From Bacteroidales bacterium (GTDB taxonomy: Bacteria > Bacteroidota > Bacteroidia > Bacteroidales > GCA-2748055): 64,000 bases of DNA. Shown here piece by piece: positions 1-64,000 of this stretch. The position numbers and the translations under genes are program-made. A model generated the notes under the pieces. It was not told the origin of the DNA and did not search any database. It was given only the letters and a program-made list of their open reading frames with translations. The stretch is taken from assembly GCA_023138875.1 (NCBI GenBank), contig JAGLOO010000009.1, forward strand, positions 62,001 to 126,000. The letters are read 5' to 3'. How positions within the stretch are numbered: the stretch's first letter is position 1; each line of letters opens with the position of its first letter.

Positions 1-451
1 GCAGGTTCCGGTGTTTCAGAAAAAACTGTTTCAGCAGTGTGGAAGATTGATTTTCAAGGATCCCGGGGATCACTTCGGTCTTTTTGTGCAAAATCGACTC
101 TTCCAGGTGGGAGAAGCCTTCCCGGGGATCTTTAGCACCATATATGATCCGGTCGAGCTGTGCCCATTTCAGGGCCGCAGCACACATGATGCATGGTTCG
201 AGGGTGACATAAAGCGTACAATCGATCAGGTATTTGGCTCCAAGGTAATTGGATGCTGATGTGATGGCAATCATCTCAGCGTGGGCGGTCACATCATTAA
301 GCTGCTCTGTCATATTGTGGGCCCGTGCAATAATGCGGTTCTGTGTTGCGATAACAGCACCCACCGGCACCTCTTCCACATCAAAGGCCTTCTGTGCCTC
401 TTTGAGTGCTTCATTCATAAAATACTCATCTGATAAAACCGGGTATGCCAT
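1..451 (-). CDS. tadA: tRNA-specific adenosine deaminase TadA (3' end off the left edge)
   Basis: This is a zinc-dependent deaminase of the cytidine-deaminase fold. The family converts the wobble adenosine of tRNA-Arg to inosine. The start is the ATG complementary to 449-451 (MAYPVLSDEYFMNEAL). About 150 codons are open to the edge, close to full family length, so only a few C-terminal residues are missing. The catalytic set is visible: HAE gives H57 (zinc ligand) and E59 (proton shuttle), and PCIMC gives C87 and C90 (zinc ligands). These positions match those I know for the E. coli enzyme. The gene is divergent from aspS across about 107 bases. Confusion with guanine or cytosine deaminases is possible in this fold, but the motif spacing and the short N-terminus favour TadA. 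Confidence 0.92.
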   Translation of the reverse strand, partial: MAYPVLSDEYFMNEALKEAQKAFDVEEVPVGAVIATQNRIIARAHNMTEQLNDVTAHAEMIAITSASNYLGAKYLIDCTLYVTLEPCIMCAAALKWAQLDRIIYGAKDPREGFSHLEESILHKKTEVIPGILENQSSTLLKQFFLKHRNL

Positions 452-491
452 GCTCCGTGAAGTTTCTTTACTAATCGTCTTTAAAAGTTGC

Positions 492-499
492 TAAATTTG
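492..499 (+). promoter_or_regulatory. Candidate -7 box for aspS
   Basis: TAAATTTG matches the Bacteroidota -7 consensus TAnnTTTG. It lies about 60 nt upstream of the aspS ATG, and a weak TTTA at 467-470 could serve as the -33 element. This is a sequence match only; the rest of the tadA-aspS gap shows nothing else. Confidence 0.5.
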
Positions 500-558
500 C
501 ACCACATTGCATTACAAAAATAAGAATAGAGAGCTTTTCTCAAATAAAAACTTACAAA

Positions 559-2313
559 ATGTACAGGACACACAATTGCGGCCAGTTGACAATGGAAAAT
601 GTCGGTGAAGGAGTGATCCTTTCCGGTTGGGTTCAGAAATCCAGAGATCTGGGAGGGATGACTTTTGTGGATCTGCGTGACCGTTATGGGATTACGCAGT
701 TGGTATTCAACATGGAGACCGATCCCGGTCTGTGTAAAGAAGCCCGTAAGCTCGGCCGCGAATTCGTGATCAGGGCAGGGGGAAAGGTGGCTGAAAGGAG
801 CAATAAGAATCCTCAGATCGCCACCGGTGATATTGAAATTATTGTAGAGAAGCTGGATATCCTGAACATCTCCAATGTGCCTCCCTTTACCATTGAAGAC
901 AATACGGATGGGGGAGACGATCTGCGTATGAAATACCGTTACCTGGACCTGCGGAGATCGGTGGTCAGGGAGAACCTTCAGCTACGCCACCGAATGGCAA
1001 TTGAGATCAGAAAATATATGAGTGAAGAGGGCTTCCTGGAGGTGGAGACCCCTGTCTTGATAAAATCCACACCCGAAGGGGCCAGGGATTTCGTGGTGCC
1101 TTCCAGGATGAACCCTGGTGAGTTTTACGCACTGCCACAGTCACCCCAGACCTTCAAGCAGCTGCTGATGGTGGCGGGATTTGATAAATACTTCCAGATC
1201 GTGAAGTGTTTCAGGGATGAGGACCTGAGGGCCGACCGTCAGCCCGAGTTTACACAGATCGATTGTGAAATGTCGTTTGTGGACCGTGATGACATTCTGG
1301 ATGCTTTCGAAGGACTGGCCAAACATCTGTTCCGCGCCATCAAGGGAGTGGAGATCGATGGAAAGTTTCCGAAGATGGCTTACTCCGAGGCCATGAGCCG
1401 GTACGGAAATGACAAGCCCGATCTCCGTTTTGGCATGGAGATCAGCGAGATGTCCGGCCTGGTAAAAGACAAAGGCTTCCAGGTATTTGATTCGGTGGAA
1501 TACATAGGCGGGATCTGTGCTGAAGGATGTGCAGGGTACAGCCGTAAGCAGCTGGATGCGCTAACCGATTTTGTTAAGCGGCCCCAGATTGGTATGAAGG
1601 GTCTGGTCTATCTCAAATACAATGAAGACGGAACCATGAAGTCATCAGTGGATAAATTCTATGATGAAGCTTCCCGGAAACAGTGGGTGGAATTATTCAA
1701 CGCAAAGCCGGGCGACCTGATCCTGGTACTTGCCGGGGAGCAGGAGCTGACCCTGAAGGCGCTTAGCGAGTTGAGACTGGAAATGGGCAATCGACTGGAA
1801 TTGAGGGATCCGGATGTATTTAGACCTCTATGGGTGGTGGATTTCCCACTCCTTGAATGGGATGAGGAAACAAAACGCTTTCATGCCATGCACCATCCCT
1901 TTACCAGCCCATACGAAGAGGATCTGGAACTATTCCGGACCGATCCCGGCAAAGTAAGGGCCAGGGCATACGACCTTGTGATCAATGGTGTGGAGATTGG
2001 AGGAGGTTCCATCAGGATCCATGATGAAGGGTTGCAGAAACAGATGTTCGATAACCTGGGCTTTACAGAAGAGGAGGCCAGGAAACAATTTGGATTTCTT
2101 ACGAACGCCTTCAGGTATGGTGCACCGCCACACGGAGGCATTGCTTTTGGATTTGACAGGTGGGTTGCCCTTTTTGCCGGAATAGAGAGCATCCGTGATG
2201 TGATTGCCTTTCCAAAGAACAATTCGGGCCGTGATGTAATGATCGATACCCCTTCCACCATTTCAGAAGCGCAGTTGGAAGAGCTTTCCTTGAAGGTCAA
2301 TCTATTGAAATAA
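559..2313 (+). CDS. aspS: Aspartate--tRNA ligase
   Basis: This class IIb aminoacyl-tRNA synthetase charges tRNA-Asp in the cytoplasm. At 584 residues it has the bacterial length. An N-terminal OB-fold anticodon-binding domain (about residues 1-110) is followed by the class II catalytic core. Motif 2 is [18 protein letters not shown] and motif 3 is [15 protein letters not shown]. The QSPQ segment before motif 2 is typical of AspS. The bacterial GAD-type insertion fills roughly residues 290-410. The ATG at 559 begins [10 protein letters not shown], the expected N-terminus. The gene stands alone, and the next gene runs convergently with 13 bases between them. I see nothing irregular and cannot tell from sequence whether it also charges tRNA-Asn. 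Confidence 0.97.
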
Positions 2314-2326
2314 AGTAAAACAGGTA

Positions 2327-3598
2327 TTATTGCCCACTTCTTTTTAATTTCCTGCCGATTCGTTCAATAGCGGCCTGTATGGACTCTTCGGGCTGGATAA
2401 TATTGTATTCTCCCCAGAAGTCCGAATCCTCGAAATCACTTACCTGGTCAACGAAAATATCGCTGCTTTTGGTGGTTTCCCGGAATTTGTACCTGGTGAT
2501 GTTTTCGGGATCGATATTCGTCACGGCCATTTCTGCGAGGCTGGTGTATCTCGACCTAAAAAGTTTTTTCTTCCACTTAATTCCTAGGATCAATTCGCTT
2601 CGGACATAAGCCAGGTACCATTGTCCGTTGCTGATGCGGTATTTGACAAGGTAATTGGCCTTCTCTATATCCACCCGCAATCCGGGTGGTTTTCTTTTTA
2701 CCATGTACTGGCTGGCTTTGTCAATCATTTTCTCACTGAGTCGGAATTCGGCACCCATGAAAGCCAGGTTGTTCACACCGATATAATATTTGCCTGTATA
2801 AAGGGGGACGTCGATCTGTGGTAACTGGTCGAACGATATAACATATGCCTGCCGGTCATCTATGCTCACAATGCCGTGTATCTCGTATTGGTAATATTCC
2901 ATCATTTCTCTCTCAAGCAGTTCCGCCGGGTTTTTGACCAGATCCAGTTGAAATATGCTCTGTGGCCCTCCCTGCAGCTTCAATACGATCGTATCCATCT
3001 TTCTGACATCAGAGCTTTTCCGACCTTTGAAAATTTTGACCCGGTCCATGTCGGTGACATGGCTGTAGGATGCCTTGTACCCATCCAGAACGCCTTCCGA
3101 AACAGCCACATACTTCCGGTTTTGCCTGATGCTTTCACGATAGAAAGAAGTGACCATGACAGGATTCCTGCTGTAATTATCCGGGATTTTTTCAATGGCG
3201 GCAATAAGCAGCTCCCGGGCGTTCATATGGATGATGGTAACTTCTTCAAGGGGTATTGGAATGGGCTCAAGTTTAATCAGATTGTTCTCCGGGTCAAGTT
3301 CATCCATTGAAAGTTCAATGTTCCTGTACCCAATGTTCGAGATGACCAGGGAAATATTTTCAATGAAAAGCGGGATCTTAACAATGAATTCACCGTCTGA
3401 ATTGGAAACTGTACCGATGTTGCTCCCGGCAAGATAAACATTGGCAAAAACAACAGGATTACCTGTCAGGTCATCCACGATCCTGCCCTGAATGGATAAG
3501 TAGGCGGCAGTATCCTGGAAAACAGATGCGGTCGATTCTCCCAATATTCCGAGAGACAGGGCTAGAAAAAGTACCCTTTGAATCATATCTTTCAACAT
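2327..3598 (-). CDS. Secreted protein with carboxypeptidase-regulatory-like domain
   Basis: The 423-residue protein begins with a hydrophobic signal peptide (VLFLALSLGILGESTASVF). A CarboxypepD_reg-like beta-sandwich spans about residues 35-115 and contains GRIVDDLTGNPVVFANVYL and SDGEFIVKI, a hallmark of Bacteroidota envelope proteins. The remaining 300 residues are rich in beta-strand patterns and aromatic residues and resemble the uncharacterised C-terminal regions attached to such domains. No TonB plug or catalytic motif is visible, and the protein is too short to be a TonB-dependent receptor. It is probably periplasmic or surface-associated. The second ATG (MIQRVLF, position 3586) is an equally good start. 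The function is unknown. Confidence 0.8.
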   Translation of the reverse strand: MLKDMIQRVLFLALSLGILGESTASVFQDTAAYLSIQGRIVDDLTGNPVVFANVYLAGSNIGTVSNSDGEFIVKIPLFIENISLVISNIGYRNIELSMDELDPENNLIKLEPIPIPLEEVTIIHMNARELLIAAIEKIPDNYSRNPVMVTSFYRESIRQNRKYVAVSEGVLDGYKASYSHVTDMDRVKIFKGRKSSDVRKMDTIVLKLQGGPQSIFQLDLVKNPAELLEREMMEYYQYEIHGIVSIDDRQAYVISFDQLPQIDVPLYTGKYYIGVNNLAFMGAEFRLSEKMIDKASQYMVKRKPPGLRVDIEKANYLVKYRISNGQWYLAYVRSELILGIKWKKKLFRSRYTSLAEMAVTNIDPENITRYKFRETTKSSDIFVDQVSDFEDSDFWGEYNIIQPEESIQAAIERIGRKLKRSGQ

Positions 3599-3621
3599 TA
3601 CTTTGCCAAAAGTGAAAGCAA

Positions 3622-4737
3622 TTATTTTTTAATAAGACCGGATTGCTTAAAATTCATGATTAAATAATCTGCATATCTTAAGAATCCCAAATCGGTAAAG
3701 TGAACCCCATCTACCGTTCCTTCATGATCGTTACCAAGGGCGCCATTATTGTCTATGTAGTAAATATCCTGATAGCCTTTTTGCTGCATTTTTTCAAACT
3801 CATCTTTAAGTGCTGCATTTTTTCTGTGTATTTCCAATCCCCCATTTTCCTTAATAAAATTGCCCTCATACATTAAATTCTCAACGAATATAATCGGAGT
3901 TTCAGGCTGAACTCTTCTAATAATATCTACAAGTATGCTTGTACGCTTAGAGACTTCATCAGCATTCATATTTGGCAAACATTCAACAACATAAAATCGC
4001 GCATCAATTTCAGATATCAATTCAGCAACGGGTTGCTCCATTTTTCCGTTTCCGCTAAATCCGAAGTTTATACATTCAATATCCAGTTTTCTTGAAATAA
4101 TACTGGTATGAACCATTCCGGGCCGCGAAGCGCATCCTCCCTGGGTAATACTGGTTCCGTAAAAAACAATCGGTTTCTGATCGCGTTTCTTTGGCTTGTT
4201 TATCGTGCTCAGGGAATCGATACCTACCTCAAGTCTAGTAACTCCATCATATAAAGGCAAATACATTCTATACTCTCGCATTTCCATCTTCATGCCTTTC
4301 ACCAATGATGCTTCATTCTCAACCCCTGTTGGTCTCGCTGTATTCACATATTGCCAGTTTCCGTTGTTTTTAAAATATAGGTCTATTCCCTTAATGCCGG
4401 TTTCTGCCATGTGTGGCATATTTGCATTATGAAGCAGGGCCCACCTAACACTAATATGGGAAGAATTTGTAAAGAACCTTATGGATATACCTGCTGAAGA
4501 CTTGGATAATTCCCAAACATGGTTTCTCACCTTTTTATCTTTGTAGGAAGCCGGTAATCTGTCGTAGGGACTCTCTTTAATAGTATCGGCAAATGCTGTG
4601 CCTTCTATTAAAAAAGAGTCTTTGCCATAATACTTTGTTTTCTCCTGGTCAATGCTGACTTCCTGAGAAATAGAAGGAAGTGAAATGCAATACAGCAACA
4701 ACAGTAAAAAAAGGATTCGATGCATTGGGTGTGTCAT
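3622..4737 (-). CDS. Secreted SGNH/GDSL-type esterase with GxDLY N-terminal domain
   Basis: The 371-residue protein has a signal peptide (ILFLLLLLYCISLPSISQ). Its N-terminal beta domain contains KGIDLYFKN, the GxDLY signature of esterases in this family. The SGNH hydrolase core follows. Block I is YGTSITQGG, with the nucleophile serine in GTSIT replacing GDSL. The oxyanion glycine and asparagine lie in FGFSGNGKM, and DGVHFTDLGF holds the catalytic Asp and His. Members deacylate carbohydrate or lipid esters outside the cytoplasm; the substrate here is unknown. A TAGATTTG -7 box ends four bases before the ATG. The neighbour is a divergently oriented amidohydrolase lipoprotein. By eye this gene is more AT-rich than aspS, so it may be an accessory gene. 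Confidence 0.85.
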   Translation of the reverse strand: MTHPMHRILFLLLLLYCISLPSISQEVSIDQEKTKYYGKDSFLIEGTAFADTIKESPYDRLPASYKDKKVRNHVWELSKSSAGISIRFFTNSSHISVRWALLHNANMPHMAETGIKGIDLYFKNNGNWQYVNTARPTGVENEASLVKGMKMEMREYRMYLPLYDGVTRLEVGIDSLSTINKPKKRDQKPIVFYGTSITQGGCASRPGMVHTSIISRKLDIECINFGFSGNGKMEQPVAELISEIDARFYVVECLPNMNADEVSKRTSILVDIIRRVQPETPIIFVENLMYEGNFIKENGGLEIHRKNAALKDEFEKMQQKGYQDIYYIDNNGALGNDHEGTVDGVHFTDLGFLRYADYLIMNFKQSGLIKK

Positions 4738-4741
4738 AGTA

Positions 4742-4749
4742 CAAATCTA
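4742..4749 (-). promoter_or_regulatory. Candidate -7 box abutting the SGNH esterase start
   Basis: On the minus strand this reads TAGATTTG, a full match to TAnnTTTG, followed by TACT and then the ATG at 4737. If used, transcription would begin at or within a base or two of the start codon, giving a leaderless mRNA. It is a prediction from spacing only. Confidence 0.45.
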
Positions 4750-4823
4750 GTTCTTTTTATTTCTACCTGGTTCCGAGAGATCAGATGCTATATAATGTTA
4801 TATTGGATCCTGAACAATCGTTC

Positions 4824-4848
4824 CTTTGATTATATTTATTGATCAAAG
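4824..4848. promoter_or_regulatory. Inverted repeat CTTTGAT-N11-ATCAAAG upstream of the amidohydrolase
   Basis: Perfect 7-bp arms (4824-4830 and 4842-4848) enclose TATATTTATTG, which contains TATATTTA, one base from the -7 consensus. A palindrome wrapped around a promoter-like box 33 bases before an ATG could be an operator. No regulator gene lies next to it. Confidence 0.3.
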
Positions 4849-4880
4849 CAGAATTGAATGGAAATATATAATCCTGAGAG

Positions 4881-5942
4881 ATGAAAAATTACATCATCAT
4901 ATGTGTTCTGTTACTTGCAAGTTGTTCAGAACAGCCTGATTTTGCAACATTTCCTAAAATCGATGCACATGCGCATCTTGAAACCTCTGATGATTCATTT
5001 GTGGAGCTTCTCAGGGAAAATAATTTCATACTATTGTCTCTGGTAACCCGATCGGTAAGTCAGCCTCTGATTGATGAGGAGTTTAATTATGCCAGGGAAC
5101 TTTATAAGGGACATCCTGAGTCCATTGCTTTTGCCACAACCTTTAGTATGGATGGTTTTGGCGAACCTGCCTGGGAGGAAAGAACGATTGAATGGTTAGA
5201 GGAAAGCTTCAGCCAGGGAGCCATAGCTGTGAAAGTATGGAAGGATATTGGCATGACCTTTCTTGACAAAGACAGCAGCTATATTATGATCGACGATGCC
5301 CGGTTTGACCCGATCTGGGATCTCATCAAATCTCAAAACAAAACCCTTGTCAACCATGTTGGGGAGCCTAAAAACTGCTGGTTGCCATTGGAAGAGATGA
5401 CTGTTCGCGGAGATAGCAGCTATTTTGCACACCACCCGGATTATCACATGTATTTACATCCCGGGGCTCCTTCGTACGAGGCGTTAATTGCGGCCCGCGA
5501 TCATGTACTGGAGAAGCATCCCGATTTACGTTTTGTTGGCTGTCATCTCGGAAGTCTTGAATATGACGTTGATGAGCAGGCAAAGAGGTTGGATAAATAT
5601 CCCAACTTTTCAATGGATATGGCAGCGCGCATCAGTCATTTTAAAGTCCAGGACCGGGATAAGGTCAGAGCCTTCTTCATAGAGTACCAGGACCGGTTGC
5701 TTTATGGGACCGATATTGGAATTAGGAATAGTTACATGGAAGGGACAAGTCTGGCCCGTATGCAGGAAATAGTTGAAGAGACATACCTGAACGATTGGGA
5801 ATATTTTACCACAGATAAAATTCTGGAGCAAAACGACAAAGTTAAAACATATCAGGGATTGGATCTTCCAATTAAAGTTTTGAAAAAGATATACTGCGAT
5901 AATGCGAAGAGAATGTATCCAGAAATAGGAATGAGACATTAA
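4881..5942 (+). CDS. Amidohydrolase-family lipoprotein
   Basis: The 353-residue protein begins with a lipoprotein signal peptide ending in the lipobox LLASC, so it should be anchored in the envelope. The mature part is a metal-dependent hydrolase TIM barrel of the amidohydrolase-2 type: KIDAHAHLE (HxH metal pair after strand 1), NHVGEP, FVGCHLGS (strand-6 histidine) and YGTDIG (strand-8 aspartate). Family members include decarboxylases and lactonases acting on small cyclic acids; the substrate here cannot be read. It is unusual that this normally cytoplasmic fold carries a lipobox. It stands divergent from the SGNH esterase, and together they form a small AT-rich catabolic-looking pair. Confidence 0.85.
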   Translation: MKNYIIICVLLLASCSEQPDFATFPKIDAHAHLETSDDSFVELLRENNFILLSLVTRSVSQPLIDEEFNYARELYKGHPESIAFATTFSMDGFGEPAWEERTIEWLEESFSQGAIAVKVWKDIGMTFLDKDSSYIMIDDARFDPIWDLIKSQNKTLVNHVGEPKNCWLPLEEMTVRGDSSYFAHHPDYHMYLHPGAPSYEALIAARDHVLEKHPDLRFVGCHLGSLEYDVDEQAKRLDKYPNFSMDMAARISHFKVQDRDKVRAFFIEYQDRLLYGTDIGIRNSYMEGTSLARMQEIVEETYLNDWEYFTTDKILEQNDKVKTYQGLDLPIKVLKKIYCDNAKRMYPEIGMRH

Positions 5943-5995
5943 ATCTTCTCTTTTTTTACAAAGTGACTCATTAAATTTCAACAAATATCTGGTGA

Positions 5996-6115
5996 ATTAA
6001 CCCAACTCCGGTCCGCTTATCAGGTATTGACTTTCTATTGGCCGGTGCCGGTGTTGATTACGGGGCTGACCTCAATAGGTTCATCTCCCTCATGGTTAAC
6101 TATCACTGGCAGTAA
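5996..6115 (+). pseudogene. Possible C-terminal remnant of an outer-membrane barrel protein
   Basis: Between two real genes, one frame reads NPTPVRLSGIDFLLAGAGV and continues through DYGADLNRF to end in MVNYHWQ plus a TAA stop at 6113-6115. There is no start codon, and the frame is closed by TGA at 5993-5995. Alternating hydrophobic residues and the closing aromatic strand resemble the last two strands of a porin-like barrel. Only about 39 codons survive, so decay of a former gene is the simplest reading, but chance cannot be excluded. This fragment occupies most of the 268-base gap 5943-6210. Confidence 0.35.
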
Positions 6116-6134
6116 TTCACAATTATTTGTGAAT
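6115..6134. promoter_or_regulatory. Perfect 8-bp inverted repeat ahead of the STAS gene
   Basis: ATTCACAA-TTAT-TTGTGAAT is a perfect palindrome with a four-base loop. It begins within the stop codon of the barrel remnant. No T-run follows, so it is a poor terminator. It lies 76 bases before the STAS gene ATG and could be an operator or a leftover 3' hairpin. Confidence 0.35.
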
Positions 6135-6210
6135 AACTTCACCTCATTTTAGTATCGGGTGTATTTTATACCTTTTAAATTGAACCCGGATATATTGTGA
6201 CACAATAGAT

Positions 6211-6558
6211 ATGCTTAAGATTGCAAAAGAAGGCAGCCATTACCGGGTGGAACTGTTCCAGGTGAACAGGTTGAACACCTTGTTTTCAGGAATTGTACAG
6301 CAACAGCTCCGGGAGCTTGTTGAAGAATCGGGTGTTTCGGTGGATTTTAACCTGGAAAGCGTCAGCTTTATCGACACCTCCGGATTTGAGGTGCTGATGG
6401 ATATTGCCGACCGGGCAAAGCGGCACGGAAGTCAGTTCAAACTGTGCAATGTGAGTGATGATGTGCGGGAACTGATCATTCTCCTTGAACTGGAAGACAG
6501 GTTCACGATCTGCATTTGTGAAAACATCGAGGAGAAGATTCTGCAGGTACTTGATTGA
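6211..6558 (+). CDS. STAS-domain protein (anti-sigma-factor-antagonist type)
   Basis: The 115-residue protein is a single STAS domain. The signature SFIDTSGFEVLMDIA places the serine that partner kinases phosphorylate in SpoIIAA and RsbV at Ser57. The N-terminus starts directly in the first beta-strand and no extra domains are present. Family members bind anti-sigma kinases, or act as phosphorylation-controlled switches in partner-switching modules. No HATPase_c kinase, PP2C phosphatase or sigma factor gene is adjacent, so any partner must be encoded elsewhere. The next gene, miaB, is convergent with a gap of 8 bases. A cell-division MlaB or toluene-tolerance role is an alternative but has no support here. 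Confidence 0.85.
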   Translation: MLKIAKEGSHYRVELFQVNRLNTLFSGIVQQQLRELVEESGVSVDFNLESVSFIDTSGFEVLMDIADRAKRHGSQFKLCNVSDDVRELIILLELEDRFTICICENIEEKILQVLD

Positions 6559-6566
6559 TAGAGGCC

Positions 6567-7913
6567 TTATTGTTCCGGATCTGCTGGCTGTGCCGGGTTC
6601 CCAATTAGTGTGGCTGATGTACACCTGTTGATAGTGACATCCACATAATCACCCGGTTTAAGGAGTCCCTTTGGAAAAACAACCACCTTGTTCTGCGATG
6701 TACGTCCGAAAAGGTGATCTTCTGATTTTTTTGAAATACCTTCCACCAGAACCTCACAGGTTTGACCCAGGTCCCTCTCTTTACTTTCCAGTGAAAGCCT
6801 CATCTGCAATTCGATGATCTCACTCAACCTCCGGGACTTGATCTTTTCCGGGACATCATCCCTGTATTTTCGCTGCGCCAGTGTACCGGGACGTTCATTG
6901 TATTTAAACATGTATGAGAAATCATATCCCACCCATTCCATCAGGCTGAGTGTTTGCTGATGCTCCTCTTCGGTCTCCCCGCAAAATCCAGTGATAACAT
7001 CTGTGGAGATGGAGGCTCCCGGAAGGTATTTACGGATGGCTGAGATCCTTTCCAGGTAGTGTTCCCGGGTGTACCTGCGTTTCATCCGTTCCAGTACCGC
7101 ACTACTGCCGGACTGAACCGGGAGGTGAATGGCCCTGCAAAGATTGGAGAACCGGGCCATTACTTTCAGCAGATTGTCTGACATATCTTTAGGGTGGGAA
7201 GTGGCAAACCTTACGCGCAGCAAAGGATCGATCCGGGCCACCTGTTCAAGCAATTCTTCGAAGGTCAGGACCCGGGATCCCTTTTCCCATTGGTAGGAAT
7301 TCACATTTTGTCCGAGCAGGGTAACTTCCCTGTACCCTTTTTCAAACAATCCGGTGGCCTCTCCAATAATGGTTTCAGGATCTCTGCTGCGCTCACGCCC
7401 CCGGGTTTCGGGTACCACACAATAGGCACAGAAGTTGTCGCATCCCCGCATGATGGATACGAAGGAGGTGACGTGGTTCCTGTCCATCCTCACCGGGCGG
7501 ATGTCCCCATAGGTCTCTTCCAGGGACAACAGGGTATTGATCCCTTTCTGACCGCTTTCGACCTCACTCAGGAGTGCAGGCAATTCACGGTATGCATCCG
7601 GACCGACCACCAGGTCAACAATGGTTTCATCTTCCAGGAGTTTTTCCTTGAGCCGTTCCGCCATACAACCGATAACGCCAACCGAAACCTGTGCATTCTG
7701 CTGCTTGATGCGTTTGAATTCTTTAAGCCGGGACCGTATGCGCTGTTCTGCATTGTCGCGTATGGAACAGGTGTTTACCAGGATCAGATCAGCTTCATCC
7801 ATCTGATCTGTTATACAATAGTCGTTTTGTTGCAGGATGGCTACAACCACTTCACTGTCCACCACATTCATCTGGCAGCCATAGGTTTCTATATATAGTT
7901 TCCTGGGTGACAC
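6567..7913 (-). CDS. miaB: tRNA-2-methylthio-N6-dimethylallyladenosine synthase MiaB
   Basis: MiaB is a radical-SAM methylthiotransferase that adds the 2-methylthio group to i6A37 of tRNAs. The N-terminal UPF0004 domain begins KLYIETYGCQMN with the first auxiliary-cluster cysteine. The radical-SAM motif CDNFCAYC sits in MRGCDNFCAYCVVPETRG, and a TRAM domain closes the protein (SEDHLFGRTSQNKVVVFP). The frame stays open to an ATG at 7982, which would add 23 residues (MVFFMCYEV...). I prefer the GTG at 7911-7913 because it places the family N-terminus correctly and a consensus TACCTTTG box lies inside the longer version. The longer start cannot be excluded. The gene is convergent with the STAS gene. 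Confidence 0.93.
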   Translation of the reverse strand: MSPRKLYIETYGCQMNVVDSEVVVAILQQNDYCITDQMDEADLILVNTCSIRDNAEQRIRSRLKEFKRIKQQNAQVSVGVIGCMAERLKEKLLEDETIVDLVVGPDAYRELPALLSEVESGQKGINTLLSLEETYGDIRPVRMDRNHVTSFVSIMRGCDNFCAYCVVPETRGRERSRDPETIIGEATGLFEKGYREVTLLGQNVNSYQWEKGSRVLTFEELLEQVARIDPLLRVRFATSHPKDMSDNLLKVMARFSNLCRAIHLPVQSGSSAVLERMKRRYTREHYLERISAIRKYLPGASISTDVITGFCGETEEEHQQTLSLMEWVGYDFSYMFKYNERPGTLAQRKYRDDVPEKIKSRRLSEIIELQMRLSLESKERDLGQTCEVLVEGISKKSEDHLFGRTSQNKVVVFPKGLLKPGDYVDVTINRCTSATLIGNPAQPADPEQ

Positions 7914-7919
7914 AGGGAG

Positions 7920-7927
7920 CAAAGGTA
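7920..7927 (-). promoter_or_regulatory. Candidate -7 box directly before miaB
   Basis: The minus strand reads TACCTTTG, then CTCCCT, then the GTG start at 7913. It matches TAnnTTTG exactly and implies a zero- to two-base leader. If this promoter is real, the upstream ATG at 7982 cannot be the start of this transcript. Confidence 0.4.
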
Positions 7928-8080
7928 GGAAACGAACATGAACTTTTTTAATCAAAACTTCATAACACATGAAAAAGACCATTGACCGACAATAAAGCCC
8001 AGCTCGCCGATTTACTATTTTCCAGGTCGATGCAGGGTCTTAATATTGCATCATAGACAATAGTTAAAAATTTAAAACGA

Positions 8081-8614
8081 ATGAAAATGGGAGCTGGTTT
8101 ATTTTGGGGTGCATTTTTACTCCTGCTGGGTATTGCACTCATCATCAAAGTGGTTTTTAATGTGGATTTTCCCGTGTTCAAGGTACTTGTGGGAATATTT
8201 CTAATCTTGCTGGGTATTAAAGTTTTATTCGGAAGGTTTTTGATTCCTTCCCATCATTTTGAGCATGAGGAAACCATCTTTAATGAACGGGTCTATGACA
8301 ATCCTGAATCGGGCAAGGAATACACGGTGCTGTTTGCCAAAGGAGTATATGATTTCACCAATGTAGACCTGAGTAAGGGCAGTTTTCACGTCAAGATTAG
8401 CACAGTTTTCGGCGGGACACAAATCATCATTCCAAGGGACATGCCTGTGAGGATCAAAGCAGATGCGGTGTTTGCGGGAGCCGAATTGCCGGATGGGAAT
8501 ACGGCAGTTTTCGGATCTGTCATCTATGAAAGCGATTCCTGGTCGCCCGATACAGCTGCAATTGATATCAAAGTGGATGTGGTATTCGGGGGAGTTCAGG
8601 TGATCAGACGCTAA
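8081..8614 (+). CDS. LiaF/LiaI-like membrane protein
   Basis: The 177-residue protein has two N-terminal transmembrane helices (about 5-25 and 30-52) rich in Leu, Gly and Ile, of the kind found in LiaI/LiaF (cell-wall-active antibiotics response) proteins. A soluble beta-rich domain follows. Three copies of a similar strand unit can be seen: TVFGGTQIIIPRDMPV, AVFAGAELPDGN and VVFGGVQVIRR. This is the pattern of the LiaF C-terminal or toast-rack fold. Such proteins are involved in envelope-stress sensing in Firmicutes and are of unclear role in Bacteroidota. No histidine kinase lies next to it. TAATATTG at 8041-8048, one base from the -7 consensus, may be its promoter. The gene is divergent from miaB. 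Confidence 0.8.
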   Translation: MKMGAGLFWGAFLLLLGIALIIKVVFNVDFPVFKVLVGIFLILLGIKVLFGRFLIPSHHFEHEETIFNERVYDNPESGKEYTVLFAKGVYDFTNVDLSKGSFHVKISTVFGGTQIIIPRDMPVRIKADAVFAGAELPDGNTAVFGSVIYESDSWSPDTAAIDIKVDVVFGGVQVIRR

Positions 8615-8640
8615 ATGTTTTCAGAAAGCCGGCATTTTTC

Positions 8641-8648
8641 TAATTTTG
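8641..8648 (+). promoter_or_regulatory. Candidate -7 box for yebC
   Basis: TAATTTTG matches TAnnTTTG and lies 19 bases before the yebC ATG, with TTTT at 8618-8621 near the -33 position. The predicted leader is only about 14 bases. Confidence 0.5.
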
Positions 8649-8667
8649 CATTAAACAATGCAGAAAT

Positions 8668-9408
8668 ATGTCAGGACACAGCAAATGGTCAACCATTAAA
8701 CGCAAGAAAGGCGCCAATGATGCCAGGCGGGGAAAGTTATTTACCAAACTGATCAAGGAAATTACTGTTTCAGCCAGTGAAGGCGGGGCTGATCCCGAAA
8801 CCAATCCACGTCTGCGGGCAGCGGTTCAGAATGCCAAGGGAATGAACATGCCCAAGGACACCATTCAGCGGGCGATATCAAAAGCTGACAGGGACAGTTC
8901 GTCTTTCCTGGAATTGACTTTTGAAGGCATGTTGCCCCATGGGATCGGAGTCTTTGTGGATTGTCTGACCGATAATCGCAACCGGACAGTCAGCAACATC
9001 AGGGCCATATTCAGTAAAAGGGGGGGGGGCCTGGGGACCAATGGATCGCTCAGTTACATGTTTGAGCGTAAGGGGATCATCAGCCTGCCCAAGGGAGAAC
9101 TGGACCCGGAAGAGTTTGAACTGGAGCTAATCGATGCAGGTGTGGAAGAGGTGGAATTGGAGGAAGATACCTTCATGATCACCACGCCCATGGAGGATTT
9201 TCACAATGTACAGAAAAAACTTCAGGAAATGGGGATGGAGCCCGAAAGTGCTGAACTTCAGCGAATACCTAATGATGTAGCAGACCTCACAATGGAGCAG
9301 GCGGTACAGATCATGAAAATAGTTGAAGAATTTGAGGATGATGATGATGTGCAGGCCGTTTCACATAATCTGAATGTTACAGACGAGGTGTCGGAGGCCA
9401 TGAATTAG
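8668..9408 (+). CDS. yebC: YebC/PmpR-family protein
   Basis: The 246-residue protein has the invariant YebC start MSGHSKWSTIKRKKGANDARRG and the conserved NPRLRAA, AKGMNMPKDTIQRAI and LTDNRNRTVSNIRAIF segments. The family acts as transcriptional regulators (PmpR) and, in more recent work, as ribosome-associated factors that relieve stalling on polyproline stretches. An unusual feature is that codons for KRGGGLG contain an uninterrupted run of ten G (9020-9029), a tract prone to slippage; a one-base change would truncate the protein in the middle. The reading frame as given is intact. The acidic tail (EEFEDDDDVQAV) is normal. It overlaps the 3' end of the next, opposite gene by four bases. Confidence 0.95.
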   Translation: MSGHSKWSTIKRKKGANDARRGKLFTKLIKEITVSASEGGADPETNPRLRAAVQNAKGMNMPKDTIQRAISKADRDSSSFLELTFEGMLPHGIGVFVDCLTDNRNRTVSNIRAIFSKRGGGLGTNGSLSYMFERKGIISLPKGELDPEEFELELIDAGVEEVELEEDTFMITTPMEDFHNVQKKLQEMGMEPESAELQRIPNDVADLTMEQAVQIMKIVEEFEDDDDVQAVSHNLNVTDEVSEAMN

Positions 9409-10085
9409 GCCGTTAGTCCTTTATTGATCAGCCTTACGCAGAATACCACTACTCCGATCATGATTCCTGCCATTGCTCCGGTCCTGGCCAGGTGTTCTGA
9501 GTCATACCAGTTGAAAAATATCAGAACCGGACCGGATACCAGCAGCAGTACCGATGAGAATAGAGGGAATCTTTCCAGACTGAATTTGGTCAGACTCAAT
9601 CCGATGGCGAATAAACCTACACAACTGCTGCCCAGGCGCCTGTAAATCTGCTCCTGCCTGAACTGTTCAAGCAAAGAGAGTTTTATATGCTCATTGGCCT
9701 GATCAAAACCTTCTCCAAGGATTTGTACCATGGTTTGATGCAGATCCAGCCCTTGTTTTCCCATGACCAGGAACCCTGCAAAGGCACCCAGCATAAACAA
9801 TCCGTTCAGATAATGAAGTGCCTTGAGTCGTTTATGAAAGATGATCAGGTAGAATGGAATGGCGATCAGGATGAACACGGATGTAGCCAGCCAGGAATAG
9901 GAGCTGATCTTCTGATTATTGATGTGTTCTGACAGGTAAGCCAGATCTTCCTGTAGAGTGGAATAGGGACTTACAAAATTGAAATCCAGCAATAAAGAAG
10001 TGACGAAACTGAATGCAGCCAGGATGATGACCAACCCCGTAACTACCTCTGTTCGTCTCACTTTCTTTGGGTTTTTCTGCTGCAT
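9405..10085 (-). CDS. Hypothetical multi-pass membrane protein
   Basis: I do not recognise a family. The 226-residue protein has a basic N-terminus (MQQKNPKKVRRTE) and about six hydrophobic helices: roughly residues 14-36, 62-83, 90-108, 150-166, 172-192 and 200-218. A polar loop between helices 3 and 4 (about 109-148) is helical and charged. There are no cysteine, histidine or charged-pair motifs of a known transporter. It is convergent with yebC, overlapping its stop by four bases, and divergent from the SPOR gene. The ATG is the only plausible start before a stop. It is probably an inner-membrane protein of unknown role. Confidence 0.65.
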   Translation of the reverse strand: MQQKNPKKVRRTEVVTGLVIILAAFSFVTSLLLDFNFVSPYSTLQEDLAYLSEHINNQKISSYSWLATSVFILIAIPFYLIIFHKRLKALHYLNGLFMLGAFAGFLVMGKQGLDLHQTMVQILGEGFDQANEHIKLSLLEQFRQEQIYRRLGSSCVGLFAIGLSLTKFSLERFPLFSSVLLLVSGPVLIFFNWYDSEHLARTGAMAGIMIGVVVFCVRLINKGLTA

Positions 10086-10140
10086 TTGGCGAAAGTAATC
10101 AAATTATCATTTGTACAGACAGACGGAATACAAATTTGAT

Positions 10141-10148
10141 TAATTTTG
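10141..10148 (+). promoter_or_regulatory. Candidate -7 box for the SPOR gene
   Basis: TAATTTTG matches TAnnTTTG, 17 bases before the ATG at 10166. TTTG at 10110-10113 is a possible but over-distant -33 element (27 bases away). Confidence 0.45.
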
Positions 10149-10165
10149 TCCCACAAATAACCTGG

Positions 10166-10630
10166 ATGAGACGCTACCTGTTCTTCATAGTGTGCTTAAT
10201 GTTTACCGGTGCTCTTATACAGGGCCAGTCAGGATACACAGCCGGATCAGGGGGAGATATCCTTACCCGGCTCCTGGATGATCAGGTTGAAGATCAGGTA
10301 TCGATCGTCGTGGACAGCCTGCTTGTTGCCAATTACTATAAGTTCATTACCCGGAACAGGGCAGTCTCCGGTGTTCCCGGTTTCCGCATCCTAATATACT
10401 CTGAAAGCGGTATAGGTGCCAAGGAAGAGCAACAGCGAGTGAGGGCCAGGTTTCTGTCACTGTATCCGGGGATTGACGCCTACTACCGATACGATGAACC
10501 GTTTTTTAAAGTGTATGTTGGTGATTGCAGGACGCGGAGCGAGGTATTGAAATTGTATGACAGGATTAAGGGGAATTTCCCCAACCCTATTCTTGTACCG
10601 GATGATATCAACATTAAAACCATAAAATAG
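10166..10630 (+). CDS. Exported SPOR-domain protein
   Basis: The 154-residue protein starts MRRYLFFIVCLMFTGALIQG, a cleavable signal peptide. The frame is open further upstream to 10067, but that would put the signal peptide in the middle and the -7 box inside the gene. After about 50 residues of linker, the C-terminal 80 residues have the SPOR pattern: GFRILIYSESGIG, an alternating helix with QQRVRARFLSLYPG, and FFKVYVGDCRTRSEVLKLYD. SPOR domains bind septal glycan strands lacking stem peptides. The gene lies 14 bases upstream of the PurF-like gene and probably shares its transcript, which is an odd functional pairing. Confidence 0.85.
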   Translation: MRRYLFFIVCLMFTGALIQGQSGYTAGSGGDILTRLLDDQVEDQVSIVVDSLLVANYYKFITRNRAVSGVPGFRILIYSESGIGAKEEQQRVRARFLSLYPGIDAYYRYDEPFFKVYVGDCRTRSEVLKLYDRIKGNFPNPILVPDDINIKTIK

Positions 10631-10644
10631 CAGATCCGATTTTA

Positions 10645-12546
10645 ATGACTGACGACGTTAAACACAAGTGTGGAATTGCACTGATCAGGCTGCTCAAACC
10701 GTTGGAGCACTATCAGCTAACCTATGGTTCGTGGCGTTACGGACTTGAGAAGCTATACCTTTTAATGGAGAAGCAACGGAACAGGGGACAGGATGGTGCC
10801 GGTATTGTAAGCCTTAAACTGAATACCTCCGCCGGAAGGAAGTATTTTAACAGGCAGAGAGAAACCGGTTCGTCAGCCATTAACGAGATTTTTAGAAAGG
10901 TTTACAACAACTACGCCAAAGCTGAACGAAAGCACCCCGATGCTTTCAATGATCCGCAATGGGCGAAAATGAACCTGCCATTTGTTGCCGAGGCATACCT
11001 TGGACACCTTCGTTACGGAACATTTGGTTCCAACAAGACAGAGAACCTTCACCCGGTGATGCGTCAGAACAACTGGCGTACCAGGAGCCTGGTACTGGCA
11101 GGTAATTTTAACCTTACCAATGTGGATGAACTGTTCCAGACCCTGATGGAATTGGGACAATTCCCAAAGGAGTATTCTGACACGGTGACTATGCTGGAAA
11201 AGGTGGGACATTATCTGGATACGGAAAACCAGCGGTTGTTCGACATGTTTAAGAGTGACGGTTACACCAACAAAGACATCTCAGAACAGATTGGGAACAG
11301 ACTCAATGTGGGTAAGGTGTTGGGCGGAGCCAGTAAACACTGGGATGGCGGGTATACAGTGGCCGGGATGATGGGCCATGGCGATCTCTTTGCCCTTCGC
11401 GATCCCTGGGGGATCAGGCCTGCCTTTTATTATCATGATGATGAGATCGTGATTGTAACTTCGGAACGGCCTGTTATTCAAACAGCCATGAATGTACGTT
11501 TCGAAGATGTGCATGAATTACCACCTGGCCATGCCCTGGTGGTGAAGAAACAGGGTGAAGTATCTATTGAACAGATCCGGGAGCCGGAGGAGAAGAAATC
11601 CTGTTCATTTGAGCGGATCTATTTTTCACGTGGTAGTGACCGGGAGATCTACAGGGAGAGAAAAAAGTTGGGCGAGTTGCTGGTCCCTGATATATTAAAG
11701 GCCATCGATGACGACGTTGAAAATACTGTGTTTTCATTTATTCCCAATACGGCCGAGTCGGCCTTTTACGGAATGATCAAACGGGTAGAAGATCACATGG
11801 TCCGTCAGAAGTGGGAAAAGCTGAGAAAATTCAATGGCAGTTGTAACCAGGATGAAGTGCTCCGGATCATGTCCGAGCGAGTACGCATAGAAAAGGTGGC
11901 TATCAAGGATCTGAAGCTGCGGACTTTTATATCCCAGGACAAGGGGCGCAAGGAAATGGTGAGTCATGTGTATGACATCACCTATGGTACCATTCGTCGC
12001 GGAGTTGATAACCTGGTGATTATAGACGATAGCATTGTAAGAGGTACTACGCTGAAACAGAGCATTATAAAAATACTTGACAGGTTGGGGCCAAAGCGCA
12101 TTGTGGTAGTCTCCTCATCACCACAGATCAGGTATCCTGACTGCTATGGAATAGACATGGCCAGGCTGGACGATTTTGTAGCTTTCCAGGCGGCCATTGC
12201 TTTGCTCAAGGAGAATGAGATGGAGCATGTTATCAACGAGGTTTTTAAGAAGTGCAACATGCAGAAGGACCTCCCCAAGGAGGAATACGTAAACTATGTG
12301 AAGGATATTTACAAACCCTTCACCCCGGAGAAGATCAGCAACAAAATAGCAGAGATGCTAACTGACCCGGAAGTAAAGGCTGAGGTGAGCATCGTTTACC
12401 AGAGCATAGAAAATCTGCATAATGCTGTTCCGGATGACCTGGGCGACTGGTATTTTACGGGGGATTATCCCACACCGGGAGGGAATAAGGTTGTGAACAC
12501 ATCATTCCTTAATTACATTCACGGGATCAATTCCCGCGCTTATTGA
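10645..12546 (+). CDS. PurF-like amidophosphoribosyltransferase (long form)
   Basis: The 633-residue protein has a class II glutaminase domain followed by a phosphoribosyltransferase domain. The presumed nucleophile is Cys9 in KHKCGIALIRL, so eight residues would have to be removed to expose it. RNRGQDGAGIV and HLRYGTFGSNKTENLHP are glutaminase motifs. VIIDDSIVRGTT (D461/D462) is the PRPP-binding loop. True PurF is about 470-500 residues; this one carries extra segments near 60-110 and 150-230 and a longer tail. Bacteroidota often hold such a long paralogue beside a normal purF. It may catalyse the first purine step or a side reaction. Its 3' end overlaps the opposite acyltransferase gene by 20 bases. 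Confidence 0.85.
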   Translation: MTDDVKHKCGIALIRLLKPLEHYQLTYGSWRYGLEKLYLLMEKQRNRGQDGAGIVSLKLNTSAGRKYFNRQRETGSSAINEIFRKVYNNYAKAERKHPDAFNDPQWAKMNLPFVAEAYLGHLRYGTFGSNKTENLHPVMRQNNWRTRSLVLAGNFNLTNVDELFQTLMELGQFPKEYSDTVTMLEKVGHYLDTENQRLFDMFKSDGYTNKDISEQIGNRLNVGKVLGGASKHWDGGYTVAGMMGHGDLFALRDPWGIRPAFYYHDDEIVIVTSERPVIQTAMNVRFEDVHELPPGHALVVKKQGEVSIEQIREPEEKKSCSFERIYFSRGSDREIYRERKKLGELLVPDILKAIDDDVENTVFSFIPNTAESAFYGMIKRVEDHMVRQKWEKLRKFNGSCNQDEVLRIMSERVRIEKVAIKDLKLRTFISQDKGRKEMVSHVYDITYGTIRRGVDNLVIIDDSIVRGTTLKQSIIKILDRLGPKRIVVVSSSPQIRYPDCYGIDMARLDDFVAFQAAIALLKENEMEHVINEVFKKCNMQKDLPKEEYVNYVKDIYKPFTPEKISNKIAEMLTDPEVKAEVSIVYQSIENLHNAVPDDLGDWYFTGDYPTPGGNKVVNTSFLNYIHGINSRAY

Positions 12547-13543
12547 CATTGAACTTCCTAACTAATCGATTGATTTTCAGGTCCCTTCTCCTGATGCTCT
12601 TGATCTTTTGCAGCTGTTTCGGGATATAATTCATCACATGACGTTCCACTTTGGCCTTATAAAGGTCATTAACCGTGATCATGATCCCGGTCTCTTCCAC
12701 ATCTCCAAAAGTTTTATTCAGGACTGTTCCAAAAGTTTTCATGGATGGAGAGAGGCTCATATAAGCATTGATCAGCGGCGGAATGGTCTCACCATAGGCC
12801 CTCACCTCTCTTGAAAGGATCTTATAATCCTCACTGTAATCCTGTCCTGTGAAAATTGCAGTCAGTTTGGCCCTGTCGGTAGCCATTTTCAGGGGCTCCC
12901 TGGGGACAACAAGTCCCTCGTTGTCAGGGAAGTGCTTGTTTAAAAAGAAGAGGATCAAGTCCCTGGCCATCTGGTTGTAATGGAGATACATGGTTACCTT
13001 CCCAAACATGTATTTCTTAGTCGGGTAGTCCAGCATAAGGGTACCCAACCCGTCCCACAGGTTATCAAGGGCATAGATACCTTTCCTTTTCAATGTGGTC
13101 GATTGGTATTTGGGCTGTACAAAGGAGCGTCCCAGTTCGATCATATGCGGGAGATAATCCCTTATAAACATATTAGAGAAATCGAATAGTTTGGCTGTAG
13201 CCAGCCGGATCTGTCCATCTCTGAAGAGCTTGTTAGGTTCACAGATATTGAATCGGTAACCTCCCAGGATCGCATTCTCGTCAGGATCCCATACGATAAG
13301 CTGCTGGTATGAGTCAGCCCCTGTATCATATTCATCCAGGTCACACTCCAGTCCGGTACCTCCTCCTGCATTGCGAAAAGAGAGCTCTCTCAGCCGGCCG
13401 ATTTCACGCATGATGTTGGGGGCATTTTCAGCATTGATAATGAATATCTTGTTTGCGGCTTTGTTTGTTTTTCGTATGAACCTTTCGTTGGAAAGTTCAT
13501 CCATTAGTGCTTCAAGAGGAACAGGGGGTATGATCTCTTTCAT
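12527..13543 (-). CDS. GNAT-type N-acyltransferase, probable glycine/ornithine-lipid first enzyme (GlsB/OlsB-like)
   Basis: A protein of about 338 residues of the OlsB/hemolysin-like acetyltransferase family. Recognisable segments are the core strand DENAILGGYRFNIC, the MIELGRSFVQPKYQ segment typical of OlsB-like enzymes, and KGIYALDNLWDGLGTLM. In Bacteroides the homologous GlsB transfers a 3-hydroxyacyl chain to the amino group of glycine. The start at 13543 (MKEIIPP) overlaps the upstream stop as ATGA; an ATG two codons earlier (13549) is also possible. It is translationally coupled to the PlsC-type gene, the partner expected for O-acylation. The amino-acid substrate (glycine or ornithine) cannot be decided from sequence. 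Confidence 0.75.
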   Translation of the reverse strand: MKEIIPPVPLEALMDELSNERFIRKTNKAANKIFIINAENAPNIMREIGRLRELSFRNAGGGTGLECDLDEYDTGADSYQQLIVWDPDENAILGGYRFNICEPNKLFRDGQIRLATAKLFDFSNMFIRDYLPHMIELGRSFVQPKYQSTTLKRKGIYALDNLWDGLGTLMLDYPTKKYMFGKVTMYLHYNQMARDLILFFLNKHFPDNEGLVVPREPLKMATDRAKLTAIFTGQDYSEDYKILSREVRAYGETIPPLINAYMSLSPSMKTFGTVLNKTFGDVEETGIMITVNDLYKAKVERHVMNYIPKQLQKIKSIRRRDLKINRLVRKFNVNKRGN

Positions 13544-14430
13544 ATGCATGGCTGGGCTGCTTCATTGTTTTGATAGTGGAACGTCCTGTTGTGGTCCCCG
13601 GCAAGTAAATAGGTGTGGTCTTTCACAAGCCCGGCCCACTCTTTCGGCGTGAAACGGGAATCGAAGGTTTCGTATGGAATGGGTTTTCCGAAGGTGATCA
13701 CAAAATGCTTATTGCGGTGTTTGTATGATTCATTGGGCAGAAAAAGCATTTCCAGATTGGCCTTGATCCCCAGGAACTTTCTGATATTGGCAAGGTTATA
13801 GAAAAAATTTGAATTCCTGCCCGATACATGGATGGGAACCAGGTCCCGTTTGGTCTGACGGGCCTTGGTAATGATGCTCTTCTGCCACTCACCATCCCTG
13901 ATCACCCCTTTCTTTCTGCGTGAGACCAGTCCGGCCGGAAAGGTCATAACCTGCTGATCGGATTCAAATATGGCATTGATGCGACGTACATTATCCATGG
14001 CCTGGGCCCCGTGTTTATTGATGGGCACAAAAATCCCATCCATGTTCTTCGCATTCATAAGCAGGTCATTCACAAGCACTTTCAGGCGGGTATAGGATTG
14101 GCATAGCTCACAGATGATCATCATGCCGTCGAATCCCCCCAGCGGATGGTTCGCCACGAAGATATAACGCCCACCTTCAGGCAGGTTTTCCCTGCCCTTC
14201 ACATCGAGACTGACATTGAGAATTTCTATGGAGGCACGGGCAAAAGCGACATTCTTTTTATATCCGTGATGATAAAGGAGGGAATTATTTATGAAATCGA
14301 TCCGTAAAATCCGGGAAAGTAGTCTGTATACGAATCCCGGGATCCACCGGGCCAGGAATGGATTCTTATCCATGAATAAATCCCTGATGTTGATGGGTTT
14401 AAAATTCTTTTTATGGGTTGCTTCATCCAT
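13540..14430 (-). CDS. PlsC-family lysophospholipid-type acyltransferase, probable O-acyltransferase partner (GlsA/OlsA-like)
   Basis: The 296-residue protein has the 1-acylglycerol-phosphate acyltransferase fold. The HX4D catalytic motif is HPLGGFD in YIFVANHPLGGFDGMMI, block II-III includes GIFVPINKHG, and the FPAGLVSRRKKGVI segment replaces the usual FPEGTRS. This variant FPAG motif occurs in the GlsA/OlsA-like group. Family knowledge suggests it esterifies the hydroxyl of the N-acylated amino acid to give a diacyl lipid. It is the first gene of a two-gene minus-strand unit with the GNAT gene. A role in ordinary phospholipid synthesis is possible, but the adjacency argues for an aminolipid. 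Confidence 0.78.
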   Translation of the reverse strand: MDEATHKKNFKPINIRDLFMDKNPFLARWIPGFVYRLLSRILRIDFINNSLLYHHGYKKNVAFARASIEILNVSLDVKGRENLPEGGRYIFVANHPLGGFDGMMIICELCQSYTRLKVLVNDLLMNAKNMDGIFVPINKHGAQAMDNVRRINAIFESDQQVMTFPAGLVSRRKKGVIRDGEWQKSIITKARQTKRDLVPIHVSGRNSNFFYNLANIRKFLGIKANLEMLFLPNESYKHRNKHFVITFGKPIPYETFDSRFTPKEWAGLVKDHTYLLAGDHNRTFHYQNNEAAQPCI

Positions 14431-14543
14431 ATGGAAAATCTTCTGATCAATGCCGTAAATAGTGCAACCATAAAAGTATTAAAAATTTTCCGGCGACCAT
14501 CACCCTAAACATGTTTACCAAAGTTGCCCCGAAAGTTATTAAC

Positions 14544-14590
14544 AAAGTGGGGAAAAGTGGGATGAAATGGCACAAAGTGGTGAAAAAGTG
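14544..14590 (+). promoter_or_regulatory. MraZ operator repeats upstream of the dcw cluster
   Basis: Four boxes repeat with exact 10-bp spacing: AAAGTGG at 14544 and 14554, GAAATGG at 14564, and AAAGTGG at 14574. A fifth AAAGTG follows at 14585. A degenerate AAAGTT sits at 14532. MraZ family proteins bind tandem direct repeats of this kind (TGGGN or AAAGTG cores at 10-bp periodicity) in front of their own gene. TATTTTTA at 14592-14599, one base from the -7 consensus, follows directly, so bound MraZ would cover the promoter. The gap 14431-14622 holds nothing else. Confidence 0.8.
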
Positions 14591-14622
14591 CTATTTTTAC
14601 GTTCAAACCCTGTCGAAGCCCA

Positions 14623-15090
14623 ATGATATCTTTTATCGGAGACTATACAGTCAGGCTGGATTCAAAAGGACGGCTTTCATTTCCGGCTGCTTTCAAAAAG
14701 CAGATCAGGGAAGCCGTGCAGGACGGATTTGTGCTGAAGCGGGACGTATTTGAAAACTGCCTGATCATGTATCCCATGGAGGAATGGGAGCGGCAGAATA
14801 AGATCATCAGGGCCAGGACCAATCCTTACAACAAAGAGCACGCCCGGTTCCTGAGAATGTTCTTCTCAGGCACAGCTGAGGTTTCACTGGATGCAAACAA
14901 CAGGATGCTGATACCCAAAAGATTGTTGGAGTATGCAGGGATCAGGGATGAGGTTGTACTGGCAGGTCAGTCAGGAAAAATTGAGATATGGGCATCGGAT
15001 GGGTACAGCAGTGTGAGTCGGGCCGATGACGACTTTGCAGCCATGGCTGAAAAATTATTGGGTGGATCATTTAATGAACCAGACACATAA
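14623..15090 (+). CDS. mraZ: Transcriptional regulator MraZ
   Basis: The 155-residue protein has two SpoVT/AbrB-like repeats. The first holds GDYTVRLDSKGRLSFPAAFK and the second AEVSLDANNRMLIPKRLLEY; each carries the Asp-x-x-x-Arg DNA-binding signature (DSKGR, DANNR). MraZ forms ring oligomers that bind direct repeats upstream of its own operon and usually represses the dcw cluster. The operator with 10-bp periodicity is present 33-79 bases upstream, consistent with autoregulation. The stop codon shares one base with the rsmH start (TAATG), indicating translational coupling. Confidence 0.95.
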   Translation: MISFIGDYTVRLDSKGRLSFPAAFKKQIREAVQDGFVLKRDVFENCLIMYPMEEWERQNKIIRARTNPYNKEHARFLRMFFSGTAEVSLDANNRMLIPKRLLEYAGIRDEVVLAGQSGKIEIWASDGYSSVSRADDDFAAMAEKLLGGSFNEPDT

Positions 15091-15992
15091 TGGGCTATCA
15101 TAAGCCAGCATTGTTGCATGAAAGTATAGACGGATTAAATATAAAACCAAAGGGCATTTATGTGGATCTGACCTTTGGAGGAGGGGGGCACTCTCGCGAA
15201 GTTCTAAAAAAGTTGGGAAAAAATGGCAGGCTTGTAGCTTTTGACCAGGATCAGGATGCGGAAGCCAATGTTCCGGATGATAAGCGAATCATATTTGTCG
15301 GGGCAAACTTTAGATACTTAAGAAATTACCTGAGATACTACGCCATTGAGAAGGTAGATGGAATATTAGCTGACCTGGGTATCTCGTCACATCAAATCGA
15401 CAGACCGGAACGGGGATTTTCATTCAAATCAGACGCAGCGCTGGATATGCGCATGGATGTTCGCAGCAGTAAGACAGCGTCACAGGTTTTAAACAAGTAC
15501 AGCCGGGACGACCTGGTGAAGATCTTTAGGGCATACGGAGAACTGGGCAATGCCAAAGCCCTTGCCGATGCGGTCACAAAATCCAGGATGGAAGGAACCC
15601 TTGCCACAACCGGGGATCTTGAACGAACCCTGCAAAGATTCATTCCAAAGGGACATCCCAGTAAGTTTCTGGCCAGGGTATACCAGGCCCTGCGCATCGA
15701 GGTAAACCGGGAGATGGATTCGCTCAGGGAGATGTTGCTCCAGACGGCCGGTTGCCTGGACGAAGGGGGGCGGCTAGTGGTGATTACCTATCACTCCATC
15801 GAGGATCGCATGGTGAAAAATTATATGCGTTCGGGGAACCTGGAAGGGACCATTCAAAAAGATTTTTATGGCCGCGTTGAAACACCCTGGAAGCTGGTGA
15901 ACCGCAGTGTGATTATCCCTTCGCGGGAAGAATTAGAAGTGAATAACAGGGCCAGGAGTGCCAAACTGAGAATAGCTGAAAGGATCAAGTGA
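15090..15992 (+). CDS. rsmH: 16S rRNA (cytosine(1402)-N(4))-methyltransferase RsmH
   Basis: The 300-residue SAM-dependent methyltransferase, historically MraW, modifies C1402 of 16S rRNA. Visible motifs are HKPALLHESIDGL near the N-terminus, the SAM loop VDLTFGGGGHSREVL, DGILADLGISSHQID with the catalytic DLGxSS, and the C-terminal VVITYHSIEDRMVKNY. Length matches the family (about 300-315). It is the standard second gene of the dcw cluster and overlaps mraZ by one base and ftsL by one base (TGATG). Confidence 0.97.
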   Translation: MGYHKPALLHESIDGLNIKPKGIYVDLTFGGGGHSREVLKKLGKNGRLVAFDQDQDAEANVPDDKRIIFVGANFRYLRNYLRYYAIEKVDGILADLGISSHQIDRPERGFSFKSDAALDMRMDVRSSKTASQVLNKYSRDDLVKIFRAYGELGNAKALADAVTKSRMEGTLATTGDLERTLQRFIPKGHPSKFLARVYQALRIEVNREMDSLREMLLQTAGCLDEGGRLVVITYHSIEDRMVKNYMRSGNLEGTIQKDFYGRVETPWKLVNRSVIIPSREELEVNNRARSAKLRIAERIK

Positions 15993-16366
15993 TGGCTAAG
16001 GAGAAACGAAATATCGAATTTGACCAGTCCATTGAGGAGAAGGAGAAGGCCTTCTCCCTGCGCGACCTGGTGGATGGGAATGTGCTCACCAGGAAAGCGG
16101 TGTTGAAACAATCCCGTTTCATCCTCCTGCTGGTGCTTATAGCTTTTATCTCCATTGCCAACCGGAATCATGCCGAAAAAACGGTGATCCGGTTGAGCCG
16201 GCTGCAAAGTGATGTGAAGGAGTTAAGGGCCAAATCCATTACCATCTCCTCCGATCTGGTAAGGATCAGCTGGCAATCGGAAGTGGTGCGACTGGTGAAC
16301 AGGTATGAGCTGGATCTGAAAGATAATATGGAACCCCCTAAAAAACTGATCGATACAGAAGAATAA
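15992..16366 (+). CDS. ftsL: FtsL-like cell division protein
   Basis: The 124-residue bitopic membrane protein has a charged cytoplasmic N-terminus (about 45 residues), one transmembrane helix (SRFILLLVLIAFISIANRN) and an extracytoplasmic coiled-coil stretch (VIRLSRLQSDVKELRAKSITISSDL). Sequence conservation in FtsL is low; the identification rests on topology, size and position between rsmH and ftsI. I take the ATG at 15992, which overlaps the rsmH stop; a GTG lies one codon earlier. FtsL acts with FtsB/DivIC and FtsQ to activate FtsWI at the septum. Confidence 0.85.
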   Translation: MAKEKRNIEFDQSIEEKEKAFSLRDLVDGNVLTRKAVLKQSRFILLLVLIAFISIANRNHAEKTVIRLSRLQSDVKELRAKSITISSDLVRISWQSEVVRLVNRYELDLKDNMEPPKKLIDTEE

Positions 16367-16367
16367 C

Positions 16368-18482
16368 ATGTCATTGAAGCGGGACATACTGGTTCGCGCC
16401 TCCCTGGTTTACCTGGGGATGTTGTTGGTGGGACTGCTCATATTTGGGAAAGCCCTTCACCTTCAGTTTTTTGAGAAGGAGACCTGGGCCATGGAGGAGA
16501 ACAGCACCATCCGCCACAAGGTCATTGAGCCCAACCGCGGCAATATTTATTCGTCCGATGGACGCCTCCTGGCAGTCTCAGTTCCATTTTATGAGATCCG
16601 CATGGATTTCCGGTCTGAATCATTTACCAGGGATATCTTTGACCGGGGGGTGGATAAACTCTCAAAATCGCTCTCCAATCTGTTCCAGGACAGGCACTGG
16701 ACCACATACAAGCGTGAACTGGTGAGAGCCAGGGAGAATGGGAACCGGTATTTCCTGGTCAAGAGAAATGTGTCCTATACCCAGCTGCAGCAGGTCAAAC
16801 AATTTCCTATTTATAACCTGGGAAAGTACAAAGGTGGAGTGATTTATGTGCAGCAAAACCGAAGGGTGCGACCTTACGGGATGCTGGCGGCCAGGACAGT
16901 GGGTTATACCATGAGCGGGAATCTGCGGAGCGTGGTCGGTGTGGAAGGGGCCTATGAAACAGAATTGAAAGGCATAGAGGGTTTCCGGCTCATGAGAAAG
17001 ATCAGGGGAGATATCTGGATGCCTATTAATGATGCCAATGAGATAGAACCCAAAGATGGCTATGACATTGTAACAACTATCGATGTGGATCTTCAGGATG
17101 TGGCGGAGAATGCACTTCATACTCAGCTGCTAAGGCACGGAGCTGACCATGGAACGGTGGTATTGATGGAGGTGAAGACCGGAATGGTAAGGTCCATTGC
17201 CAACCTGGCCAAAGACGAAGATGGGAAATACAGGGAGACTTACAACTTTGCCATCGGGGAGAGCACCGAGCCGGGATCTACATTTAAGCTGGCTTCGATG
17301 ATCGCTTTGCTTGAAGACGGGCATGTACATCCGGGAGACATGGTGGATGTGGGAGACGGGATTACTTACTATTACGGGCAGAAACTGGAGGACAGCGGGG
17401 ACGAAGGACTGGGTGAGATTACTGTTCAACGTGCATTTGAAGCATCCTCCAATGTGGGGATTTCACAGATTGTCAATGAAAGCTATAAAGGGAAGCCTGA
17501 ACAATTTGTGAACCGGCTTTATGAAATGGGATTGAACCGGAAGCTCGGGATTGAGATCAAAGGGGAAGGGAAGCCCGATATCAAATATACCGATAGTGAG
17601 CTATGGTCGGGTCTTTCACTTCCGATGATGTCCATCGGTTACGAGGTGCGGATGACACCCCTGCAGATCCTTGCCTTCTACAATGCAGTGGCCAACAACG
17701 GCAAATTGGTGAAACCCATCTTTGTTGAAGAGATGCGCGCCCACGGCAAAACGGTGAAGCGCTTCGATACCGAAGTATTGAATAACCACATATGTTCCCG
17801 GGAAACCCTGGAACAGATTAAGAAAATGCTGGAAGGGGTGGTGGAGAACGGTACCGCCAGGAATCTGGCCAACAGCCATTATAAAATTGCAGGTAAAACG
17901 GGTACAGCCCAGGTGGCTCTGAGCAAGGAGGGATACACCGAGTCGCTTTACCAGGCATCATTTGTCGGATACTTTCCGGCTGACAAACCCAAATATTCCT
18001 GCATTGTGGTGGTGAATGCTCCCTCAAAAAATATCTATTACGGAAACCTGGTGGCTGGTCCCATTTTTCGGGAGATCACCGACAGAATCTATGTGCGCGA
18101 GTATGAGATGCATGACAGCCAGGTGGCGCTCGTGGTTGAGGGTGTTCAGGCGCCCTATTCCAAAAGCGGTATCAGTGACGCGCTTGAATCAACTTTCGAT
18201 TACCTGGGCCTTCCATTTGAAAAAAAAGACAGGGATGCAGTGTGGGTTTCCACGAGGAGCACACCGGATGGCGTGGTGCTCACCTCCCGGACCATCACCG
18301 GTGAACTTGTGCCTAATGTGGTGGATATGGGATTAACGGATGCACTATACCTGCTGGAAAGCAGGGGGATGAGAGTGGTTGTGGATGGACGGGGAACGGT
18401 AAGGCAGCAATCGGTTCAGGCGGGATCTTTAATTCGGAAAGGAGCAATTGTTACACTGAATATGAGTATAAAATCGGGATAA
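16368..18482 (+). CDS. ftsI: Septal transpeptidase PBP3/FtsI with C-terminal PASTA domain
   Basis: The 704-residue class B penicillin-binding protein has a short cytoplasmic tail and one N-terminal transmembrane helix (VYLGMLLVGLLIFGKAL). The dimerisation domain contains IEPNRGNIYSSDGRLLA. In the transpeptidase domain, Ser304 lies in GSTFK, the SxN motif is S360-S-N362, and KTG is at 510-512. The last 130 residues follow a repeat pattern ending in a recognisable PASTA domain (VPNVVDMGLTDALYLLESRG). This makes it more like SpoVD or Gram-positive PBP2x than E. coli FtsI. It crosslinks septal peptidoglycan with FtsW. The start lies one base after the ftsL stop. Confidence 0.95.
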   Translation: MSLKRDILVRASLVYLGMLLVGLLIFGKALHLQFFEKETWAMEENSTIRHKVIEPNRGNIYSSDGRLLAVSVPFYEIRMDFRSESFTRDIFDRGVDKLSKSLSNLFQDRHWTTYKRELVRARENGNRYFLVKRNVSYTQLQQVKQFPIYNLGKYKGGVIYVQQNRRVRPYGMLAARTVGYTMSGNLRSVVGVEGAYETELKGIEGFRLMRKIRGDIWMPINDANEIEPKDGYDIVTTIDVDLQDVAENALHTQLLRHGADHGTVVLMEVKTGMVRSIANLAKDEDGKYRETYNFAIGESTEPGSTFKLASMIALLEDGHVHPGDMVDVGDGITYYYGQKLEDSGDEGLGEITVQRAFEASSNVGISQIVNESYKGKPEQFVNRLYEMGLNRKLGIEIKGEGKPDIKYTDSELWSGLSLPMMSIGYEVRMTPLQILAFYNAVANNGKLVKPIFVEEMRAHGKTVKRFDTEVLNNHICSRETLEQIKKMLEGVVENGTARNLANSHYKIAGKTGTAQVALSKEGYTESLYQASFVGYFPADKPKYSCIVVVNAPSKNIYYGNLVAGPIFREITDRIYVREYEMHDSQVALVVEGVQAPYSKSGISDALESTFDYLGLPFEKKDRDAVWVSTRSTPDGVVLTSRTITGELVPNVVDMGLTDALYLLESRGMRVVVDGRGTVRQQSVQAGSLIRKGAIVTLNMSIKSG

Positions 18483-18490
18483 AGCAGCAG

Positions 18491-19939
18491 GTGAAACTGG
18501 AAGAGATCATATCAGGATTGGATATCATAAGGATGGATGGTGAAGGAGACCCGGACATCCGGGGGATCACATTTGATTCACGTAAGGTGAGTCAGGGGGA
18601 CCTGTTTGTAGCCATTATGGGGTACGAGGTGGACGGACACCGGTTTATTGACCAGGCCTTTTCCGCTGGAGCATCCGTGATCGTCTGTGAGGAGGAACCC
18701 CGGGAAAGGAGGCCGGAGACGGCCTGGATCCGTGTACCCGATTCCCGCAAGGCGCTGGCCCTCATGGCATCCGTTTTCTATGGTCACCCCTCCCGGGAGC
18801 TGCACCTTGTAGGGATCACCGGTACCAACGGCAAGACCACCATTGCCACCCTGCTCCATCAGCTGCATACCGGACTGGGTTTCAGGTCAGGTTTACTATC
18901 GACCATACAGGTACTCATCGGGGATGAATCCCATCCGGCTACCCATACCACTCCCGATCCGGTACAGATCAATGCGTACCTGAGGAAGATGGTGGAAACC
19001 GGCTGCGAATATTGCTTTATGGAAGTCTCTTCCCATGCCATTGACCAGGACCGGATCGAAGGGCTTGAATTCAATGGGGGTGTTTTCACCAACCTTACCC
19101 GGGACCACCTCGATTACCATAAGGATTTCAGGGAGTACCTGACTGTGAAGAAACGTTTTTTCGACCAGTTGGCAGGGAATGCTTTCGTCCTTGTGAACGG
19201 GGATGACAAAAACGGAAAAGTCATGATCCAGAACTGTGACGCAGAGAAATATACATACAGCCTTCGCTCCATATGCGACTTCAGGGGCAAGATCAATGAA
19301 ATGCACCTGGAAGGCTCATCCCTGTCTATTAACGATAAGGAGGTATGGGTCAAACTGCCAGGGCGCTTTAATGTCAGCAACCTGCTTTGCGTATATGCTA
19401 CCTCGGTACTCCTGGGACAGCATCCGGAAGATGTGATCAGAGGGGTTAGTGAGGTGAATCCTGTTCCCGGCCGGTTCGAAACTTTCCGCTCAGGAAAAGG
19501 GACCACCGGTATCGTGGATTATGCCCATACTCCGGATGCTTTACAAAATGTACTTGATACCATCCATGAGGTCAATGTGGCCGGTGGTGAAATTATTACC
19601 GTGATAGGGGCAGGCGGAAACAGGGACCGGGGGAAACGTCCTGAAATGGCACGGATTGCTGCTGAAGGCAGCCAAAAGGTAATCCTTACCTCGGATAATC
19701 CCAGGTATGAAGATCCTGACAGCATTCTTGATGATATGATGGGAGGCGTTCCACCCGGATTACACGACCGGACCATGCGCATCGTAAGCCGGGAAGAAGC
19801 CATCAGGACTGCATGCATCATTGCGGGACAGCGTGATATTATATTGCTGGCCGGGAAAGGGCATGAGAACTATCAGGAGATAAAGGGAGAAAGGATCGAA
19901 TTTGATGATATGCAAATCCTAAAAAGGAATTTAAACTGA
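18491..19939 (+). CDS. murE: UDP-N-acetylmuramoyl-tripeptide synthetase MurE (meso-DAP type)
   Basis: The 482-residue Mur ligase adds the third residue of the stem peptide. The ATP loop is GITGTNGKTTIATLL, with TTPDP and EVSSHAIDQDRIEG in the central domain and TRDHLDYHKDF following. In the C-terminal domain, TSDNPRYEDP holds DNPR, which in characterised enzymes selects meso-diaminopimelate rather than lysine. The start is a GTG at 18491, nine bases after the ftsI stop. No ATG is available without losing the first strand. The product is cytoplasmic. Confidence 0.96.
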   Translation: MKLEEIISGLDIIRMDGEGDPDIRGITFDSRKVSQGDLFVAIMGYEVDGHRFIDQAFSAGASVIVCEEEPRERRPETAWIRVPDSRKALALMASVFYGHPSRELHLVGITGTNGKTTIATLLHQLHTGLGFRSGLLSTIQVLIGDESHPATHTTPDPVQINAYLRKMVETGCEYCFMEVSSHAIDQDRIEGLEFNGGVFTNLTRDHLDYHKDFREYLTVKKRFFDQLAGNAFVLVNGDDKNGKVMIQNCDAEKYTYSLRSICDFRGKINEMHLEGSSLSINDKEVWVKLPGRFNVSNLLCVYATSVLLGQHPEDVIRGVSEVNPVPGRFETFRSGKGTTGIVDYAHTPDALQNVLDTIHEVNVAGGEIITVIGAGGNRDRGKRPEMARIAAEGSQKVILTSDNPRYEDPDSILDDMMGGVPPGLHDRTMRIVSREEAIRTACIIAGQRDIILLAGKGHENYQEIKGERIEFDDMQILKRNLN

Positions 19940-19945
19940 TAAAGC

Positions 19946-21196
19946 ATGTTTTACCATCTGTTTACATACCTCGACCAGTTTGATTTCCCGGGTGCCGGAA
20001 TGTTCCAGTACCTCTCGTTCAGGGCTGCTCTTACAATCATCGCCTCCCTGTTAATTTCCATGGTCCTGGGAAAACGGATCATTGGTTTTCTCCACCGCAA
20101 ACAGATCGGTGAATCGGTACGCGACCTGGGACTGGAAGGACAGACCCGGAAACAGGGAACTCCCACTATGGGAGGAATCATCATCCTGGCTTCCATTGTC
20201 ATTCCCGTGTTGCTCTTCGCCAATCTCTCCAACATCTATATCATCCTGATGCTGGTATCCACCGTCTGGCTTGGACTGATCGGATTCATGGATGATTACA
20301 TCAAAGTATTTAAAAAGAACAAGGTGGGATTGCGTGGAAAATTCAAGATCATTGGTCAGATCGTGCTGGGACTGATTGTGGGCCTGACCCTTTTTCTGAG
20401 TGACGATGTGATGATCAGGGAGAGGGTGCCTATTACCAAGGAGAATTTCCAGGAGTACAAAACCCAGGAGATGCTGGTCGATGATAACAGCAACCTCTAT
20501 GTGATCAATGAGCATAAGAAACTCCTGACCACCATTCCTTTCATCAAAAACAACGAGTTCAATTATTCATGGCTGGTGTGGTTCACCGGGAAATATGCAG
20601 ACCACCTGGTCTGGATCATTTTCGTGCTTGCAGTTATTTTCATTGTGACCGCCGTGTCCAATGGGGCCAATCTCGCCGATGGTCTTGACGGACTGGCCAC
20701 CGGATCGGCTTCGATCATCGGTGTTACCCTGGGCATCCTGGCATGGCTGTCCGGCAATGCCATATATTCCAATTACCTGAATATCATGCACATTCCCTAT
20801 GCGGGAGAACTGGTCGTTTTTGCCGGTGCTTTCATAGGGGCCACCTTAGGATTCCTGTGGTACAACTCTTTTCCGGCCCAGGTTTTCATGGGGGATACGG
20901 GGAGTCTTGCACTGGGGGGGATCATTGCTGTTTTTGCAGTGATCATTCGAAAAGAGTTGCTGATCCCTATCCTCTGCGGGATTTACCTGGTGGAGAGTCT
21001 GTCGGTGATCTTGCAGGTAAGTTATTTTAAGCGAACCAAACGAAAATACGGAGAGGGCAGGAGAATTTTCCTCATGTCCCCCCTCCATCATCATTACCAG
21101 AAAAAGGGGTACCCGGAACCCAAGATCGTAACCAGGTTCTGGATTGTGGGTATCATGCTGGCAGTGATTACAATCATTACCCTGAAAATCAGATAA
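19946..21196 (+). CDS. mraY: Phospho-N-acetylmuramoyl-pentapeptide transferase MraY
   Basis: MraY transfers phospho-MurNAc-pentapeptide to undecaprenyl phosphate to form lipid I. It has about ten transmembrane helices, with [39 protein letters not shown] (catalytic aspartates), [12 protein letters not shown] and the loop [13 protein letters not shown]. At 416 residues it is about 55 longer than the E. coli enzyme. The extra sequence lies around residues 155-210 ([17 protein letters not shown] onward), an extracytoplasmic loop; I recall similar extensions in other Bacteroidota. The start follows the murE stop by six bases. Confidence 0.96.
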
Positions 21197-21216
21197 TTTA
21201 AAACAGAGAAAATCCT

Positions 21217-22563
21217 ATGGAAAACAGAGAACGTATAGTCATCCTCGGAGCCGGTGAAAGCGGAACGGGTTCAGCCATACTTGCCCGGCAGAAAGGGTTT
21301 GATGTATTTGTTTCGGATTCCGGCAGGATCAAGCCCTTCTATCGCGAACTGCTGGATGAGCATCATGTGCTTTACGAATCGGGAGGACACACCGAACGGT
21401 TGATCATCAATGCCACGGAAGTGATCAAGAGTCCGGGTATTCCGGAAAGTGCTCCCATTATAAAGGCCATCAGGAAGAAAGGGATTCGCATTATTTCTGA
21501 AATTGAATTTGCAGGAAGGTATACAAATTCGAAGAAAATCTGCATTACAGGCAGCAACGGTAAGACCACCACGACCTCGCTGATCCATCATATGATGCGC
21601 AAGGCTGGTCTGAACGTAGGTATAGCCGGGAACGTGGGACGCAGTTTTGCATTCCAGGTGGCCACTGAGACATACGATTATTTCGTGTTGGAGTTGAGCA
21701 GTTTCCAGCTTGACGGAATGTATGAATTCAAAGCTGATATCGCCATAATGCTGAACATCACTCCCGATCATCTGGACCGGTATGATTACAACTTCCAGAA
21801 TTATGTGAATTCAAAGTTCAGGGTCACACAGAACCTTACAGAAGAGGAGTATTTCGTTTTTTGTTCGGATGATGAGATCACCGTCAAGGAGCTGGAGAAG
21901 ATCGTTTCAAGGGCCGAACAGCTTCCATTCGCCTACCAGAAAAAGGAGAAGGATGTGGCCTGGGTGGAGGAGGCTGAGCTCATGCGCATCGAGTTTGATG
22001 ATGTTGACTTCTCCATGTCGGTGGAAGAGCTGTCGCTTAAAGGAAGGCACAATACTTATAACAGTATGGCTGCCGGAATCGCCGGCAATGTGCTAAAGAT
22101 TCGCAATGAGGTGATCAGGGAGGCACTGATGGATTTTCAGGGTGTGGAACACAGGCTTGAAAACGTTATGAAAGTGCATGGTATCAACTTCATCAACGAT
22201 TCCAAGGCTACCAATGTGAATTCATCTTGGTATGCACTGGAAAGTGTGAAAGGCCAGACGGTCTGGATTGTCGGTGGTGTGGATAAGGGCAACGATTACA
22301 GCGAGCTAAGCAACCTGGTAGAGAACAAGGTGAAAGCCATTGTGTGTCTTGGTAAAGACAACCATCGGGTAATCCAGGCTTTCAGCAACAAGGTTGAATC
22401 GATCATTGAAACCAAAAGCATGGAAGAGGCTGTGAAGACAGCCTACTACCTGGCAAGGGATGGAGAAACAGTCCTGCTTTCCCCGGCGTGTGCCAGTTTT
22501 GACCTGTTCGAAAGTTTCGAGGACAGGGGCAGGCAATTTAAGGCAGCCGTCAGGCGCTTGTAA
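21217..22563 (+). CDS. murD: UDP-N-acetylmuramoylalanine--D-glutamate ligase MurD
   Basis: The 448-residue Mur ligase adds D-glutamate to UDP-MurNAc-L-Ala. The N-terminal Rossmann-like domain starts IVILGAGESGTGSAIL, with IKSPGIP following. The ATP loop is ITGSNGKTTTTSLI and the central domain holds LELSSFQLDG and NITPDHLDRY. The C-terminal domain carries NDSKATNVNS and LLSPACASFDLFESFEDRG, both typical of MurD. The gap from mraY is 20 bases, and ftsW starts 16 bases downstream. Confidence 0.97.
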   Translation: MENRERIVILGAGESGTGSAILARQKGFDVFVSDSGRIKPFYRELLDEHHVLYESGGHTERLIINATEVIKSPGIPESAPIIKAIRKKGIRIISEIEFAGRYTNSKKICITGSNGKTTTTSLIHHMMRKAGLNVGIAGNVGRSFAFQVATETYDYFVLELSSFQLDGMYEFKADIAIMLNITPDHLDRYDYNFQNYVNSKFRVTQNLTEEEYFVFCSDDEITVKELEKIVSRAEQLPFAYQKKEKDVAWVEEAELMRIEFDDVDFSMSVEELSLKGRHNTYNSMAAGIAGNVLKIRNEVIREALMDFQGVEHRLENVMKVHGINFINDSKATNVNSSWYALESVKGQTVWIVGGVDKGNDYSELSNLVENKVKAIVCLGKDNHRVIQAFSNKVESIIETKSMEEAVKTAYYLARDGETVLLSPACASFDLFESFEDRGRQFKAAVRRL

Positions 22564-22579
22564 GCGTAGAGTAAAGTAT

Positions 22580-23851
22580 ATGGGAATCAGAAAGTATATA
22601 AAAGGCGACCGGATCATCTGGATGGTGGTATTGATCCTCCTGGTGATCTCCCTTCTGTCGGTGTACAGTTCCACTGGTTCGCTGGCATACCAGCATCGGG
22701 CAGGCAACACATTTTTTTACCTTTTCCGGCAGTTGAAGTTTATCCTGCTCGGTGTGCTGGTCATTTTCTTTGTTCACCTGGTCCCATACCGTAATTTCAG
22801 CCGGGTATCGGTATTTGTGTTGTACCTGGCCATACCTTTGCTGATCCTGACTCTCGTTGTTGGTACAAACATCAATGAGGCCACCCGGTGGCTGCAGATA
22901 CCGGGAACCGGCCTTACCATCCAGCCTTCTGATTTTGCCAAAATCGCCCTGGTGATGTACATGGCAAAGATCCTGTCGGTCAACCAGAACAATATCAAGG
23001 ATGTCAAAGGTGTTTTCGGGAAGGTGTCCTTTGCCATCATTGTCATTTGCGTCCTGATCCTGCCTGCCAATTTTTCCACTGCAGTAATTATTTTTATCAC
23101 TGCATTCAGCCTTATGTTTGTGGGGCGGATTCCCGTCAAGTACCTGGCCTTGATGGTGTTTACCGGAATTTTCGCGCTGTCATTATTTATCGGGGGAACC
23201 CTGTTGCTCAATAAAGAAGGCCGCATCTCCACCTGGAAACACCGCATTGAGGCGTACGTAGCCGGTGAAGGAGATAGCTACCAGGCCGACCAGGCCAAGG
23301 TGGCCATTGTCCAGGGGGGGTTGTTCGGGAAGGGCCCGGGAAACAGTACCCAGCGGAATCTGTTGCCCCATCCCTATTCGGATTTCATTTATGCCATCAT
23401 CATCGAGGAATACGGTACCCTGTTAGGGGGTTTGCTTGTACTGGCCCTCTATCTCTGGCTCTTTTTCAGGGCGGGATTGATCATCCGGCGCAGCCGCAGC
23501 ACCTATGGCGCCTTCCTGGCCTTTGGCCTCTCCATGGGGCTCGTCTTGCAGGCCTTTGTAAACATGGCCGTGGCCGTGGGACTGGTACCGGTCACCGGAC
23601 AGACCCTCCCCTTGGTGAGTATGGGTGGATCCTCCATCTTTTTTACCAGCATGGCAACCGGCATGATCCTGTCTGTCAGCTGGGGAACAAAGGAAGAACA
23701 GGAAGACACAGCCACAGAAACTGAGGCGACAGCCGCAACCGGAGGACCTGAGGCGACAGCCGAAGAACAACAACAACGTCAGGAAAACCAAAGTGAAACC
23801 ATTGATAAACAACCGGAATTTCATATAAATGGGCAGGGAAGAACCATATAA
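22580..23851 (+). CDS. ftsW: Septal peptidoglycan polymerase FtsW
   Basis: This SEDS-family membrane protein of 423 residues is a lipid II glycosyltransferase that partners FtsI. It has about ten hydrophobic helices, the SEDS sequences IPGTGLTIQPSDFAKIALV and GGLFGKGPGNSTQR, then HPYSDFIYAIIIEEYG and PLVSMGGSSIFFT. The ATG at 22580 begins MGIRKYIKGDRIIW; the open frame continues back into murD but that part is a shadow. The last 50 residues form a hydrophilic Glu/Thr/Gln tail with a 15-bp direct repeat (23721 and 23749). The final 23 bases overlap murG. Confidence 0.94.
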   Translation: MGIRKYIKGDRIIWMVVLILLVISLLSVYSSTGSLAYQHRAGNTFFYLFRQLKFILLGVLVIFFVHLVPYRNFSRVSVFVLYLAIPLLILTLVVGTNINEATRWLQIPGTGLTIQPSDFAKIALVMYMAKILSVNQNNIKDVKGVFGKVSFAIIVICVLILPANFSTAVIIFITAFSLMFVGRIPVKYLALMVFTGIFALSLFIGGTLLLNKEGRISTWKHRIEAYVAGEGDSYQADQAKVAIVQGGLFGKGPGNSTQRNLLPHPYSDFIYAIIIEEYGTLLGGLLVLALYLWLFFRAGLIIRRSRSTYGAFLAFGLSMGLVLQAFVNMAVAVGLVPVTGQTLPLVSMGGSSIFFTSMATGMILSVSWGTKEEQEDTATETEATAATGGPEATAEEQQQRQENQSETIDKQPEFHINGQGRTI

Positions 23852-24941
23852 GATACTCATAGGGGGTGGAGGAACCGGGGGACATGTTTTCCCGGCCATT
23901 GCCATCGCCGATGCCCTGAAGAAGAAGGATCCGGGTCTGGAATTCCTGTTTGTTGGGGCTTTGGGCCGACTGGAGATGGAGAAGGTTCCCGAAGCCGGGT
24001 ATTCCATCGTGGGTTTACCGGTGACCGGATTTCAAAGGAGATTTACACTGAAGAACTTCACCTTCTTTTTCAAATTGTTGGTGAGCATGATTCAATCGCG
24101 CAGGATCGTTCGCAGGTTTAAGCCGGATGTGGCAGTAGGTGTTGGGGGATATGCCAGTGGTCCCATTTTAAAGGCAGCTGGAAGAAAGCGCGTTCCCATT
24201 CTGATTCAGGAGCAGAATTCGTATGCGGGTGTGACCAACCGGTTGCTGGCGAGATCGGCACGTACCATCTGTGTGGCCTATGAGAACATGGACCGATATT
24301 TTCCAGCCGACCGGATCGTACTGACCGGCAATCCGGTCCGCCAGTACCTGAATAGCCTTCACAGGGACCATAAAAAGGACCTGGAAGAATTCGGCCTTGT
24401 GGAAGGGAAAAAAGTATGCCTTGTGATGGGAGGGAGTTTGGGATCCAGAACCCTGAACCATAGCATGATGGAGGGGTTGGAAAAGCTTGACAGGGATGGT
24501 CTGCAGGTCATATGGCAATGCGGAAAACTCTATCATAAAGAAGCAGAGGAGATGGTCAGCAGAAGCGGATTGAAAAATATCAGGGTCCTGTCTTTTATCT
24601 CGAAAATGGATTGCGCCTACGGGGCAGCCGATGTGATCGTATCGAGAGCCGGGGCCATTAGCATCTCTGAATTGTGCCTCATTGGTAAACCGGTAATCCT
24701 GGTCCCTTCTCCCAATGTGGCAGAAGACCACCAAATCCGGAATGCTGAAGCACTGGTTTCCAGGAAGGCAGCCATGCTGGTGCCCGATAACCTGGCCAGG
24801 GAACACCTGGTGGATAAAATACTGAAGCTGATGGAGGATGAGGACCTGAAGAAGGAATTATCAAAGAATATCAAACAACTTGGCATCTCCGATGCATCAC
24901 AGAGGATCGCTGCCGAGGTAATAAAAATAATGGATTATTGA
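23829..24941 (+). CDS. murG: UDP-N-acetylglucosamine--lipid I transferase MurG
   Basis: The 370-residue GT28 glycosyltransferase makes lipid II on the inner face of the membrane. The N-terminal glycine-rich loop is GGGGTGGHVFPAIAIADAL, followed by GVGGYASGPIL and LIQEQNSYAGVTNRLLA. The C-terminal UDP-GlcNAc-binding part includes VMGGSLGSRTLN and VSRAGAISISELCLIGKP. It overlaps the ftsW 3' end by 23 bases, which implies translational coupling. Its stop overlaps the murC ATG by one base. Confidence 0.96.
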   Translation: MGREEPYKILIGGGGTGGHVFPAIAIADALKKKDPGLEFLFVGALGRLEMEKVPEAGYSIVGLPVTGFQRRFTLKNFTFFFKLLVSMIQSRRIVRRFKPDVAVGVGGYASGPILKAAGRKRVPILIQEQNSYAGVTNRLLARSARTICVAYENMDRYFPADRIVLTGNPVRQYLNSLHRDHKKDLEEFGLVEGKKVCLVMGGSLGSRTLNHSMMEGLEKLDRDGLQVIWQCGKLYHKEAEEMVSRSGLKNIRVLSFISKMDCAYGAADVIVSRAGAISISELCLIGKPVILVPSPNVAEDHQIRNAEALVSRKAAMLVPDNLAREHLVDKILKLMEDEDLKKELSKNIKQLGISDASQRIAAEVIKIMDY

Positions 24942-26314
24942 TGATCTGGGTAAACCTTGATAGTGTATATTTTATAGGTGCGGGCGGCATTGGAATGAGC
25001 GCTCTGGCCCGATATTTCGTGAGCCAGGGAAAAGAGGTGGCCGGGTACGATCGGGTGTCCACTTCCCTGACCGATAAGTTGATCAGGGAGGGGATCGATA
25101 TTCATTTTGAGGACAGGTCGGTATTGATACCAGACGCATTCAGGAATCCGGAAAGGACCCTGGTGATTTACACCCCGGCAGTTCCCGAGAAACACCAGCA
25201 ATTGAATTATTTCCGGAAAAGGGGATTCCGGGTGATCAAACGCGCGGTGGCACTCGGTGAGGTGTTTAATACCGGAAGGGGAATCGGGGTGGCCGGCACC
25301 CATGGAAAAACTTCCATTTCCATCATACTGGCGCATATTCTCCACAACTCTACCCTCGGATGCAATGCTTTCCTGGGAGGAATCAGTAAAAACAACAACA
25401 GCAACCTGTACCTGAACCCGGTCTCGGAGATCATTATCGCCGAAGCTGATGAGTATGACCGTTCTTTCCTGACCCTCTTCCCGGAAATAGCCGTTGTTTC
25501 CTCCATGGATGCGGATCACCTGGACATATACCATTCAATAGAAAATATCAGGAAGGGATTCGAGTCATTCATTGCCCAGATCCGGGGAAAAGGAAAATTG
25601 ATCCAGAAGCATGGCCTTACACCCGAAGTGCCCGACCACATTGAGCGATATACCTATTCCATTGAAGATAAAGAAGCAGATTATCATACAAGAAATTTAG
25701 AGCTGCAAGGACTGGGATACCGGTTTACTGTGGTGGCTCCCGGCATGATTATCCCGGAAATACAAATGGGAGTTTGCGGAATGCTGAACGTAGAAAATGC
25801 GGTGGCAGGTATAGCCGTTGCCCATCAACTGGGGATAGCACCTGAAACCATTGTCAGGGCGCTGTCCACCTACCAGGGAGTGGAGCGCCGGTTCGACTTA
25901 CAGGTTCAGCAGGAAGAGCGGATCTATATTGATGATTATGCCCACCACCCGGCCGAGATCAGGGCATTCCTGACTTCGGTAAAAGCATTGTTTCCCGAAA
26001 GACGCCTTACCGGGATCTTCCAGCCCCACCTCTATTCCAGAACACGGGATTTTGCCGATGAATTTGCCGAAAGCCTGGAAATGCTGGATGTATTGATCCT
26101 GATGGATATCTATCCCGCACGGGAGGAACCCATCCCCGGTGTGAGTGCTTCCCTGATCTTTGATCGGGTCGGGTTGAAGGAAAAGTTGCTGGTTTCCAGG
26201 GGCCAATTGTTGAGGGTGGTCAGGGAACAGGATCCTGAATTGCTGGTGACCATGGGAGCAGGAGATATTAATCAGTTTGTAGGACCCATCAGAGAGTGGT
26301 TTAAAAAGAGATGA
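24941..26314 (+). CDS. murC: UDP-N-acetylmuramate--L-alanine ligase MurC
   Basis: The 457-residue Mur ligase adds the first residue, L-alanine, to UDP-MurNAc. It starts MIWVNLDSVYFIGAGGIGMSALARYF, the MurC-type Rossmann loop. The ATP loop is VAGTHGKTSISIIL. The central and C-terminal parts hold EADEYDRSFL, MDADHLDIY, DDYAHHPAEIRA and FQPHLYSRTRDF, the diagnostic MurC string. I choose the ATG at 24941, which overlaps the murG stop; a TTG lies one codon earlier. The Asp/His-rich DDYAHHPAE distinguishes it from Mpl only weakly, but the operon position supports MurC. Confidence 0.96.
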   Translation: MIWVNLDSVYFIGAGGIGMSALARYFVSQGKEVAGYDRVSTSLTDKLIREGIDIHFEDRSVLIPDAFRNPERTLVIYTPAVPEKHQQLNYFRKRGFRVIKRAVALGEVFNTGRGIGVAGTHGKTSISIILAHILHNSTLGCNAFLGGISKNNNSNLYLNPVSEIIIAEADEYDRSFLTLFPEIAVVSSMDADHLDIYHSIENIRKGFESFIAQIRGKGKLIQKHGLTPEVPDHIERYTYSIEDKEADYHTRNLELQGLGYRFTVVAPGMIIPEIQMGVCGMLNVENAVAGIAVAHQLGIAPETIVRALSTYQGVERRFDLQVQQEERIYIDDYAHHPAEIRAFLTSVKALFPERRLTGIFQPHLYSRTRDFADEFAESLEMLDVLILMDIYPAREEPIPGVSASLIFDRVGLKEKLLVSRGQLLRVVREQDPELLVTMGAGDINQFVGPIREWFKKR

Positions 26315-27066
26315 TAAAAAGAGTATTAAAAATATTGGTCTGGATATTGATTGCTGCATGGTTTGTGGTGATGATGGGATTCGTCTCCGGAGAAGCCGAT
26401 AAAGTACTCTGTAACCGCATCGAAGTGATCCTTTCCGACACGGTCCATAACCGGTTTATTACCCGGAGTGATGTTCGAGCCATGCTGGAGGCTACTGATA
26501 TGCATCTCCAGGGATATCCGCTGGCTGAGATTAACACCAGGACCCTGGAAAAAGAGCTGGAGCAAAATCCATACATCAGGAATGCAGAAATCAGCAAGGA
26601 TATATCAGGAAGAATGGAAGTCCAGGTTGAGCAGCGGGTACCCTTGATCCGGATCATGCCCGATGGTAAAAATGGATATTATCTTGATACGGAAGGCATC
26701 ATGCTTCCCCTTTCAGACCGGTTTACCCCTTTTATCCTGCTGGCTTCGGGCAACATTCCTTATCCGGGCAGGGATGGTGAACCAGGTGCAAGGTTAAAAG
26801 AGATCTACCGGTTCAGCAGCTATCTGGCTGAATGTGAATTCTGGAGAGACCAGATTGTTCAGATCTATGTGAACCGGGAGGGAGAGTACGAATTAATCCC
26901 ACGGGTGGGTGCACACCACATCCTTATGGGCAGCATGGACGAATGGAAAAAGAAGCTGAAAAATCTGGAGTTGCTCTACCGGCAGGGACTCTCCAGGTAT
27001 GGCTGGAATACATATGGAACCATCAACTTAAAATATACAAATCAAGTAATATGTACTAAACGTTAA
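26311..27066 (+). CDS. ftsQ: Cell division protein FtsQ (DivIB)
   Basis: The 251-residue bitopic protein has one N-terminal membrane helix (ILVWILIAAWFVVMMGFV) and a POTRA-like extracytoplasmic domain: ITRSDVRAMLEAT, NTRTLEKELEQNPYIRNAE, then ISGRMEVQVEQRVPLIRI. A beta domain follows (YYLDTEGIMLPLSDRF). FtsQ links early and late division proteins through FtsL/FtsB. The ATG at 26311 overlaps the murC stop as ATGA, and ftsA starts four bases after its stop. Confidence 0.9.
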   Translation: MIKRVLKILVWILIAAWFVVMMGFVSGEADKVLCNRIEVILSDTVHNRFITRSDVRAMLEATDMHLQGYPLAEINTRTLEKELEQNPYIRNAEISKDISGRMEVQVEQRVPLIRIMPDGKNGYYLDTEGIMLPLSDRFTPFILLASGNIPYPGRDGEPGARLKEIYRFSSYLAECEFWRDQIVQIYVNREGEYELIPRVGAHHILMGSMDEWKKKLKNLELLYRQGLSRYGWNTYGTINLKYTNQVICTKR

Positions 27067-27070
27067 GACT

Positions 27071-28396
27071 ATGGCAACAAACGAAAAAATCGTAGCTGCG
27101 GTGGATATTGGCACGACCAAGATCGTCAGTATTGTGGGACGGCTGAATGAACAGGGCAGACTTGAGGTCCTGGGCATCAGCCAGGCCGCTTCAAAAGGCG
27201 TCAAGCGCGGGGTCGTTCTGAATATCGAAGAGACCGTCAATGCGATCCAGACCACTTCATCCGAAGCGAAAGAGCAATCGGGGATCAATTTCAATGAGGT
27301 GTTTGTAGGGATCGCAGGACAGCATATCAAATCTGTCCGGAACAGGGGATATATTAACAGGGATTCTTATGATGATGAGATTACCCGTGACGACCTCCAA
27401 CATCTGATCGATGACATGTACAAGATCCCGGTAGATGTGGGTGAGGAGATCATCCATGTATTACCGCAGAGCTACATCGTGGACAATGAAACCGGTGTAA
27501 AAAACCCGGTGGGCATGTTCGGGAAACGGCTGGAGGCCAACTTTCATATTGTGATTGGCCAGATCTCCTCGGCCAGAAACATTGAGAAGTGTATCAACAG
27601 GGTAGGTCTGGAGGCGAAACAGCTTGTACTTGAGCCACTTGCATCCAGCGCCGCTGTTCTCACCGAGGATGAAAAGGAGGCCGGGGTAGCCCTGGTGGAC
27701 ATCGGAGGTGGTACAACCGATGTGGCAGTTTACTACGATGACGTGATCAGGCATACGGCAGTCATCCCCTTTGGTGGAAATGTGATCACAAGGGATATCA
27801 AGGAAGGCTGTGCCATCCTGCAGCGGCAGGCTGAGTCATTGAAGATCCAGTTCGGGTCTGCACTGGGCGACCTGGCCCAGGAAGACAAGGTGGTGACCAT
27901 TCCCGGCATCTCAGGACGGGATCCCAAAGAGATCAGCTTCAGGAGCCTGGCCCACATCATCCAATCCCGTATGGAAGAGATCATTGATGCGGTCAGTTAT
28001 GAAATTGAGAACTCGGGTTACATGGATAAATTGAGTGCAGGAATCGTACTCACCGGCGGCGGATCAATGCTGAAGCACCTGAACCAGCTTGTGAAATTCA
28101 AAACCGGGATGGATGTGCGCATTGGATTCCCGGGAGAAAAGATGGCTGCCGATGCTTCCGATGAGGTCAATCAGCCCATGTTCGCCACTTCGGTGGGCCT
28201 GTTGTTAAAAGGCCTTGAGTACTACCATGAGAGGCAGGAAGAGATGGTCATTGATGAGACCAGGGAGGTGGAAGAAACCGTGGAAGAGACCGGGGAGATC
28301 AAGAGAGTAAAAAAGGGAATCAAAGGTGGGAAGATCCTGGAAAACCTGAAGAACACCCTCAGCGATATATTTGACGAGAGTGATGTGAAAATGTAG
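27071..28396 (+). CDS. ftsA: Cell division protein FtsA
   Basis: The 441-residue actin-fold ATPase anchors FtsZ to the membrane. It begins EKIVAAVDIGTTKIVSIVG (phosphate-1 motif). The SHS2/1C domain lies around residues 80-165. ALVDIGGGTTDVAVYYDD is the phosphate-2 motif and GIVLTGGGSMLKHLNQL the adenosine motif. The C-terminal tail (GGKILENLKNTLSDIF) is a candidate amphipathic membrane-targeting helix, preceded by a Glu/Thr-rich linker. The gene stands directly upstream of ftsZ with a 14-base gap. Confidence 0.96.
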   Translation: MATNEKIVAAVDIGTTKIVSIVGRLNEQGRLEVLGISQAASKGVKRGVVLNIEETVNAIQTTSSEAKEQSGINFNEVFVGIAGQHIKSVRNRGYINRDSYDDEITRDDLQHLIDDMYKIPVDVGEEIIHVLPQSYIVDNETGVKNPVGMFGKRLEANFHIVIGQISSARNIEKCINRVGLEAKQLVLEPLASSAAVLTEDEKEAGVALVDIGGGTTDVAVYYDDVIRHTAVIPFGGNVITRDIKEGCAILQRQAESLKIQFGSALGDLAQEDKVVTIPGISGRDPKEISFRSLAHIIQSRMEEIIDAVSYEIENSGYMDKLSAGIVLTGGGSMLKHLNQLVKFKTGMDVRIGFPGEKMAADASDEVNQPMFATSVGLLLKGLEYYHERQEEMVIDETREVEETVEETGEIKRVKKGIKGGKILENLKNTLSDIFDESDVKM

Positions 28397-28410
28397 CAAA
28401 ACAGACTACC

Positions 28411-29844
28411 ATGGAAGATTTAATGAATTTTGATCTGCCGCCCGAGCGGTCATCCATCATCAAAGTAATAGGAGTTGGAGGGGGTGGCTGCAATGCGGTG
28501 AATCAGATGTACCGGAAAGGCATCAAGGATGTAAATTTTGTGGTTTGCAATACCGATGCCCAGGCATTGCATAACAGTCCGGTTGCAATAAAGTTGCAGC
28601 TGGGGGATGTTCTGACCGAGGGAAGGGGTGCCGGTAGCAGGGCTGAAATTGGAAGAGAGGCAGCCATGGAAAGCTTCGATAGGATCAAAGAGGTCCTGTC
28701 CAGCAATACAAACATGGTTTTTATCACCGCCGGAATGGGTGGCGGAACGGGTACCGGGGCGGCGCCAGTCATTGCCAGGGCCGCAAAAGAAATGGGAATA
28801 CTGACAGTTGCCATAGTCACCATTCCATTTCGTTTTGAGGGTCCCGAGCGGATCGACCAGGCCATCAATGGAATTAATGAGCTGAAGGACCATGTGGATT
28901 CATTGCTGGTCATCAACAATGAAAAACTCCGGGAGATCTATGGGAACCTGAGGGTGAGTAACGCATTCGAGAAAGCGGATGATGTGCTGTCCATTGCAGC
29001 CAAGGGCATAGCTGAGATCATCACTGTACATGGTTATATCAACGTGGATTTTGCTGATGTACAGACCGTGATGTACAACAGCGGTGTGGCCATCATGGGA
29101 TCGGCCACTGCTTCCGGTGAGAACCGGGCACAGCAGGCCATTGCTGCCGCACTCACCTCACCCCTGTTGAACAACAACGAAATCGAAGGGGCCAGGAGTG
29201 TTCTGCTCAACATAACCTCAGGGTCCGAGGAGATCACCATGGATGAGATCTCCGAGATCACCGATTACGTGGTTAGTGCAGCTTCCCGGGAGACTACCCT
29301 CATCTGGGGCATGGGGAATGATGAATCGCTGGGTGACCAGATCAGTGTGACCATTATCGCCACCGGATTCAAAATGAACAGCATTCCTGAACTTTATGTG
29401 GGAAAGAAACAGAAGCATTTTGTGCCTCTGCGTGATCCTGGCCAGGATTCCTCGGGCAAGAATCCCCGTTCCAACGTGATGCCCCATCAGAAATCCCTGG
29501 AATTTGATGTAAGGGACAGAGAGAATGCGGAAGAGTACATCCTCATGGAGCAGTCCAAGGACACCCCGGAGGAGAAGGAAAAGAAGATGGCAGAACGGGT
29601 GCGGAACCTGAAGGAAACCCATGAAAAGCTGAGGGAACGCGGCTATCTGTCCGGCTCTGGAAACGATGAGATCGAGGAGCTGGAAAATGTCCCGGCCTAT
29701 GTTCGGAAGAAGATCCCTATCGACCAGCAAAAACACTCGGAGGGCCAGGAAGTATCACGCTATCGCTTAACCGATGAGGGCGAAGGCGATGAGGGTCCCA
29801 AACTCAGACCCGATAACTCCTACCTGCACGATAATGTAGACTGA
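28411..29844 (+). CDS. ftsZ: Cell division GTPase FtsZ
   Basis: The 477-residue tubulin homologue forms the division ring. The GTPase core spans about residues 15-325, with IGVGGGGCNAVNQMY, the G-box GGGTGTG at 110-116, and the T7-loop region NVDFADVQTVM. A long charged linker follows. The FtsA-binding-type peptide (ENVPAYVRKK) is not at the end: about 40 more residues follow, ending NSYLHDNVD. I recognise this tail as a conserved Bacteroidota extension. The stop codon falls at the start of the left arm of a large palindrome containing a terminator, so ftsZ ends the cluster. Confidence 0.97.
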   Translation: MEDLMNFDLPPERSSIIKVIGVGGGGCNAVNQMYRKGIKDVNFVVCNTDAQALHNSPVAIKLQLGDVLTEGRGAGSRAEIGREAAMESFDRIKEVLSSNTNMVFITAGMGGGTGTGAAPVIARAAKEMGILTVAIVTIPFRFEGPERIDQAINGINELKDHVDSLLVINNEKLREIYGNLRVSNAFEKADDVLSIAAKGIAEIITVHGYINVDFADVQTVMYNSGVAIMGSATASGENRAQQAIAAALTSPLLNNNEIEGARSVLLNITSGSEEITMDEISEITDYVVSAASRETTLIWGMGNDESLGDQISVTIIATGFKMNSIPELYVGKKQKHFVPLRDPGQDSSGKNPRSNVMPHQKSLEFDVRDRENAEEYILMEQSKDTPEEKEKKMAERVRNLKETHEKLRERGYLSGSGNDEIEELENVPAYVRKKIPIDQQKHSEGQEVSRYRLTDEGEGDEGPKLRPDNSYLHDNVD

Positions 29845-29925
29845 TTTGAAGGGATTGTCAAACGGTACTACATAACTCACTACGTTCCGTGATGTCAGGT
29901 ACCTTTTTTACAATCCCTTCAAATC
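29843..29925 (+). terminator. Large palindrome with nested terminator closing the dcw cluster
   Basis: Outer arms GATTTGAAGGGATTGT (29843-29858) and its exact complement (29910-29925) are 16 bp and perfect. Between them an inner imperfect hairpin pairs GGTAC (29864-29868) with GTACC (29899-29903), followed at once by TTTTTT (29904-29909), the form of a rho-independent terminator. The loop centre is TACGTTCC flanked by CTCAC/GTGAT. The ftsZ stop codon lies in and beside the left arm. Forming the outer stem would sequester the T-run, so this may be more than a simple terminator. The rest of the gap to 30048 is AT-rich with no clear feature. Confidence 0.7.
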
Positions 29926-30048
29926 CTGACAAGGTTGTTTTTATAATATCCGCTTCAGGGTATAAAATCCAAATCATTTTGTATTATTTTTAGACTATAA
30001 TTAATAAGCTCTTTAATTCGTTTCTCATTCCTTACATAGATCCAAGAC

Positions 30049-31164
30049 ATGTTTTCGCGTGAAGTCAACATACTTATCATTGATAATAATTCACCTTTTG
30101 TCCTTCCATTGCTCAGAAGCTTTTCCGGTTACCGGAATATACATCTGGATGTTTTGCTTTGTTCTGATAGGAAACCCCAGCTATTCAGCTATTCCAGGTA
30201 CCTCAGGAAAATCTACCAGATCAGTGTGTTAAATAAAGATAACTTTGAGGAAGTTGTTGCAGAAACAGTGAGAAAATCGAACGCTGACTTGGTCATTCCC
30301 ACCATGGAGTGGATTTCCGAACTCCTATACCTGAACAGAGCGCTACTTGAAAAAGTTGTCAAGATACATCCGGTCCCCGAACCGGCCACGCTTGAAATCA
30401 CCGGTAATAAATGGAACCTGAATCAGTGGCTTGAAAAGAATGATTTTCCTCACGCTGTTACAGCAAGGATCTACAATAATTGGTCTGGGGGGTATCCTGT
30501 TCTCATAAAACCTGTCAGGGGAATAGGCGGAGAGGGAATAAAGCAAATAAATAATTCCGATGAACTGAAGTCCGCAATCGGTGGGTATGATATAGGCGAT
30601 GATGGTTATTTCCTTCAGGAGTACCTGCAGGGATATGATATTGATTTAAGTTTATTTGCGATCAATGGGAAAATCCTGTTCCATACCATTCACCGCGGAA
30701 TTATATTCAGACCGTTGATTTATTCAAAAGGCATCGAATTCATAAAAAACAGTGATTTTTTCACACTGAACGAGACGATTATCCATAAATTGAATTTTAC
30801 CGGGATTGCAAATCTTGATTTCAGGTATGACAATGAAAGGAAAGAATATGTACTGATTGATTTTAATGCCAGGTACTGGAGCTCAGTCCAGGGATCCCGT
30901 GCCATGGGTGTCAATTTCCCTCTTCTTGCCACAGCCTTCAGCCTCGGAATCCCTTTTGAATACCCTGATTACAGGACAGGGCATTATTATTTCACCACAA
31001 CCGCCTTCAAGACCTTGCTGAAAAACCTGTTCTCTAATCGGAGATATCCGATCAATCTCAGGGACACCCAGCTCAAGTATATTTACAAGGATCCTCTGCC
31101 GGAGTTTATCTACCTTATTCAACAGTTTTTCAAACCGATTCGCCACCTGATCCAGGGATCCTGA
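30049..31164 (+). CDS. ATP-grasp domain protein of unknown substrate
   Basis: The 371-residue protein has an N-terminal Rossmann-like pre-ATP-grasp domain (VNILIIDNNSPFVLPLL) and an ATP-grasp fold: GYPVLIKPVRGIGGEGIKQI, FLQEYLQGYDIDLSLF and the metal-binding YVLIDFNARYWSS. It resembles carbamoyl-phosphate-synthase-like or PylC-like ligases, which join a carboxylate to an amine. No partner genes flank it. It sits alone between ftsZ and ppiD and is bounded by palindromic elements on both sides. By eye it is more AT-rich than the dcw genes, which suggests later insertion. The C-terminal 60 residues are basic and aromatic and may touch the membrane. Confidence 0.78.
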   Translation: MFSREVNILIIDNNSPFVLPLLRSFSGYRNIHLDVLLCSDRKPQLFSYSRYLRKIYQISVLNKDNFEEVVAETVRKSNADLVIPTMEWISELLYLNRALLEKVVKIHPVPEPATLEITGNKWNLNQWLEKNDFPHAVTARIYNNWSGGYPVLIKPVRGIGGEGIKQINNSDELKSAIGGYDIGDDGYFLQEYLQGYDIDLSLFAINGKILFHTIHRGIIFRPLIYSKGIEFIKNSDFFTLNETIIHKLNFTGIANLDFRYDNERKEYVLIDFNARYWSSVQGSRAMGVNFPLLATAFSLGIPFEYPDYRTGHYYFTTTAFKTLLKNLFSNRRYPINLRDTQLKYIYKDPLPEFIYLIQQFFKPIRHLIQGS

Positions 31165-31173
31165 AGATAAAAA

Positions 31174-31199
31174 AAAGGGCACCGTTTGTGGCGCCCTTT
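31174..31199 (-). terminator. Rho-independent terminator (bidirectional form) between ATP-grasp and ppiD
   Basis: AAAGGGCACC and GGCGCCCTTT form a 10-bp stem with one A-C mismatch around GTTTGT. Eight A residues (31169-31176) precede and overlap the stem, so the minus-strand transcript, coming from ppiD, ends in a strong U8 tract. It may also stop the ATP-grasp transcript, although no T-run follows on the plus strand. Confidence 0.75.
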
Positions 31200-31221
31200 C
31201 ATAATTATATTTAGACTTGCT

Positions 31222-31308
31222 TTAGCGAGCATTTATAAGGCGGAGCAGCCTGGCATTTTTTTGCGAAGCAAAATAAGCACGCTGCGAAATTATAAATGCG
31301 AGCGCTAA
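31222..31308. repeat. Palindromic intergenic element A
   Basis: The left arm (31222-31238, TTAGCGAGCATTTATAA) and right arm (31290-31308) are near-perfect inverted copies differing by a two-base gap and one substitution. Inside lies a terminal hairpin TTTTGC-GAA-GCAAAA. On the minus strand the interior contains CTTCGCAAAAA then CCAGGCTGC, shared with element B at 35640-35700. The right arm overlaps the ppiD stop codon. No terminal target duplication or ORF is visible. Confidence 0.6.
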
Positions 31309-33461
31309 TTGTAGAAGAGTTCTAAGCGATTATCCTCCACATTGGCTGCATCCAGCAGGGCATTGTAGGCCTCATAATTGCTCCTGGATTCCATGGAATA
31401 CTTGAGCCTCGATTTAATGGCCGGATCCACAGTTTCTTCAACGGGCGGCTCGGTGCGGTTGGTTACTGCAACCACGAATACACCGCTCTCTCCGATCATG
31501 GGTTCAGAAATCTGGTCCACGGGAAGGTACATGGAAGCACCTACGATATATGGTTCAAGTCCCACACCTGAAACATAGGTGTTGGCAAATTTCACCTGGG
31601 TGGCTTCTCCTACAATCTCATTATTGTCGATGCCATATTGTGAAAGGTCCGAAACACCTGAAAGCTCCTCATTTAATAGTTCCACAAGTTTTTCAGCTTT
31701 CTTTTCCTTTTTCACTGCCAGTTCGATCTGTGCCCTTATCTGGTTTATTTCAGCATATCCATCCTCTTTTGCCTCTGTGAGTACGGCTATAATGTATTTC
31801 TCGTCACCCTGACTGAAAATATTACTTACACTGTTGACATCAGCTGAATAGGCCCATTTGGTTATACGTACGGGTTCTTCGATACCCGGGATGGTCTGTT
31901 GATCCTTGCTGATGTTGGGAGCAAATCTGGGATCAAGCCCAAATTCGCGGGCCTGTTCGGTGAATTTTTCCAGATCAGTGGACTTGGCCCTGAATTTAAC
32001 TGCCCGGTTGTAGTAGTCCTGGTTGGTTTCATCGCTGGCGTAAATGTTCCTGACGATGGTGGCCACCTGCATTTTGCGAACTGGTCGACCCTGATCTTCG
32101 ATCCTGATAATATGGGTGCCGAACTGAGTCTCTGCTGTGACCAGATCGCCACTTCTATTCTCAAAACAGGCGTTGTTGAATTCAGTAACCATGTTTCCCT
32201 CTGTAAACCAGCCCAGATCGCCCCCGATGGCACGGTTGCTTTCATCTGCTGAATACTCAAGGGCAATCTGGTTAAAACTACCTCCATTTTGGATCACTCC
32301 TTTGAGGCTGTCGGCCAGGTTGCTGATCGCTTCCCTGTTGCCGCCGAAAGCCTGGAAGGAAAGCAGAATATGTCTTACCCTTACAGAGTCGGGACGCATC
32401 TGAACGTTATGAGCACGGGCCAGTTTGAAAGCCTCTTCATCCCTGAAAGGCCCAAAGATCAATTCATCGGATGCATTGAAAACTGAATCCCTGATGATTG
32501 CCGGGATCTCCTCATACGTGTAAAACCTTGTATCGAAGGGTTCGTCGGAAGTTCCGTTCACATACCTTGGTACTTCATCACCGGAAGCACGGGAAAATTC
32601 TGCCCTGGTCTGTGAGGTCCAGTACCGGGCATTTTCCACATCCTTTTCACTGGGTTCCACCTCAAATACCACATACTGGAAGGTTCTCGAGGCTACCTGC
32701 TTAAAGGATTCTTTATTTTGCTTGTAGTATTGTTTCAGATCCGACTCTGTGAAAGAGATATCTTCGTCAGCTACTTCGGAAAAGGATTTTGAAATAAATG
32801 AAAAATCTGTACTTTTCCCGGTCTCGGTCACATAATCTTTCAGATCCAGTGAGGAGGGTTGGAATCCCTTCCTTACCATGCTAAAATATTTCTGATTCAT
32901 CTTTTCATCCACGATCTCCTTTTCGATAAAAAGCCAGCGCTTCTTCTCCTGAGCAAACTGTGGATTATCCAGTGCATTGAAATAGTTGGTCATTACCGAA
33001 CGGTTCAGTTGCCCGGTTTCCGGATTGGAAAACATTTGACGTACGATGGGATGAGGTTCATTCATTGCAGGATTTCTGCTTAAACCCATGGTCTGGTCAC
33101 CCGTTACCATGGTTTTTAATTCGTCTGCGCTGACATATATACCCAGTTTCTGGTAAGCTTGATCCATGATGGTTTCTCTAACAAGCCTTCTCCATGTCTC
33201 CTGCTGGATCTGTTGCTCGATCTCGGAATCCAGTGACTGACCGCCTGCATTGAGCTGGTAAAATTCACGGAGGCTCTTTTCCCGATTGAGATAATCCTGT
33301 ACCCCTACCGCTTTCCCGTTTATTTCAGCAACTGCTTTCTTACCGAGGGTAGGAGCCCCCGATCCCATCAAATCGCCGAGAATAAATGCAAAAAGTGCCA
33401 GTCCGATAACGACGGCTATCAGTAATCCCGCTTTGTTTCTAATATTCTGTAATGTGGCCAT
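31305..33461 (-). CDS. Membrane-anchored periplasmic peptidyl-prolyl isomerase PpiD/SurA-like
   Basis: The 718-residue protein has one N-terminal membrane anchor (AGLLIAVVIGLALFAFILGDL) and a SurA_N-like chaperone region. A parvulin (PpiC) domain lies at about residues 355-460 (VRVRHILLSFQAFGG, GGDLGWFTEGNMVTEFN, TQFGTHIIRIED), and a second, degenerate chaperone half follows. Architecture and length match PpiD, which helps fold outer-membrane proteins leaving the Sec channel. It is the last gene of the lptC-corC-ppiD minus-strand group, 104 bases from corC. A TAGGTTTA sequence, one base from the -7 consensus, lies in that gap, so it may also have its own promoter. Confidence 0.92.
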   Translation of the reverse strand: MATLQNIRNKAGLLIAVVIGLALFAFILGDLMGSGAPTLGKKAVAEINGKAVGVQDYLNREKSLREFYQLNAGGQSLDSEIEQQIQQETWRRLVRETIMDQAYQKLGIYVSADELKTMVTGDQTMGLSRNPAMNEPHPIVRQMFSNPETGQLNRSVMTNYFNALDNPQFAQEKKRWLFIEKEIVDEKMNQKYFSMVRKGFQPSSLDLKDYVTETGKSTDFSFISKSFSEVADEDISFTESDLKQYYKQNKESFKQVASRTFQYVVFEVEPSEKDVENARYWTSQTRAEFSRASGDEVPRYVNGTSDEPFDTRFYTYEEIPAIIRDSVFNASDELIFGPFRDEEAFKLARAHNVQMRPDSVRVRHILLSFQAFGGNREAISNLADSLKGVIQNGGSFNQIALEYSADESNRAIGGDLGWFTEGNMVTEFNNACFENRSGDLVTAETQFGTHIIRIEDQGRPVRKMQVATIVRNIYASDETNQDYYNRAVKFRAKSTDLEKFTEQAREFGLDPRFAPNISKDQQTIPGIEEPVRITKWAYSADVNSVSNIFSQGDEKYIIAVLTEAKEDGYAEINQIRAQIELAVKKEKKAEKLVELLNEELSGVSDLSQYGIDNNEIVGEATQVKFANTYVSGVGLEPYIVGASMYLPVDQISEPMIGESGVFVVAVTNRTEPPVEETVDPAIKSRLKYSMESRSNYEAYNALLDAANVEDNRLELFYN

Positions 33462-33565
33462 TTATTAATAATGATTAAACCTATGTGAGTTCCTTAAAAT
33501 TTGAGCGTACGAATATAGTAATAATTAGAGGTTTAATAAAAATAGCATGAACGAAATTCAACTTG

Positions 33566-34843
33566 TTAGGAATGGATCACTTTCAGCTCTACCTCTTCAA
33601 TGCGGTTTGAGCTTACATCGGTAATGGTTATCAGGAAGTTATCAAGTTCTAACGTGGTCTCTTTTTCGGGGATGTTTTCGTAATGGTAGATGATGTACCC
33701 TGCCAGGGTATCATATTCTTCCGAGTTGGGGATGGTCAGGAAATATTTGTCATTGAGGTAATCAATCTCATGTCTGCCTGAAAGCAGGTAGTGATTTTCG
33801 TCCAGCAACTTTTCTATCAGGTCGCTGGTGTCATGTTCATCTTCGATCTCACCGAAGATCTCTTCGATGATGTCCTCAGTGGTAATTAAGCCTGATGTTC
33901 CCCCGAACTCATCCACCACCAGTGCAATACTTTTTCCCTCCTTAATGAATCCGGTCAGCAGTTTATTAACGGGCAGTGTCTCAGGTACGATGTGGATGGG
34001 TTTCAGTTGCGATTTGATTTGAGCGGGTTTTTTGTAAAGATCCTTTGAGTTGACATACCCGATTATATTATCAATAGTGTCGCTGTAAATGAGGATCCTG
34101 CTGAGACCGGTTTCAATAAACCGATGTGTCAGATCATCCAGCGAAGCATCAATTTCGAGTGCGATCACCTCGGTCCGGGGGATCATGCAATCCCGAACTT
34201 TCAAGCTGGAAAACTCAAGGGTATTCTTAAAGATTATCAAGTCTTCGATCTCCTCGCTGCCGGTTTTTTGCTCGGGCTGGACAGTGGTAAGAAAATGGTT
34301 CAGATCCACCTTGCTGAACACCGGCTCAGCCGTTTCTGTATTGGGTCGGACCCGAAGCAGGTATTTCATGGTAAAATTGGAAATACCGATCGTAAGCAGC
34401 GTAATGGGATAAAGGATCACGTAAAAAGCCATGATGGGTACACTGAGCAGGCGTAGAAAATTGTTTGGATTGAGCCTGAACAGGGTTTTGGGTAAGAATT
34501 CGGCTGTGAGCAGGATAATTAATGTGGAGACCAGGGTCTGGATTAGCAACAGGGCTGCATCGGAGTTACCTCCAAGCAGGGTCTTAATGGGTTCCTCCAG
34601 CAGCATGGCGAAGGCGATCCCGTAAATAACCAGCGCAAAGTTATTTCCCACCAGCATGGTAGCAATGTATTTGGAAGGGTGTTTGGAGAAAAAGCTGACA
34701 ATGCGGGCAAAAATCTTCTTTTGTTTCTTATCGATTTCAATCCTCAGTTTGTTGGCCGAAATAAAGGCAATTTCCATTCCTGAAAAGAATGCCGAAAAGA
34801 GGATGGAGATCAGAATAAGGAAGATCAGTATAATGTTTGACAT
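33566..34843 (-). CDS. CorC/HlyC-family CNNM-type membrane protein
   Basis: The 425-residue protein has an N-terminal DUF21 (CNNM) membrane domain with about four helices (IILIFLILISILFSAFFSGM onward). A CBS-domain pair follows at about 200-320 (VRDCMIPRTEVIAL, GYVNSKDLYKK, IALVVDEFGGTSGLIT) and a C-terminal CorC_HlyC domain. Family members are implicated in magnesium or cobalt homeostasis; the hemolysin name is historical. The GldE gliding protein has the same architecture, but none of its usual neighbours (gldD, ssb, mutY) is here. It starts three bases after the small membrane protein gene. Confidence 0.9.
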   Translation of the reverse strand: MSNIILIFLILISILFSAFFSGMEIAFISANKLRIEIDKKQKKIFARIVSFFSKHPSKYIATMLVGNNFALVIYGIAFAMLLEEPIKTLLGGNSDAALLLIQTLVSTLIILLTAEFLPKTLFRLNPNNFLRLLSVPIMAFYVILYPITLLTIGISNFTMKYLLRVRPNTETAEPVFSKVDLNHFLTTVQPEQKTGSEEIEDLIIFKNTLEFSSLKVRDCMIPRTEVIALEIDASLDDLTHRFIETGLSRILIYSDTIDNIIGYVNSKDLYKKPAQIKSQLKPIHIVPETLPVNKLLTGFIKEGKSIALVVDEFGGTSGLITTEDIIEEIFGEIEDEHDTSDLIEKLLDENHYLLSGRHEIDYLNDKYFLTIPNSEEYDTLAGYIIYHYENIPEKETTLELDNFLITITDVSSNRIEEVELKVIHS

Positions 34844-34846
34844 GGT

Positions 34847-35032
34847 TTATCGGCGTGAAATTCGCATTCTTCTTCTGAAAAAATACATGATAAAGGCGAG
34901 AATTGAAAACAGATAGTAGTACCAGCCCCCTTTGATTCCATTGCTCATAGTTACATCTACAGCGATGAAAAGCATGAGTCCACCCAGTACAAACCAGACC
35001 ACTTCAAATATGCCCGAAACACTATTCTTCAT
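34847..35032 (-). CDS. Small two-helix membrane protein
   Basis: The 61-residue protein MKNSVSGIFEVVWF... has two hydrophobic helices (about 9-28 and 36-51) and a very basic tail (RRRMRISRR). It overlaps the lptC 3' end by 11 bases and is followed by corC after three bases, so it is embedded in a coupled operon. I do not know a named family. The basic C-terminus after helix 2 predicts a cytoplasmic tail by the positive-inside rule. Its size and compact packing between LptC and CorC support a real gene. Confidence 0.75.
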   Translation of the reverse strand: MKNSVSGIFEVVWFVLGGLMLFIAVDVTMSNGIKGGWYYYLFSILAFIMYFFRRRMRISRR

Positions 35033-35585
35033 CCTGGATATTTACAGTTCCGCTGGATCCTATCAAATGCCAGTTGGACAGGTCCTGGTGCGATTCGAAT
35101 CCCCGTTTCCCGTAGAGGATGCCGTCCTTATTCTGGACCCTGGTGAAGGCACTTGAATAGATGAACTGTTTTTCTTCATCCCAGAACAGCTCTTCCGTAT
35201 TCAGAATGTCCCCGTTATCAAGACGCCTGGCCACCACATTTCCGGTGGCATGCCATAGCCTCTCCTGGGAATAATAGATGGCATAATTTGCTCTGATCTC
35301 CGATTCAATTTTCAAGGAATCATTGTAGAAATAGACCTCCAGTCCTTCGGGGAATTCCATATAAGGCCGCTTCACATCGGGGAATTGCCTGAAGGCCGGG
35401 GTCAGTATCTGGACCTTTACCTTGGCTGAGTCGCTGTAAATGACTTCTACATTGTTGCCTTTTATCTTTGGCGTCTCATCTTCATCTGTAAGCATATTGA
35501 TCCGTTCAATGTCATTCTCACAACCTGCAGACAGAAGTGCCAGGATGAATAAAGCGCTGGCAATATTTCTAAATGACTGAATCAT
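35022..35585 (-). CDS. lptC: LPS export protein LptC (lipoprotein form)
   Basis: A protein of about 187 residues with N-terminus MIQSFRNIASALFILALLSAGCEND, in which LSAGC is a lipobox. The rest has the LptC/OstA beta-jellyroll pattern: VEVIYSDSAKVKVQILTP, ANYAIYYSQERLWHATGNVVAR, and EELFWDEEKQFIYSSAFTRV. LptC bridges the inner-membrane LptBFG to LptA in lipopolysaccharide transport. E. coli LptC is anchored by a helix, whereas Bacteroidota versions are commonly lipoproteins. The frame is open 12 codons further (to 35621), but that breaks the signal peptide. A TATCTTTG box ends four bases before this ATG. Confidence 0.85.
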   Translation of the reverse strand: MIQSFRNIASALFILALLSAGCENDIERINMLTDEDETPKIKGNNVEVIYSDSAKVKVQILTPAFRQFPDVKRPYMEFPEGLEVYFYNDSLKIESEIRANYAIYYSQERLWHATGNVVARRLDNGDILNTEELFWDEEKQFIYSSAFTRVQNKDGILYGKRGFESHQDLSNWHLIGSSGTVNIQDEE

Positions 35586-35589
35586 ACCA

Positions 35590-35597
35590 CAAAGATA
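35590..35597 (-). promoter_or_regulatory. Candidate -7 box abutting the lptC start
   Basis: The minus strand reads TATCTTTG, TGGT, then ATG at 35585. The consensus match is full, and the four-base spacing equals that of the SGNH gene at 4737, suggesting a leaderless message. Confidence 0.45.
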
Positions 35598-35639
35598 GAA
35601 AAAAGGCCATCCCTTTCGCATGTATTTGAACGCAACGTG

Positions 35640-35700
35640 GTTATAAGCTCCGCTGAGCTCGCAAGCTCGGTTGTCTTCGCAAAAATCCCAGGTTGCTTTT
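35640..35700. repeat. Palindromic intergenic element B (related to element A)
   Basis: The plus strand contains GAGCT-CGCA-AGCTC hairpin arms and then CTTCGCAAAAATCCCAGGTTGC. That block matches element A (minus strand) in about 20 of 22 aligned bases, allowing a two-A gap. TTATAAG and CCGCT elements also recur. It lies in the 250-base gap between lptC and the TPR gene, which otherwise holds a -7 box and a terminator. Confidence 0.5.
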
Positions 35701-35784
35701 CAAACACATCCTCAAGGGTTTGGAACCTTTTACTTATCGACAGGATGTTGGATGAGGCAACGGTTGAGTTTCTGGAACAAATAA

Positions 35785-35812
35785 AAAGGCGGTCCCTGAT
35801 GAAGCCGCCTTT
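35785..35812 (-). terminator. Rho-independent terminator after the TPR gene
   Basis: AAAGGCGG and CCGCCTTT form a perfect 8-bp stem around a 12-base loop. Read on the minus strand it is followed by further T residues (TTTTTAT in total). It lies 26 bases beyond the TPR stop codon and separates the mfd-coaX-OMP-TPR unit from lptC. Confidence 0.8.
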
Positions 35813-35837
35813 CTGATATGATGAACTGTAGAAGGAT

Positions 35838-37175
35838 TTATTTCCTGGATCTTACAGTGGTATATTCGTTGATACAGCCCTTCACATGGTAGGAATCCCC
35901 GTCCTTCATGTCCCGGAAGAAGATCTCTTCATGGTTGGGATACTGAACGGAATAATCGTTGAGTTTCTTATTGGCATCAGCAGCCACACTGAGATCTACG
36001 GATTTGGCCTTGGCATACTTATCTGCAGCCACCCAGAATGCGGAGCGCTGTTCAAAATCATCACCCAGGTTATCGCGGGTGGCAATGATTGCATCTCCCA
36101 TCACAATATAAGCTTTTCCATAATCACCCTTCAACCCAACAGCTTCACGTGCATACCTGATGGCGTCACAATAATCTTCATTGGCACTGGTTACAATGGC
36201 AAGTTCATAATACCATTCTGCCTTCGTTGCATTGTCAACACCGGTACCCCGCACTGCCTCCTTTAAATAGAGTACGGCTTTATGGAAATCATGTTTTGCA
36301 ATAAAAAGGATGGCCAGGTTGTGGGCTGACTCGGGACCTGGTTCAATTTCATACATTTTCTCGCTTGCAGCTACATAAAGGTCTGACCGGTCACATCCTG
36401 TGGCTGTATAGAAGGTAATTATCTTCTGGAGGAATTTCTGATCGTCCTGGCTTGCCTGGAATTGCGGTTCGAAGTATCCGTTCAGGGCTTCGCAGGTAAG
36501 CAGTCCGCTTTTAAGCATATTATCGTCAATGCTGGCCTTGGCTCGCGGCCAACGGGAGCTTTTACCCAGTAACTTATCAATGATTGCCGTTACCATAAAA
36601 TAATCGTCAATCACCTGGTTGTCTTCTATTTTACCTGCCTTATTCAGCGTGATACTTGCTGAGATAAAAGTAACTATCACCGCATCCCTGGACTTGCTTT
36701 TTTCCAGATCAATGCTCTCTTTGAGGTACCCGTATGCTTCATTCACAGCTTCAATATCCGCCCTGCGGTAACGCAACAAATCTATGCCCTTACGGCCCCA
36801 GATGTTCCCTTCACCACCAAAATATTCAGCCCGCCTGTTGTAGATGAGCAACATGGTGTCGATCAATTCATCTTTGCGCTCGGGTAAAGAGGCAGACTCA
36901 ATGAAACTACGGTACATGGTGATCCCCTCCACATACATCCGTTCGCTGGCTTTGGGACACTCTCCAAATACCGTTTGCCATGGATCAAGGGCATCTTTAT
37001 AATTACTGTGTTTAAAAAACTCCCTGTAAAGTGAAAGGTTTTTGATGCAGTTGATGCTATCCTGACCTTTCCCGTATTTAGATCCGTCCTCAATTCCTTT
37101 TTGTGAAATTACAGGTAGGACAAACAAAAGGGACAACACTGCCAGTAAAACTGATTTGAGGGCTTTCGTTTTCAT
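35838..37175 (-). CDS. Exported TPR-repeat protein
   Basis: The 445-residue protein has a signal peptide (ALKSVLLAVLSLLFVLPVISQ) and helical tetratricopeptide-type repeats. Clear repeat-like segments include YREFFKHSNYKDALDPWQTV, AHNLAILFIAKHDFHKAVLY and EDYCDAIRYAREAVGLKGDY. The ATG at 37175 (MKTKALK) is the start; the frame extends three codons to a TTG. It follows the OMP gene after 23 bases and ends with a strong terminator. This gene neighbours coaX in many Bacteroidota, and the role is probably scaffolding in envelope assembly, which is not proven. Confidence 0.82.
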   Translation of the reverse strand: MKTKALKSVLLAVLSLLFVLPVISQKGIEDGSKYGKGQDSINCIKNLSLYREFFKHSNYKDALDPWQTVFGECPKASERMYVEGITMYRSFIESASLPERKDELIDTMLLIYNRRAEYFGGEGNIWGRKGIDLLRYRRADIEAVNEAYGYLKESIDLEKSKSRDAVIVTFISASITLNKAGKIEDNQVIDDYFMVTAIIDKLLGKSSRWPRAKASIDDNMLKSGLLTCEALNGYFEPQFQASQDDQKFLQKIITFYTATGCDRSDLYVAASEKMYEIEPGPESAHNLAILFIAKHDFHKAVLYLKEAVRGTGVDNATKAEWYYELAIVTSANEDYCDAIRYAREAVGLKGDYGKAYIVMGDAIIATRDNLGDDFEQRSAFWVAADKYAKAKSVDLSVAADANKKLNDYSVQYPNHEEIFFRDMKDGDSYHVKGCINEYTTVRSRK

Positions 37176-37198
37176 ACCATTCAATAATTTTTCCAGGT

Positions 37199-38491
37199 TT
37201 AATCAAATCTCCGTTTCCGGAACCATAGGTCGTGCAAAGTTACATTAAATGTGACAATACCATAATTTTCCTTCACTAAATGATATTCGGTAGTACCCCT
37301 GGTACCCAGCGTGAAAGCCACATTAATGGTTGACTTTACCGTCCTCACCGGTAAACCTAGTCCAAATGTTATGCCATAGTCTTCAAGCTGGTGTCCGTTC
37401 ACCTGGAGGTAGTAGTTTGAGTAATACCCACCCATGCGGTAGGTTATGAGCTTATGATAGCCCCGCAGGGCTTCAGCATCGGGGGTATATTCAGTACCGA
37501 AATGCATGGATGAGGCATTGGTCAGGTTGTAATTTTCCCCGGAAAGGGTTCCCGTCCAGTCCTGCATGTAATAATCGGCCGTGATGGTCAGTTTGTTAGG
37601 GATCCCCAGTGCAATTCCCACTCCGACCTTTTGCGGAATGATAAAATTTCTGAGGGTGGTATCCTGGGCCAGTATGAAATTCGGATCTACTGTCACAGAG
37701 TCGTTCAATTCGATAGACTCGTACGGGTAAATGCTGTTCACCACATTGTACTTCAGGGTTGCACCCACATTGGCTTTCAGGTCATATACACCGCCAAGGG
37801 TAAAGAAGAATTTGTCTTTTATGATCTTTTTATATTGCAATCCGAAACTGAAAACCGGGTGCCTGAGATCAAAGTTCTCCAGGGATGAAACAGGTGAATA
37901 AGTGGGATTCACCGGGAATTCAACCTTGCGTTCTCGTGTGAGCCTTCCCATCAGGTAGTTCATGGTGACACCCAGTGAGATCTGGTCAAAGAATTTTACA
38001 GAGCCGCCCAGGTAAAAGTTCATGATTCCTCCGTCTCCTTTGTAATATGTATCCATGGCCGCCCCGGCCGAAAAATCGTCATATTCCTGTTTGATGTTGT
38101 AGCCGATGCTGCTATAAGGAACGATCCCAACAGAGAAACCCAGGTATTTTCCCATGGACGAAGCAAAGGCCACGTGGTGAAGGTTCATGTTCCACCAGGT
38201 ATTGGAAAACTTCTCTGTCTGGTATTGGTTATGAAAGGTGTTGGCACCAAAATCAAAATATACCGATGTGCTGTCAAGCGATGAGAAAGAAGCAGGGTTC
38301 AGGTAATTAATCCTGTTGCCTTCATGGATAGCAATCCCGGTACCACCCATGGCATGGTTCTGTCCAAATCCATTCCTGGCCAGGTCACCCAGTCCGAAAC
38401 GTGTATAGGGTGAATAGGTATTGAACTGGCTGTGAAGTGGAATTGTGATGAAAAAGATAATGATAAATAGACTATATTTCCTTATCTGCAT
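37199..38491 (-). CDS. Outer-membrane beta-barrel protein (FadL/OmpP1-like)
   Basis: The 430-residue protein has a signal peptide (SLFIIIFFITIPLHSQ). NTYSPYTRFGLGDL and GQNHAMGGTGIAIHEGNRINYLNPASF resemble the N-terminal plug of FadL/PorV-like barrels. The remainder alternates short amphipathic strands and ends in the aromatic strand NVTLHDLWFRKRRFD. It is probably an outer-membrane transport or assembly protein. Its start overlaps the coaX 3' end by 20 bases, so it is coupled to it, and the TPR gene follows. Confidence 0.82.
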   Translation of the reverse strand: MQIRKYSLFIIIFFITIPLHSQFNTYSPYTRFGLGDLARNGFGQNHAMGGTGIAIHEGNRINYLNPASFSSLDSTSVYFDFGANTFHNQYQTEKFSNTWWNMNLHHVAFASSMGKYLGFSVGIVPYSSIGYNIKQEYDDFSAGAAMDTYYKGDGGIMNFYLGGSVKFFDQISLGVTMNYLMGRLTRERKVEFPVNPTYSPVSSLENFDLRHPVFSFGLQYKKIIKDKFFFTLGGVYDLKANVGATLKYNVVNSIYPYESIELNDSVTVDPNFILAQDTTLRNFIIPQKVGVGIALGIPNKLTITADYYMQDWTGTLSGENYNLTNASSMHFGTEYTPDAEALRGYHKLITYRMGGYYSNYYLQVNGHQLEDYGITFGLGLPVRTVKSTINVAFTLGTRGTTEYHLVKENYGIVTFNVTLHDLWFRKRRFD

Positions 38492-39212
38492 TGTGTTCCA
38501 GTATTCTGTTAAGTCCGATCAGGTTCAAATTCAAGTTCACAAAGATGCTACTTTTTAGCTTTCCTTCAAAGTATTTTGCATCCCCTCCGGTCAGGACTAC
38601 CTGCAATTTAGGGTAGTGCTGACTTATCGCCCCAATAAATCCATCCATTTCGAACAACAATCCGTTCACGATGCCAGATTGAATGGCCTCCCTGGTACTG
38701 CTCCCCACAAGCATTGGCTTCTCATCAGGCCGTTCCAGGTGTGGCAGATGGTTGGTATATTTATTCAATGATTTAAACCTTATCTCCAGACCCGTGGAGA
38801 TATTTCCTCCCACAAATTCACCCTCCGAAGTGACAATATCATAGGTGATGGCCGTTCCGGCATCTATCACCAGAACGGTTTTTCCCGGGTAAATAGTATA
38901 TGCCCCCACTGCTGCAGCTATGCGGTCATATCCCAGGGTGTCGGGTGTCTGGTATCTGTTTTTCAAAGGTATGGAGGTGGCATGATCCAGCTCAATGCAA
39001 GTACTGTAAAGGTTGCCCAGATAATCAATAATTTCCCTGGAATAGTTCACTACCGATGAAATAATGGCTCCTTTTAATTCGGTGTAGCGGGTATGGAAAT
39101 AGGCGATCTCCCTGCTGGTTATTTTGTCATAACTGGCAGACTCAATGACACGGATCCCTTCGCACACAGCGATTTTCCCATAACTATTTCCCAGGTCAAG
39201 AACAAGGTTCAT
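38472..39212 (-). CDS. coaX: Type III pantothenate kinase
   Basis: The 246-residue ASKHA-fold kinase catalyses the first step of coenzyme A synthesis. The motifs are LVLDLGNSYGKIAV (phosphate loop, DxGNxxxK), LGYDRIAAAVGAY, VLVIDAGTAITYDIV and GGNISTGLEIRFKSLN. It is not inhibited by CoA in characterised homologues. It begins five bases after mfd, and its last 20 bases overlap the outer-membrane protein gene. Length agrees with the family (about 240-260). Confidence 0.95.
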   Translation of the reverse strand: MNLVLDLGNSYGKIAVCEGIRVIESASYDKITSREIAYFHTRYTELKGAIISSVVNYSREIIDYLGNLYSTCIELDHATSIPLKNRYQTPDTLGYDRIAAAVGAYTIYPGKTVLVIDAGTAITYDIVTSEGEFVGGNISTGLEIRFKSLNKYTNHLPHLERPDEKPMLVGSSTREAIQSGIVNGLLFEMDGFIGAISQHYPKLQVVLTGGDAKYFEGKLKSSIFVNLNLNLIGLNRILEHNADKEI

Positions 39213-39217
39213 TTGCG

Positions 39218-42200
39218 CTATCCGTTACTCAGTTTCTGCAATATTTGAAATGCTTCATGTACAGAATTTACTTGATCACTTCGCAGGCTCAGCTTCTCCT
39301 GGTTTTCCCGCATACGGAATACCCCAGGATGTGCCTGGATGTTCCCGATCACCTCCCTGAACTTTTGAGAACTGTAGAAAGGTGATTCCGGATTATTTAC
39401 AAAATACGTGATTAGCGTGCTCTTTTTCAATACAATTTTTTCAACACCGTTGCGCTGAGCCAGCCATCGAAGCTGAACTACCTTCAATAATTCTTCCGAT
39501 GGAGACGGAAGCGGACCAAATCTGTCTGTAAGCATTCTGCGGAATTCCTCCAGCGCTGATTCATCCCGGATAGCATCCAGTTTCCTGTATAGTTCCACAC
39601 GTTCACTGATGCTCGAAACGTAGCTGTCCGGAAACAGCAATTCCAGGTCAGTATCTATATGGCAATCAGAAAGAAAGATGAATTCCTCGGTGATTGATTC
39701 AGCTGGTTTCTCATAGAGATCGCTAAACTCGGTTTCCTTCAGCTCCATAATGGCCTCATTCAGGATCCTGTTGTAGGTATCAAACCCGATATCTGCAATA
39801 AAACCACTCTGTTCCGCACCAAGCAGGTTACCAGCGCCACGAATATCAAGGTCCTGCAGGGCAATGTTGAATCCACTGCCCAGTGCTGAAAACTCTTCCA
39901 CGGCTTTTAACCTTCTTCGGGCCTCGGGTGAAAGGAGGGTGATGGGGGGTGCAAAGATGTAACAAAAGGCCTTTTTATTGGACCGTCCGACCCGGCCCCT
40001 TAGCTGGTGCAGGTCGCTCAATCCAAAATTGTGCCCATTGTTAATAAATATTGTGTTGGAATTGGGAATATCCAGTCCCGATTCAATGATGGTGGTGGCG
40101 ATCAGCACATCGTAGTCCCCCTGCATAAAGTCAAGGATGACCGATTCCAGCTTCTTTCCCTCCATCTGTCCGTGTGCCACAACCGACCGGACCCCGGGCA
40201 ACAGCCTGTCTATAATTTCTTTGATCTCTATGATGTTTTGAACCCGGTTGTGGATAAAGAAAACCTGTCCCCCGCGGCTCACTTCATACTCAATGGCTTC
40301 CCTGATGATATCTTCATTGAAAAGATGCAGTTCGGTGATGATGGGATGTCGGTTTGGTGGAGGTGTATTGATAATGGAGAGGTCCCGTGATCCCATCAGG
40401 GAAAATTGCAGGGTTCTGGGAATGGGGGTGGCTGTGAGGGTTAGCGTATCCACATTCAGTTTTATCTGTTTCAGTTTCTCCTTCACACTCACCCCGAATT
40501 TCTGCTCCTCATCGATGATCAGCAGTCCAAGGTCTTTGAAAGCCACCTCTTTACTGACCAGTTTATGGGTTCCGATAATGATATCGATCCCTCCATCCTT
40601 CAGTTTTCCGGTGATGCGTTTCTGGTCGGCATAACTCCTGAACCTGCTCAGGTAGTCCACATTGCACGGAAAATCCTTCAACCGCTCCCTGAAAGTATTG
40701 TAATGCTGGAATGCAAGAACAGTGGTGGGGACCAATACAGCCACCTGTTTGCTGTCGGTGACCGCTTTGAATGCTGCCCGAATGGCTACCTCGGTTTTTC
40801 CAAATCCCACGTCTCCGCAAACCAGCCGGTCCATGGGGAATCCTGCCTCCATCCCAGTCTTCACATCGGCAGTGGCCTTCAGCTGGTCGGGTGTGTCTTC
40901 ATAAATAAAAGATGATTCCAGCTCCTGTTGAAGGTAGGTATCTGTGGAAAAGGAAAATCCTTTCTGATCTTTTCTCCTTGCGTACAGCGAGATCAGCTCC
41001 CGGGCGATATCCTGTACTTTTTTCTTTGTGTTGCTCTTTAGCTTTTGCCAGGCACCGGTCCCCAGTTTATAGATCTTTGGAGGTCCGGAGTCTTTCCCCT
41101 TATATTTTGATATGCGGTGCAGGGAATGAATGTTTACATAGAGGACATCTTTGTCTTTGTAAACCAGCTTGATGGCTTCCTGGATTTTTCCATTGACATC
41201 GATCTTTTCCAGTCCCCCGAATATCCCGATTCCATGATCTACATGGACCACATAATCGCCGGGATTGAGCCCGATCAGCTCCTTGGCCGAAATCGACTCT
41301 TTTTTACTGAACCTGTCATGGAACCGGAACTTGTGGTAACGTTCAAAGATCTGGTGGTCGGTATAGAAAGACAGTTTCAGGTCATGATCCATATAGCCCT
41401 CATGGATGGTATTGGATATGGCCTGGTATTGCAGTTCGGGATCGATCTCATCAAATATGGTTTTCAGGCGCTCCAGCTGCTTCTCACTCTCCGAGAGGAT
41501 GTAATTGGTATAACCTTCAGAACTTTGCTCCTTCATATGGGAGGTAAGCAGTCCAAAATTCTTATGAAAGGCAGGCTGCGGAGAGGTTTGGAAATTCCAC
41601 GTTTTCTGTTCTTGTTCCTTTTCCCTGGTAGTCACACCGAATATCACTTTTCCGAACTGGTTCATCTGGTCCGAGATCTCATCACCCGGTTTAAGGAATC
41701 TGGCTTTGTCGATCTGCACTTCGGAATCAGAATCCAGTTCTGTCCGATCATACAAAGATTGTATGCGGTCGGTGATCAGATCAGGATTGTCGACCCACAG
41801 GGTAGTTTCAGAGGGTATGTATTCGAGAAACGAAATGCGTTTTTCTCCCATCTCGTTTTCCCACTGGATGTTCGGAATGATGATCACCTTTTTAACAGTT
41901 TCCAGGGAACGCTGGGTGTCGGTATTGAAGATACGGATTGAATCCACTTCATCGTCGAAAAAATCGATGCGGCAGGGGTGACTTGAAGCATAGGAGAACA
42001 CATCAACAATCCCTCCCCGGATGGAAAACTGACCGGGTTCATAAACAAAATCGACCAATTGAAAATCATAAGTTTGCAACACTTCTTCAAGAAAGGCCAT
42101 GTCGATTTTCTCACCCTGTTTTACCTCAAGGGTGGTCTCACCCAGTTGTCGGCGGGTAACCACGGATTCTACCAGTGCTTCTGCATAGGAGATGATAAAA

Positions 42201-42550
42201 CTTGCCACCCTGCGTTCCGAAAGGCGCCTGAGGGTCTGAGTCCTGGTAATGATATTGGCTTGATCGGTCTGATTGTACTGGACGGACCTTTTATAGGAGG
42301 AGGGAAAAAAAAGGATTCTGTCGGGGGTTCCATCCAATGTGACCAGGTCGGTATAAAAGTAGGCTGCTTCTTCCTTATCATTAAACAGGATCAGATGCGG
42401 ACCCTTCAATTCGTTGAGGCAGGCATGGATCAGGGAGGATCTGGAAGAACCGGATAGTCCTTCAAGGTATTGAACCTGTCCCCCCTCATTCCTGAGTGCC
42501 TTCGAAAGTTCGGAGAACAAGGGGTGAGATGGATATGGATTCCTGATCAT
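39218..42550 (-). CDS. mfd: Transcription-repair coupling factor Mfd
   Basis: The 1110-residue SF2 translocase removes stalled RNA polymerase and recruits UvrA. It has the UvrB-homology region at the N-terminus (FSIRGGIVDVFSYASSHP), the RNA-polymerase-interacting CarD-like domain (LNPGDYVVHVDHGIGIFGGL), Walker A in CGDVGFGKTEVAIRAAF near residue 578, the DEEQ box (LLIIDEEQKFG), motif VI (QLRGRVGRSNKKAF) and a C-terminal TRCF domain. The ATG at 42550 (MIRNPYP) is chosen; the frame extends nine codons to a TTG, which would contain the -7 box. Confidence 0.96.
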   Translation of the reverse strand: MIRNPYPSHPLFSELSKALRNEGGQVQYLEGLSGSSRSSLIHACLNELKGPHLILFNDKEEAAYFYTDLVTLDGTPDRILFFPSSYKRSVQYNQTDQANIITRTQTLRRLSERRVASFIISYAEALVESVVTRRQLGETTLEVKQGEKIDMAFLEEVLQTYDFQLVDFVYEPGQFSIRGGIVDVFSYASSHPCRIDFFDDEVDSIRIFNTDTQRSLETVKKVIIIPNIQWENEMGEKRISFLEYIPSETTLWVDNPDLITDRIQSLYDRTELDSDSEVQIDKARFLKPGDEISDQMNQFGKVIFGVTTREKEQEQKTWNFQTSPQPAFHKNFGLLTSHMKEQSSEGYTNYILSESEKQLERLKTIFDEIDPELQYQAISNTIHEGYMDHDLKLSFYTDHQIFERYHKFRFHDRFSKKESISAKELIGLNPGDYVVHVDHGIGIFGGLEKIDVNGKIQEAIKLVYKDKDVLYVNIHSLHRISKYKGKDSGPPKIYKLGTGAWQKLKSNTKKKVQDIARELISLYARRKDQKGFSFSTDTYLQQELESSFIYEDTPDQLKATADVKTGMEAGFPMDRLVCGDVGFGKTEVAIRAAFKAVTDSKQVAVLVPTTVLAFQHYNTFRERLKDFPCNVDYLSRFRSYADQKRITGKLKDGGIDIIIGTHKLVSKEVAFKDLGLLIIDEEQKFGVSVKEKLKQIKLNVDTLTLTATPIPRTLQFSLMGSRDLSIINTPPPNRHPIITELHLFNEDIIREAIEYEVSRGGQVFFIHNRVQNIIEIKEIIDRLLPGVRSVVAHGQMEGKKLESVILDFMQGDYDVLIATTIIESGLDIPNSNTIFINNGHNFGLSDLHQLRGRVGRSNKKAFCYIFAPPITLLSPEARRRLKAVEEFSALGSGFNIALQDLDIRGAGNLLGAEQSGFIADIGFDTYNRILNEAIMELKETEFSDLYEKPAESITEEFIFLSDCHIDTDLELLFPDSYVSSISERVELYRKLDAIRDESALEEFRRMLTDRFGPLPSPSEELLKVVQLRWLAQRNGVEKIVLKKSTLITYFVNNPESPFYSSQKFREVIGNIQAHPGVFRMRENQEKLSLRSDQVNSVHEAFQILQKLSNG

Positions 42551-42565
42551 GATAAGTTGCGTGGG

Positions 42566-42573
42566 CAAACATA
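42566..42573 (-). promoter_or_regulatory. Candidate -7 box for the mfd operon
   Basis: The minus strand reads TATGTTTG, then 15 bases, then the mfd ATG. It matches TAnnTTTG and lies in the 35-base gap after the lactate permease stop, giving a leader of about ten bases. Confidence 0.5.
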
Positions 42574-42585
42574 GCAAAAATCATT

Positions 42586-44268
42586 TTACAACATTCCATT
42601 TCCGATGGTATATACCAGGATCATTCCGATTATGCCAACAATCAGCCCTACAATGGCCATGGGGATCAGGTTCCGTTTGATCAGAAGGCCCTCTACACCC
42701 ACAAGTCCAACCGTGGCACAGGCAGCGATCACATTGTGAACGCAGATCATATTCCCTATGGCCCCCCCAATATTCTGAAGACTCACGATCAGAATCGTAG
42801 AAATGCCCAGCTGATCTGCAATGGAAAACTGGAACAGAGAGAACAACATGTTAGACACCGTATTGGATCCAGCCATAAAGGATCCCAGCGCACCGATAAA
42901 GGAATCTACGAGTGGCCATGCACCCTGGAAAATATTGGTCATGGCTGTGGCCATGGCGATGGGCATACCCATGATCCCATCCGGATTGTTTCCCGATTGC
43001 ATCATAATCCGTACCATGGGTACGGCAAATACCAGGGCAACAAGGGGATTCTTGATCCTTATTACGGCTTCCTTCCAGGCAGCCCCCACCTGTTTGGTTT
43101 TCATTCCGAAGAGGGGGATGCATAACAGGGCTACCAGGATAAATGGCATGATACCCGGATTGTACAGAGGATCGATGGTCCCGCTCACCGTTGTTCCGTA
43201 AAGATCAGAGTATCCAATACTGACCGATTTCACCCAATCACCGAAAGGCAATGACCTGACCCGGGTCAGGACCAGCAGCAAACCAATCATCAAATAGGGG
43301 ATCCAGGCTTTCAATATTGAGATCTTACCGGTTTTCGATTTGCTTTCCATGCTAATGGTACCCACCCAGTTTTTTTCCCAGGATGTCTTCTCCGGGAAAT
43401 CCCAGGTTTTTTTTGGAACCAGGAAACCTGCTTTGGTGGCAGGAATCAGGATGGCCAATCCAATCAGTCCGCCCAGCAGGCTGGGGAATTCAGGTCCCAG
43501 GAATACAGCCACCAGCGTGTAAGGTGCCACAAAACAAAATCCTGCGAACAGGGCATAGGGCCAGATGGCCAATCCCTCACGGATGCTTCTTTTTTCGCCA
43601 AAAAAGCGGGTCATCATGGCTACCATGATCAGGGGAAGGATCAATCCGGGGATGGCATGCTGTGCAGCCGTCCAGATACCGATCTGTTGTATATATTCTG
43701 CATAGGTGATTCCGGATTCGCTAATGATCTGCTGAACTGATGGTATGTCAAGTGAAGATTGCACCCCGATAAGGGTCGGTGTACCTACTGCTCCGAAAGA
43801 TACCGGGGTCACATTGGCAATCAGTGCCACCATGACTGCTGCAAGTGCCGGGAAACCCAGGGAAAGCAACAAGGGAGCAGCCAACGCAGCGGGGGTTCCA
43901 AAACCAGCCGATCCTTCAATGAATCCGCCAAACAACCATGCAATGATAATGGCCTGTACCCGCTTATCTGAGGAGATGTTGGTAAATCCCCTGTTGATGG
44001 CCCCAATGGCTCCGCTTTCACGCATGGAGAATAACACCAGCAATGCTCCAAAAACGATAAAGAGGATCTTGAAGGCGATGACAAGCCCGTTCACCGTGGA
44101 TGCAAAGATCCAGTTGAGTGGTGTTTTCCAGATGGTCAGTGCGAGAATGAGTGCAATGAGAAATGCCATGGGCATGGCCCTGGTGGCGGGCCACCTGAAT
44201 CCTACCATAAATAAAAAGATGGCCACGATGGGCAGTGAGGCGATCATGGCGAGTAATCCTGCAGACAT
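42586..44268 (-). CDS. lctP: L-lactate permease (LctP/LldP family)
   Basis: The 560-residue transporter has about 13 hydrophobic helices. Family features include [38 protein letters not shown], and the [20 protein letters not shown] segment near the C-terminus. These proteins import lactate (and glycolate) with protons across the inner membrane. Its divergent neighbour is a glycerate kinase, which fits growth on C2-C3 hydroxy acids. No lactate dehydrogenase (lld/lut) gene is in the window. The 106-base divergent gap is AT-rich with no full promoter match. Confidence 0.92.
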
Positions 44269-44374
44269 GATGAGGGTGTTTTAGTTGGTGAGATTAAAAT
44301 ATTTAAAATATTCCAATCTGTGCCGATTATATTAATTTTATTGCTCATACTTTTTCAAACAATATAAAACGATT

Positions 44375-45508
44375 ATGAAAATTTTAGTTGCTCCCGATTC
44401 ATTCAAGGATTGCCTGAGCGCTCGCCAGGTGGCCGTTGCACTCAGTAAGGGAATGAAGAAGATCTCCCCGGAAACAATTTTCGACATCGCTCCCATGGCC
44501 GACGGAGGAGAAGGAACCGTTGAGTCGGTTGTAGATGCAACACAGGGAAAACTGGTTCAGATTCCTGTTATGGATCCTTTGATGCGGGAAACATCTTCCT
44601 TTTACGGGATTACCGGTGATGGGACCACCGCAGTGATAGAAATGGCAGCTGCCTCCGGGATTGAGTTACTGGTTACATCTGAAAGGAATCCCTGGGTGAC
44701 TTCAACATTTGGAACCGGTCAGCTGATTCGTCATGCGCTGGATCGGGGTTGCAAAAAGATCCTGCTGGGAATTGGGGGTAGTGCTACCAATGATGGAGGA
44801 GCCGGAATGGCAGTTGCGTTGGGGGTGAAGTTTACGAACCATGCAGGAGCCTCCATCGGGCCGGGAGGGGGTGCATTGATTGATGTGGCCGGGGTTCATA
44901 TGGATGGGTTGGATCCCAGGATAGCCAACGCTGAAATACTGGTAGCCTGCGATGTTTCCAATCCGCTTACCGGCCCCAATGGAGCTTCATTTGTTTATGG
45001 ACCTCAGAAAGGAGCTGATCAGGAAATGGTGGAGAAACTGGACAAAAACCTGAACCATTTTGCTGGTGTAATCCAGCAGCAACTGGGAAAAGAGATTTCC
45101 CATCTACCTGGAGCAGGAGCAGCAGGAGGACTGGGTGCCGGCTTGATGGCTTTTCTGGGAGCCAGATTGATGAAAGGATTTGATATGATCGCAGAGACGG
45201 TTGGTCTGGAGGAGAAGATAAAGCGGGCTGACCTGGTGATTACCGGTGAAGGTAAAATTGATGGACAGACCCGGTTTGGGAAAACCCCTTTCGGAGTAGC
45301 CCAGTTGGCCCAAAAGCATGGGAAACCTGTAGTTGGAGTGGCGGGAACTGTTGAGGCGGGGGCCGATTTGTTGTATAGGGAGGGATTTCATCTGATCATG
45401 CCCATCATGGAAATGCCTTCGGATCTGGCTTACGCCATCACGCATGCAGAGCAACTGCTGGAACGAACCGGGGAAAGGATTGCAAGAATGCTTAACCTGG
45501 AAATTTAA
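44375..45508 (+). CDS. Glycerate kinase (GarK/GlxK type)
   Basis: The 377-residue enzyme is of the class I glycerate kinase family. It begins KILVAPDSFKDCLSARQVA and holds IAPMADGGEGTVESV, ILLGIGGSATNDGGAGMAVALG, GPNGASFVYGPQKGAD and LVITGEGKIDGQTRFGKTP, all diagnostic. It phosphorylates glycerate, usually to 2-phosphoglycerate, feeding glycolysis. It stands divergent from the lactate permease, and its stop overlaps the convergent cyclophilin-fold gene by four bases. Confidence 0.94.
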   Translation: MKILVAPDSFKDCLSARQVAVALSKGMKKISPETIFDIAPMADGGEGTVESVVDATQGKLVQIPVMDPLMRETSSFYGITGDGTTAVIEMAAASGIELLVTSERNPWVTSTFGTGQLIRHALDRGCKKILLGIGGSATNDGGAGMAVALGVKFTNHAGASIGPGGGALIDVAGVHMDGLDPRIANAEILVACDVSNPLTGPNGASFVYGPQKGADQEMVEKLDKNLNHFAGVIQQQLGKEISHLPGAGAAGGLGAGLMAFLGARLMKGFDMIAETVGLEEKIKRADLVITGEGKIDGQTRFGKTPFGVAQLAQKHGKPVVGVAGTVEAGADLLYREGFHLIMPIMEMPSDLAYAITHAEQLLERTGERIARMLNLEI

Positions 45509-45879
45509 CCGGCTTTTTCTACAGTAACATTTTCTCCGTCGGGGACCCTTCGAAGGTTTTTCAGGTCAACTTCTGAAAGCTTCCCGATCACATTTACCGG
45601 ACTTGCAGCTTCAGGGGTATCCCCGGTGCTGGCGGGTGTGGGACCAAATATGATACAGAAAGCGGGCATGTTGGGCCAGTATGCCAGGTCACCTACAGAC
45701 ATGGCCGACTTTGCATCAGCTTCAAGGGTGGTTTTGACGGGAATCTCAAAATAGATTTCATCTCCCCATGTATTCACATTCCGCTGCAGGGGCAGTGCAT
45801 TGTAAATAGCCTGACCTGTAGGTGTATCATACAATTCTGCCTCCACCTGGTAGGTTGCAAATCTGATAATTATCTTCAT
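45505..45879 (-). CDS. Cyclophilin-like fold protein
   Basis: The 124-residue single-domain protein resembles the small cyclophilin-like (TM1367-type) family: IRFATYQVEAELYDTPTG, NTWGDEIYFEIPV, GDLAYWPNMPAFCIIFGPTP and NVIGKLSEVDLKNL. The catalytic Arg/His set of true cyclophilins is not evident, so isomerase activity is doubtful. The family is widespread and uncharacterised. It has no signal peptide. It is convergent with the glycerate kinase gene and divergent from the aspartokinase gene, so it is probably transcribed alone. Confidence 0.78.
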   Translation of the reverse strand: MKIIIRFATYQVEAELYDTPTGQAIYNALPLQRNVNTWGDEIYFEIPVKTTLEADAKSAMSVGDLAYWPNMPAFCIIFGPTPASTGDTPEAASPVNVIGKLSEVDLKNLRRVPDGENVTVEKAG

Positions 45880-45946
45880 GGTGTTTTATATAATCATCGC
45901 TATTGCTATTTTTGATCTACAATTTACGAATTAAAACGGTTTCAGG

Positions 45947-47212
45947 ATGTTTGTATTCAAATTCGGGGGAGCATCGGTAAAAAGTGCTGAAGCAATCAGG
46001 AACATTGTGGCCATTCTCCAGCGCTATCAGGAAGATAAAATTGTGGTGGTGGTGTCTGCCATGGGAAAGACCACCAATACCCTGGAGCGGATCATAGAGT
46101 GCTATACAGGTAAAAAAGAGGAGGGCTTAAAAAAAGAATACAAACAGTTAAAGGCTTACCACCTTGATATTGTGAATGGACTTTTCGAAGATAAAAACCA
46201 TCCTGTATTCGTTGATGTTAATGACCTGTTTGACGACCTTGCGGATAGGCTTACCAAGGATCCCACACTGAATTATGATTTTGATTATGACCAGTTGATC
46301 TGTTATGGGGAATTGCTTTCCACCACAATCATCAGTCATTTCCTGAACCAGTCGGGAGTGGACACCATGTGGATGGATATTCGGCGGTCGCTCAAATCTG
46401 ATAACAATTGGCGTGAGGCCAGGGTGGACTGGGAACTGTCAACCCGCCTGGTCAACGAAAATTTCATTTTCAATGGTGAACGGATCCTGATCACCCAGGG
46501 TTTTCTGGCATCCACCATCAACGACCAGACCACCTCCCTGGGACGGGAAGGATCGGATTATACGGCTGCCATACTGGCCTATATGATGAAGGCTAAAAGT
46601 GTGACCATATGGAAAGATGTGCCGGGGGTATTGAATGCGGACCCCAAGTATTTTGATGATACACTGCTGCTGGAGCGGCTTTCTTTTCTGGATGCCATCG
46701 AACTGGCCTATTTCGGAACCAGTGTGATCCACCCCAAAACCATTAAACCACTCCAGAACAGGAACATCAATCTTCATGTGAAGTCTTTTATAGATCCTGA
46801 TGCACCGGGAACACTTATTGGAAACATCTCCTACGATAAACTGATCCCTTCTTTTATTTTTAATATGGACCAGGTACTGATCCGTACATCGCCACACGAT
46901 TTCTCTTTCATCAATGAGGACAACCTTGAGGAGATATTCGGGATCCTGAACAAGCACGGAATGAAGATCAACCTGATGCAGAATTCAGCCATCAGTTTCC
47001 TCTTGATCGTGAACAATGACAAACGAACGCTGAGGCTTGTGGTGGATGAACTGGAGGAAAAATATAAAGTAGCCCACCAGACCGGACTGGAGCTGATCAC
47101 CATCAGATATTTTGACACATCGACCATCGATCGGGTCATGATCAACAAGGAGCTGATTATGGAACAGCGTGGTGTTCAGAACATCCAACTGCTGGTCAGG
47201 GACTTGGGATAA
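45947..47212 (+). CDS. lysC: Aspartate kinase (monofunctional)
   Basis: The 421-residue enzyme catalyses the first step of the Lys/Thr/Met/DAP pathway. The amino-acid-kinase domain starts VFKFGGASVKSAEAI and contains VVVSAMGKTTNTLERI, TQGFLASTINDQTTSLGREG and VPGVLNADPKYF. C-terminal ACT-type regulatory sequence follows (FINEDNLEEIFGILNKHG, AISFLLIVNNDK). No homoserine dehydrogenase part is fused. It would feed diaminopimelate needed by MurE in this window. The gene is apparently single; 85 bases separate it from the secreted hydrolase-like gene. Confidence 0.94.
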   Translation: MFVFKFGGASVKSAEAIRNIVAILQRYQEDKIVVVVSAMGKTTNTLERIIECYTGKKEEGLKKEYKQLKAYHLDIVNGLFEDKNHPVFVDVNDLFDDLADRLTKDPTLNYDFDYDQLICYGELLSTTIISHFLNQSGVDTMWMDIRRSLKSDNNWREARVDWELSTRLVNENFIFNGERILITQGFLASTINDQTTSLGREGSDYTAAILAYMMKAKSVTIWKDVPGVLNADPKYFDDTLLLERLSFLDAIELAYFGTSVIHPKTIKPLQNRNINLHVKSFIDPDAPGTLIGNISYDKLIPSFIFNMDQVLIRTSPHDFSFINEDNLEEIFGILNKHGMKINLMQNSAISFLLIVNNDKRTLRLVVDELEEKYKVAHQTGLELITIRYFDTSTIDRVMINKELIMEQRGVQNIQLLVRDLG

Positions 47213-47250
47213 AGAGAGTAATTAGGGCCAGTTACCTTGGTCAAAATGGT

Positions 47251-47258
47251 TACATTTG
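47251..47258 (+). promoter_or_regulatory. Candidate -7 box for the five-gene polysaccharide operon
   Basis: TACATTTG matches TAnnTTTG, 39 bases before the first ATG (47298). No clear -33 TTG lies at the usual spacing. No other full -7 match was noticed before the glycosyltransferase gene. Confidence 0.45.
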
Positions 47259-47297
47259 GATTAAACTACCTTTTCCTCTCAGGAATGGTTATTTAAT

Positions 47298-49934
47298 ATG
47301 GAAATGAGGTACACCTTTACACTCCTGTTTTGCCTGATTATTATCATTGTTCCAAATGAAAGCCTGACTCAGGATCATATCAAATCGAATTCGAAGGATC
47401 AATTCAAAGGGATCTATACCATCAGGGATGATGGTTTTACTATCTGGAACGGAAGGGAATATATACCGATATTGATCAAGGGTATCAACATGGGGGTTTC
47501 GGTCCCCGGAACACAACCGGGACAACTCGCTGCCACCAGGGAGGATTACAGGCGCTGGTTTGACCTGATAAAAGAAGCCGGATACAATACCATCCGGCTC
47601 TATACCCTTCATTATCCCAGATTTTATGAGGAATTGAAACAATATAACCTGGATCATCCGGGAAATCCCTTGCTTGTGATCCAGGGAATCTGGCTTGAGG
47701 AGCAGGAGACGGCCAGAGACTTATTTGAGCTGACCCCGGTTTTCAGTAATGAGATCAGGGAGGTGGTAAGTGCCGTTCATGGGGATATCACCATCGACCA
47801 GCGGTTCGGAAAGGCTGATGGGATCTTTTCTGCCGATATATCTTCATGGGTGGCAGGTTTTCTTATAGGCCGGGAGATATTCCCTGAAGAGGTCTCCCTG
47901 ACAAACCAGAATCATCCCGGAGAAAATGTATACCAGGGCGCCTATTTTCAGCTTTCAGGCGGCGGAGACCCTGTTGAAGTATGGATCACCCAGCGGCTCG
48001 ACAGTTTGATGATCTATGAGATGGAACAATACAGGACTGTTCGTCCTGCCGGTTTTTCCAACTGGCCTACCCTTGATCCTCTGTTCCATCCAACAGAGCA
48101 GCTCGTGGATGGCAGCCAGGAGGATATTGAAAAGATTGACCTGGCCAATGTGGTATCCACAGATTCTTCCGGTGGATTCTTCATTGGCTTTCATGCATAT
48201 CCTTATTACCCCGATTTTATAATCCAGGATCCCTACTACAGTGTCGAGACCGATTCACTGGGGCCCAATGGATACCTGGGCTATTTAAAGGACCTGAAAC
48301 AGCACTATGATGGAATTCCTCTTGTGGTTGCTGAGTTTGGAGTGCCTTCCAGCTGGGGAAGCGGCCATCACTCCCCTACAGGGATGCACCATGGGGGTCT
48401 TACGGAAGAGCAACAGGGAAGGTATATCATCAGGATGCTTGACAATATTGTTGAGGCAGGCTGTGCCGGCGGTATACAGTTCTCCCTGATTGATGAATGG
48501 TTCAAGCAGACCTGGATCACCAATCCATACTCCAGTAAAGAATACCGGCATCTCTGGCATAACATCACCTCACCGGAACAGAATTTCGGAATTCTCTCCT
48601 ACGCTTCACCTCCTGAACCTTATACCGGGTCGGGCTCGTTTCCGGATAAATCCATTTCACAGATTAAAATTTCCTCTGACTATACTTTCTTCAGGACACG
48701 GATCTACATGGATGTGGAGAATCACCAGGGTGATACCCTCTGGGTGGCCTTTGACACCTATGAGAAGGATCTTGGAGAATCGGTCCTCCCGAACGGGATT
48801 TCTCTGGGCGGTGGAACGGACACCCTGAGGGCAGAGTTTGTGCTTTGCATACCATTGGATGGAGAGAGGGCCGATCTATACGTGATCCCGTCCTATGATG
48901 TCTACGGAATCAAAAACCGGGTCAGGGTTGATACGGTCATTTCCACGAGAAGTGACCTGGGTGACTGGAACCGGGTCAGGTGGAAAACCAATTATCATTA
49001 TAACATTACACAATACATCGGGGAACTCCGGATCTCCGAACGGAATGATCCTTACCAGTTTCTCAATGCTGTAACCCTCTTTAAAGACAGCCTGGAGGTC
49101 AGGATCCCATGGACCCTGATCAATTTCCCGGCTCCTACCGTGCGCAGGGCCATGCACTATGTGTCCCGTAAAGAGGGAAGCGATATTGTCATTGAGCAGG
49201 AGGATACCCTGTCTGAAGGAATAGCCGTTACTGCAGTGATGAATAATGAATTGTATCAGTCAGAGAGGTATTCCTGGAGCTTCTGGGACTATGAGAAAAT
49301 AGTGATGGACCCGCCCATTGAACGAAAAAAGCAATCTTATCATTATCTGAAACAGCAGTTGCCGCTGTTTAATTCTCCGCCCATAGGCTTGGCGGATACG
49401 TTTGAAGTAGAACCTGGCAATTCTCTGGATATAGGAGGGAAGGAGGGACTGCTGGCCAATGATTTTGATATCGACGGAAATGAATTATCTGCATCCCTTT
49501 CATTTGGGAACGGCACAACAAATGGAAATTTGCATCTTCACCCCAACGGCAGCTTTAATTACATTCCGGATCAGGATTTTATCGGGAATGATTTTTTCAT
49601 GTATTACCTTCACGACGGATATACATATTCAACACTGGTCCCGGTTTACCTGCAGGTCGGTTTTTCATTGAACCTGGAAGAGAACCACCAGAATTCCTAC
49701 AATCGTTTTTTCATTTTCCCAAATCCGGGGAAGGAGCTGTTCTATATCAGGACCACGGAATCTTTTGGGAGTGCATCGGTGCATGTAGTGGATATGATGG
49801 GCAGAGACATTGCATTTGAAACACTGGAAGATAGTGATTCCTGGATCAGGCTTGAAGACCTCGAACCGGGAGTGTTCATATTCAATATACAATTTGATAA
49901 CAATTTAGAGCTGCATCGTATAATAATTCAATAG
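47298..49934 (+). CDS. T9SS-exported glycoside-hydrolase-like protein
   Basis: The 878-residue protein has a signal peptide (TFTLLFCLIIIIVPNESLT). A TIM-barrel hydrolase-like domain covers about residues 40-430: YIPILIKGINMGVSVPG, AGYNTIRLYTLHYPRFYEEL and VVAEFGVPSSWG, with E346 in the position of a GH5/GH2-clan nucleophile. E193 (GREIFP) is a possible acid/base. A beta-rich region follows. A cadherin/VCBS-like domain at about 700-785 holds LLANDFDIDGNELSA. A type IX sorting domain ends the protein (FFIFPNPGKELFYIRT to LHRIIIQ). It should be released or attached at the cell surface. It heads the operon with the synthase genes, suggesting it trims or modifies the polymer. The exact GH family is uncertain. 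Confidence 0.8.
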   Translation: MEMRYTFTLLFCLIIIIVPNESLTQDHIKSNSKDQFKGIYTIRDDGFTIWNGREYIPILIKGINMGVSVPGTQPGQLAATREDYRRWFDLIKEAGYNTIRLYTLHYPRFYEELKQYNLDHPGNPLLVIQGIWLEEQETARDLFELTPVFSNEIREVVSAVHGDITIDQRFGKADGIFSADISSWVAGFLIGREIFPEEVSLTNQNHPGENVYQGAYFQLSGGGDPVEVWITQRLDSLMIYEMEQYRTVRPAGFSNWPTLDPLFHPTEQLVDGSQEDIEKIDLANVVSTDSSGGFFIGFHAYPYYPDFIIQDPYYSVETDSLGPNGYLGYLKDLKQHYDGIPLVVAEFGVPSSWGSGHHSPTGMHHGGLTEEQQGRYIIRMLDNIVEAGCAGGIQFSLIDEWFKQTWITNPYSSKEYRHLWHNITSPEQNFGILSYASPPEPYTGSGSFPDKSISQIKISSDYTFFRTRIYMDVENHQGDTLWVAFDTYEKDLGESVLPNGISLGGGTDTLRAEFVLCIPLDGERADLYVIPSYDVYGIKNRVRVDTVISTRSDLGDWNRVRWKTNYHYNITQYIGELRISERNDPYQFLNAVTLFKDSLEVRIPWTLINFPAPTVRRAMHYVSRKEGSDIVIEQEDTLSEGIAVTAVMNNELYQSERYSWSFWDYEKIVMDPPIERKKQSYHYLKQQLPLFNSPPIGLADTFEVEPGNSLDIGGKEGLLANDFDIDGNELSASLSFGNGTTNGNLHLHPNGSFNYIPDQDFIGNDFFMYYLHDGYTYSTLVPVYLQVGFSLNLEENHQNSYNRFFIFPNPGKELFYIRTTESFGSASVHVVDMMGRDIAFETLEDSDSWIRLEDLEPGVFIFNIQFDNNLELHRIIIQ

Positions 49935-49960
49935 CTTTACGGAAAAGTGCTCCGGAACCG

Positions 49961-50323
49961 ATGAGAATACTTGTGTGTGAAGATAATCCAATAGCCCTTA
50001 AAACCATCGAGTTTACGCTTAAGAAGGCGGGCTACGAAGTGCTGAAAGCTGAGGATGGCGAGCAGGGGATTGGTATTTTGGATGAACAGGAAGTCGACCT
50101 GGTGATCACTGACATTAATATGCCGTATACCAAAGGGCTTGAGCTGGTTCGGTATATCAATACAAAGCTGGAAACAAAGATCCCAACGATCATCATTTCC
50201 GGCATTAACCTGGATGAGACAATAGATCATGCCAAGGAGCTTGGAGCAGAGGGATACCTAACCAAACCGTTTGATCCGAAAGCATTGCTTGATCTTATAC
50301 AATCCCTTTTCGAAGAAAATTAG
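49961..50323 (+). CDS. Stand-alone response-regulator receiver domain
   Basis: The 120-residue protein is a complete CheY-like receiver: acidic pair E7/D8, phosphoacceptor D51 (VITDINMP), switch residue S80 (IIISGINL) and K102 (YLTKPFD). There is no output domain. It lies 26 bases after the hydrolase gene and seven bases before the YaiO-like gene, so it is part of the operon. Single receivers in such loci usually act by protein contact, for example on a synthase or scaffold. No histidine kinase gene is nearby. Confidence 0.92.
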   Translation: MRILVCEDNPIALKTIEFTLKKAGYEVLKAEDGEQGIGILDEQEVDLVITDINMPYTKGLELVRYINTKLETKIPTIIISGINLDETIDHAKELGAEGYLTKPFDPKALLDLIQSLFEEN

Positions 50324-50330
50324 CCATTAT

Positions 50331-51506
50331 ATGCGAATTGTAACAGCACTGATCATCCTTTCGGTTTTTTTCTCGTATCAATTATCAGCTCAGGAATTGC
50401 AAAAAACATATGATACTCCTGAAGACGGATTTGCCTTGATGAGGCAGCATGCGGCGGCTAACCAGTATGCTGATGCGAAAAATATCGGGTACCGTTTGCT
50501 GGTGGAAAATCCAGATTATTATGATGTTTCCCTTTATCTGGCCAGAATATTTGGATGGGAAGCAGCATATGATTCGGCCCATTCAATTCTGGAGCAAGTT
50601 TTATTGAAGGATCCATCTCATTTCGAAGCCCATGAAGTCCGTGTTGATCTGGCCTACTGGGAGAACGACTGGATCAAACTTGAAGAATATGCTGGTGCAG
50701 CACTAGCATTGAATCCTGATTCACCTGAGATAAAAAGGAAATATTTGTTGGCGAAATCTCAACTGGGATCAACCCAGGATATAACAGAGATCCTGGTATC
50801 CTATTCTTACGACCACTTCCGGAAGCCTTATCTCAGAAACTGGCATATGCTTTCTGCAGGCGCCATCATTCCTTATAAGTTAGGTTCCTTATCACCTTAT
50901 CTAAACGGGGGCTATCATCCAGGAGTTGAGGGCACGTCCACAGACATTCAGTTGAATCTGGATACCTATTTTCATCTGGGTAAAATGAATTATGCAATGG
51001 CCGGGTATGGCATCTCACCGGGCGGAACGATCAATTATTTACCGGATCACAGGGCTGCCCTGGAGGTGTGGCAAGTGCTGCCGTCCGGATTTGCCATATC
51101 TGCCGGAATGCGCTATTTCTACTGGGATCAGCACTTTACTTTCCTGACATTCTCAGGAGAAAAATACACGGGTAATTTTTGGTTTTCTTTGAGAAATTAC
51201 CTGTTTTTCAAAGAGTATGGCATTTCGGGATCCTATTACCTTAGCGCCAGGAGATACTTTGCTGACAGATTTAATTATCTCAATATTACACTGGGATATG
51301 GCACGGCTCCTGATGAACCATTGGTGGTTGTTTCAGATCTTGAAAGATTGAATGCACTCTCTTTCAGAGCGGAGTTTTCCAGACAGGTCAGGTATAATTT
51401 ACGGCTGAATGTAATGGCGGGATATGCCTATGAGGAATTTGACGATCAGCAATTCCGCAACCGGTTTGATATGAGGATAGGATTATATATCAGGTTAATG
51501 CAGTGA
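50331..51506 (+). CDS. YaiO-family outer-membrane beta-barrel protein with TPR-like N-terminus
   Basis: The 391-residue protein has a signal peptide (MRIVTALIILSVFFSYQLSAQ). Helical TPR-like repeats span about residues 25-140 (DAKNIGYRLLVENPDYYDVS, SAHSILEQVLLKDPSHFEAH). A barrel-type C-terminal half follows (HMLSAGAIIPYKLGSLSPYL, FWFSLRNYLFFKEYGISGSY), ending in the aromatic strand NRFDMRIGLYIRLMQ. This is the YaiO architecture. The frame runs 20 codons upstream, but that part precedes the signal peptide and overlaps the receiver gene. By analogy with BcsC, AlgK/AlgE and PgaA, a TPR-plus-barrel protein would export polymer across the outer membrane. The stop overlaps the next start (GTGA). 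Confidence 0.85.
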   Translation: MRIVTALIILSVFFSYQLSAQELQKTYDTPEDGFALMRQHAAANQYADAKNIGYRLLVENPDYYDVSLYLARIFGWEAAYDSAHSILEQVLLKDPSHFEAHEVRVDLAYWENDWIKLEEYAGAALALNPDSPEIKRKYLLAKSQLGSTQDITEILVSYSYDHFRKPYLRNWHMLSAGAIIPYKLGSLSPYLNGGYHPGVEGTSTDIQLNLDTYFHLGKMNYAMAGYGISPGGTINYLPDHRAALEVWQVLPSGFAISAGMRYFYWDQHFTFLTFSGEKYTGNFWFSLRNYLFFKEYGISGSYYLSARRYFADRFNYLNITLGYGTAPDEPLVVVSDLERLNALSFRAEFSRQVRYNLRLNVMAGYAYEEFDDQQFRNRFDMRIGLYIRLMQ

Positions 51507-52798
51507 CAGCACGGGTTAAATACATAGTCCTGTTTCTTTTGTGGGCCCTCATTCCAATCAGTTTTTACACTGTATTTGCCCGGGATGCCAGCGCTCCAAC
51601 CGGACAGGATTCAACCGAATTGGTCGGGATTCCGGCTCCTCAGATATTGCAGGATACAGCAGTAACACAGCAGGCCCAACCTAACAGTTTTCTGAGCCGA
51701 TACAGAGGGCGGATCCTTGTCAGATTTGACAAATCCCCCCTGTTTATTTCCATTCTTTATGTGGTGATCATCTATTCGATTATAACACTGATCACGTTGT
51801 TGATTATAATTCTGTTAAACAGGGGCAGGATGCAGCGAGAGGAGAAGCTGTTGGAATATCTGAATAATGAGTATCAGCAGAAATTAATGGATTATCTATT
51901 TGAAGAGGAAAAACGAGACCGGGCCCTTAAGGATTTAGAAAGGGTTGCTTCCAACAGATTCAACCGTCAGATCCTGATCAATCAGATGATCGATCTGAGC
52001 ATTAACCTGAAGGGTGAGCTCAGGCTCTTGATTAAAGAGCTCTATCTGTTGTTGGGTTTAAAAAAAGACTCCCTTGCAAAAGCCTACAGTAAGAAATGGC
52101 ATGAGAATGTGAAAGGATTCAGGGAACTGGCCTTCATGAATATCCGGGAAGCGAAAGAGAGGATCCTGGACAGCCTTAATTCCAGCAATGAGATCGTAAG
52201 AATGGAAGCCCAGATCGCCATGGTCAGATTATCAGATGATAATCCCTACCATTTCCTGCATTTCATGGATAAACCACTGGCAGTCTGGGAACAGATAACT
52301 CTTCATGAACTGCTCATCCAGCATAACCTAAAAGTCCCGGCATTCAAGCAATGGTTTGAATCAAAGAACCTGAGTATAGTAATTTTTGCGCTGGAGATGG
52401 TTTCCTGGTTCAAGCAGAAAAGTGCGGGTAAGGAGATCATAAAACTTCTTGAACATGAGAGTGATGTGGTCAGGCACACGGCTATCAAGGTATTCGGAGA
52501 TATTCAATATAAAAGTTCATTGCCTGTCCTTAAAAAGATTTATGAGGGTGAGCCCTACAAGAACAAATTGGAAATTTTGCTCACATTTGCCAGAATCCCG
52601 GATGAGAGGTACCTGAATTTCCTGAAATCTGTGCTGGATATGGAGGAGGATGTCCAGCTCCAGATCCAGGCCACAAAAGCGATGGAGAATACAGATGAAC
52701 CCGGTATATCGATGCTTATCAAACTAATGAAATCAAAATCTGAGTATAAAAACTATCAGATCATCATCAGGCATGTGCTTGACGGCAGGATCTACTAA
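51503..52798 (+). CDS. Membrane-anchored HEAT-repeat protein
   Basis: The 431-residue protein starts with GTG overlapping the previous stop. It has an N-terminal hydrophobic segment (YIVLFLLWALIPISFYTVF), about 60 periplasmic residues, a second helix (SILYVVIIYSIITLITLLIIILL), then a charged coiled coil (REEKLLEYLNNEYQQKLMDY) and a cytoplasmic alpha-solenoid of HEAT-type repeats (SSNEIVRMEAQIAMVRLSDD, ESDVVRHTAIKVFGDIQY, EDVQLQIQATKAMENTDEPG). It has no catalytic motif. Between the exporter and the synthase gene, it is best read as a scaffold coupling the inner-membrane synthase to the periplasm or to the receiver. I know no characterised homologue. Confidence 0.8.
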   Translation: MTARVKYIVLFLLWALIPISFYTVFARDASAPTGQDSTELVGIPAPQILQDTAVTQQAQPNSFLSRYRGRILVRFDKSPLFISILYVVIIYSIITLITLLIIILLNRGRMQREEKLLEYLNNEYQQKLMDYLFEEEKRDRALKDLERVASNRFNRQILINQMIDLSINLKGELRLLIKELYLLLGLKKDSLAKAYSKKWHENVKGFRELAFMNIREAKERILDSLNSSNEIVRMEAQIAMVRLSDDNPYHFLHFMDKPLAVWEQITLHELLIQHNLKVPAFKQWFESKNLSIVIFALEMVSWFKQKSAGKEIIKLLEHESDVVRHTAIKVFGDIQYKSSLPVLKKIYEGEPYKNKLEILLTFARIPDERYLNFLKSVLDMEEDVQLQIQATKAMENTDEPGISMLIKLMKSKSEYKNYQIIIRHVLDGRIY

Positions 52799-52800
52799 TT

Positions 52801-54222
52801 ATGAATAGCTTGTTTGAAATATTAAAGTTTTTTTTGTTACATGCGGTTTTTATAATTACTGCATTGATTTTCAGTACATATCTGCTGCTCACTGTTTTCT
52901 CCGCAATTTCCTTGCGCAAGTACCTGAGAAAGAATAGCTATGTAAATTATAACTCCATCGTCTCCTCTCCGCTGGCTCCTACACTTTCAGTCATAGCTCC
53001 GGCCTTTAACGAAACCCGTACCATCATCGACAATATTCGCACCCTGTTGTCGCTCTATTATAATAATTATGAAGTGATTGTAGTCAATGATGGCAGTTCA
53101 GACGATTCCATGGAAAAGATGATCCAAACCTATGAACTGGAAAAGGTTAACTACTATTTCGATTATCGCTTGCCATGTAAAAGGATACGGGGAGTATATA
53201 AGTCCCGGAACAGGTCTTTCAAAAAGCTTACTGTGATTGATAAGGTGAACGGGGGTAAGGCCGATTCTTTAAATGCCGGACTGAATGTTTCCAAGAATGA
53301 CCTGGTGGTAAGTATTGATGCTGACTCTATAATGGAGCCCGATGCCCTCCTTAAGCTGGTAAAACCATTTATGGAGGCCAAGGAAAAGAGAGTGATAGGT
53401 GCCGGTGGGGTGATCAGGATAGCCAACTCATGTGAGATCTCTGGTGGTCATATTAATAAAATACATCTTCCCAAGAAATTCCTTCCAAGAGCCCAGGTGA
53501 TGGAATATACCAGGGCTTTCCTGATGGGCAGGATGGCATGGAGTGAGTTGGATGGTTTACTTCTTATATCGGGTGCACTTGGGATGTTTGACCGGGAAAT
53601 CGTCATTCAGTCAGGGGGCTATCGGACAGACACTGTTGGGGAGGATATGGAACTGGTGGTGCGGATAAGACGATATATGGCCGACAATAATGAGACCTAT
53701 GATGTAGTCTATATCCCCGATCCTCTTTGCTGGACAGAGGTGCCATCTACTTTAAAAATGCTGGCCAGGCAACGGAGCAGGTGGACCCGCGGAACCCTTG
53801 AAACGCTGATCACTCATCGAAAATTGTTTTTCAACAGGAAATATGGAAAACTCGGAATGCTTGGTTACCCCTATTGGCTGATGTTTGAATACCTTGCACC
53901 CATTATTGAGTTCCTGGGGATACTCTGGTTTATATTTCTGGTGATCACAGGTAATTTGAACTGGCCATTTTTTCTTTTGCTATTAGGATTTGTCTACTTT
54001 TTTGCTGTTTCTTTATCCATATGGAGTGTCCTGTTTGAAGAGGTAACATTTCATAAATATGAAAAACGAAGGGATGTGTTAAAACTGATCGGAACAGCAT
54101 TCATGGAACCGGTCTTCTATCATCCACTGGTCATGTTGATGTCAATCAAAGGCAACATTGATAAAATCCTGAAGCGGAATACCTGGGGCAAGATGGAAAG
54201 AAAAGGATTTAATAAAACCTGA
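52801..54222 (+). CDS. Processive family-2 glycosyltransferase (polysaccharide synthase)
   Basis: The 473-residue inner-membrane enzyme starts with one helix (about 10-37). The GT2 domain contains LSVIAPAFNETRTIIDNI, VIVVNDGSSDDSMEKM, the DxD motif D173-A-D175 (SIDADS), E281-D282 (VGEDMELVVRIRRYM) and Q324-R-S-R-W328. The QxxRW motif marks processive synthases such as those for cellulose, PNAG and hyaluronan. Three or four C-terminal helices follow (IIEFLGILWFIFLVITG onward). There is no PilZ domain, so cyclic-di-GMP control as in BcsA is not evident. It starts two bases after the HEAT gene. The polymer is unknown; a PgaC-like N-acetylglucosamine polymer is one option. Confidence 0.92.
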   Translation: MNSLFEILKFFLLHAVFIITALIFSTYLLLTVFSAISLRKYLRKNSYVNYNSIVSSPLAPTLSVIAPAFNETRTIIDNIRTLLSLYYNNYEVIVVNDGSSDDSMEKMIQTYELEKVNYYFDYRLPCKRIRGVYKSRNRSFKKLTVIDKVNGGKADSLNAGLNVSKNDLVVSIDADSIMEPDALLKLVKPFMEAKEKRVIGAGGVIRIANSCEISGGHINKIHLPKKFLPRAQVMEYTRAFLMGRMAWSELDGLLLISGALGMFDREIVIQSGGYRTDTVGEDMELVVRIRRYMADNNETYDVVYIPDPLCWTEVPSTLKMLARQRSRWTRGTLETLITHRKLFFNRKYGKLGMLGYPYWLMFEYLAPIIEFLGILWFIFLVITGNLNWPFFLLLLGFVYFFAVSLSIWSVLFEEVTFHKYEKRRDVLKLIGTAFMEPVFYHPLVMLMSIKGNIDKILKRNTWGKMERKGFNKT

Positions 54223-54224
54223 CC

Positions 54225-55700
54225 CTACACCTTTAAAAGTACACTTTCAGACCTGTTACCCGCATGGTCTACCGAAACCACCCTGTATGAAGATCCCCTG
54301 GTGGAATCTTTGAACCCGAAGGGCTCTTTCGATATCTGCGGTTCATGTGACACCAATGCAATCCTCTTCTCTTCTCTGAATACCTCGTAATGGGAAAGCG
54401 GAGCATCCGCGGTGTAAGCTGTATCCCAGGTAATCTCAACTTCATTCTCTACTTTGAGTATCACATTATTGGGAGGAGAAAGTTCCGCTCTTTCAAGCTG
54501 GAACCAATTGGTCTGTCCATTTTTCACACTTCCGGTCTTTTCTTCCAGCTGCAGTCTTTTCTTTTCGCTCATTCCGTCGGGCGCGATCTGTGCGGCATAA
54601 TAGTTCTGAACCAGCTGGCACTTCAGGTGATCGTCAGAAATCTGGCCTATACCTATGATGGCGGTATGGATCCCTGGCGTGGTTAGTGCATATTCCACCA
54701 AAGGTTTGCTTGGAAGCTCAGTGGTGCCTACTGTCCTTACCACATCTTCCGGTGTTCTCGACCAGCGCGCTTCCTTGTCATACATGGCACCATCGGCAAA
54801 TACCTTCATGGCGATGATGCCCATGTTTTTAGCTTTCGCAACAGGGATAACGTTGTACTGGTGGTTCAGGTAACGTTTGTCATTGGGATTAATGGCTACA
54901 AGCATTCCGTCCAGGAGATCAAACCGGTCCCTCCGGATCATTTCCATCATGGCAGGAGAGTTCAGGTGTCCAGAAAATCCGATGTGCCGGATCAGACGCT
55001 CCTTGTTCGGATTCAAACCTGTAAGGTTGGTACCGTCCCTGAAATCCTTCATTGCTACCAGGGTTCCGAAGTTCTCATTCTTATCCAGGGGTGTCTCCAG
55101 TCCCTTATAGAGAACATCAACCTCGTCGGTGTTATTCAGGCTGTGCATCAGGATCATATTCACATAAGCTCCTTCCGGGTAATTACCTTTCCCATCCCCG
55201 AACATTTGCGAGAGAGATCTTTTCAGGTCTCCCACCGCACCTTTACCATGATCACCCTGTGTCCAGTTCCCTACTCCTTCAATGTCCGGGAAATCGGGCT
55301 TTGCCCATTTGATATGGGTTTTGGTAGTAAGGAAAATGGACTCACGCAATTCCCTGTCGTAACCTGGCCGACCGGGTAACAGGTTCAGCTTTTTAAATGC
55401 TTTGCCAAAATTTAGCTGGCTATCCGCATATAGATTGGAAGTGTCAAAGTAGTTGATACCCATTTTAAATGCTTTCATGATGATGGGGACAGGATCCACA
55501 TCTTCGGGGGTCCATTGCAATGAGGCCTGTCCACCGAGCCCCAACGTGGTCACTTCGAAACCGGTCTTACCGAACATTCTTTTCATCGGTATCGGTAGCT
55601 GGTCCAGCCCAAAACGAAATCCAGGTAATACAGTCAGTCCGGCGGCGGCGGCAGCAGAAAGTTTTACAAACTTCCGACGGGATAAAGTATGATGCTTCAT
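54225..55700 (-). CDS. Tat-exported aldo/keto reductase with C-terminal fibronectin-III-like domain
   Basis: The 491-residue protein has a twin-arginine signal (SRRKFVKLSAAAAAGLTVLP). The aldo/keto reductase barrel follows: GFEVTTLGLGGQ, GINYFDTSNLYADS (catalytic Asp and Tyr), TTKTHIKWAKP (Lys) and NMILMHSLNN (His). The last 90 residues (from about 400) form a separate beta domain with LSHYEVFREEKRIALV and YRVVSVDHAGNRSES, the fibronectin-III pattern. Tat export suggests cofactor is bound before translocation. The substrate is unknown. It is convergent with the glycosyltransferase gene across two bases and is not part of that operon. Confidence 0.85.
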   Translation of the reverse strand: MKHHTLSRRKFVKLSAAAAAGLTVLPGFRFGLDQLPIPMKRMFGKTGFEVTTLGLGGQASLQWTPEDVDPVPIIMKAFKMGINYFDTSNLYADSQLNFGKAFKKLNLLPGRPGYDRELRESIFLTTKTHIKWAKPDFPDIEGVGNWTQGDHGKGAVGDLKRSLSQMFGDGKGNYPEGAYVNMILMHSLNNTDEVDVLYKGLETPLDKNENFGTLVAMKDFRDGTNLTGLNPNKERLIRHIGFSGHLNSPAMMEMIRRDRFDLLDGMLVAINPNDKRYLNHQYNVIPVAKAKNMGIIAMKVFADGAMYDKEARWSRTPEDVVRTVGTTELPSKPLVEYALTTPGIHTAIIGIGQISDDHLKCQLVQNYYAAQIAPDGMSEKKRLQLEEKTGSVKNGQTNWFQLERAELSPPNNVILKVENEVEITWDTAYTADAPLSHYEVFREEKRIALVSHEPQISKEPFGFKDSTRGSSYRVVSVDHAGNRSESVLLKV

Positions 55701-55904
55701 AGTAACTTTTTTAAGGTGTGTTGCGTCTAATAATAAATAACCAAGTTAGCTCAAAAGTGTTGAAAAATCCACTGTTCACATTCGTACATCCGTGTCCGAA
55801 AACGTGCTATTCAGCAGGGGAATAAAACTTATTAAATATCAGATAGCCAGCAGTTAAGAGCGAGTGGCATAGTTTCTGTAAAAACGAATGAAAACCTAAA
55901 ACAT

Positions 55905-58358
55905 ATGTGGAAGAATTTTTTAAGGGTCACGATCCGGAGTATAAACAGGAACAAAGCATTCAATGTGATCAATATATCCGGTCTGGCCATTGGTCTGGCC
56001 AGTTCCATTTTCATCATCCTCTATATCATCAGTGAAACAAGTTACGACCGTTTCCATGAGCGGTCTGCTGATATTTACAGGCTATACCTTGACGGTAAAA
56101 CGGCAGGTGAAGAGTTTAAAGGTGCCTGGAACAGTCCCATATTCGGACCCACATTTAATGAAGAGATCCCTGAAATAGAGAATTTCTGCAGGTTCGATTT
56201 TGCCAACAACCGGCTCATGTGGGCAGATCAGGAAAATAAGTTCCTGGAGGGCCATATCATGTATGCCGATTCGACCTTTTTCGAGGTATTTACCATCAAC
56301 CTTCTCCAGGGCGATCCAGCTACCTGCCTGGATGAACCCAATACCTTATTGTTATCGGAAACCAAAGCCAATCAGTACTTCCCGGATGGCGATCCCATGG
56401 GTAAGTCCATTGCCATGAACAACGACTCCACCCTGTACCGGGTTACCGGTATAGTGGAAGATGCTCCGAGGACGTCACATTTTTACTATGATTTCATCTG
56501 TTCCTATTCCACCTATGAGTCGAGCCGGAGAACTAACTGGTTCAACAATCATATGCAGACATATATATTGGTGCAACCCGGTGCGGATCAGGCAGCCCTG
56601 GATACAAAGATTAATGCATCTTTGCTGGAGAATATACGTCCCCAACTGGAACAATTTATGGGGATCTCACCCGAAGAATTTGCTGAAGCCGGCGGAAAGT
56701 ATGGGGTCTTTACCCAGGCCCTGCTGAATATCCATCTTGATACAGAAATTGAGGTGCCCAGTGATATCGGGTTCCGCCCCATCGGGAACCGTACTTACCT
56801 GATAATTTTTGGGATTATTGCATTCTTTGTCCTGGTCATTGCCTCCATCAACTTCATGAATCTCAGCACGGCCAGGTCATTGAGCCGGGCCAAGGAAGTG
56901 AGTCTGCGAAAAGTTGTGGGATCAGGAAAAAAACAACTGGTCCAACAATTCCTGTTCGAGAGTGTCTTTCTCAGCCTGATATCCCTTGTGATCGCCCTCC
57001 TGCTTGTGGTTATCTTACTGAATCCCTTCAACAATCTGGTGGGACTGAACCTGGAATATGGGGATATATTCCGTTGGTACATGATCCCGTCATTCATTAT
57101 CCTGGCCATACTTGTGGGATTACTGAGTGGCAGTTATCCTTCCTTTGTGCTGGCCTCCTTCAAACCCATCTTTGCCCTGAAAGGGAACGGCAACCAGAAG
57201 AACGGGACCAACTGGATGAGGAATGTCCTGGTGATCATCCAGTTCTCTATTTCGATCGTCATCATCGCAGGGACCCTGGTCATCTACTGGCAGTTCCGGT
57301 ATATGACCAACAAGGACCTGGGATTCGACAAGGAGCAGCTGGTAGTGATGGAAAGGATACACCCGCTGGGACAGCAAATTCAAACTTTCAAAGATGAACT
57401 TACCAACCATACATCGATCCTTTCAGCCTCCAATTCCACGGCATACCTGGGAGCTCCCAATAACAACAATGCATATGGGATCAAGGGAAGACCGCTGGAG
57501 GAAATCGTACTTTTCTTTACTTTCTGGACTGATGAAGATTTTATGGATACTTATAAGTTTGGATTGGCTACTCCGGATAGCAGGTATTTCTCAGAAGACT
57601 TCGCCACAGACTCGGCAACCTGCCTGATAAATGAAGCTGCTGTTCGTAAATACAACTTGGAGGATCCCCTTAATCAATCAATCATGCATAGTGTGGGGGA
57701 CAATGAATTAAGGGAATTAAGGATTATTGGTGTGATGAGTGATCACCATTTCCTTACCCTGAAACATGAGGTAGGTGCGCAGATTGCTATTCTTAAAGAA
57801 GAATCATGGAACTGGTCTGGATACCTGACTGTCCGCCTGGCTCCAGGCAAGGAGAATATTGAAGCAGGCCTGAAGCATATGGATGACAAATGGAAAGAAT
57901 TTACCGACGATCAGCCCCTGCAGTACTTTTTCCTTGATGAGGAGCTGGAAACCTATTATGCAGAGGAAAAGCGGACCGGTGCTGTGACCATGATTTTTTC
58001 TATACTGGCTATCTTTATTGCATCACTGGGACTTTTTGGTCTTACGCTATACAATGCACAGAAGCGGATACGGGAGATCGGTCTGCGGAAGGTACTGGGC
58101 GCCACCGAGACAAACATTATCACTGTGGTATCAAAAAGTGTGATCTTTGCGGTAGGGATTTCTATTGCCATTGCCATGCCTGTAGCCTACTACATGATGC
58201 AGGACTGGTTGAGGGATTTTCCGTATAATGTGGGATTCCAGCCTCTGCTCTTTATTGCTTCAGCGCTGCTGGCCATTATCATAGCCATGGTAACAGTAAC
58301 CATTACCTCATTGAAAGCTGCCCGTATCAATCCTGCTGCTGCACTGCATTGCGAGTAG
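55905..58358 (+). CDS. MacB/FtsX-type ABC transporter permease
   Basis: The 817-residue protein holds two copies of the MacB_PCD plus FtsX layout. The first starts MWKNFLRVTIRSINRNKAFN with a helix NVINISGLAIGLASSIFIIL, a periplasmic domain, and helices preceded by AKEVSLRKVVGSGKKQLVQQ. The second has a core helix after NWMRNVLVIIQFSISIVIIAG, another periplasmic domain, and the C-terminal FtsX helices after KRIREIGLRKVLGATE. This single-chain pattern is abundant in Bacteroidota. No ATPase gene adjoins it, so it must pair with one elsewhere. The 204-base upstream gap shows no full promoter match or other feature. Confidence 0.9.
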   Translation: MWKNFLRVTIRSINRNKAFNVINISGLAIGLASSIFIILYIISETSYDRFHERSADIYRLYLDGKTAGEEFKGAWNSPIFGPTFNEEIPEIENFCRFDFANNRLMWADQENKFLEGHIMYADSTFFEVFTINLLQGDPATCLDEPNTLLLSETKANQYFPDGDPMGKSIAMNNDSTLYRVTGIVEDAPRTSHFYYDFICSYSTYESSRRTNWFNNHMQTYILVQPGADQAALDTKINASLLENIRPQLEQFMGISPEEFAEAGGKYGVFTQALLNIHLDTEIEVPSDIGFRPIGNRTYLIIFGIIAFFVLVIASINFMNLSTARSLSRAKEVSLRKVVGSGKKQLVQQFLFESVFLSLISLVIALLLVVILLNPFNNLVGLNLEYGDIFRWYMIPSFIILAILVGLLSGSYPSFVLASFKPIFALKGNGNQKNGTNWMRNVLVIIQFSISIVIIAGTLVIYWQFRYMTNKDLGFDKEQLVVMERIHPLGQQIQTFKDELTNHTSILSASNSTAYLGAPNNNNAYGIKGRPLEEIVLFFTFWTDEDFMDTYKFGLATPDSRYFSEDFATDSATCLINEAAVRKYNLEDPLNQSIMHSVGDNELRELRIIGVMSDHHFLTLKHEVGAQIAILKEESWNWSGYLTVRLAPGKENIEAGLKHMDDKWKEFTDDQPLQYFFLDEELETYYAEEKRTGAVTMIFSILAIFIASLGLFGLTLYNAQKRIREIGLRKVLGATETNIITVVSKSVIFAVGISIAIAMPVAYYMMQDWLRDFPYNVGFQPLLFIASALLAIIIAMVTVTITSLKAARINPAAALHCE

Positions 58359-58389
58359 CATTTTTACACATCTCCAGGACATTCAAAAC

Positions 58390-58432
58390 GGGACTGAACC
58401 AGCTGCTTCGCACCTGCTAAGGTCCCTTTTTT
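58390..58432 (+). terminator. Possible terminator after the FtsX-type permease
   Basis: GGGAC (58390-58394) pairs with GTCCC (58422-58426), followed by six T. The interior holds AGC/GCT and a TTCG but with mismatches, so the stem is discontinuous. It overlaps the 3' end of the convergent PD40 gene. Confidence 0.4.
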
Positions 58433-59463
58433 AAATCCCCCAGCGCTTTCTCTTTCAGTATCCTGATAAAACCGGCATCCATCCAGTAGATATCTGCATT
58501 GCCATTTCCAGGGGAGTTATTGAGCGCTTTCAGGTTTTTATAATTCCAGTCCTCCGGCTCAATCTCACTGGTCCGGGTGGCCATAAAGAAAAAGACCTTA
58601 CCATCGGGGGAAACATAGGGCGACCATCCCCTGGCATTGTCCAGATTCACCTTTTCACCCATATTTATGGGTTCCGACCATTGGTCGTTCATATCACGGA
58701 ATACAATATAGTAATCTACACCGTCGTAGGCGTCTTCCATCCCAGCCGCCGGAACGATCATATAACTTTCATCGGGTGAAACGAAGGCATTAAACCGGTT
58801 GGTGCCACAGTTCACCTGCTCGGGCAGAAGTTCGGGTTCCTGGAAGGCCCCGTTTTCCCACCTGCTGCGGAAAAGCTGGTTGAGCTGACTGCCTTTTTCA
58901 TTTCTTGTAAAGTAAAGGGTTCCATCCTTAGTAAGGGAAGGGAAGAACTCTCCACCGTCGGTGTTCACAGGCTCCCCAAGATTTTGAGGCGTGCCCCAGC
59001 CATCCGTTGTTCGATCCACGAACCAGATATCCTGGTCGCCCATCGGTTCATCTCCGTCAGGACGATTGGACAGAAAATAGAGCCTGGATCCGTCTGCTGT
59101 TAGCACTGGTTCAAGATCCATCACTCCCGGACCGCCTGAAAAAGGAACTATTTCCGGAGGCAGCCATTTGCCGTCCATCTCTTTCGAATAGAGGATGGTA
59201 GAGTAAGTATAGTTTCCGATGGCCACACAGAAGTAAATCTCTGTTCCATCGGGAGCAATGGCCACATCACGGGTAAATATCCCAGTGGACACAACTCCCC
59301 GGGCAAACAGCCCGGGAATGGAATCAGGCATAGGCTGTCCCAGGTAGGGACCTGAAAGTTCAGGGAAATTGTATTCAATGTCTGACTGTTCTCCGGTTCC
59401 GCTGCATCCAACTGCAGCAAGGATCAGGATTATTAAAGCAGAAATGGATAAAAAGGATTTCAT
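58417..59463 (-). CDS. PD40/WD40-like beta-propeller lipoprotein
   Basis: The 348-residue protein has a lipoprotein signal with lipobox LAAVGC. The mature part repeats TolB-like propeller units: VAIAPDGTEIYFCVAIG, LTADGSRLYFLSNRPDGDEP, LTKDGTLYFTRNEKGS, VSPDESYMIVPAAG and VSPDGKVFFFMATR. Each contains the PDG or DG turn with following YF strand typical of PD40. It has no peptidase domain, so it is a binding or sensing module rather than a DPP-like enzyme. It lies upstream of or apart from the aldose epimerase on the same strand, with 80 bases between them. The function is unknown. Confidence 0.82.
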   Translation of the reverse strand: MKSFLSISALIILILAAVGCSGTGEQSDIEYNFPELSGPYLGQPMPDSIPGLFARGVVSTGIFTRDVAIAPDGTEIYFCVAIGNYTYSTILYSKEMDGKWLPPEIVPFSGGPGVMDLEPVLTADGSRLYFLSNRPDGDEPMGDQDIWFVDRTTDGWGTPQNLGEPVNTDGGEFFPSLTKDGTLYFTRNEKGSQLNQLFRSRWENGAFQEPELLPEQVNCGTNRFNAFVSPDESYMIVPAAGMEDAYDGVDYYIVFRDMNDQWSEPINMGEKVNLDNARGWSPYVSPDGKVFFFMATRTSEIEPEDWNYKNLKALNNSPGNGNADIYWMDAGFIRILKEKALGDLKKGP

Positions 59464-59543
59464 TTCCGGATTTATTTTGGGTTCTATATATTATTATGAT
59501 GCAAGGCCAGGAGTTTACCCTACATAACGATAAATTTTCAGCA

Positions 59544-60773
59544 TTATTTTTTGTTTGTGCACCATGCTTTCTCCTCCACTCCAAACTTGAAGATGGTCTG
59601 GGAGATGAACTTATCTCCCGGTTGCAGGATGGTGGTGGGGAAATCAGGCTGATTGGGGGAATCAGGAAAATGCTGCGTCTCCAGGCACATACCATAGTTT
59701 TTCACATAGGTAACATCTCCCGAAACAAGCGTTCCATCCAGGAAGTTTCCAGTATAGAATTGAACACCCGGCTCAGTGGTAGTCACTTCCAGGAACCTTC
59801 CACTTTTGGGATCCATCAGCTTAGCAGCCAGCACTTTCTCTTTGGAGGTCCCATCCAGCACTTTCTCTTTGGCGGTCCCATCCAGCACAAAGTTGTGGTC
59901 ATAGCCACCTGGATCACCCGGAACTTCATCAATTCTTTCGCCGATAACAAAGGGCTTCCTGAAATCGTAAGGAGTACCTTCCACAATAGCCAGTTCGCCG
60001 GTAGGGATCAGTTCATCATTGACCGGGGTATACCTGGATGCATTGATATAGAGAATATGATCCAGTATGGTCCCTTCTCCTGCCAGGTTGAAATAGGAGT
60101 GGTTGGTAAGATTGAGCGGTGTTGCTTTGTCCGTTTCAGCCTCGTATGTGATGAATAGTTGGTCCTTGAGCAGTTCATAGGTAACAACTACCTTCAGGGT
60201 ACCTGGGTACCCCTCTTCCCCGTCGGGACTTACATAGGTAAGTTTCAGGGCAGCGCGTTCATCACATGAGATGACCTCCGGATCCCAGAGCATTTTGTCA
60301 AATCCTTTCAATCCTCCATGAAGGGTATTGTTCCCATTATTGACAGCCAGCTGGTAAGTCTCTCCATCCAGGGTGAATTGTGCTTTGGCAATCCGGTTCC
60401 CATAGCGGCCGACAATCGCCCCGAAGTAGGGATGGCCTTCCAGGTATTGATCCAGGTTATCAAATCCCAGGGCAATGTTGCCCATTTTTCCATTCCTGTC
60501 AGGCGTAAGGATCTCAGTGATAATACCACCGTAATTTGTGATCTTTACCACGTAGTCTTTGTCGTTCTTCAGGGTAAACAGCATCGCTGAATCTCCTTCA
60601 AGGGTTTGCCCGAAAAAGGATTTCTCCACTTTGTATTTCGGATTTTTCTGTTCGGTGGACCTATCTCCCCTCTTGCCGGAATTACATCCCGCCATTAACA
60701 TGATCAGAGCTACGATGATTGAAATCCCACTGATCAGGGGATAATTCGATAAGGAAACAATTGTTTTGTTCAT
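59544..60773 (-). CDS. Aldose 1-epimerase lipoprotein (GalM family)
   Basis: A 409-residue protein with lipobox LMAGC after a signal helix, so it is envelope-anchored. The GalM fold is clear: ITNYGGIITEILTPDRNGK, FGAIVGRYGNRIAKAQF, NNGNNTLHGGLKGFDKMLWD (catalytic His region), NLTNHSYFNLAGEG (second His) and a late Glu in TTEPGVQFYTGNFLDG. It interconverts anomers of sugars. The ATG at 60773 gives the signal peptide; the frame extends 19 codons upstream. A 27-bp tandem duplication (59828-59881) inserts nine residues (KEKVLDGT unit) in a surface loop. Confidence 0.92.
   Translation of the reverse strand: MNKTIVSLSNYPLISGISIIVALIMLMAGCNSGKRGDRSTEQKNPKYKVEKSFFGQTLEGDSAMLFTLKNDKDYVVKITNYGGIITEILTPDRNGKMGNIALGFDNLDQYLEGHPYFGAIVGRYGNRIAKAQFTLDGETYQLAVNNGNNTLHGGLKGFDKMLWDPEVISCDERAALKLTYVSPDGEEGYPGTLKVVVTYELLKDQLFITYEAETDKATPLNLTNHSYFNLAGEGTILDHILYINASRYTPVNDELIPTGELAIVEGTPYDFRKPFVIGERIDEVPGDPGGYDHNFVLDGTAKEKVLDGTSKEKVLAAKLMDPKSGRFLEVTTTEPGVQFYTGNFLDGTLVSGDVTYVKNYGMCLETQHFPDSPNQPDFPTTILQPGDKFISQTIFKFGVEEKAWCTNKK
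59828..59881. repeat. 27-bp tandem duplication inside the aldose epimerase gene
   Basis: Two adjacent 27-base units (59828-59854 and 59855-59881) differ at one base (A versus C at unit position 19). They encode DGTAKEKVL and DGTSKEKVL, so the frame is kept. A further seven bases of the unit follow. The near-identity indicates a recent slippage event. Confidence 0.9.
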
Positions 60774-60844
60774 GGGTGTATTATTTAATGTTAGTATGCT
60801 CACTGCATCCGCGTTATTAGTTAGAATCAAATCTTAGACCAGCT

Positions 60845-61714
60845 TCATTTTTTCAACATTGGAAACAACCTGAGTATCTCTTCTTCATTTGGTTGTTTTC
60901 CATATTCACAAATTTCAAATGCCTCGGCATGTTTGGCTATTGCAGCTTCATCTCCATACCATTTCTTCAAGCACTCCCGGACTGATGCATTTGGTGCAAA
61001 GGTTCTCCATTTGGCTAATAATTCCAATCTGGATTTCTCATCCTTTGGCACATTATCCAGATTCCCCGAAGTCCATGGAAGCCATTCGAAATACTGAGAT
61101 TCATGAGCGGCCATTCCAAATATTTTCTGATCAAACACTTCATCGATGATCACGGCAATGTCAGGTTCAAAAGGATTTGGTTTTTGAAACCTGTCTTCTG
61201 CAAATAAAAAGACCGGGTTTTTTTTCAGTGCGGGAACATCGGGTGCAATATTCGGGACAATCACCAGATAAGCAGCATCCTGCATTAAAATTGCGGTATT
61301 TCTGTGATCGGGATGATAATCATTGGTCCTGGGCCCAATGACAATGTCGGCATTCCATTTCCTGATTTCCCTTATAATTTTTAAACGGTTCTCCAATGTG
61401 GGCATGAGCTCACCGTCATGGTTATCGAACACCATATATTCTACACCAAATCTATTCCCGGCTTCCTGTGCTTCTGCAACTCTTCTTTTTGCTAATGCAC
61501 CACCACCCATGGCATAATGACCCGCATCTCCATTGGTTAGGGATATAAATTTCACGTGATGACCCATTTGTGCAAATAGTATGGCTGTACCTCCCGCATC
61601 ACCATCACAGTCGTCCGGATGGGCACCAATAACAATCACATTTATAGGGTTCTCTTGTGCAACTATAAATACAAAACTAAAAATCAGGCAAAAGGTGAAC
61701 AATAACTTTTTCAT
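60845..61714 (-). CDS. Exported PIG-L-family deacetylase
   Basis: The 289-residue protein has a signal peptide (LLFTFCLIFSFVFIVAQ) and the LmbE/PIG-L fold. VIVIGAHPDDCDGDAGG carries the zinc-binding and catalytic HPDD, GALAKRRVAEAQEAG is the usual helix, and TNDYHPDHRNTAIL supplies the third zinc ligand. Members remove acetyl groups from GlcNAc-type sugars. E. coli yaiS, a PIG-L gene, neighbours yaiP and yaiO, but here it is over 6 kb from the synthase operon and on the other strand, so linkage is doubtful. It sits 15 bases after the Gfo/Idh/MocA gene and is probably cotranscribed with it. Confidence 0.9.
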   Translation of the reverse strand: MKKLLFTFCLIFSFVFIVAQENPINVIVIGAHPDDCDGDAGGTAILFAQMGHHVKFISLTNGDAGHYAMGGGALAKRRVAEAQEAGNRFGVEYMVFDNHDGELMPTLENRLKIIREIRKWNADIVIGPRTNDYHPDHRNTAILMQDAAYLVIVPNIAPDVPALKKNPVFLFAEDRFQKPNPFEPDIAVIIDEVFDQKIFGMAAHESQYFEWLPWTSGNLDNVPKDEKSRLELLAKWRTFAPNASVRECLKKWYGDEAAIAKHAEAFEICEYGKQPNEEEILRLFPMLKK

Positions 61715-61729
61715 CTATTCGAATCTTAT

Positions 61730-63136
61730 TTATTGGATTAAACTCATTGATTCAGGATCCCATTTTACAGGTTTACCCTGGTTGTAACTTTCATTGGCTA
61801 AAAGGGCGGCTCCTGCAGCACGCAAACCAAATGTGGGATCTTCTATGATCTTCTTCTCTCCCCGTATTCCCTGGAAGAAATTATAAAAATGATCATAATG
61901 ACTGCCTTTGTAATCTGTTGGAGCTTCATAGATTGTCTCACCGATATTGAGATCTGAGGATCTTTCCCCCGCATTTATTTGATCATATTTTGCTCTAATC
62001 TTTTTCTGAATTTCTTCGGTATATGCGATCAATGCATAATCTCCTGGTTTCATATCCAATTTTGAACGGATTAATTTTACGCTGTTTGAACTCACTTGCA
62101 TCTCGCCTTCGGTACCAACCAATCGAAAACCACCTCCTCCACCGTTTCCGGCGATGAAATTTACCCTGAATGCAGCATTGAATGCAGCGTGAGTTTTTGT
62201 TTCCGGATAATCATATAGTGTCATTGTCACATCAGGAACATCTCTGCCATCTTTCCAGTATCTCAAACCTCCGGTTGAAAGCGCCTTGTTCGGGCCATTT
62301 GAACTTAAGATGAAATTCAAGGTAGAAAACGCATGAACAAAGAGATCACCAGCGACTCCAGTGCCGTAATCTTGGTAATTTCTCCACCGAAAAAAACGTA
62401 CTAATTCGTAAGGAACTCTCGGGGCATGACCTAAAAATGTATCAAAATCAATTGTATCCGGATTGGCATCAGCCGGTATCGGATATTGCCAGGCACCTTC
62501 TGCGGAATACCGATCATTAAACATATCCAACATCACAATTTGCCCGATGGCACCATCCTCATACAATTGTTTGGCTTTTTCGTTTCCCAGTGATGACATG
62601 CCCTGGCTGCCAACTTGCATCACTTTGCCTGTTTTTTTCTGGGTTTCTATTATTTCCTGGCCCTCATCAAATTTTTGCACCATAGGTTTTTCACAGTACA
62701 CTGCTTTACCTGAATTCAGGGCCTCAATGCTGATTTTCTTGTGCCAGTGATCCGGCGTAGCAATAATCACTGCATCAACATCCTTTCTATCAAGAATCTC
62801 ACGATAGTCTCTGGTAACAAAAATGTCATTACCCCATAATTCTTTTGCCCTGTCCAGACGACCTTCGTATAAATCACAAGTAGCTACAAGTTTTACTCCT
62901 GGTACCCGAAGTGCAGAGTTTGTATCATAGATCCCCTGTATGCCAGAACCAATCAATGCGAGATTGATATTATCATTTGCTGCAAACGCTGTTGATGCAT
63001 AAGATCTTGATTCCATCAACAACCGTTGATTATATGTCCTGGAAAATAACAACGGAGATGAAGAAACAAGAGCTGTACCCAGAACGGTTTTTTTAATAAA
63101 CGATCTTCTGGATTTGTTGCTGTCAATTCTTTTCAT
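61730..63136 (-). CDS. Tat-exported Gfo/Idh/MocA-family oxidoreductase
   Basis: The 468-residue protein has a Tat signal (KSRRSFIKKTVLGTALVSSS). The N-terminal NAD(P)-binding domain starts NLALIGSGIQGIYDTN, followed by DAVIIATPDHWHKKISIEAL and the EKP motif in AVYCEKPMVQKFDEGQEI. The C-terminal alpha/beta domain includes FRWRNYQDYGTGVAGDLFVH with a candidate catalytic His. Secreted members in Bacteroidota act on sugars, sometimes as GH109-like NAD-dependent glycosidases; the substrate is unknown. The start at 63136 places the Tat motif near the N-terminus; the frame extends 29 codons more. The next gene downstream is the PIG-L deacetylase. Confidence 0.87.
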   Translation of the reverse strand: MKRIDSNKSRRSFIKKTVLGTALVSSSPLLFSRTYNQRLLMESRSYASTAFAANDNINLALIGSGIQGIYDTNSALRVPGVKLVATCDLYEGRLDRAKELWGNDIFVTRDYREILDRKDVDAVIIATPDHWHKKISIEALNSGKAVYCEKPMVQKFDEGQEIIETQKKTGKVMQVGSQGMSSLGNEKAKQLYEDGAIGQIVMLDMFNDRYSAEGAWQYPIPADANPDTIDFDTFLGHAPRVPYELVRFFRWRNYQDYGTGVAGDLFVHAFSTLNFILSSNGPNKALSTGGLRYWKDGRDVPDVTMTLYDYPETKTHAAFNAAFRVNFIAGNGGGGGFRLVGTEGEMQVSSNSVKLIRSKLDMKPGDYALIAYTEEIQKKIRAKYDQINAGERSSDLNIGETIYEAPTDYKGSHYDHFYNFFQGIRGEKKIIEDPTFGLRAAGAALLANESYNQGKPVKWDPESMSLIQ

Positions 63137-63236
63137 AGGAAATATTGAATTAGTGATATAATAACTGTTATCGCATGAAAGTAGCATCGGGATCTGTCTT
63201 GGATAGATTATTGCGATAACCAATAATCCCTAACTA

Positions 63237-64000
63237 CTAACTTTTTCTATCAAACTCTAACCTTTCTCCCCGCACCATCTCATTGAACAGGCCATCCCTG
63301 TATACCAGTTTCCCGTTTACCCAGGTATGAGATACTTTAGAATGAAAGGTTTCTCCTGTGAAGGGAGACCATCCACACTTATAATATATGTTCTTATTGG
63401 CGACTGTCCATTCTTGTTCCATATCCACAAGCACAAGGTCAGCCTGGTAACCTGGCTCAATGAATCCCCGTCCTTTTACCCCGAACAGCCTGGCCGGGGC
63501 ATGACACATTTTTTCAACCACTTTCTCGATGGTCAGTTTATTCTTGTGCACCAGTTCAAGCATGGCCACAAGTGCATGTTGCACCATGGGACCACCTGAA
63601 GGTGATTCAAAGTATTTACTCTGTTTCTCCTCAATGGTATGCGGTGCATGATCGGTTGCGATCACGTCAATTTTGTCATTCAGCAGGGCTGCCACCAGGG
63701 AATCGCGGTCATGCTTGGTTTTAATGGCCGGATTCCATTTGATCAGGGTCCCTTTTCTTTCGTAATCTTCATCATGGAACCAGAGGTGATGAATGCATAC
63801 CTCGGCGGTAATACTCTTCCTGTCAAAATCGGTACCCTGCTCAAACAGCTCTAGTTCCCTGGCAGTGGAGATATGGAGTATGTGCAATCGGGATTGATGC
63901 TTTCTGGCCAGTTCAACTGCCAGTGAGCTTGACAGGTAACATGCCTCTTCGCTCCGAATCACGGGGTGCATGTGCACTGGGATATCCTCACCAAAGCGTG
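63237..64000 (-). CDS. pyrC: Dihydroorotase, C-terminal part (5' end off the right edge)
   Basis: About 254 C-terminal residues are visible, open to the edge. The start codon is outside the window. The amidohydrolase barrel shows GEDIPVHMHPV, LHILHISTAREL (metal His), CIHHLWF, LIKWNPAIKTKHDR (NP-PIK/R substrate segment) and VIATDHAPHTIEEK, the strand-8 DHAPH motif of class I dihydroorotases. The tail ends GWSPFTGETFHSKVSHTWVN plus GKLVYRDG, also typical. The enzyme cyclises carbamoyl aspartate in pyrimidine synthesis. Allantoinase and hydantoinase share the fold, but the conserved tail fits dihydroorotase of the Bacteroidota type. Confidence 0.88.
   Translation of the reverse strand, partial: RFGEDIPVHMHPVIRSEEACYLSSSLAVELARKHQSRLHILHISTARELELFEQGTDFDRKSITAEVCIHHLWFHDEDYERKGTLIKWNPAIKTKHDRDSLVAALLNDKIDVIATDHAPHTIEEKQSKYFESPSGGPMVQHALVAMLELVHKNKLTIEKVVEKMCHAPARLFGVKGRGFIEPGYQADLVLVDMEQEWTVANKNIYYKCGWSPFTGETFHSKVSHTWVNGKLVYRDGLFNEMVRGERLEFDRKS

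What the first reader, a model, noticed from the sequence alone, without database searches (positions are those of the whole stretch)
47251..54222. Compact five-gene operon: T9SS hydrolase, receiver, YaiO barrel, HEAT scaffold and processive GT2
All five genes are on one strand with gaps or overlaps of 26, 7, -4 and 2 bases after a single -7 box. The GT2 has DxD, ED and QxxRW, so it should be processive. The YaiO-like protein joins TPR-like repeats to a barrel, as exopolysaccharide exporters do. E. coli also has yaiO near a GT2 gene, yaiP, and a PIG-L gene, yaiS (from memory). Bcs, Pga, Alg and Wza-type partners are absent, no PilZ domain is seen, and instead a HEAT-repeat membrane protein and a lone receiver are present. 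I infer a synthase-dependent polymer secretion system with its own assembly and control parts. It is the best candidate here for an undescribed system.
Basis: partly seen in the sequence, partly recalled or inferred. Interest (0 to 1): 0.78.

Follow-up and report, generated by a model that had tools for sequence, protein, structure and literature searches.

The report
Receiver-controlled polysaccharide secretion operon
A set of neighbouring genes that looks like a machine for making and exporting a sugar polymer recurs across the Bacteroidota, and it seems to be switched by a small phosphorylation-type signalling protein and a helical scaffold instead of the usual messenger molecule c-di-GMP.

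Summary
The five genes are real, co-directional and packed as described. The recurring unit is a receiver (RR), a YaiO barrel with TPRs, a HEAT-repeat membrane protein and a processive-type GT2; the T9SS hydrolase belongs to some lineages only. In 395 Bacteroidota genomes YaiO occurs in 93. In 78 of 95 fetched YaiO regions a HEAT gene lies directly 5' of a GT2 gene, median gap -4 bases. In the own order and class the YaiO-positive and HEAT-positive genomes are the same 44. YaiO changed place or strand at least 8 times on the GT2 tree, yet stays near. The window's genome (99.6% complete) has no GGDEF and no PilZ match; 65 of 93 YaiO genomes have no GGDEF match. In 14 of the other 28 a GGDEF protein, four of them degenerate, lies in the fetched YaiO region.

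I read it as a synthase-dependent polysaccharide secretion system in which the receiver acts on the synthase through the HEAT protein. Synthesis, export and the receiver-HEAT contact are inferred; no experiment was possible. It works like Bcs, Pga or Nfr systems but fails their defining tests, and my searches found no published description.

The parts
47251..47258 (+). -7-type promoter box TACATTTG (TAnnTTTG); weak
   Evidence: found upstream of the hydrolase in 2 of 5 relatives that carry it
47298..49934 (+). Surface or secreted hydrolase-like protein, 878 aa: hydrophobic N-terminus, (beta/alpha)8 barrel of clan GH-A type, beta domain, Big_9 Ig domain, T9SS type A tail; E193 and E346 (full-length numbering; E173 and E326 of the modelled piece) are invariant in 10 of 10 aligned proteins and lie at the ends of strands beta4 and beta7 (my reading of the model); lineage-specific accessory
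   Evidence: recurrence
49961..50323 (+). Lone receiver (RR), 120 aa, no output domain; phospho-acceptor D51 conserved in 71 of 74, K102 in 72 of 74 receivers found within 8 kb of the GT2 genes
50331..51506 (+). YaiO-type outer-membrane barrel with N-terminal TPRs, 391 aa; proposed exporter
51503..52798 (+). HEAT-repeat inner-membrane protein, 431 aa: N-terminal helix 2-25, low-confidence segment 25-58 (periplasmic, inferred), long helix 79-133 that begins in the membrane, then a helical solenoid 135-426 (cytoplasmic, inferred)
   Evidence: (mean pLDDT 88.7)
52801..54222 (+). Processive-type GT2 synthase, 473 aa, motifs D97, D173/D175, E281-D282, Q324-R325-S326-R327-W328, N-terminal and C-terminal hydrophobic segments

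Best explanation
A synthase-dependent polysaccharide secretion system under local phospho-control. The GT2 polymerises a nucleotide sugar and passes the chain through its own membrane helices (inferred from motifs and from near-full-length similarity to hyaluronan synthases). The HEAT protein, anchored beside it in the inner membrane with a cytoplasmic helical solenoid, acts as co-polymerase and transducer: the lone receiver, phosphorylated by a histidine kinase or Hpt protein, docks on the solenoid and so switches the synthase (inferred). YaiO, with periplasmic TPRs and an outer-membrane barrel, takes the polymer out (inferred). A T9SS-exported GH-A type hydrolase trims or remodels the polymer at the surface in some lineages; in others a phosphoglycerol-transferase-like enzyme probably decorates it (inferred). 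Shown: gene content, order, recurrence, motifs, predicted folds and absence of GGDEF and PilZ matches. Not shown: product, export, phosphorylation, contacts.
For: Linkage: 81 of 95 YaiO-seeded regions hold a GT2 of this family, and in 78 of 95 a HEAT gene is directly 5' of it. In a six-frame scan 110 of 112 GT2 genes have HEAT within 0.7 kb 5' on the same strand, and 76 of 112 have a receiver within about 2.2 kb upstream of that HEAT. In regions with a YaiO ORF, 66 GT2 genes lie within 4.5 kb of it against 14 at 4.5-9 kb. Co-occurrence: YaiO-positive and HEAT-positive genomes of the own order and class are the same 44; over all 395 genomes 56 both, 37 YaiO only, 7 HEAT only, 295 neither. In the four genomes where YaiO has no GT2 nearby and HEAT is on another contig (G413, G215, G346, G493) a HEAT hit with receiver just upstream and GT2 just downstream is found there (L131, L132, L133, L135). 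Rearrangement without separation: at least 8 changes of YaiO position on the GT2 tree. Catalysis: D97, D173, D175, D282, Q324, R325 and W328 in 102 of 102 sequences; profile matches hyaluronan synthase over positions 17-417. Control: no GGDEF or PilZ in the own genome; 65 of 93 YaiO genomes without GGDEF; histidine kinases resembling the hybrid kinase of L043 within 8 kb in 28 of 100 loci; receiver-GGDEF-receiver proteins with degenerate GGDEF in the receiver's place in L106, L107, L108, L114 (domain content by Pfam for L114 only); PAS/GAF-GGDEF-EAL proteins upstream in L110 and L113. Anchoring: SPOR domain over cut-off in the N-part of the HEAT protein of L016; SPOR and LysM matches below cut-off in L087 and L084. 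Decoration: Sulfatase-family enzyme within 8 kb in 35 of 100 loci, 11 fused to the GT2; for the one scanned, nearest NCBIfam model phosphoglycerol transferase I, far below its cut-off.
Against: No receiver within 6.5 kb of 21 of 112 GT2 genes; about 5 of these are cut by contig ends, about 16 are not (counted by hand). 13 of 95 YaiO regions have no GT2 even in six frames: four are cut by contig ends (L063, L118, L121, L127), four have HEAT-GT2 elsewhere in the genome, and five stay without a partner here (L067, L073, L079, L109, L117; the genome of L117 has a second YaiO with HEAT and GT2, L122). Second HEAT-GT2 copies have no YaiO match in the fetched 17-18 kb (L136-L140). One further HEAT hit, L134, has no GT2. 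Outside the own class only 12 of 49 YaiO genomes reach the HEAT cut-off, and 7 genomes reach it without YaiO. No direct evidence that the HEAT protein touches the receiver or the GT2; HEAT solenoids are generic. The sugar is unknown. The own genome also has three Wza-type (Poly_export) matches, so it has other export routes.
Confidence: 0.6

Rival explanations
1. Secretion system as above, but the HEAT protein is only an assembly scaffold or co-polymerase (as PgaD is for PgaC), and the receiver acts elsewhere, for instance as part of a wider phosphorelay; the synthase is controlled by expression or substrate.
For: HEAT-GT2 linkage is tighter than that of the receiver: 110 of 112 against 76 of 112. 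About 16 loci not cut by contig ends have no receiver in range. Two N-terminal hydrophobic helices in the window protein, a PgaD-like plan (PgaD recalled).
Against: The receiver is usually upstream of HEAT (76 of 112); REC-GGDEF proteins take the same place in four genomes of one genus; the receiver has no DNA-binding output domain.
Confidence: 0.25
2. The HEAT protein or GT2 senses a nucleotide messenger (c-di-GMP or another) through an unrecognised site, and the receiver is secondary.
For: GGDEF-type proteins lie in the fetched YaiO region in 14 of the 28 YaiO genomes that have GGDEF.
Against: No GGDEF match in the own genome or in any of the 44 YaiO genomes of its order and class; no PilZ in the own genome; degenerate GGDEF in L106-L108 and L114.
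Confidence: 0.08
3. The GT2 makes a glycolipid or a short glycan attached to the envelope, and YaiO is not an exporter but a barrel that modifies or senses the outer membrane.
For: No YaiO function in print found here; LTA-synthase-like partners in 35 of 100 loci would also suit a glycolipid.
Against: QxxRW and similarity to hyaluronan and cellulose synthases; nearest NCBIfam equivalog is PgaC/IcaA, 132 bits against a cut-off of 422; TPR plus outer-membrane pore is the exporter pattern of synthase-dependent systems (definition read in a passage of PMC7112194).
Confidence: 0.07

Closest known systems
Synthase-dependent exopolysaccharide systems as a kind (cellulose Bcs, acetylated cellulose, PNAG Pga, alginate, Pel)
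   Same: Inner-membrane GT2 synthase, TPR plus outer-membrane barrel, a candidate partner membrane protein and polymer-acting enzyme, compact gene cluster (definition: PMC7112194, passages seen)
   Different: No c-di-GMP-binding domain found; receiver plus HEAT protein instead; none of the named partners in the operon; the putative modifying enzyme goes out by T9SS
E. coli NfrB-NfrA-YbcH (N4 glycan receptor system)
   Same: GT2 with processive motifs plus TPR/barrel outer-membrane protein (PMC8669469, passages seen)
   [quoted passage not shown] no such match here; no HEAT protein or receiver described in the passages
PgaC-PgaD / IcaA-IcaD
   Same: GT2 closest to PgaC/IcaA among curated equivalogs; a membrane partner encoded next to it (PgaD's size and two-helix plan recalled)
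   Different: GT2 scores 132 bits against a cut-off of 422; the partner is a HEAT solenoid, not PgaD
E. coli yaiO-yaiX-yaiP-yaiS
   Same: YaiO-family barrel close to a GT2 gene
   Different: E. coli YaiO is 257 aa and not alignable by BLAST; putative deacetylase and acyltransferase instead of HEAT and receiver; yaiX is interrupted by IS2 in K-12
GH157 endo-beta-1,3-glucanase of Labilibaculum (9g4n), for the hydrolase
   Different: Tied within 1 Z unit with GH2 and GH5 enzymes, so only the clan GH-A type fold is supported; substrate unknown

Membership tests
Synthase-dependent exopolysaccharide secretion system | Inner-membrane GT2 synthase with processive motifs | tested here: met
Synthase-dependent exopolysaccharide secretion system | TPR region coupled to an outer-membrane barrel | tested here: met
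   TPR_19 and YaiO (PF19413, TIGR04390) above cut-off
Synthase-dependent exopolysaccharide secretion system | c-di-GMP-binding regulatory domain or co-polymerase | tested here: not met
   For the c-di-GMP domain: no PilZ in operon or genome, no GGDEF in genome. Whether the HEAT protein is a co-polymerase was not testable
Synthase-dependent exopolysaccharide secretion system | Periplasmic polysaccharide-modifying enzymes | tested here: inconclusive
   The window has a T9SS-type GH-A like protein, not a periplasmic one; relatives have a Sulfatase-family enzyme in 35 of 100 loci
Synthase-dependent exopolysaccharide secretion system | Secreted high-molecular-weight polymer that needs the cluster | not testable with these tools
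   needs experiment
PNAG (Pga/Ica) synthase | PgaC_IcaA equivalog score | tested here: not met
   132.1 bits against a cut-off of 422.3
UDP-forming cellulose synthase (Bcs) | CelA/BcsA equivalog score and PilZ domain | tested here: not met
   TIGR03030 43 bits against 699.1; no PilZ
Nfr system | MshEN c-di-GMP-binding domain on the GT2 | tested here: not met
   no MshEN-type match in the Pfam scan of GT2 or HEAT at E 0.01
YaiO family | PF19413 / TIGR04390 above curated cut-off | tested here: met
Clan GH-A glycoside hydrolase (for the first gene) | (beta/alpha)8 barrel with conserved Glu at the ends of strands 4 and 7 | tested here: met
GH157 | Family-level match | tested here: inconclusive
   top structural hit but tied with other GH-A families; no Pfam hit for the catalytic part of the window protein

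The most novel reading that the evidence does not exclude
A phylum-wide, unnamed polysaccharide secretion system in which a phosphorylated lone receiver switches a processive GT2 synthase through a dedicated HEAT-solenoid membrane protein. This control slot is swappable: lone receiver in lineages without c-di-GMP enzymes, REC with degenerate GGDEF in one genus, and GGDEF-EAL sensor plus receiver in others. It would be a phosphorelay-gated counterpart of c-di-GMP-gated synthases.
Probability: 0.5. Interest if true: 0.82.

Novelty: new variant of a known kind. Interest (0 to 1): 0.7.

Why it matters
c-di-GMP is the textbook switch for synthase-dependent biofilm polysaccharides, yet 192 of 395 Bacteroidota genomes have no GGDEF match here, among them all 44 YaiO genomes of the own order and class. 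This operon gives a concrete, testable answer to how such bacteria could gate a processive synthase after translation, and it assigns partners and a likely role to the YaiO family, for which I found no functional paper. It also points to a swappable control slot on a constant synthase-HEAT core.

Tried and rejected

Limits: ORF calls in relatives are mechanical. The listings do not say how many of the 395 genomes belong to the own class. YaiO-position labels were typed by hand (22 of 111 rows unlabelled), and GT2 rows were cut to 560 residues for that tree; branches with strong support alone force 4 changes for two of the three position groups. HEAT clusters cl3, cl4 and cl9 were pooled; of the members scanned by Pfam, four of four (L107, L057, L046, L119) and seven of eight are over the HEAT_2 cut-off, L058 below it. 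The kinase count uses a kinase-core query and does not show that each kinase is hybrid. Receivers counted near GT2 genes may include unrelated ones.
Full report
OBSERVATION. The five ORFs, their strand and the gaps 26, 7, -4 and 2 are as described. Pfam and NCBIfam confirm a T9SS tail, a receiver, a YaiO barrel with TPRs, HEAT repeats and a GT2 domain. The hydrolase's catalytic part has no family match in the window protein; 2 of 10 aligned members show a weak GH113 match, best E 0.027. The -7 box is there, without an evident -33 box, and is found in 2 of 5 relatives that carry the hydrolase.

RECURRENCE, SEEDED FROM HEAT. With the window's HEAT protein, 12 of 119 genomes of the own order (own genome included) gave a match; in 10 of the 12 a GT2 of the same kind lies next to HEAT, one is at a contig end (L010/L021), and one has none (L013/L024). 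A scan of GTDB contigs gave 10 more loci, all titled as Bacteroidota MAGs, all with HEAT next to GT2. Among close relatives whose region is complete, L014, L025, L028, L030 and L032 have all five genes in this order; L027, L033 and L034 lack the hydrolase.

RECURRENCE, SEEDED FROM YAIO. YaiO (PF19413) was found in 93 of 395 genomes of the phylum, 97 places. I fetched 95 regions, which with the window cover all 97 places. A GT2 of this family (over 350 bits) is in 81 of 95, a HEAT gene directly 5' of it on the same strand in 78 of 95, with a median gap of -4 (58 of 78 between -8 and +12). In the regions with a YaiO ORF, within 4.5 kb of YaiO there were 66 GT2, 56 HEAT and 60 receiver-containing ORFs among 471; between 4.5 and 9 kb 14, 23 and 35 among 618. 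A six-frame scan over all loci held by then found 112 GT2 genes: 110 with HEAT within 0.7 kb 5' (of the two others L054 has HEAT just outside the distance rule, L111 has none); 76 with a receiver domain within about 2.2 kb upstream of that HEAT, 33 without one there, 1 with GGDEF only. By hand count on that list 91 of 112 have a receiver domain within 6.5 kb, and GT2 is present in 82 of the 95 YaiO regions. Of the 13 without, four are cut by contig ends, four have HEAT-GT2 elsewhere in the genome, and five stay without a partner.

RECIPROCAL TEST. A profile of 36 HEAT proteins (A1) at E 1e-12 hit 63 of the same 395 genomes. In the own order and class the HEAT-positive and YaiO-positive genomes are exactly the same 44; how many genomes of the class were drawn is not stated, but 20 of the order and class are listed with neither. 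Part of the A1 rows come from these genomes. Outside the class 12 of 49 YaiO genomes reach that cut-off and 7 genomes reach it without YaiO. Overall 56, 37, 7 and 295 (both, YaiO only, HEAT only, neither); Fisher p 5e-35, not corrected for kinship. In the four genomes where YaiO has no GT2 nearby and HEAT is on another contig (G413, G215, G346, G493), that HEAT has a receiver just upstream and a GT2 just downstream (L131, L132, L133, L135); a further HEAT hit in G493 (L134) shows no GT2. Second HEAT-GT2 copies without a YaiO match in the fetched stretch occur in L136-L140, with a receiver just upstream in L136, L137, L139 and L140 and on the other strand in L138. On a GT2 tree of 111 rows the place of YaiO (upstream, downstream, opposite strand) needs at least 8 changes by parsimony, nearby GGDEF 3, GT2-sulfatase fusion 3. 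Keeping YaiO near through such rearrangement argues for a functional tie.

CONTROL. The window's genome has no GGDEF and no PilZ match, while the same searches ring in 8 and 5 of 14 control genomes. GGDEF is found in 203 of 395 genomes; 28 of the 93 YaiO genomes have it and 65 do not, including all 44 of the own order and class. In 14 of those 28 a GGDEF-type ORF lies within the fetched YaiO region (genomes matched to loci by hand). In L106, L107, L108 and L114 (one genus code) the receiver's place is taken by a REC-GGDEF-REC protein whose GGDEF motif is degenerate (Pfam run on L114 only); each of these genomes has a single GGDEF match, probably this one, though its place was not listed. L110 and L113 have PAS/GAF-GGDEF-EAL proteins followed by receiver, HEAT, GT2, YaiO. 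Histidine kinases lie within 8 kb in 28 of 100 loci; the one examined has PAS, GAF, HisKA, HATPase, two receivers and Hpt (L043). Hpt-like proteins, both just below Pfam's cut-off, sit beside the receiver in L018 and fused to a receiver in L016. The own genome has two Hpt matches, one a lone Hpt gene beside a STAS-like gene (my reading of the sequence) on another contig. I conclude that the slot upstream of HEAT is the control input and that in most Bacteroidia it is a phosphorelay; that is inference.

ACCESSORIES. A Sulfatase-family membrane enzyme lies within 8 kb in 35 of 100 loci and is fused to the GT2 in 11; for the one scanned against NCBIfam the nearest model is phosphoglycerol transferase I, 45 bits against a cut-off of 572. 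This suggests phosphoglycerol or similar decoration, not in the window. DUF4838 proteins and a family of about 390 aa without any match occur in 12 of 100 loci each.

COMPARISON AND NOVELTY. The published definition of synthase-dependent systems asks for synthase, c-di-GMP regulatory domain or co-polymerase, periplasmic modifying enzymes and TPR plus outer-membrane pore (PMC7112194, passages). The present system meets the first and last, fails on the c-di-GMP domain, and is open on the third. It works like these systems but is none of the named ones. The 30 of 49 YaiO papers listed show titles and abstract starts on PCR detection and other unrelated matters, and no listing showed the YaiO-HEAT-GT2 combination. 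I rate it a new variant of a known kind; a phosphorelay-gated synthase acting through a HEAT transducer would be new in mechanism.

CONFIDENCE. That it makes and exports a polymer: about 0.8. That the receiver gates the synthase through the HEAT protein: about 0.55.

Noticed in passing
L106:4807-6432, L107:4667-6454, L108:4833-6395, L114:4795-6435: Receiver-GGDEF-receiver proteins with a degenerate GGDEF motif, encoded just upstream of HEAT-GT2-YaiO, in genomes with a single GGDEF match each.
   Followed up: partly
L035, L038-L040, L042-L044, L051, L055, L056, L128 (GT2 ORFs of 1134-1270 aa), also L138: GT2 synthases fused at the C-terminus to a Sulfatase-family (LTA-synthase/phosphoglycerol-transferase-like) domain; at least three changes on the GT2 tree.
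   Followed up: partly
L041:12224-13375, L019:5113-6318, L135:2007-3155 and others: Family of about 390 aa with a hydrophobic N-terminus and no Pfam or NCBIfam match in the members scanned, linked to the system in 12 of 100 loci.
   Followed up: partly
L061:12951-15185 and 11 other loci: DUF4838 proteins encoded near the GT2 in one set of loci, possibly an alternative polymer-acting enzyme.
   Followed up: no
L148:7558-8248 (own genome, contig C2): Lone Hpt gene followed by a STAS-like gene; a possible phosphodonor for the window's receiver.
   Followed up: partly
window 44375-47212: Glycerate kinase-like and aspartate kinase-like genes upstream of the operon keep this position in several relatives (L014, L025, L027, L028, L030).
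   Followed up: no
window 55905-58358; L027 and L028 downstream: ABC-transporter-like permease gene (by eye; starts MWKNFLRVT) downstream, in tandem copies in L027 and L028.
   Followed up: no
L130 (E. coli K-12): yaiX between yaiO and yaiP is annotated as interrupted by IS2.
   Followed up: no
L136, L137, L138, L139, L140: Second copies of the HEAT-GT2 unit (receiver upstream in four, histidine kinase upstream in three) without a YaiO match within the fetched stretch; their exporter is unknown.
   Followed up: partly
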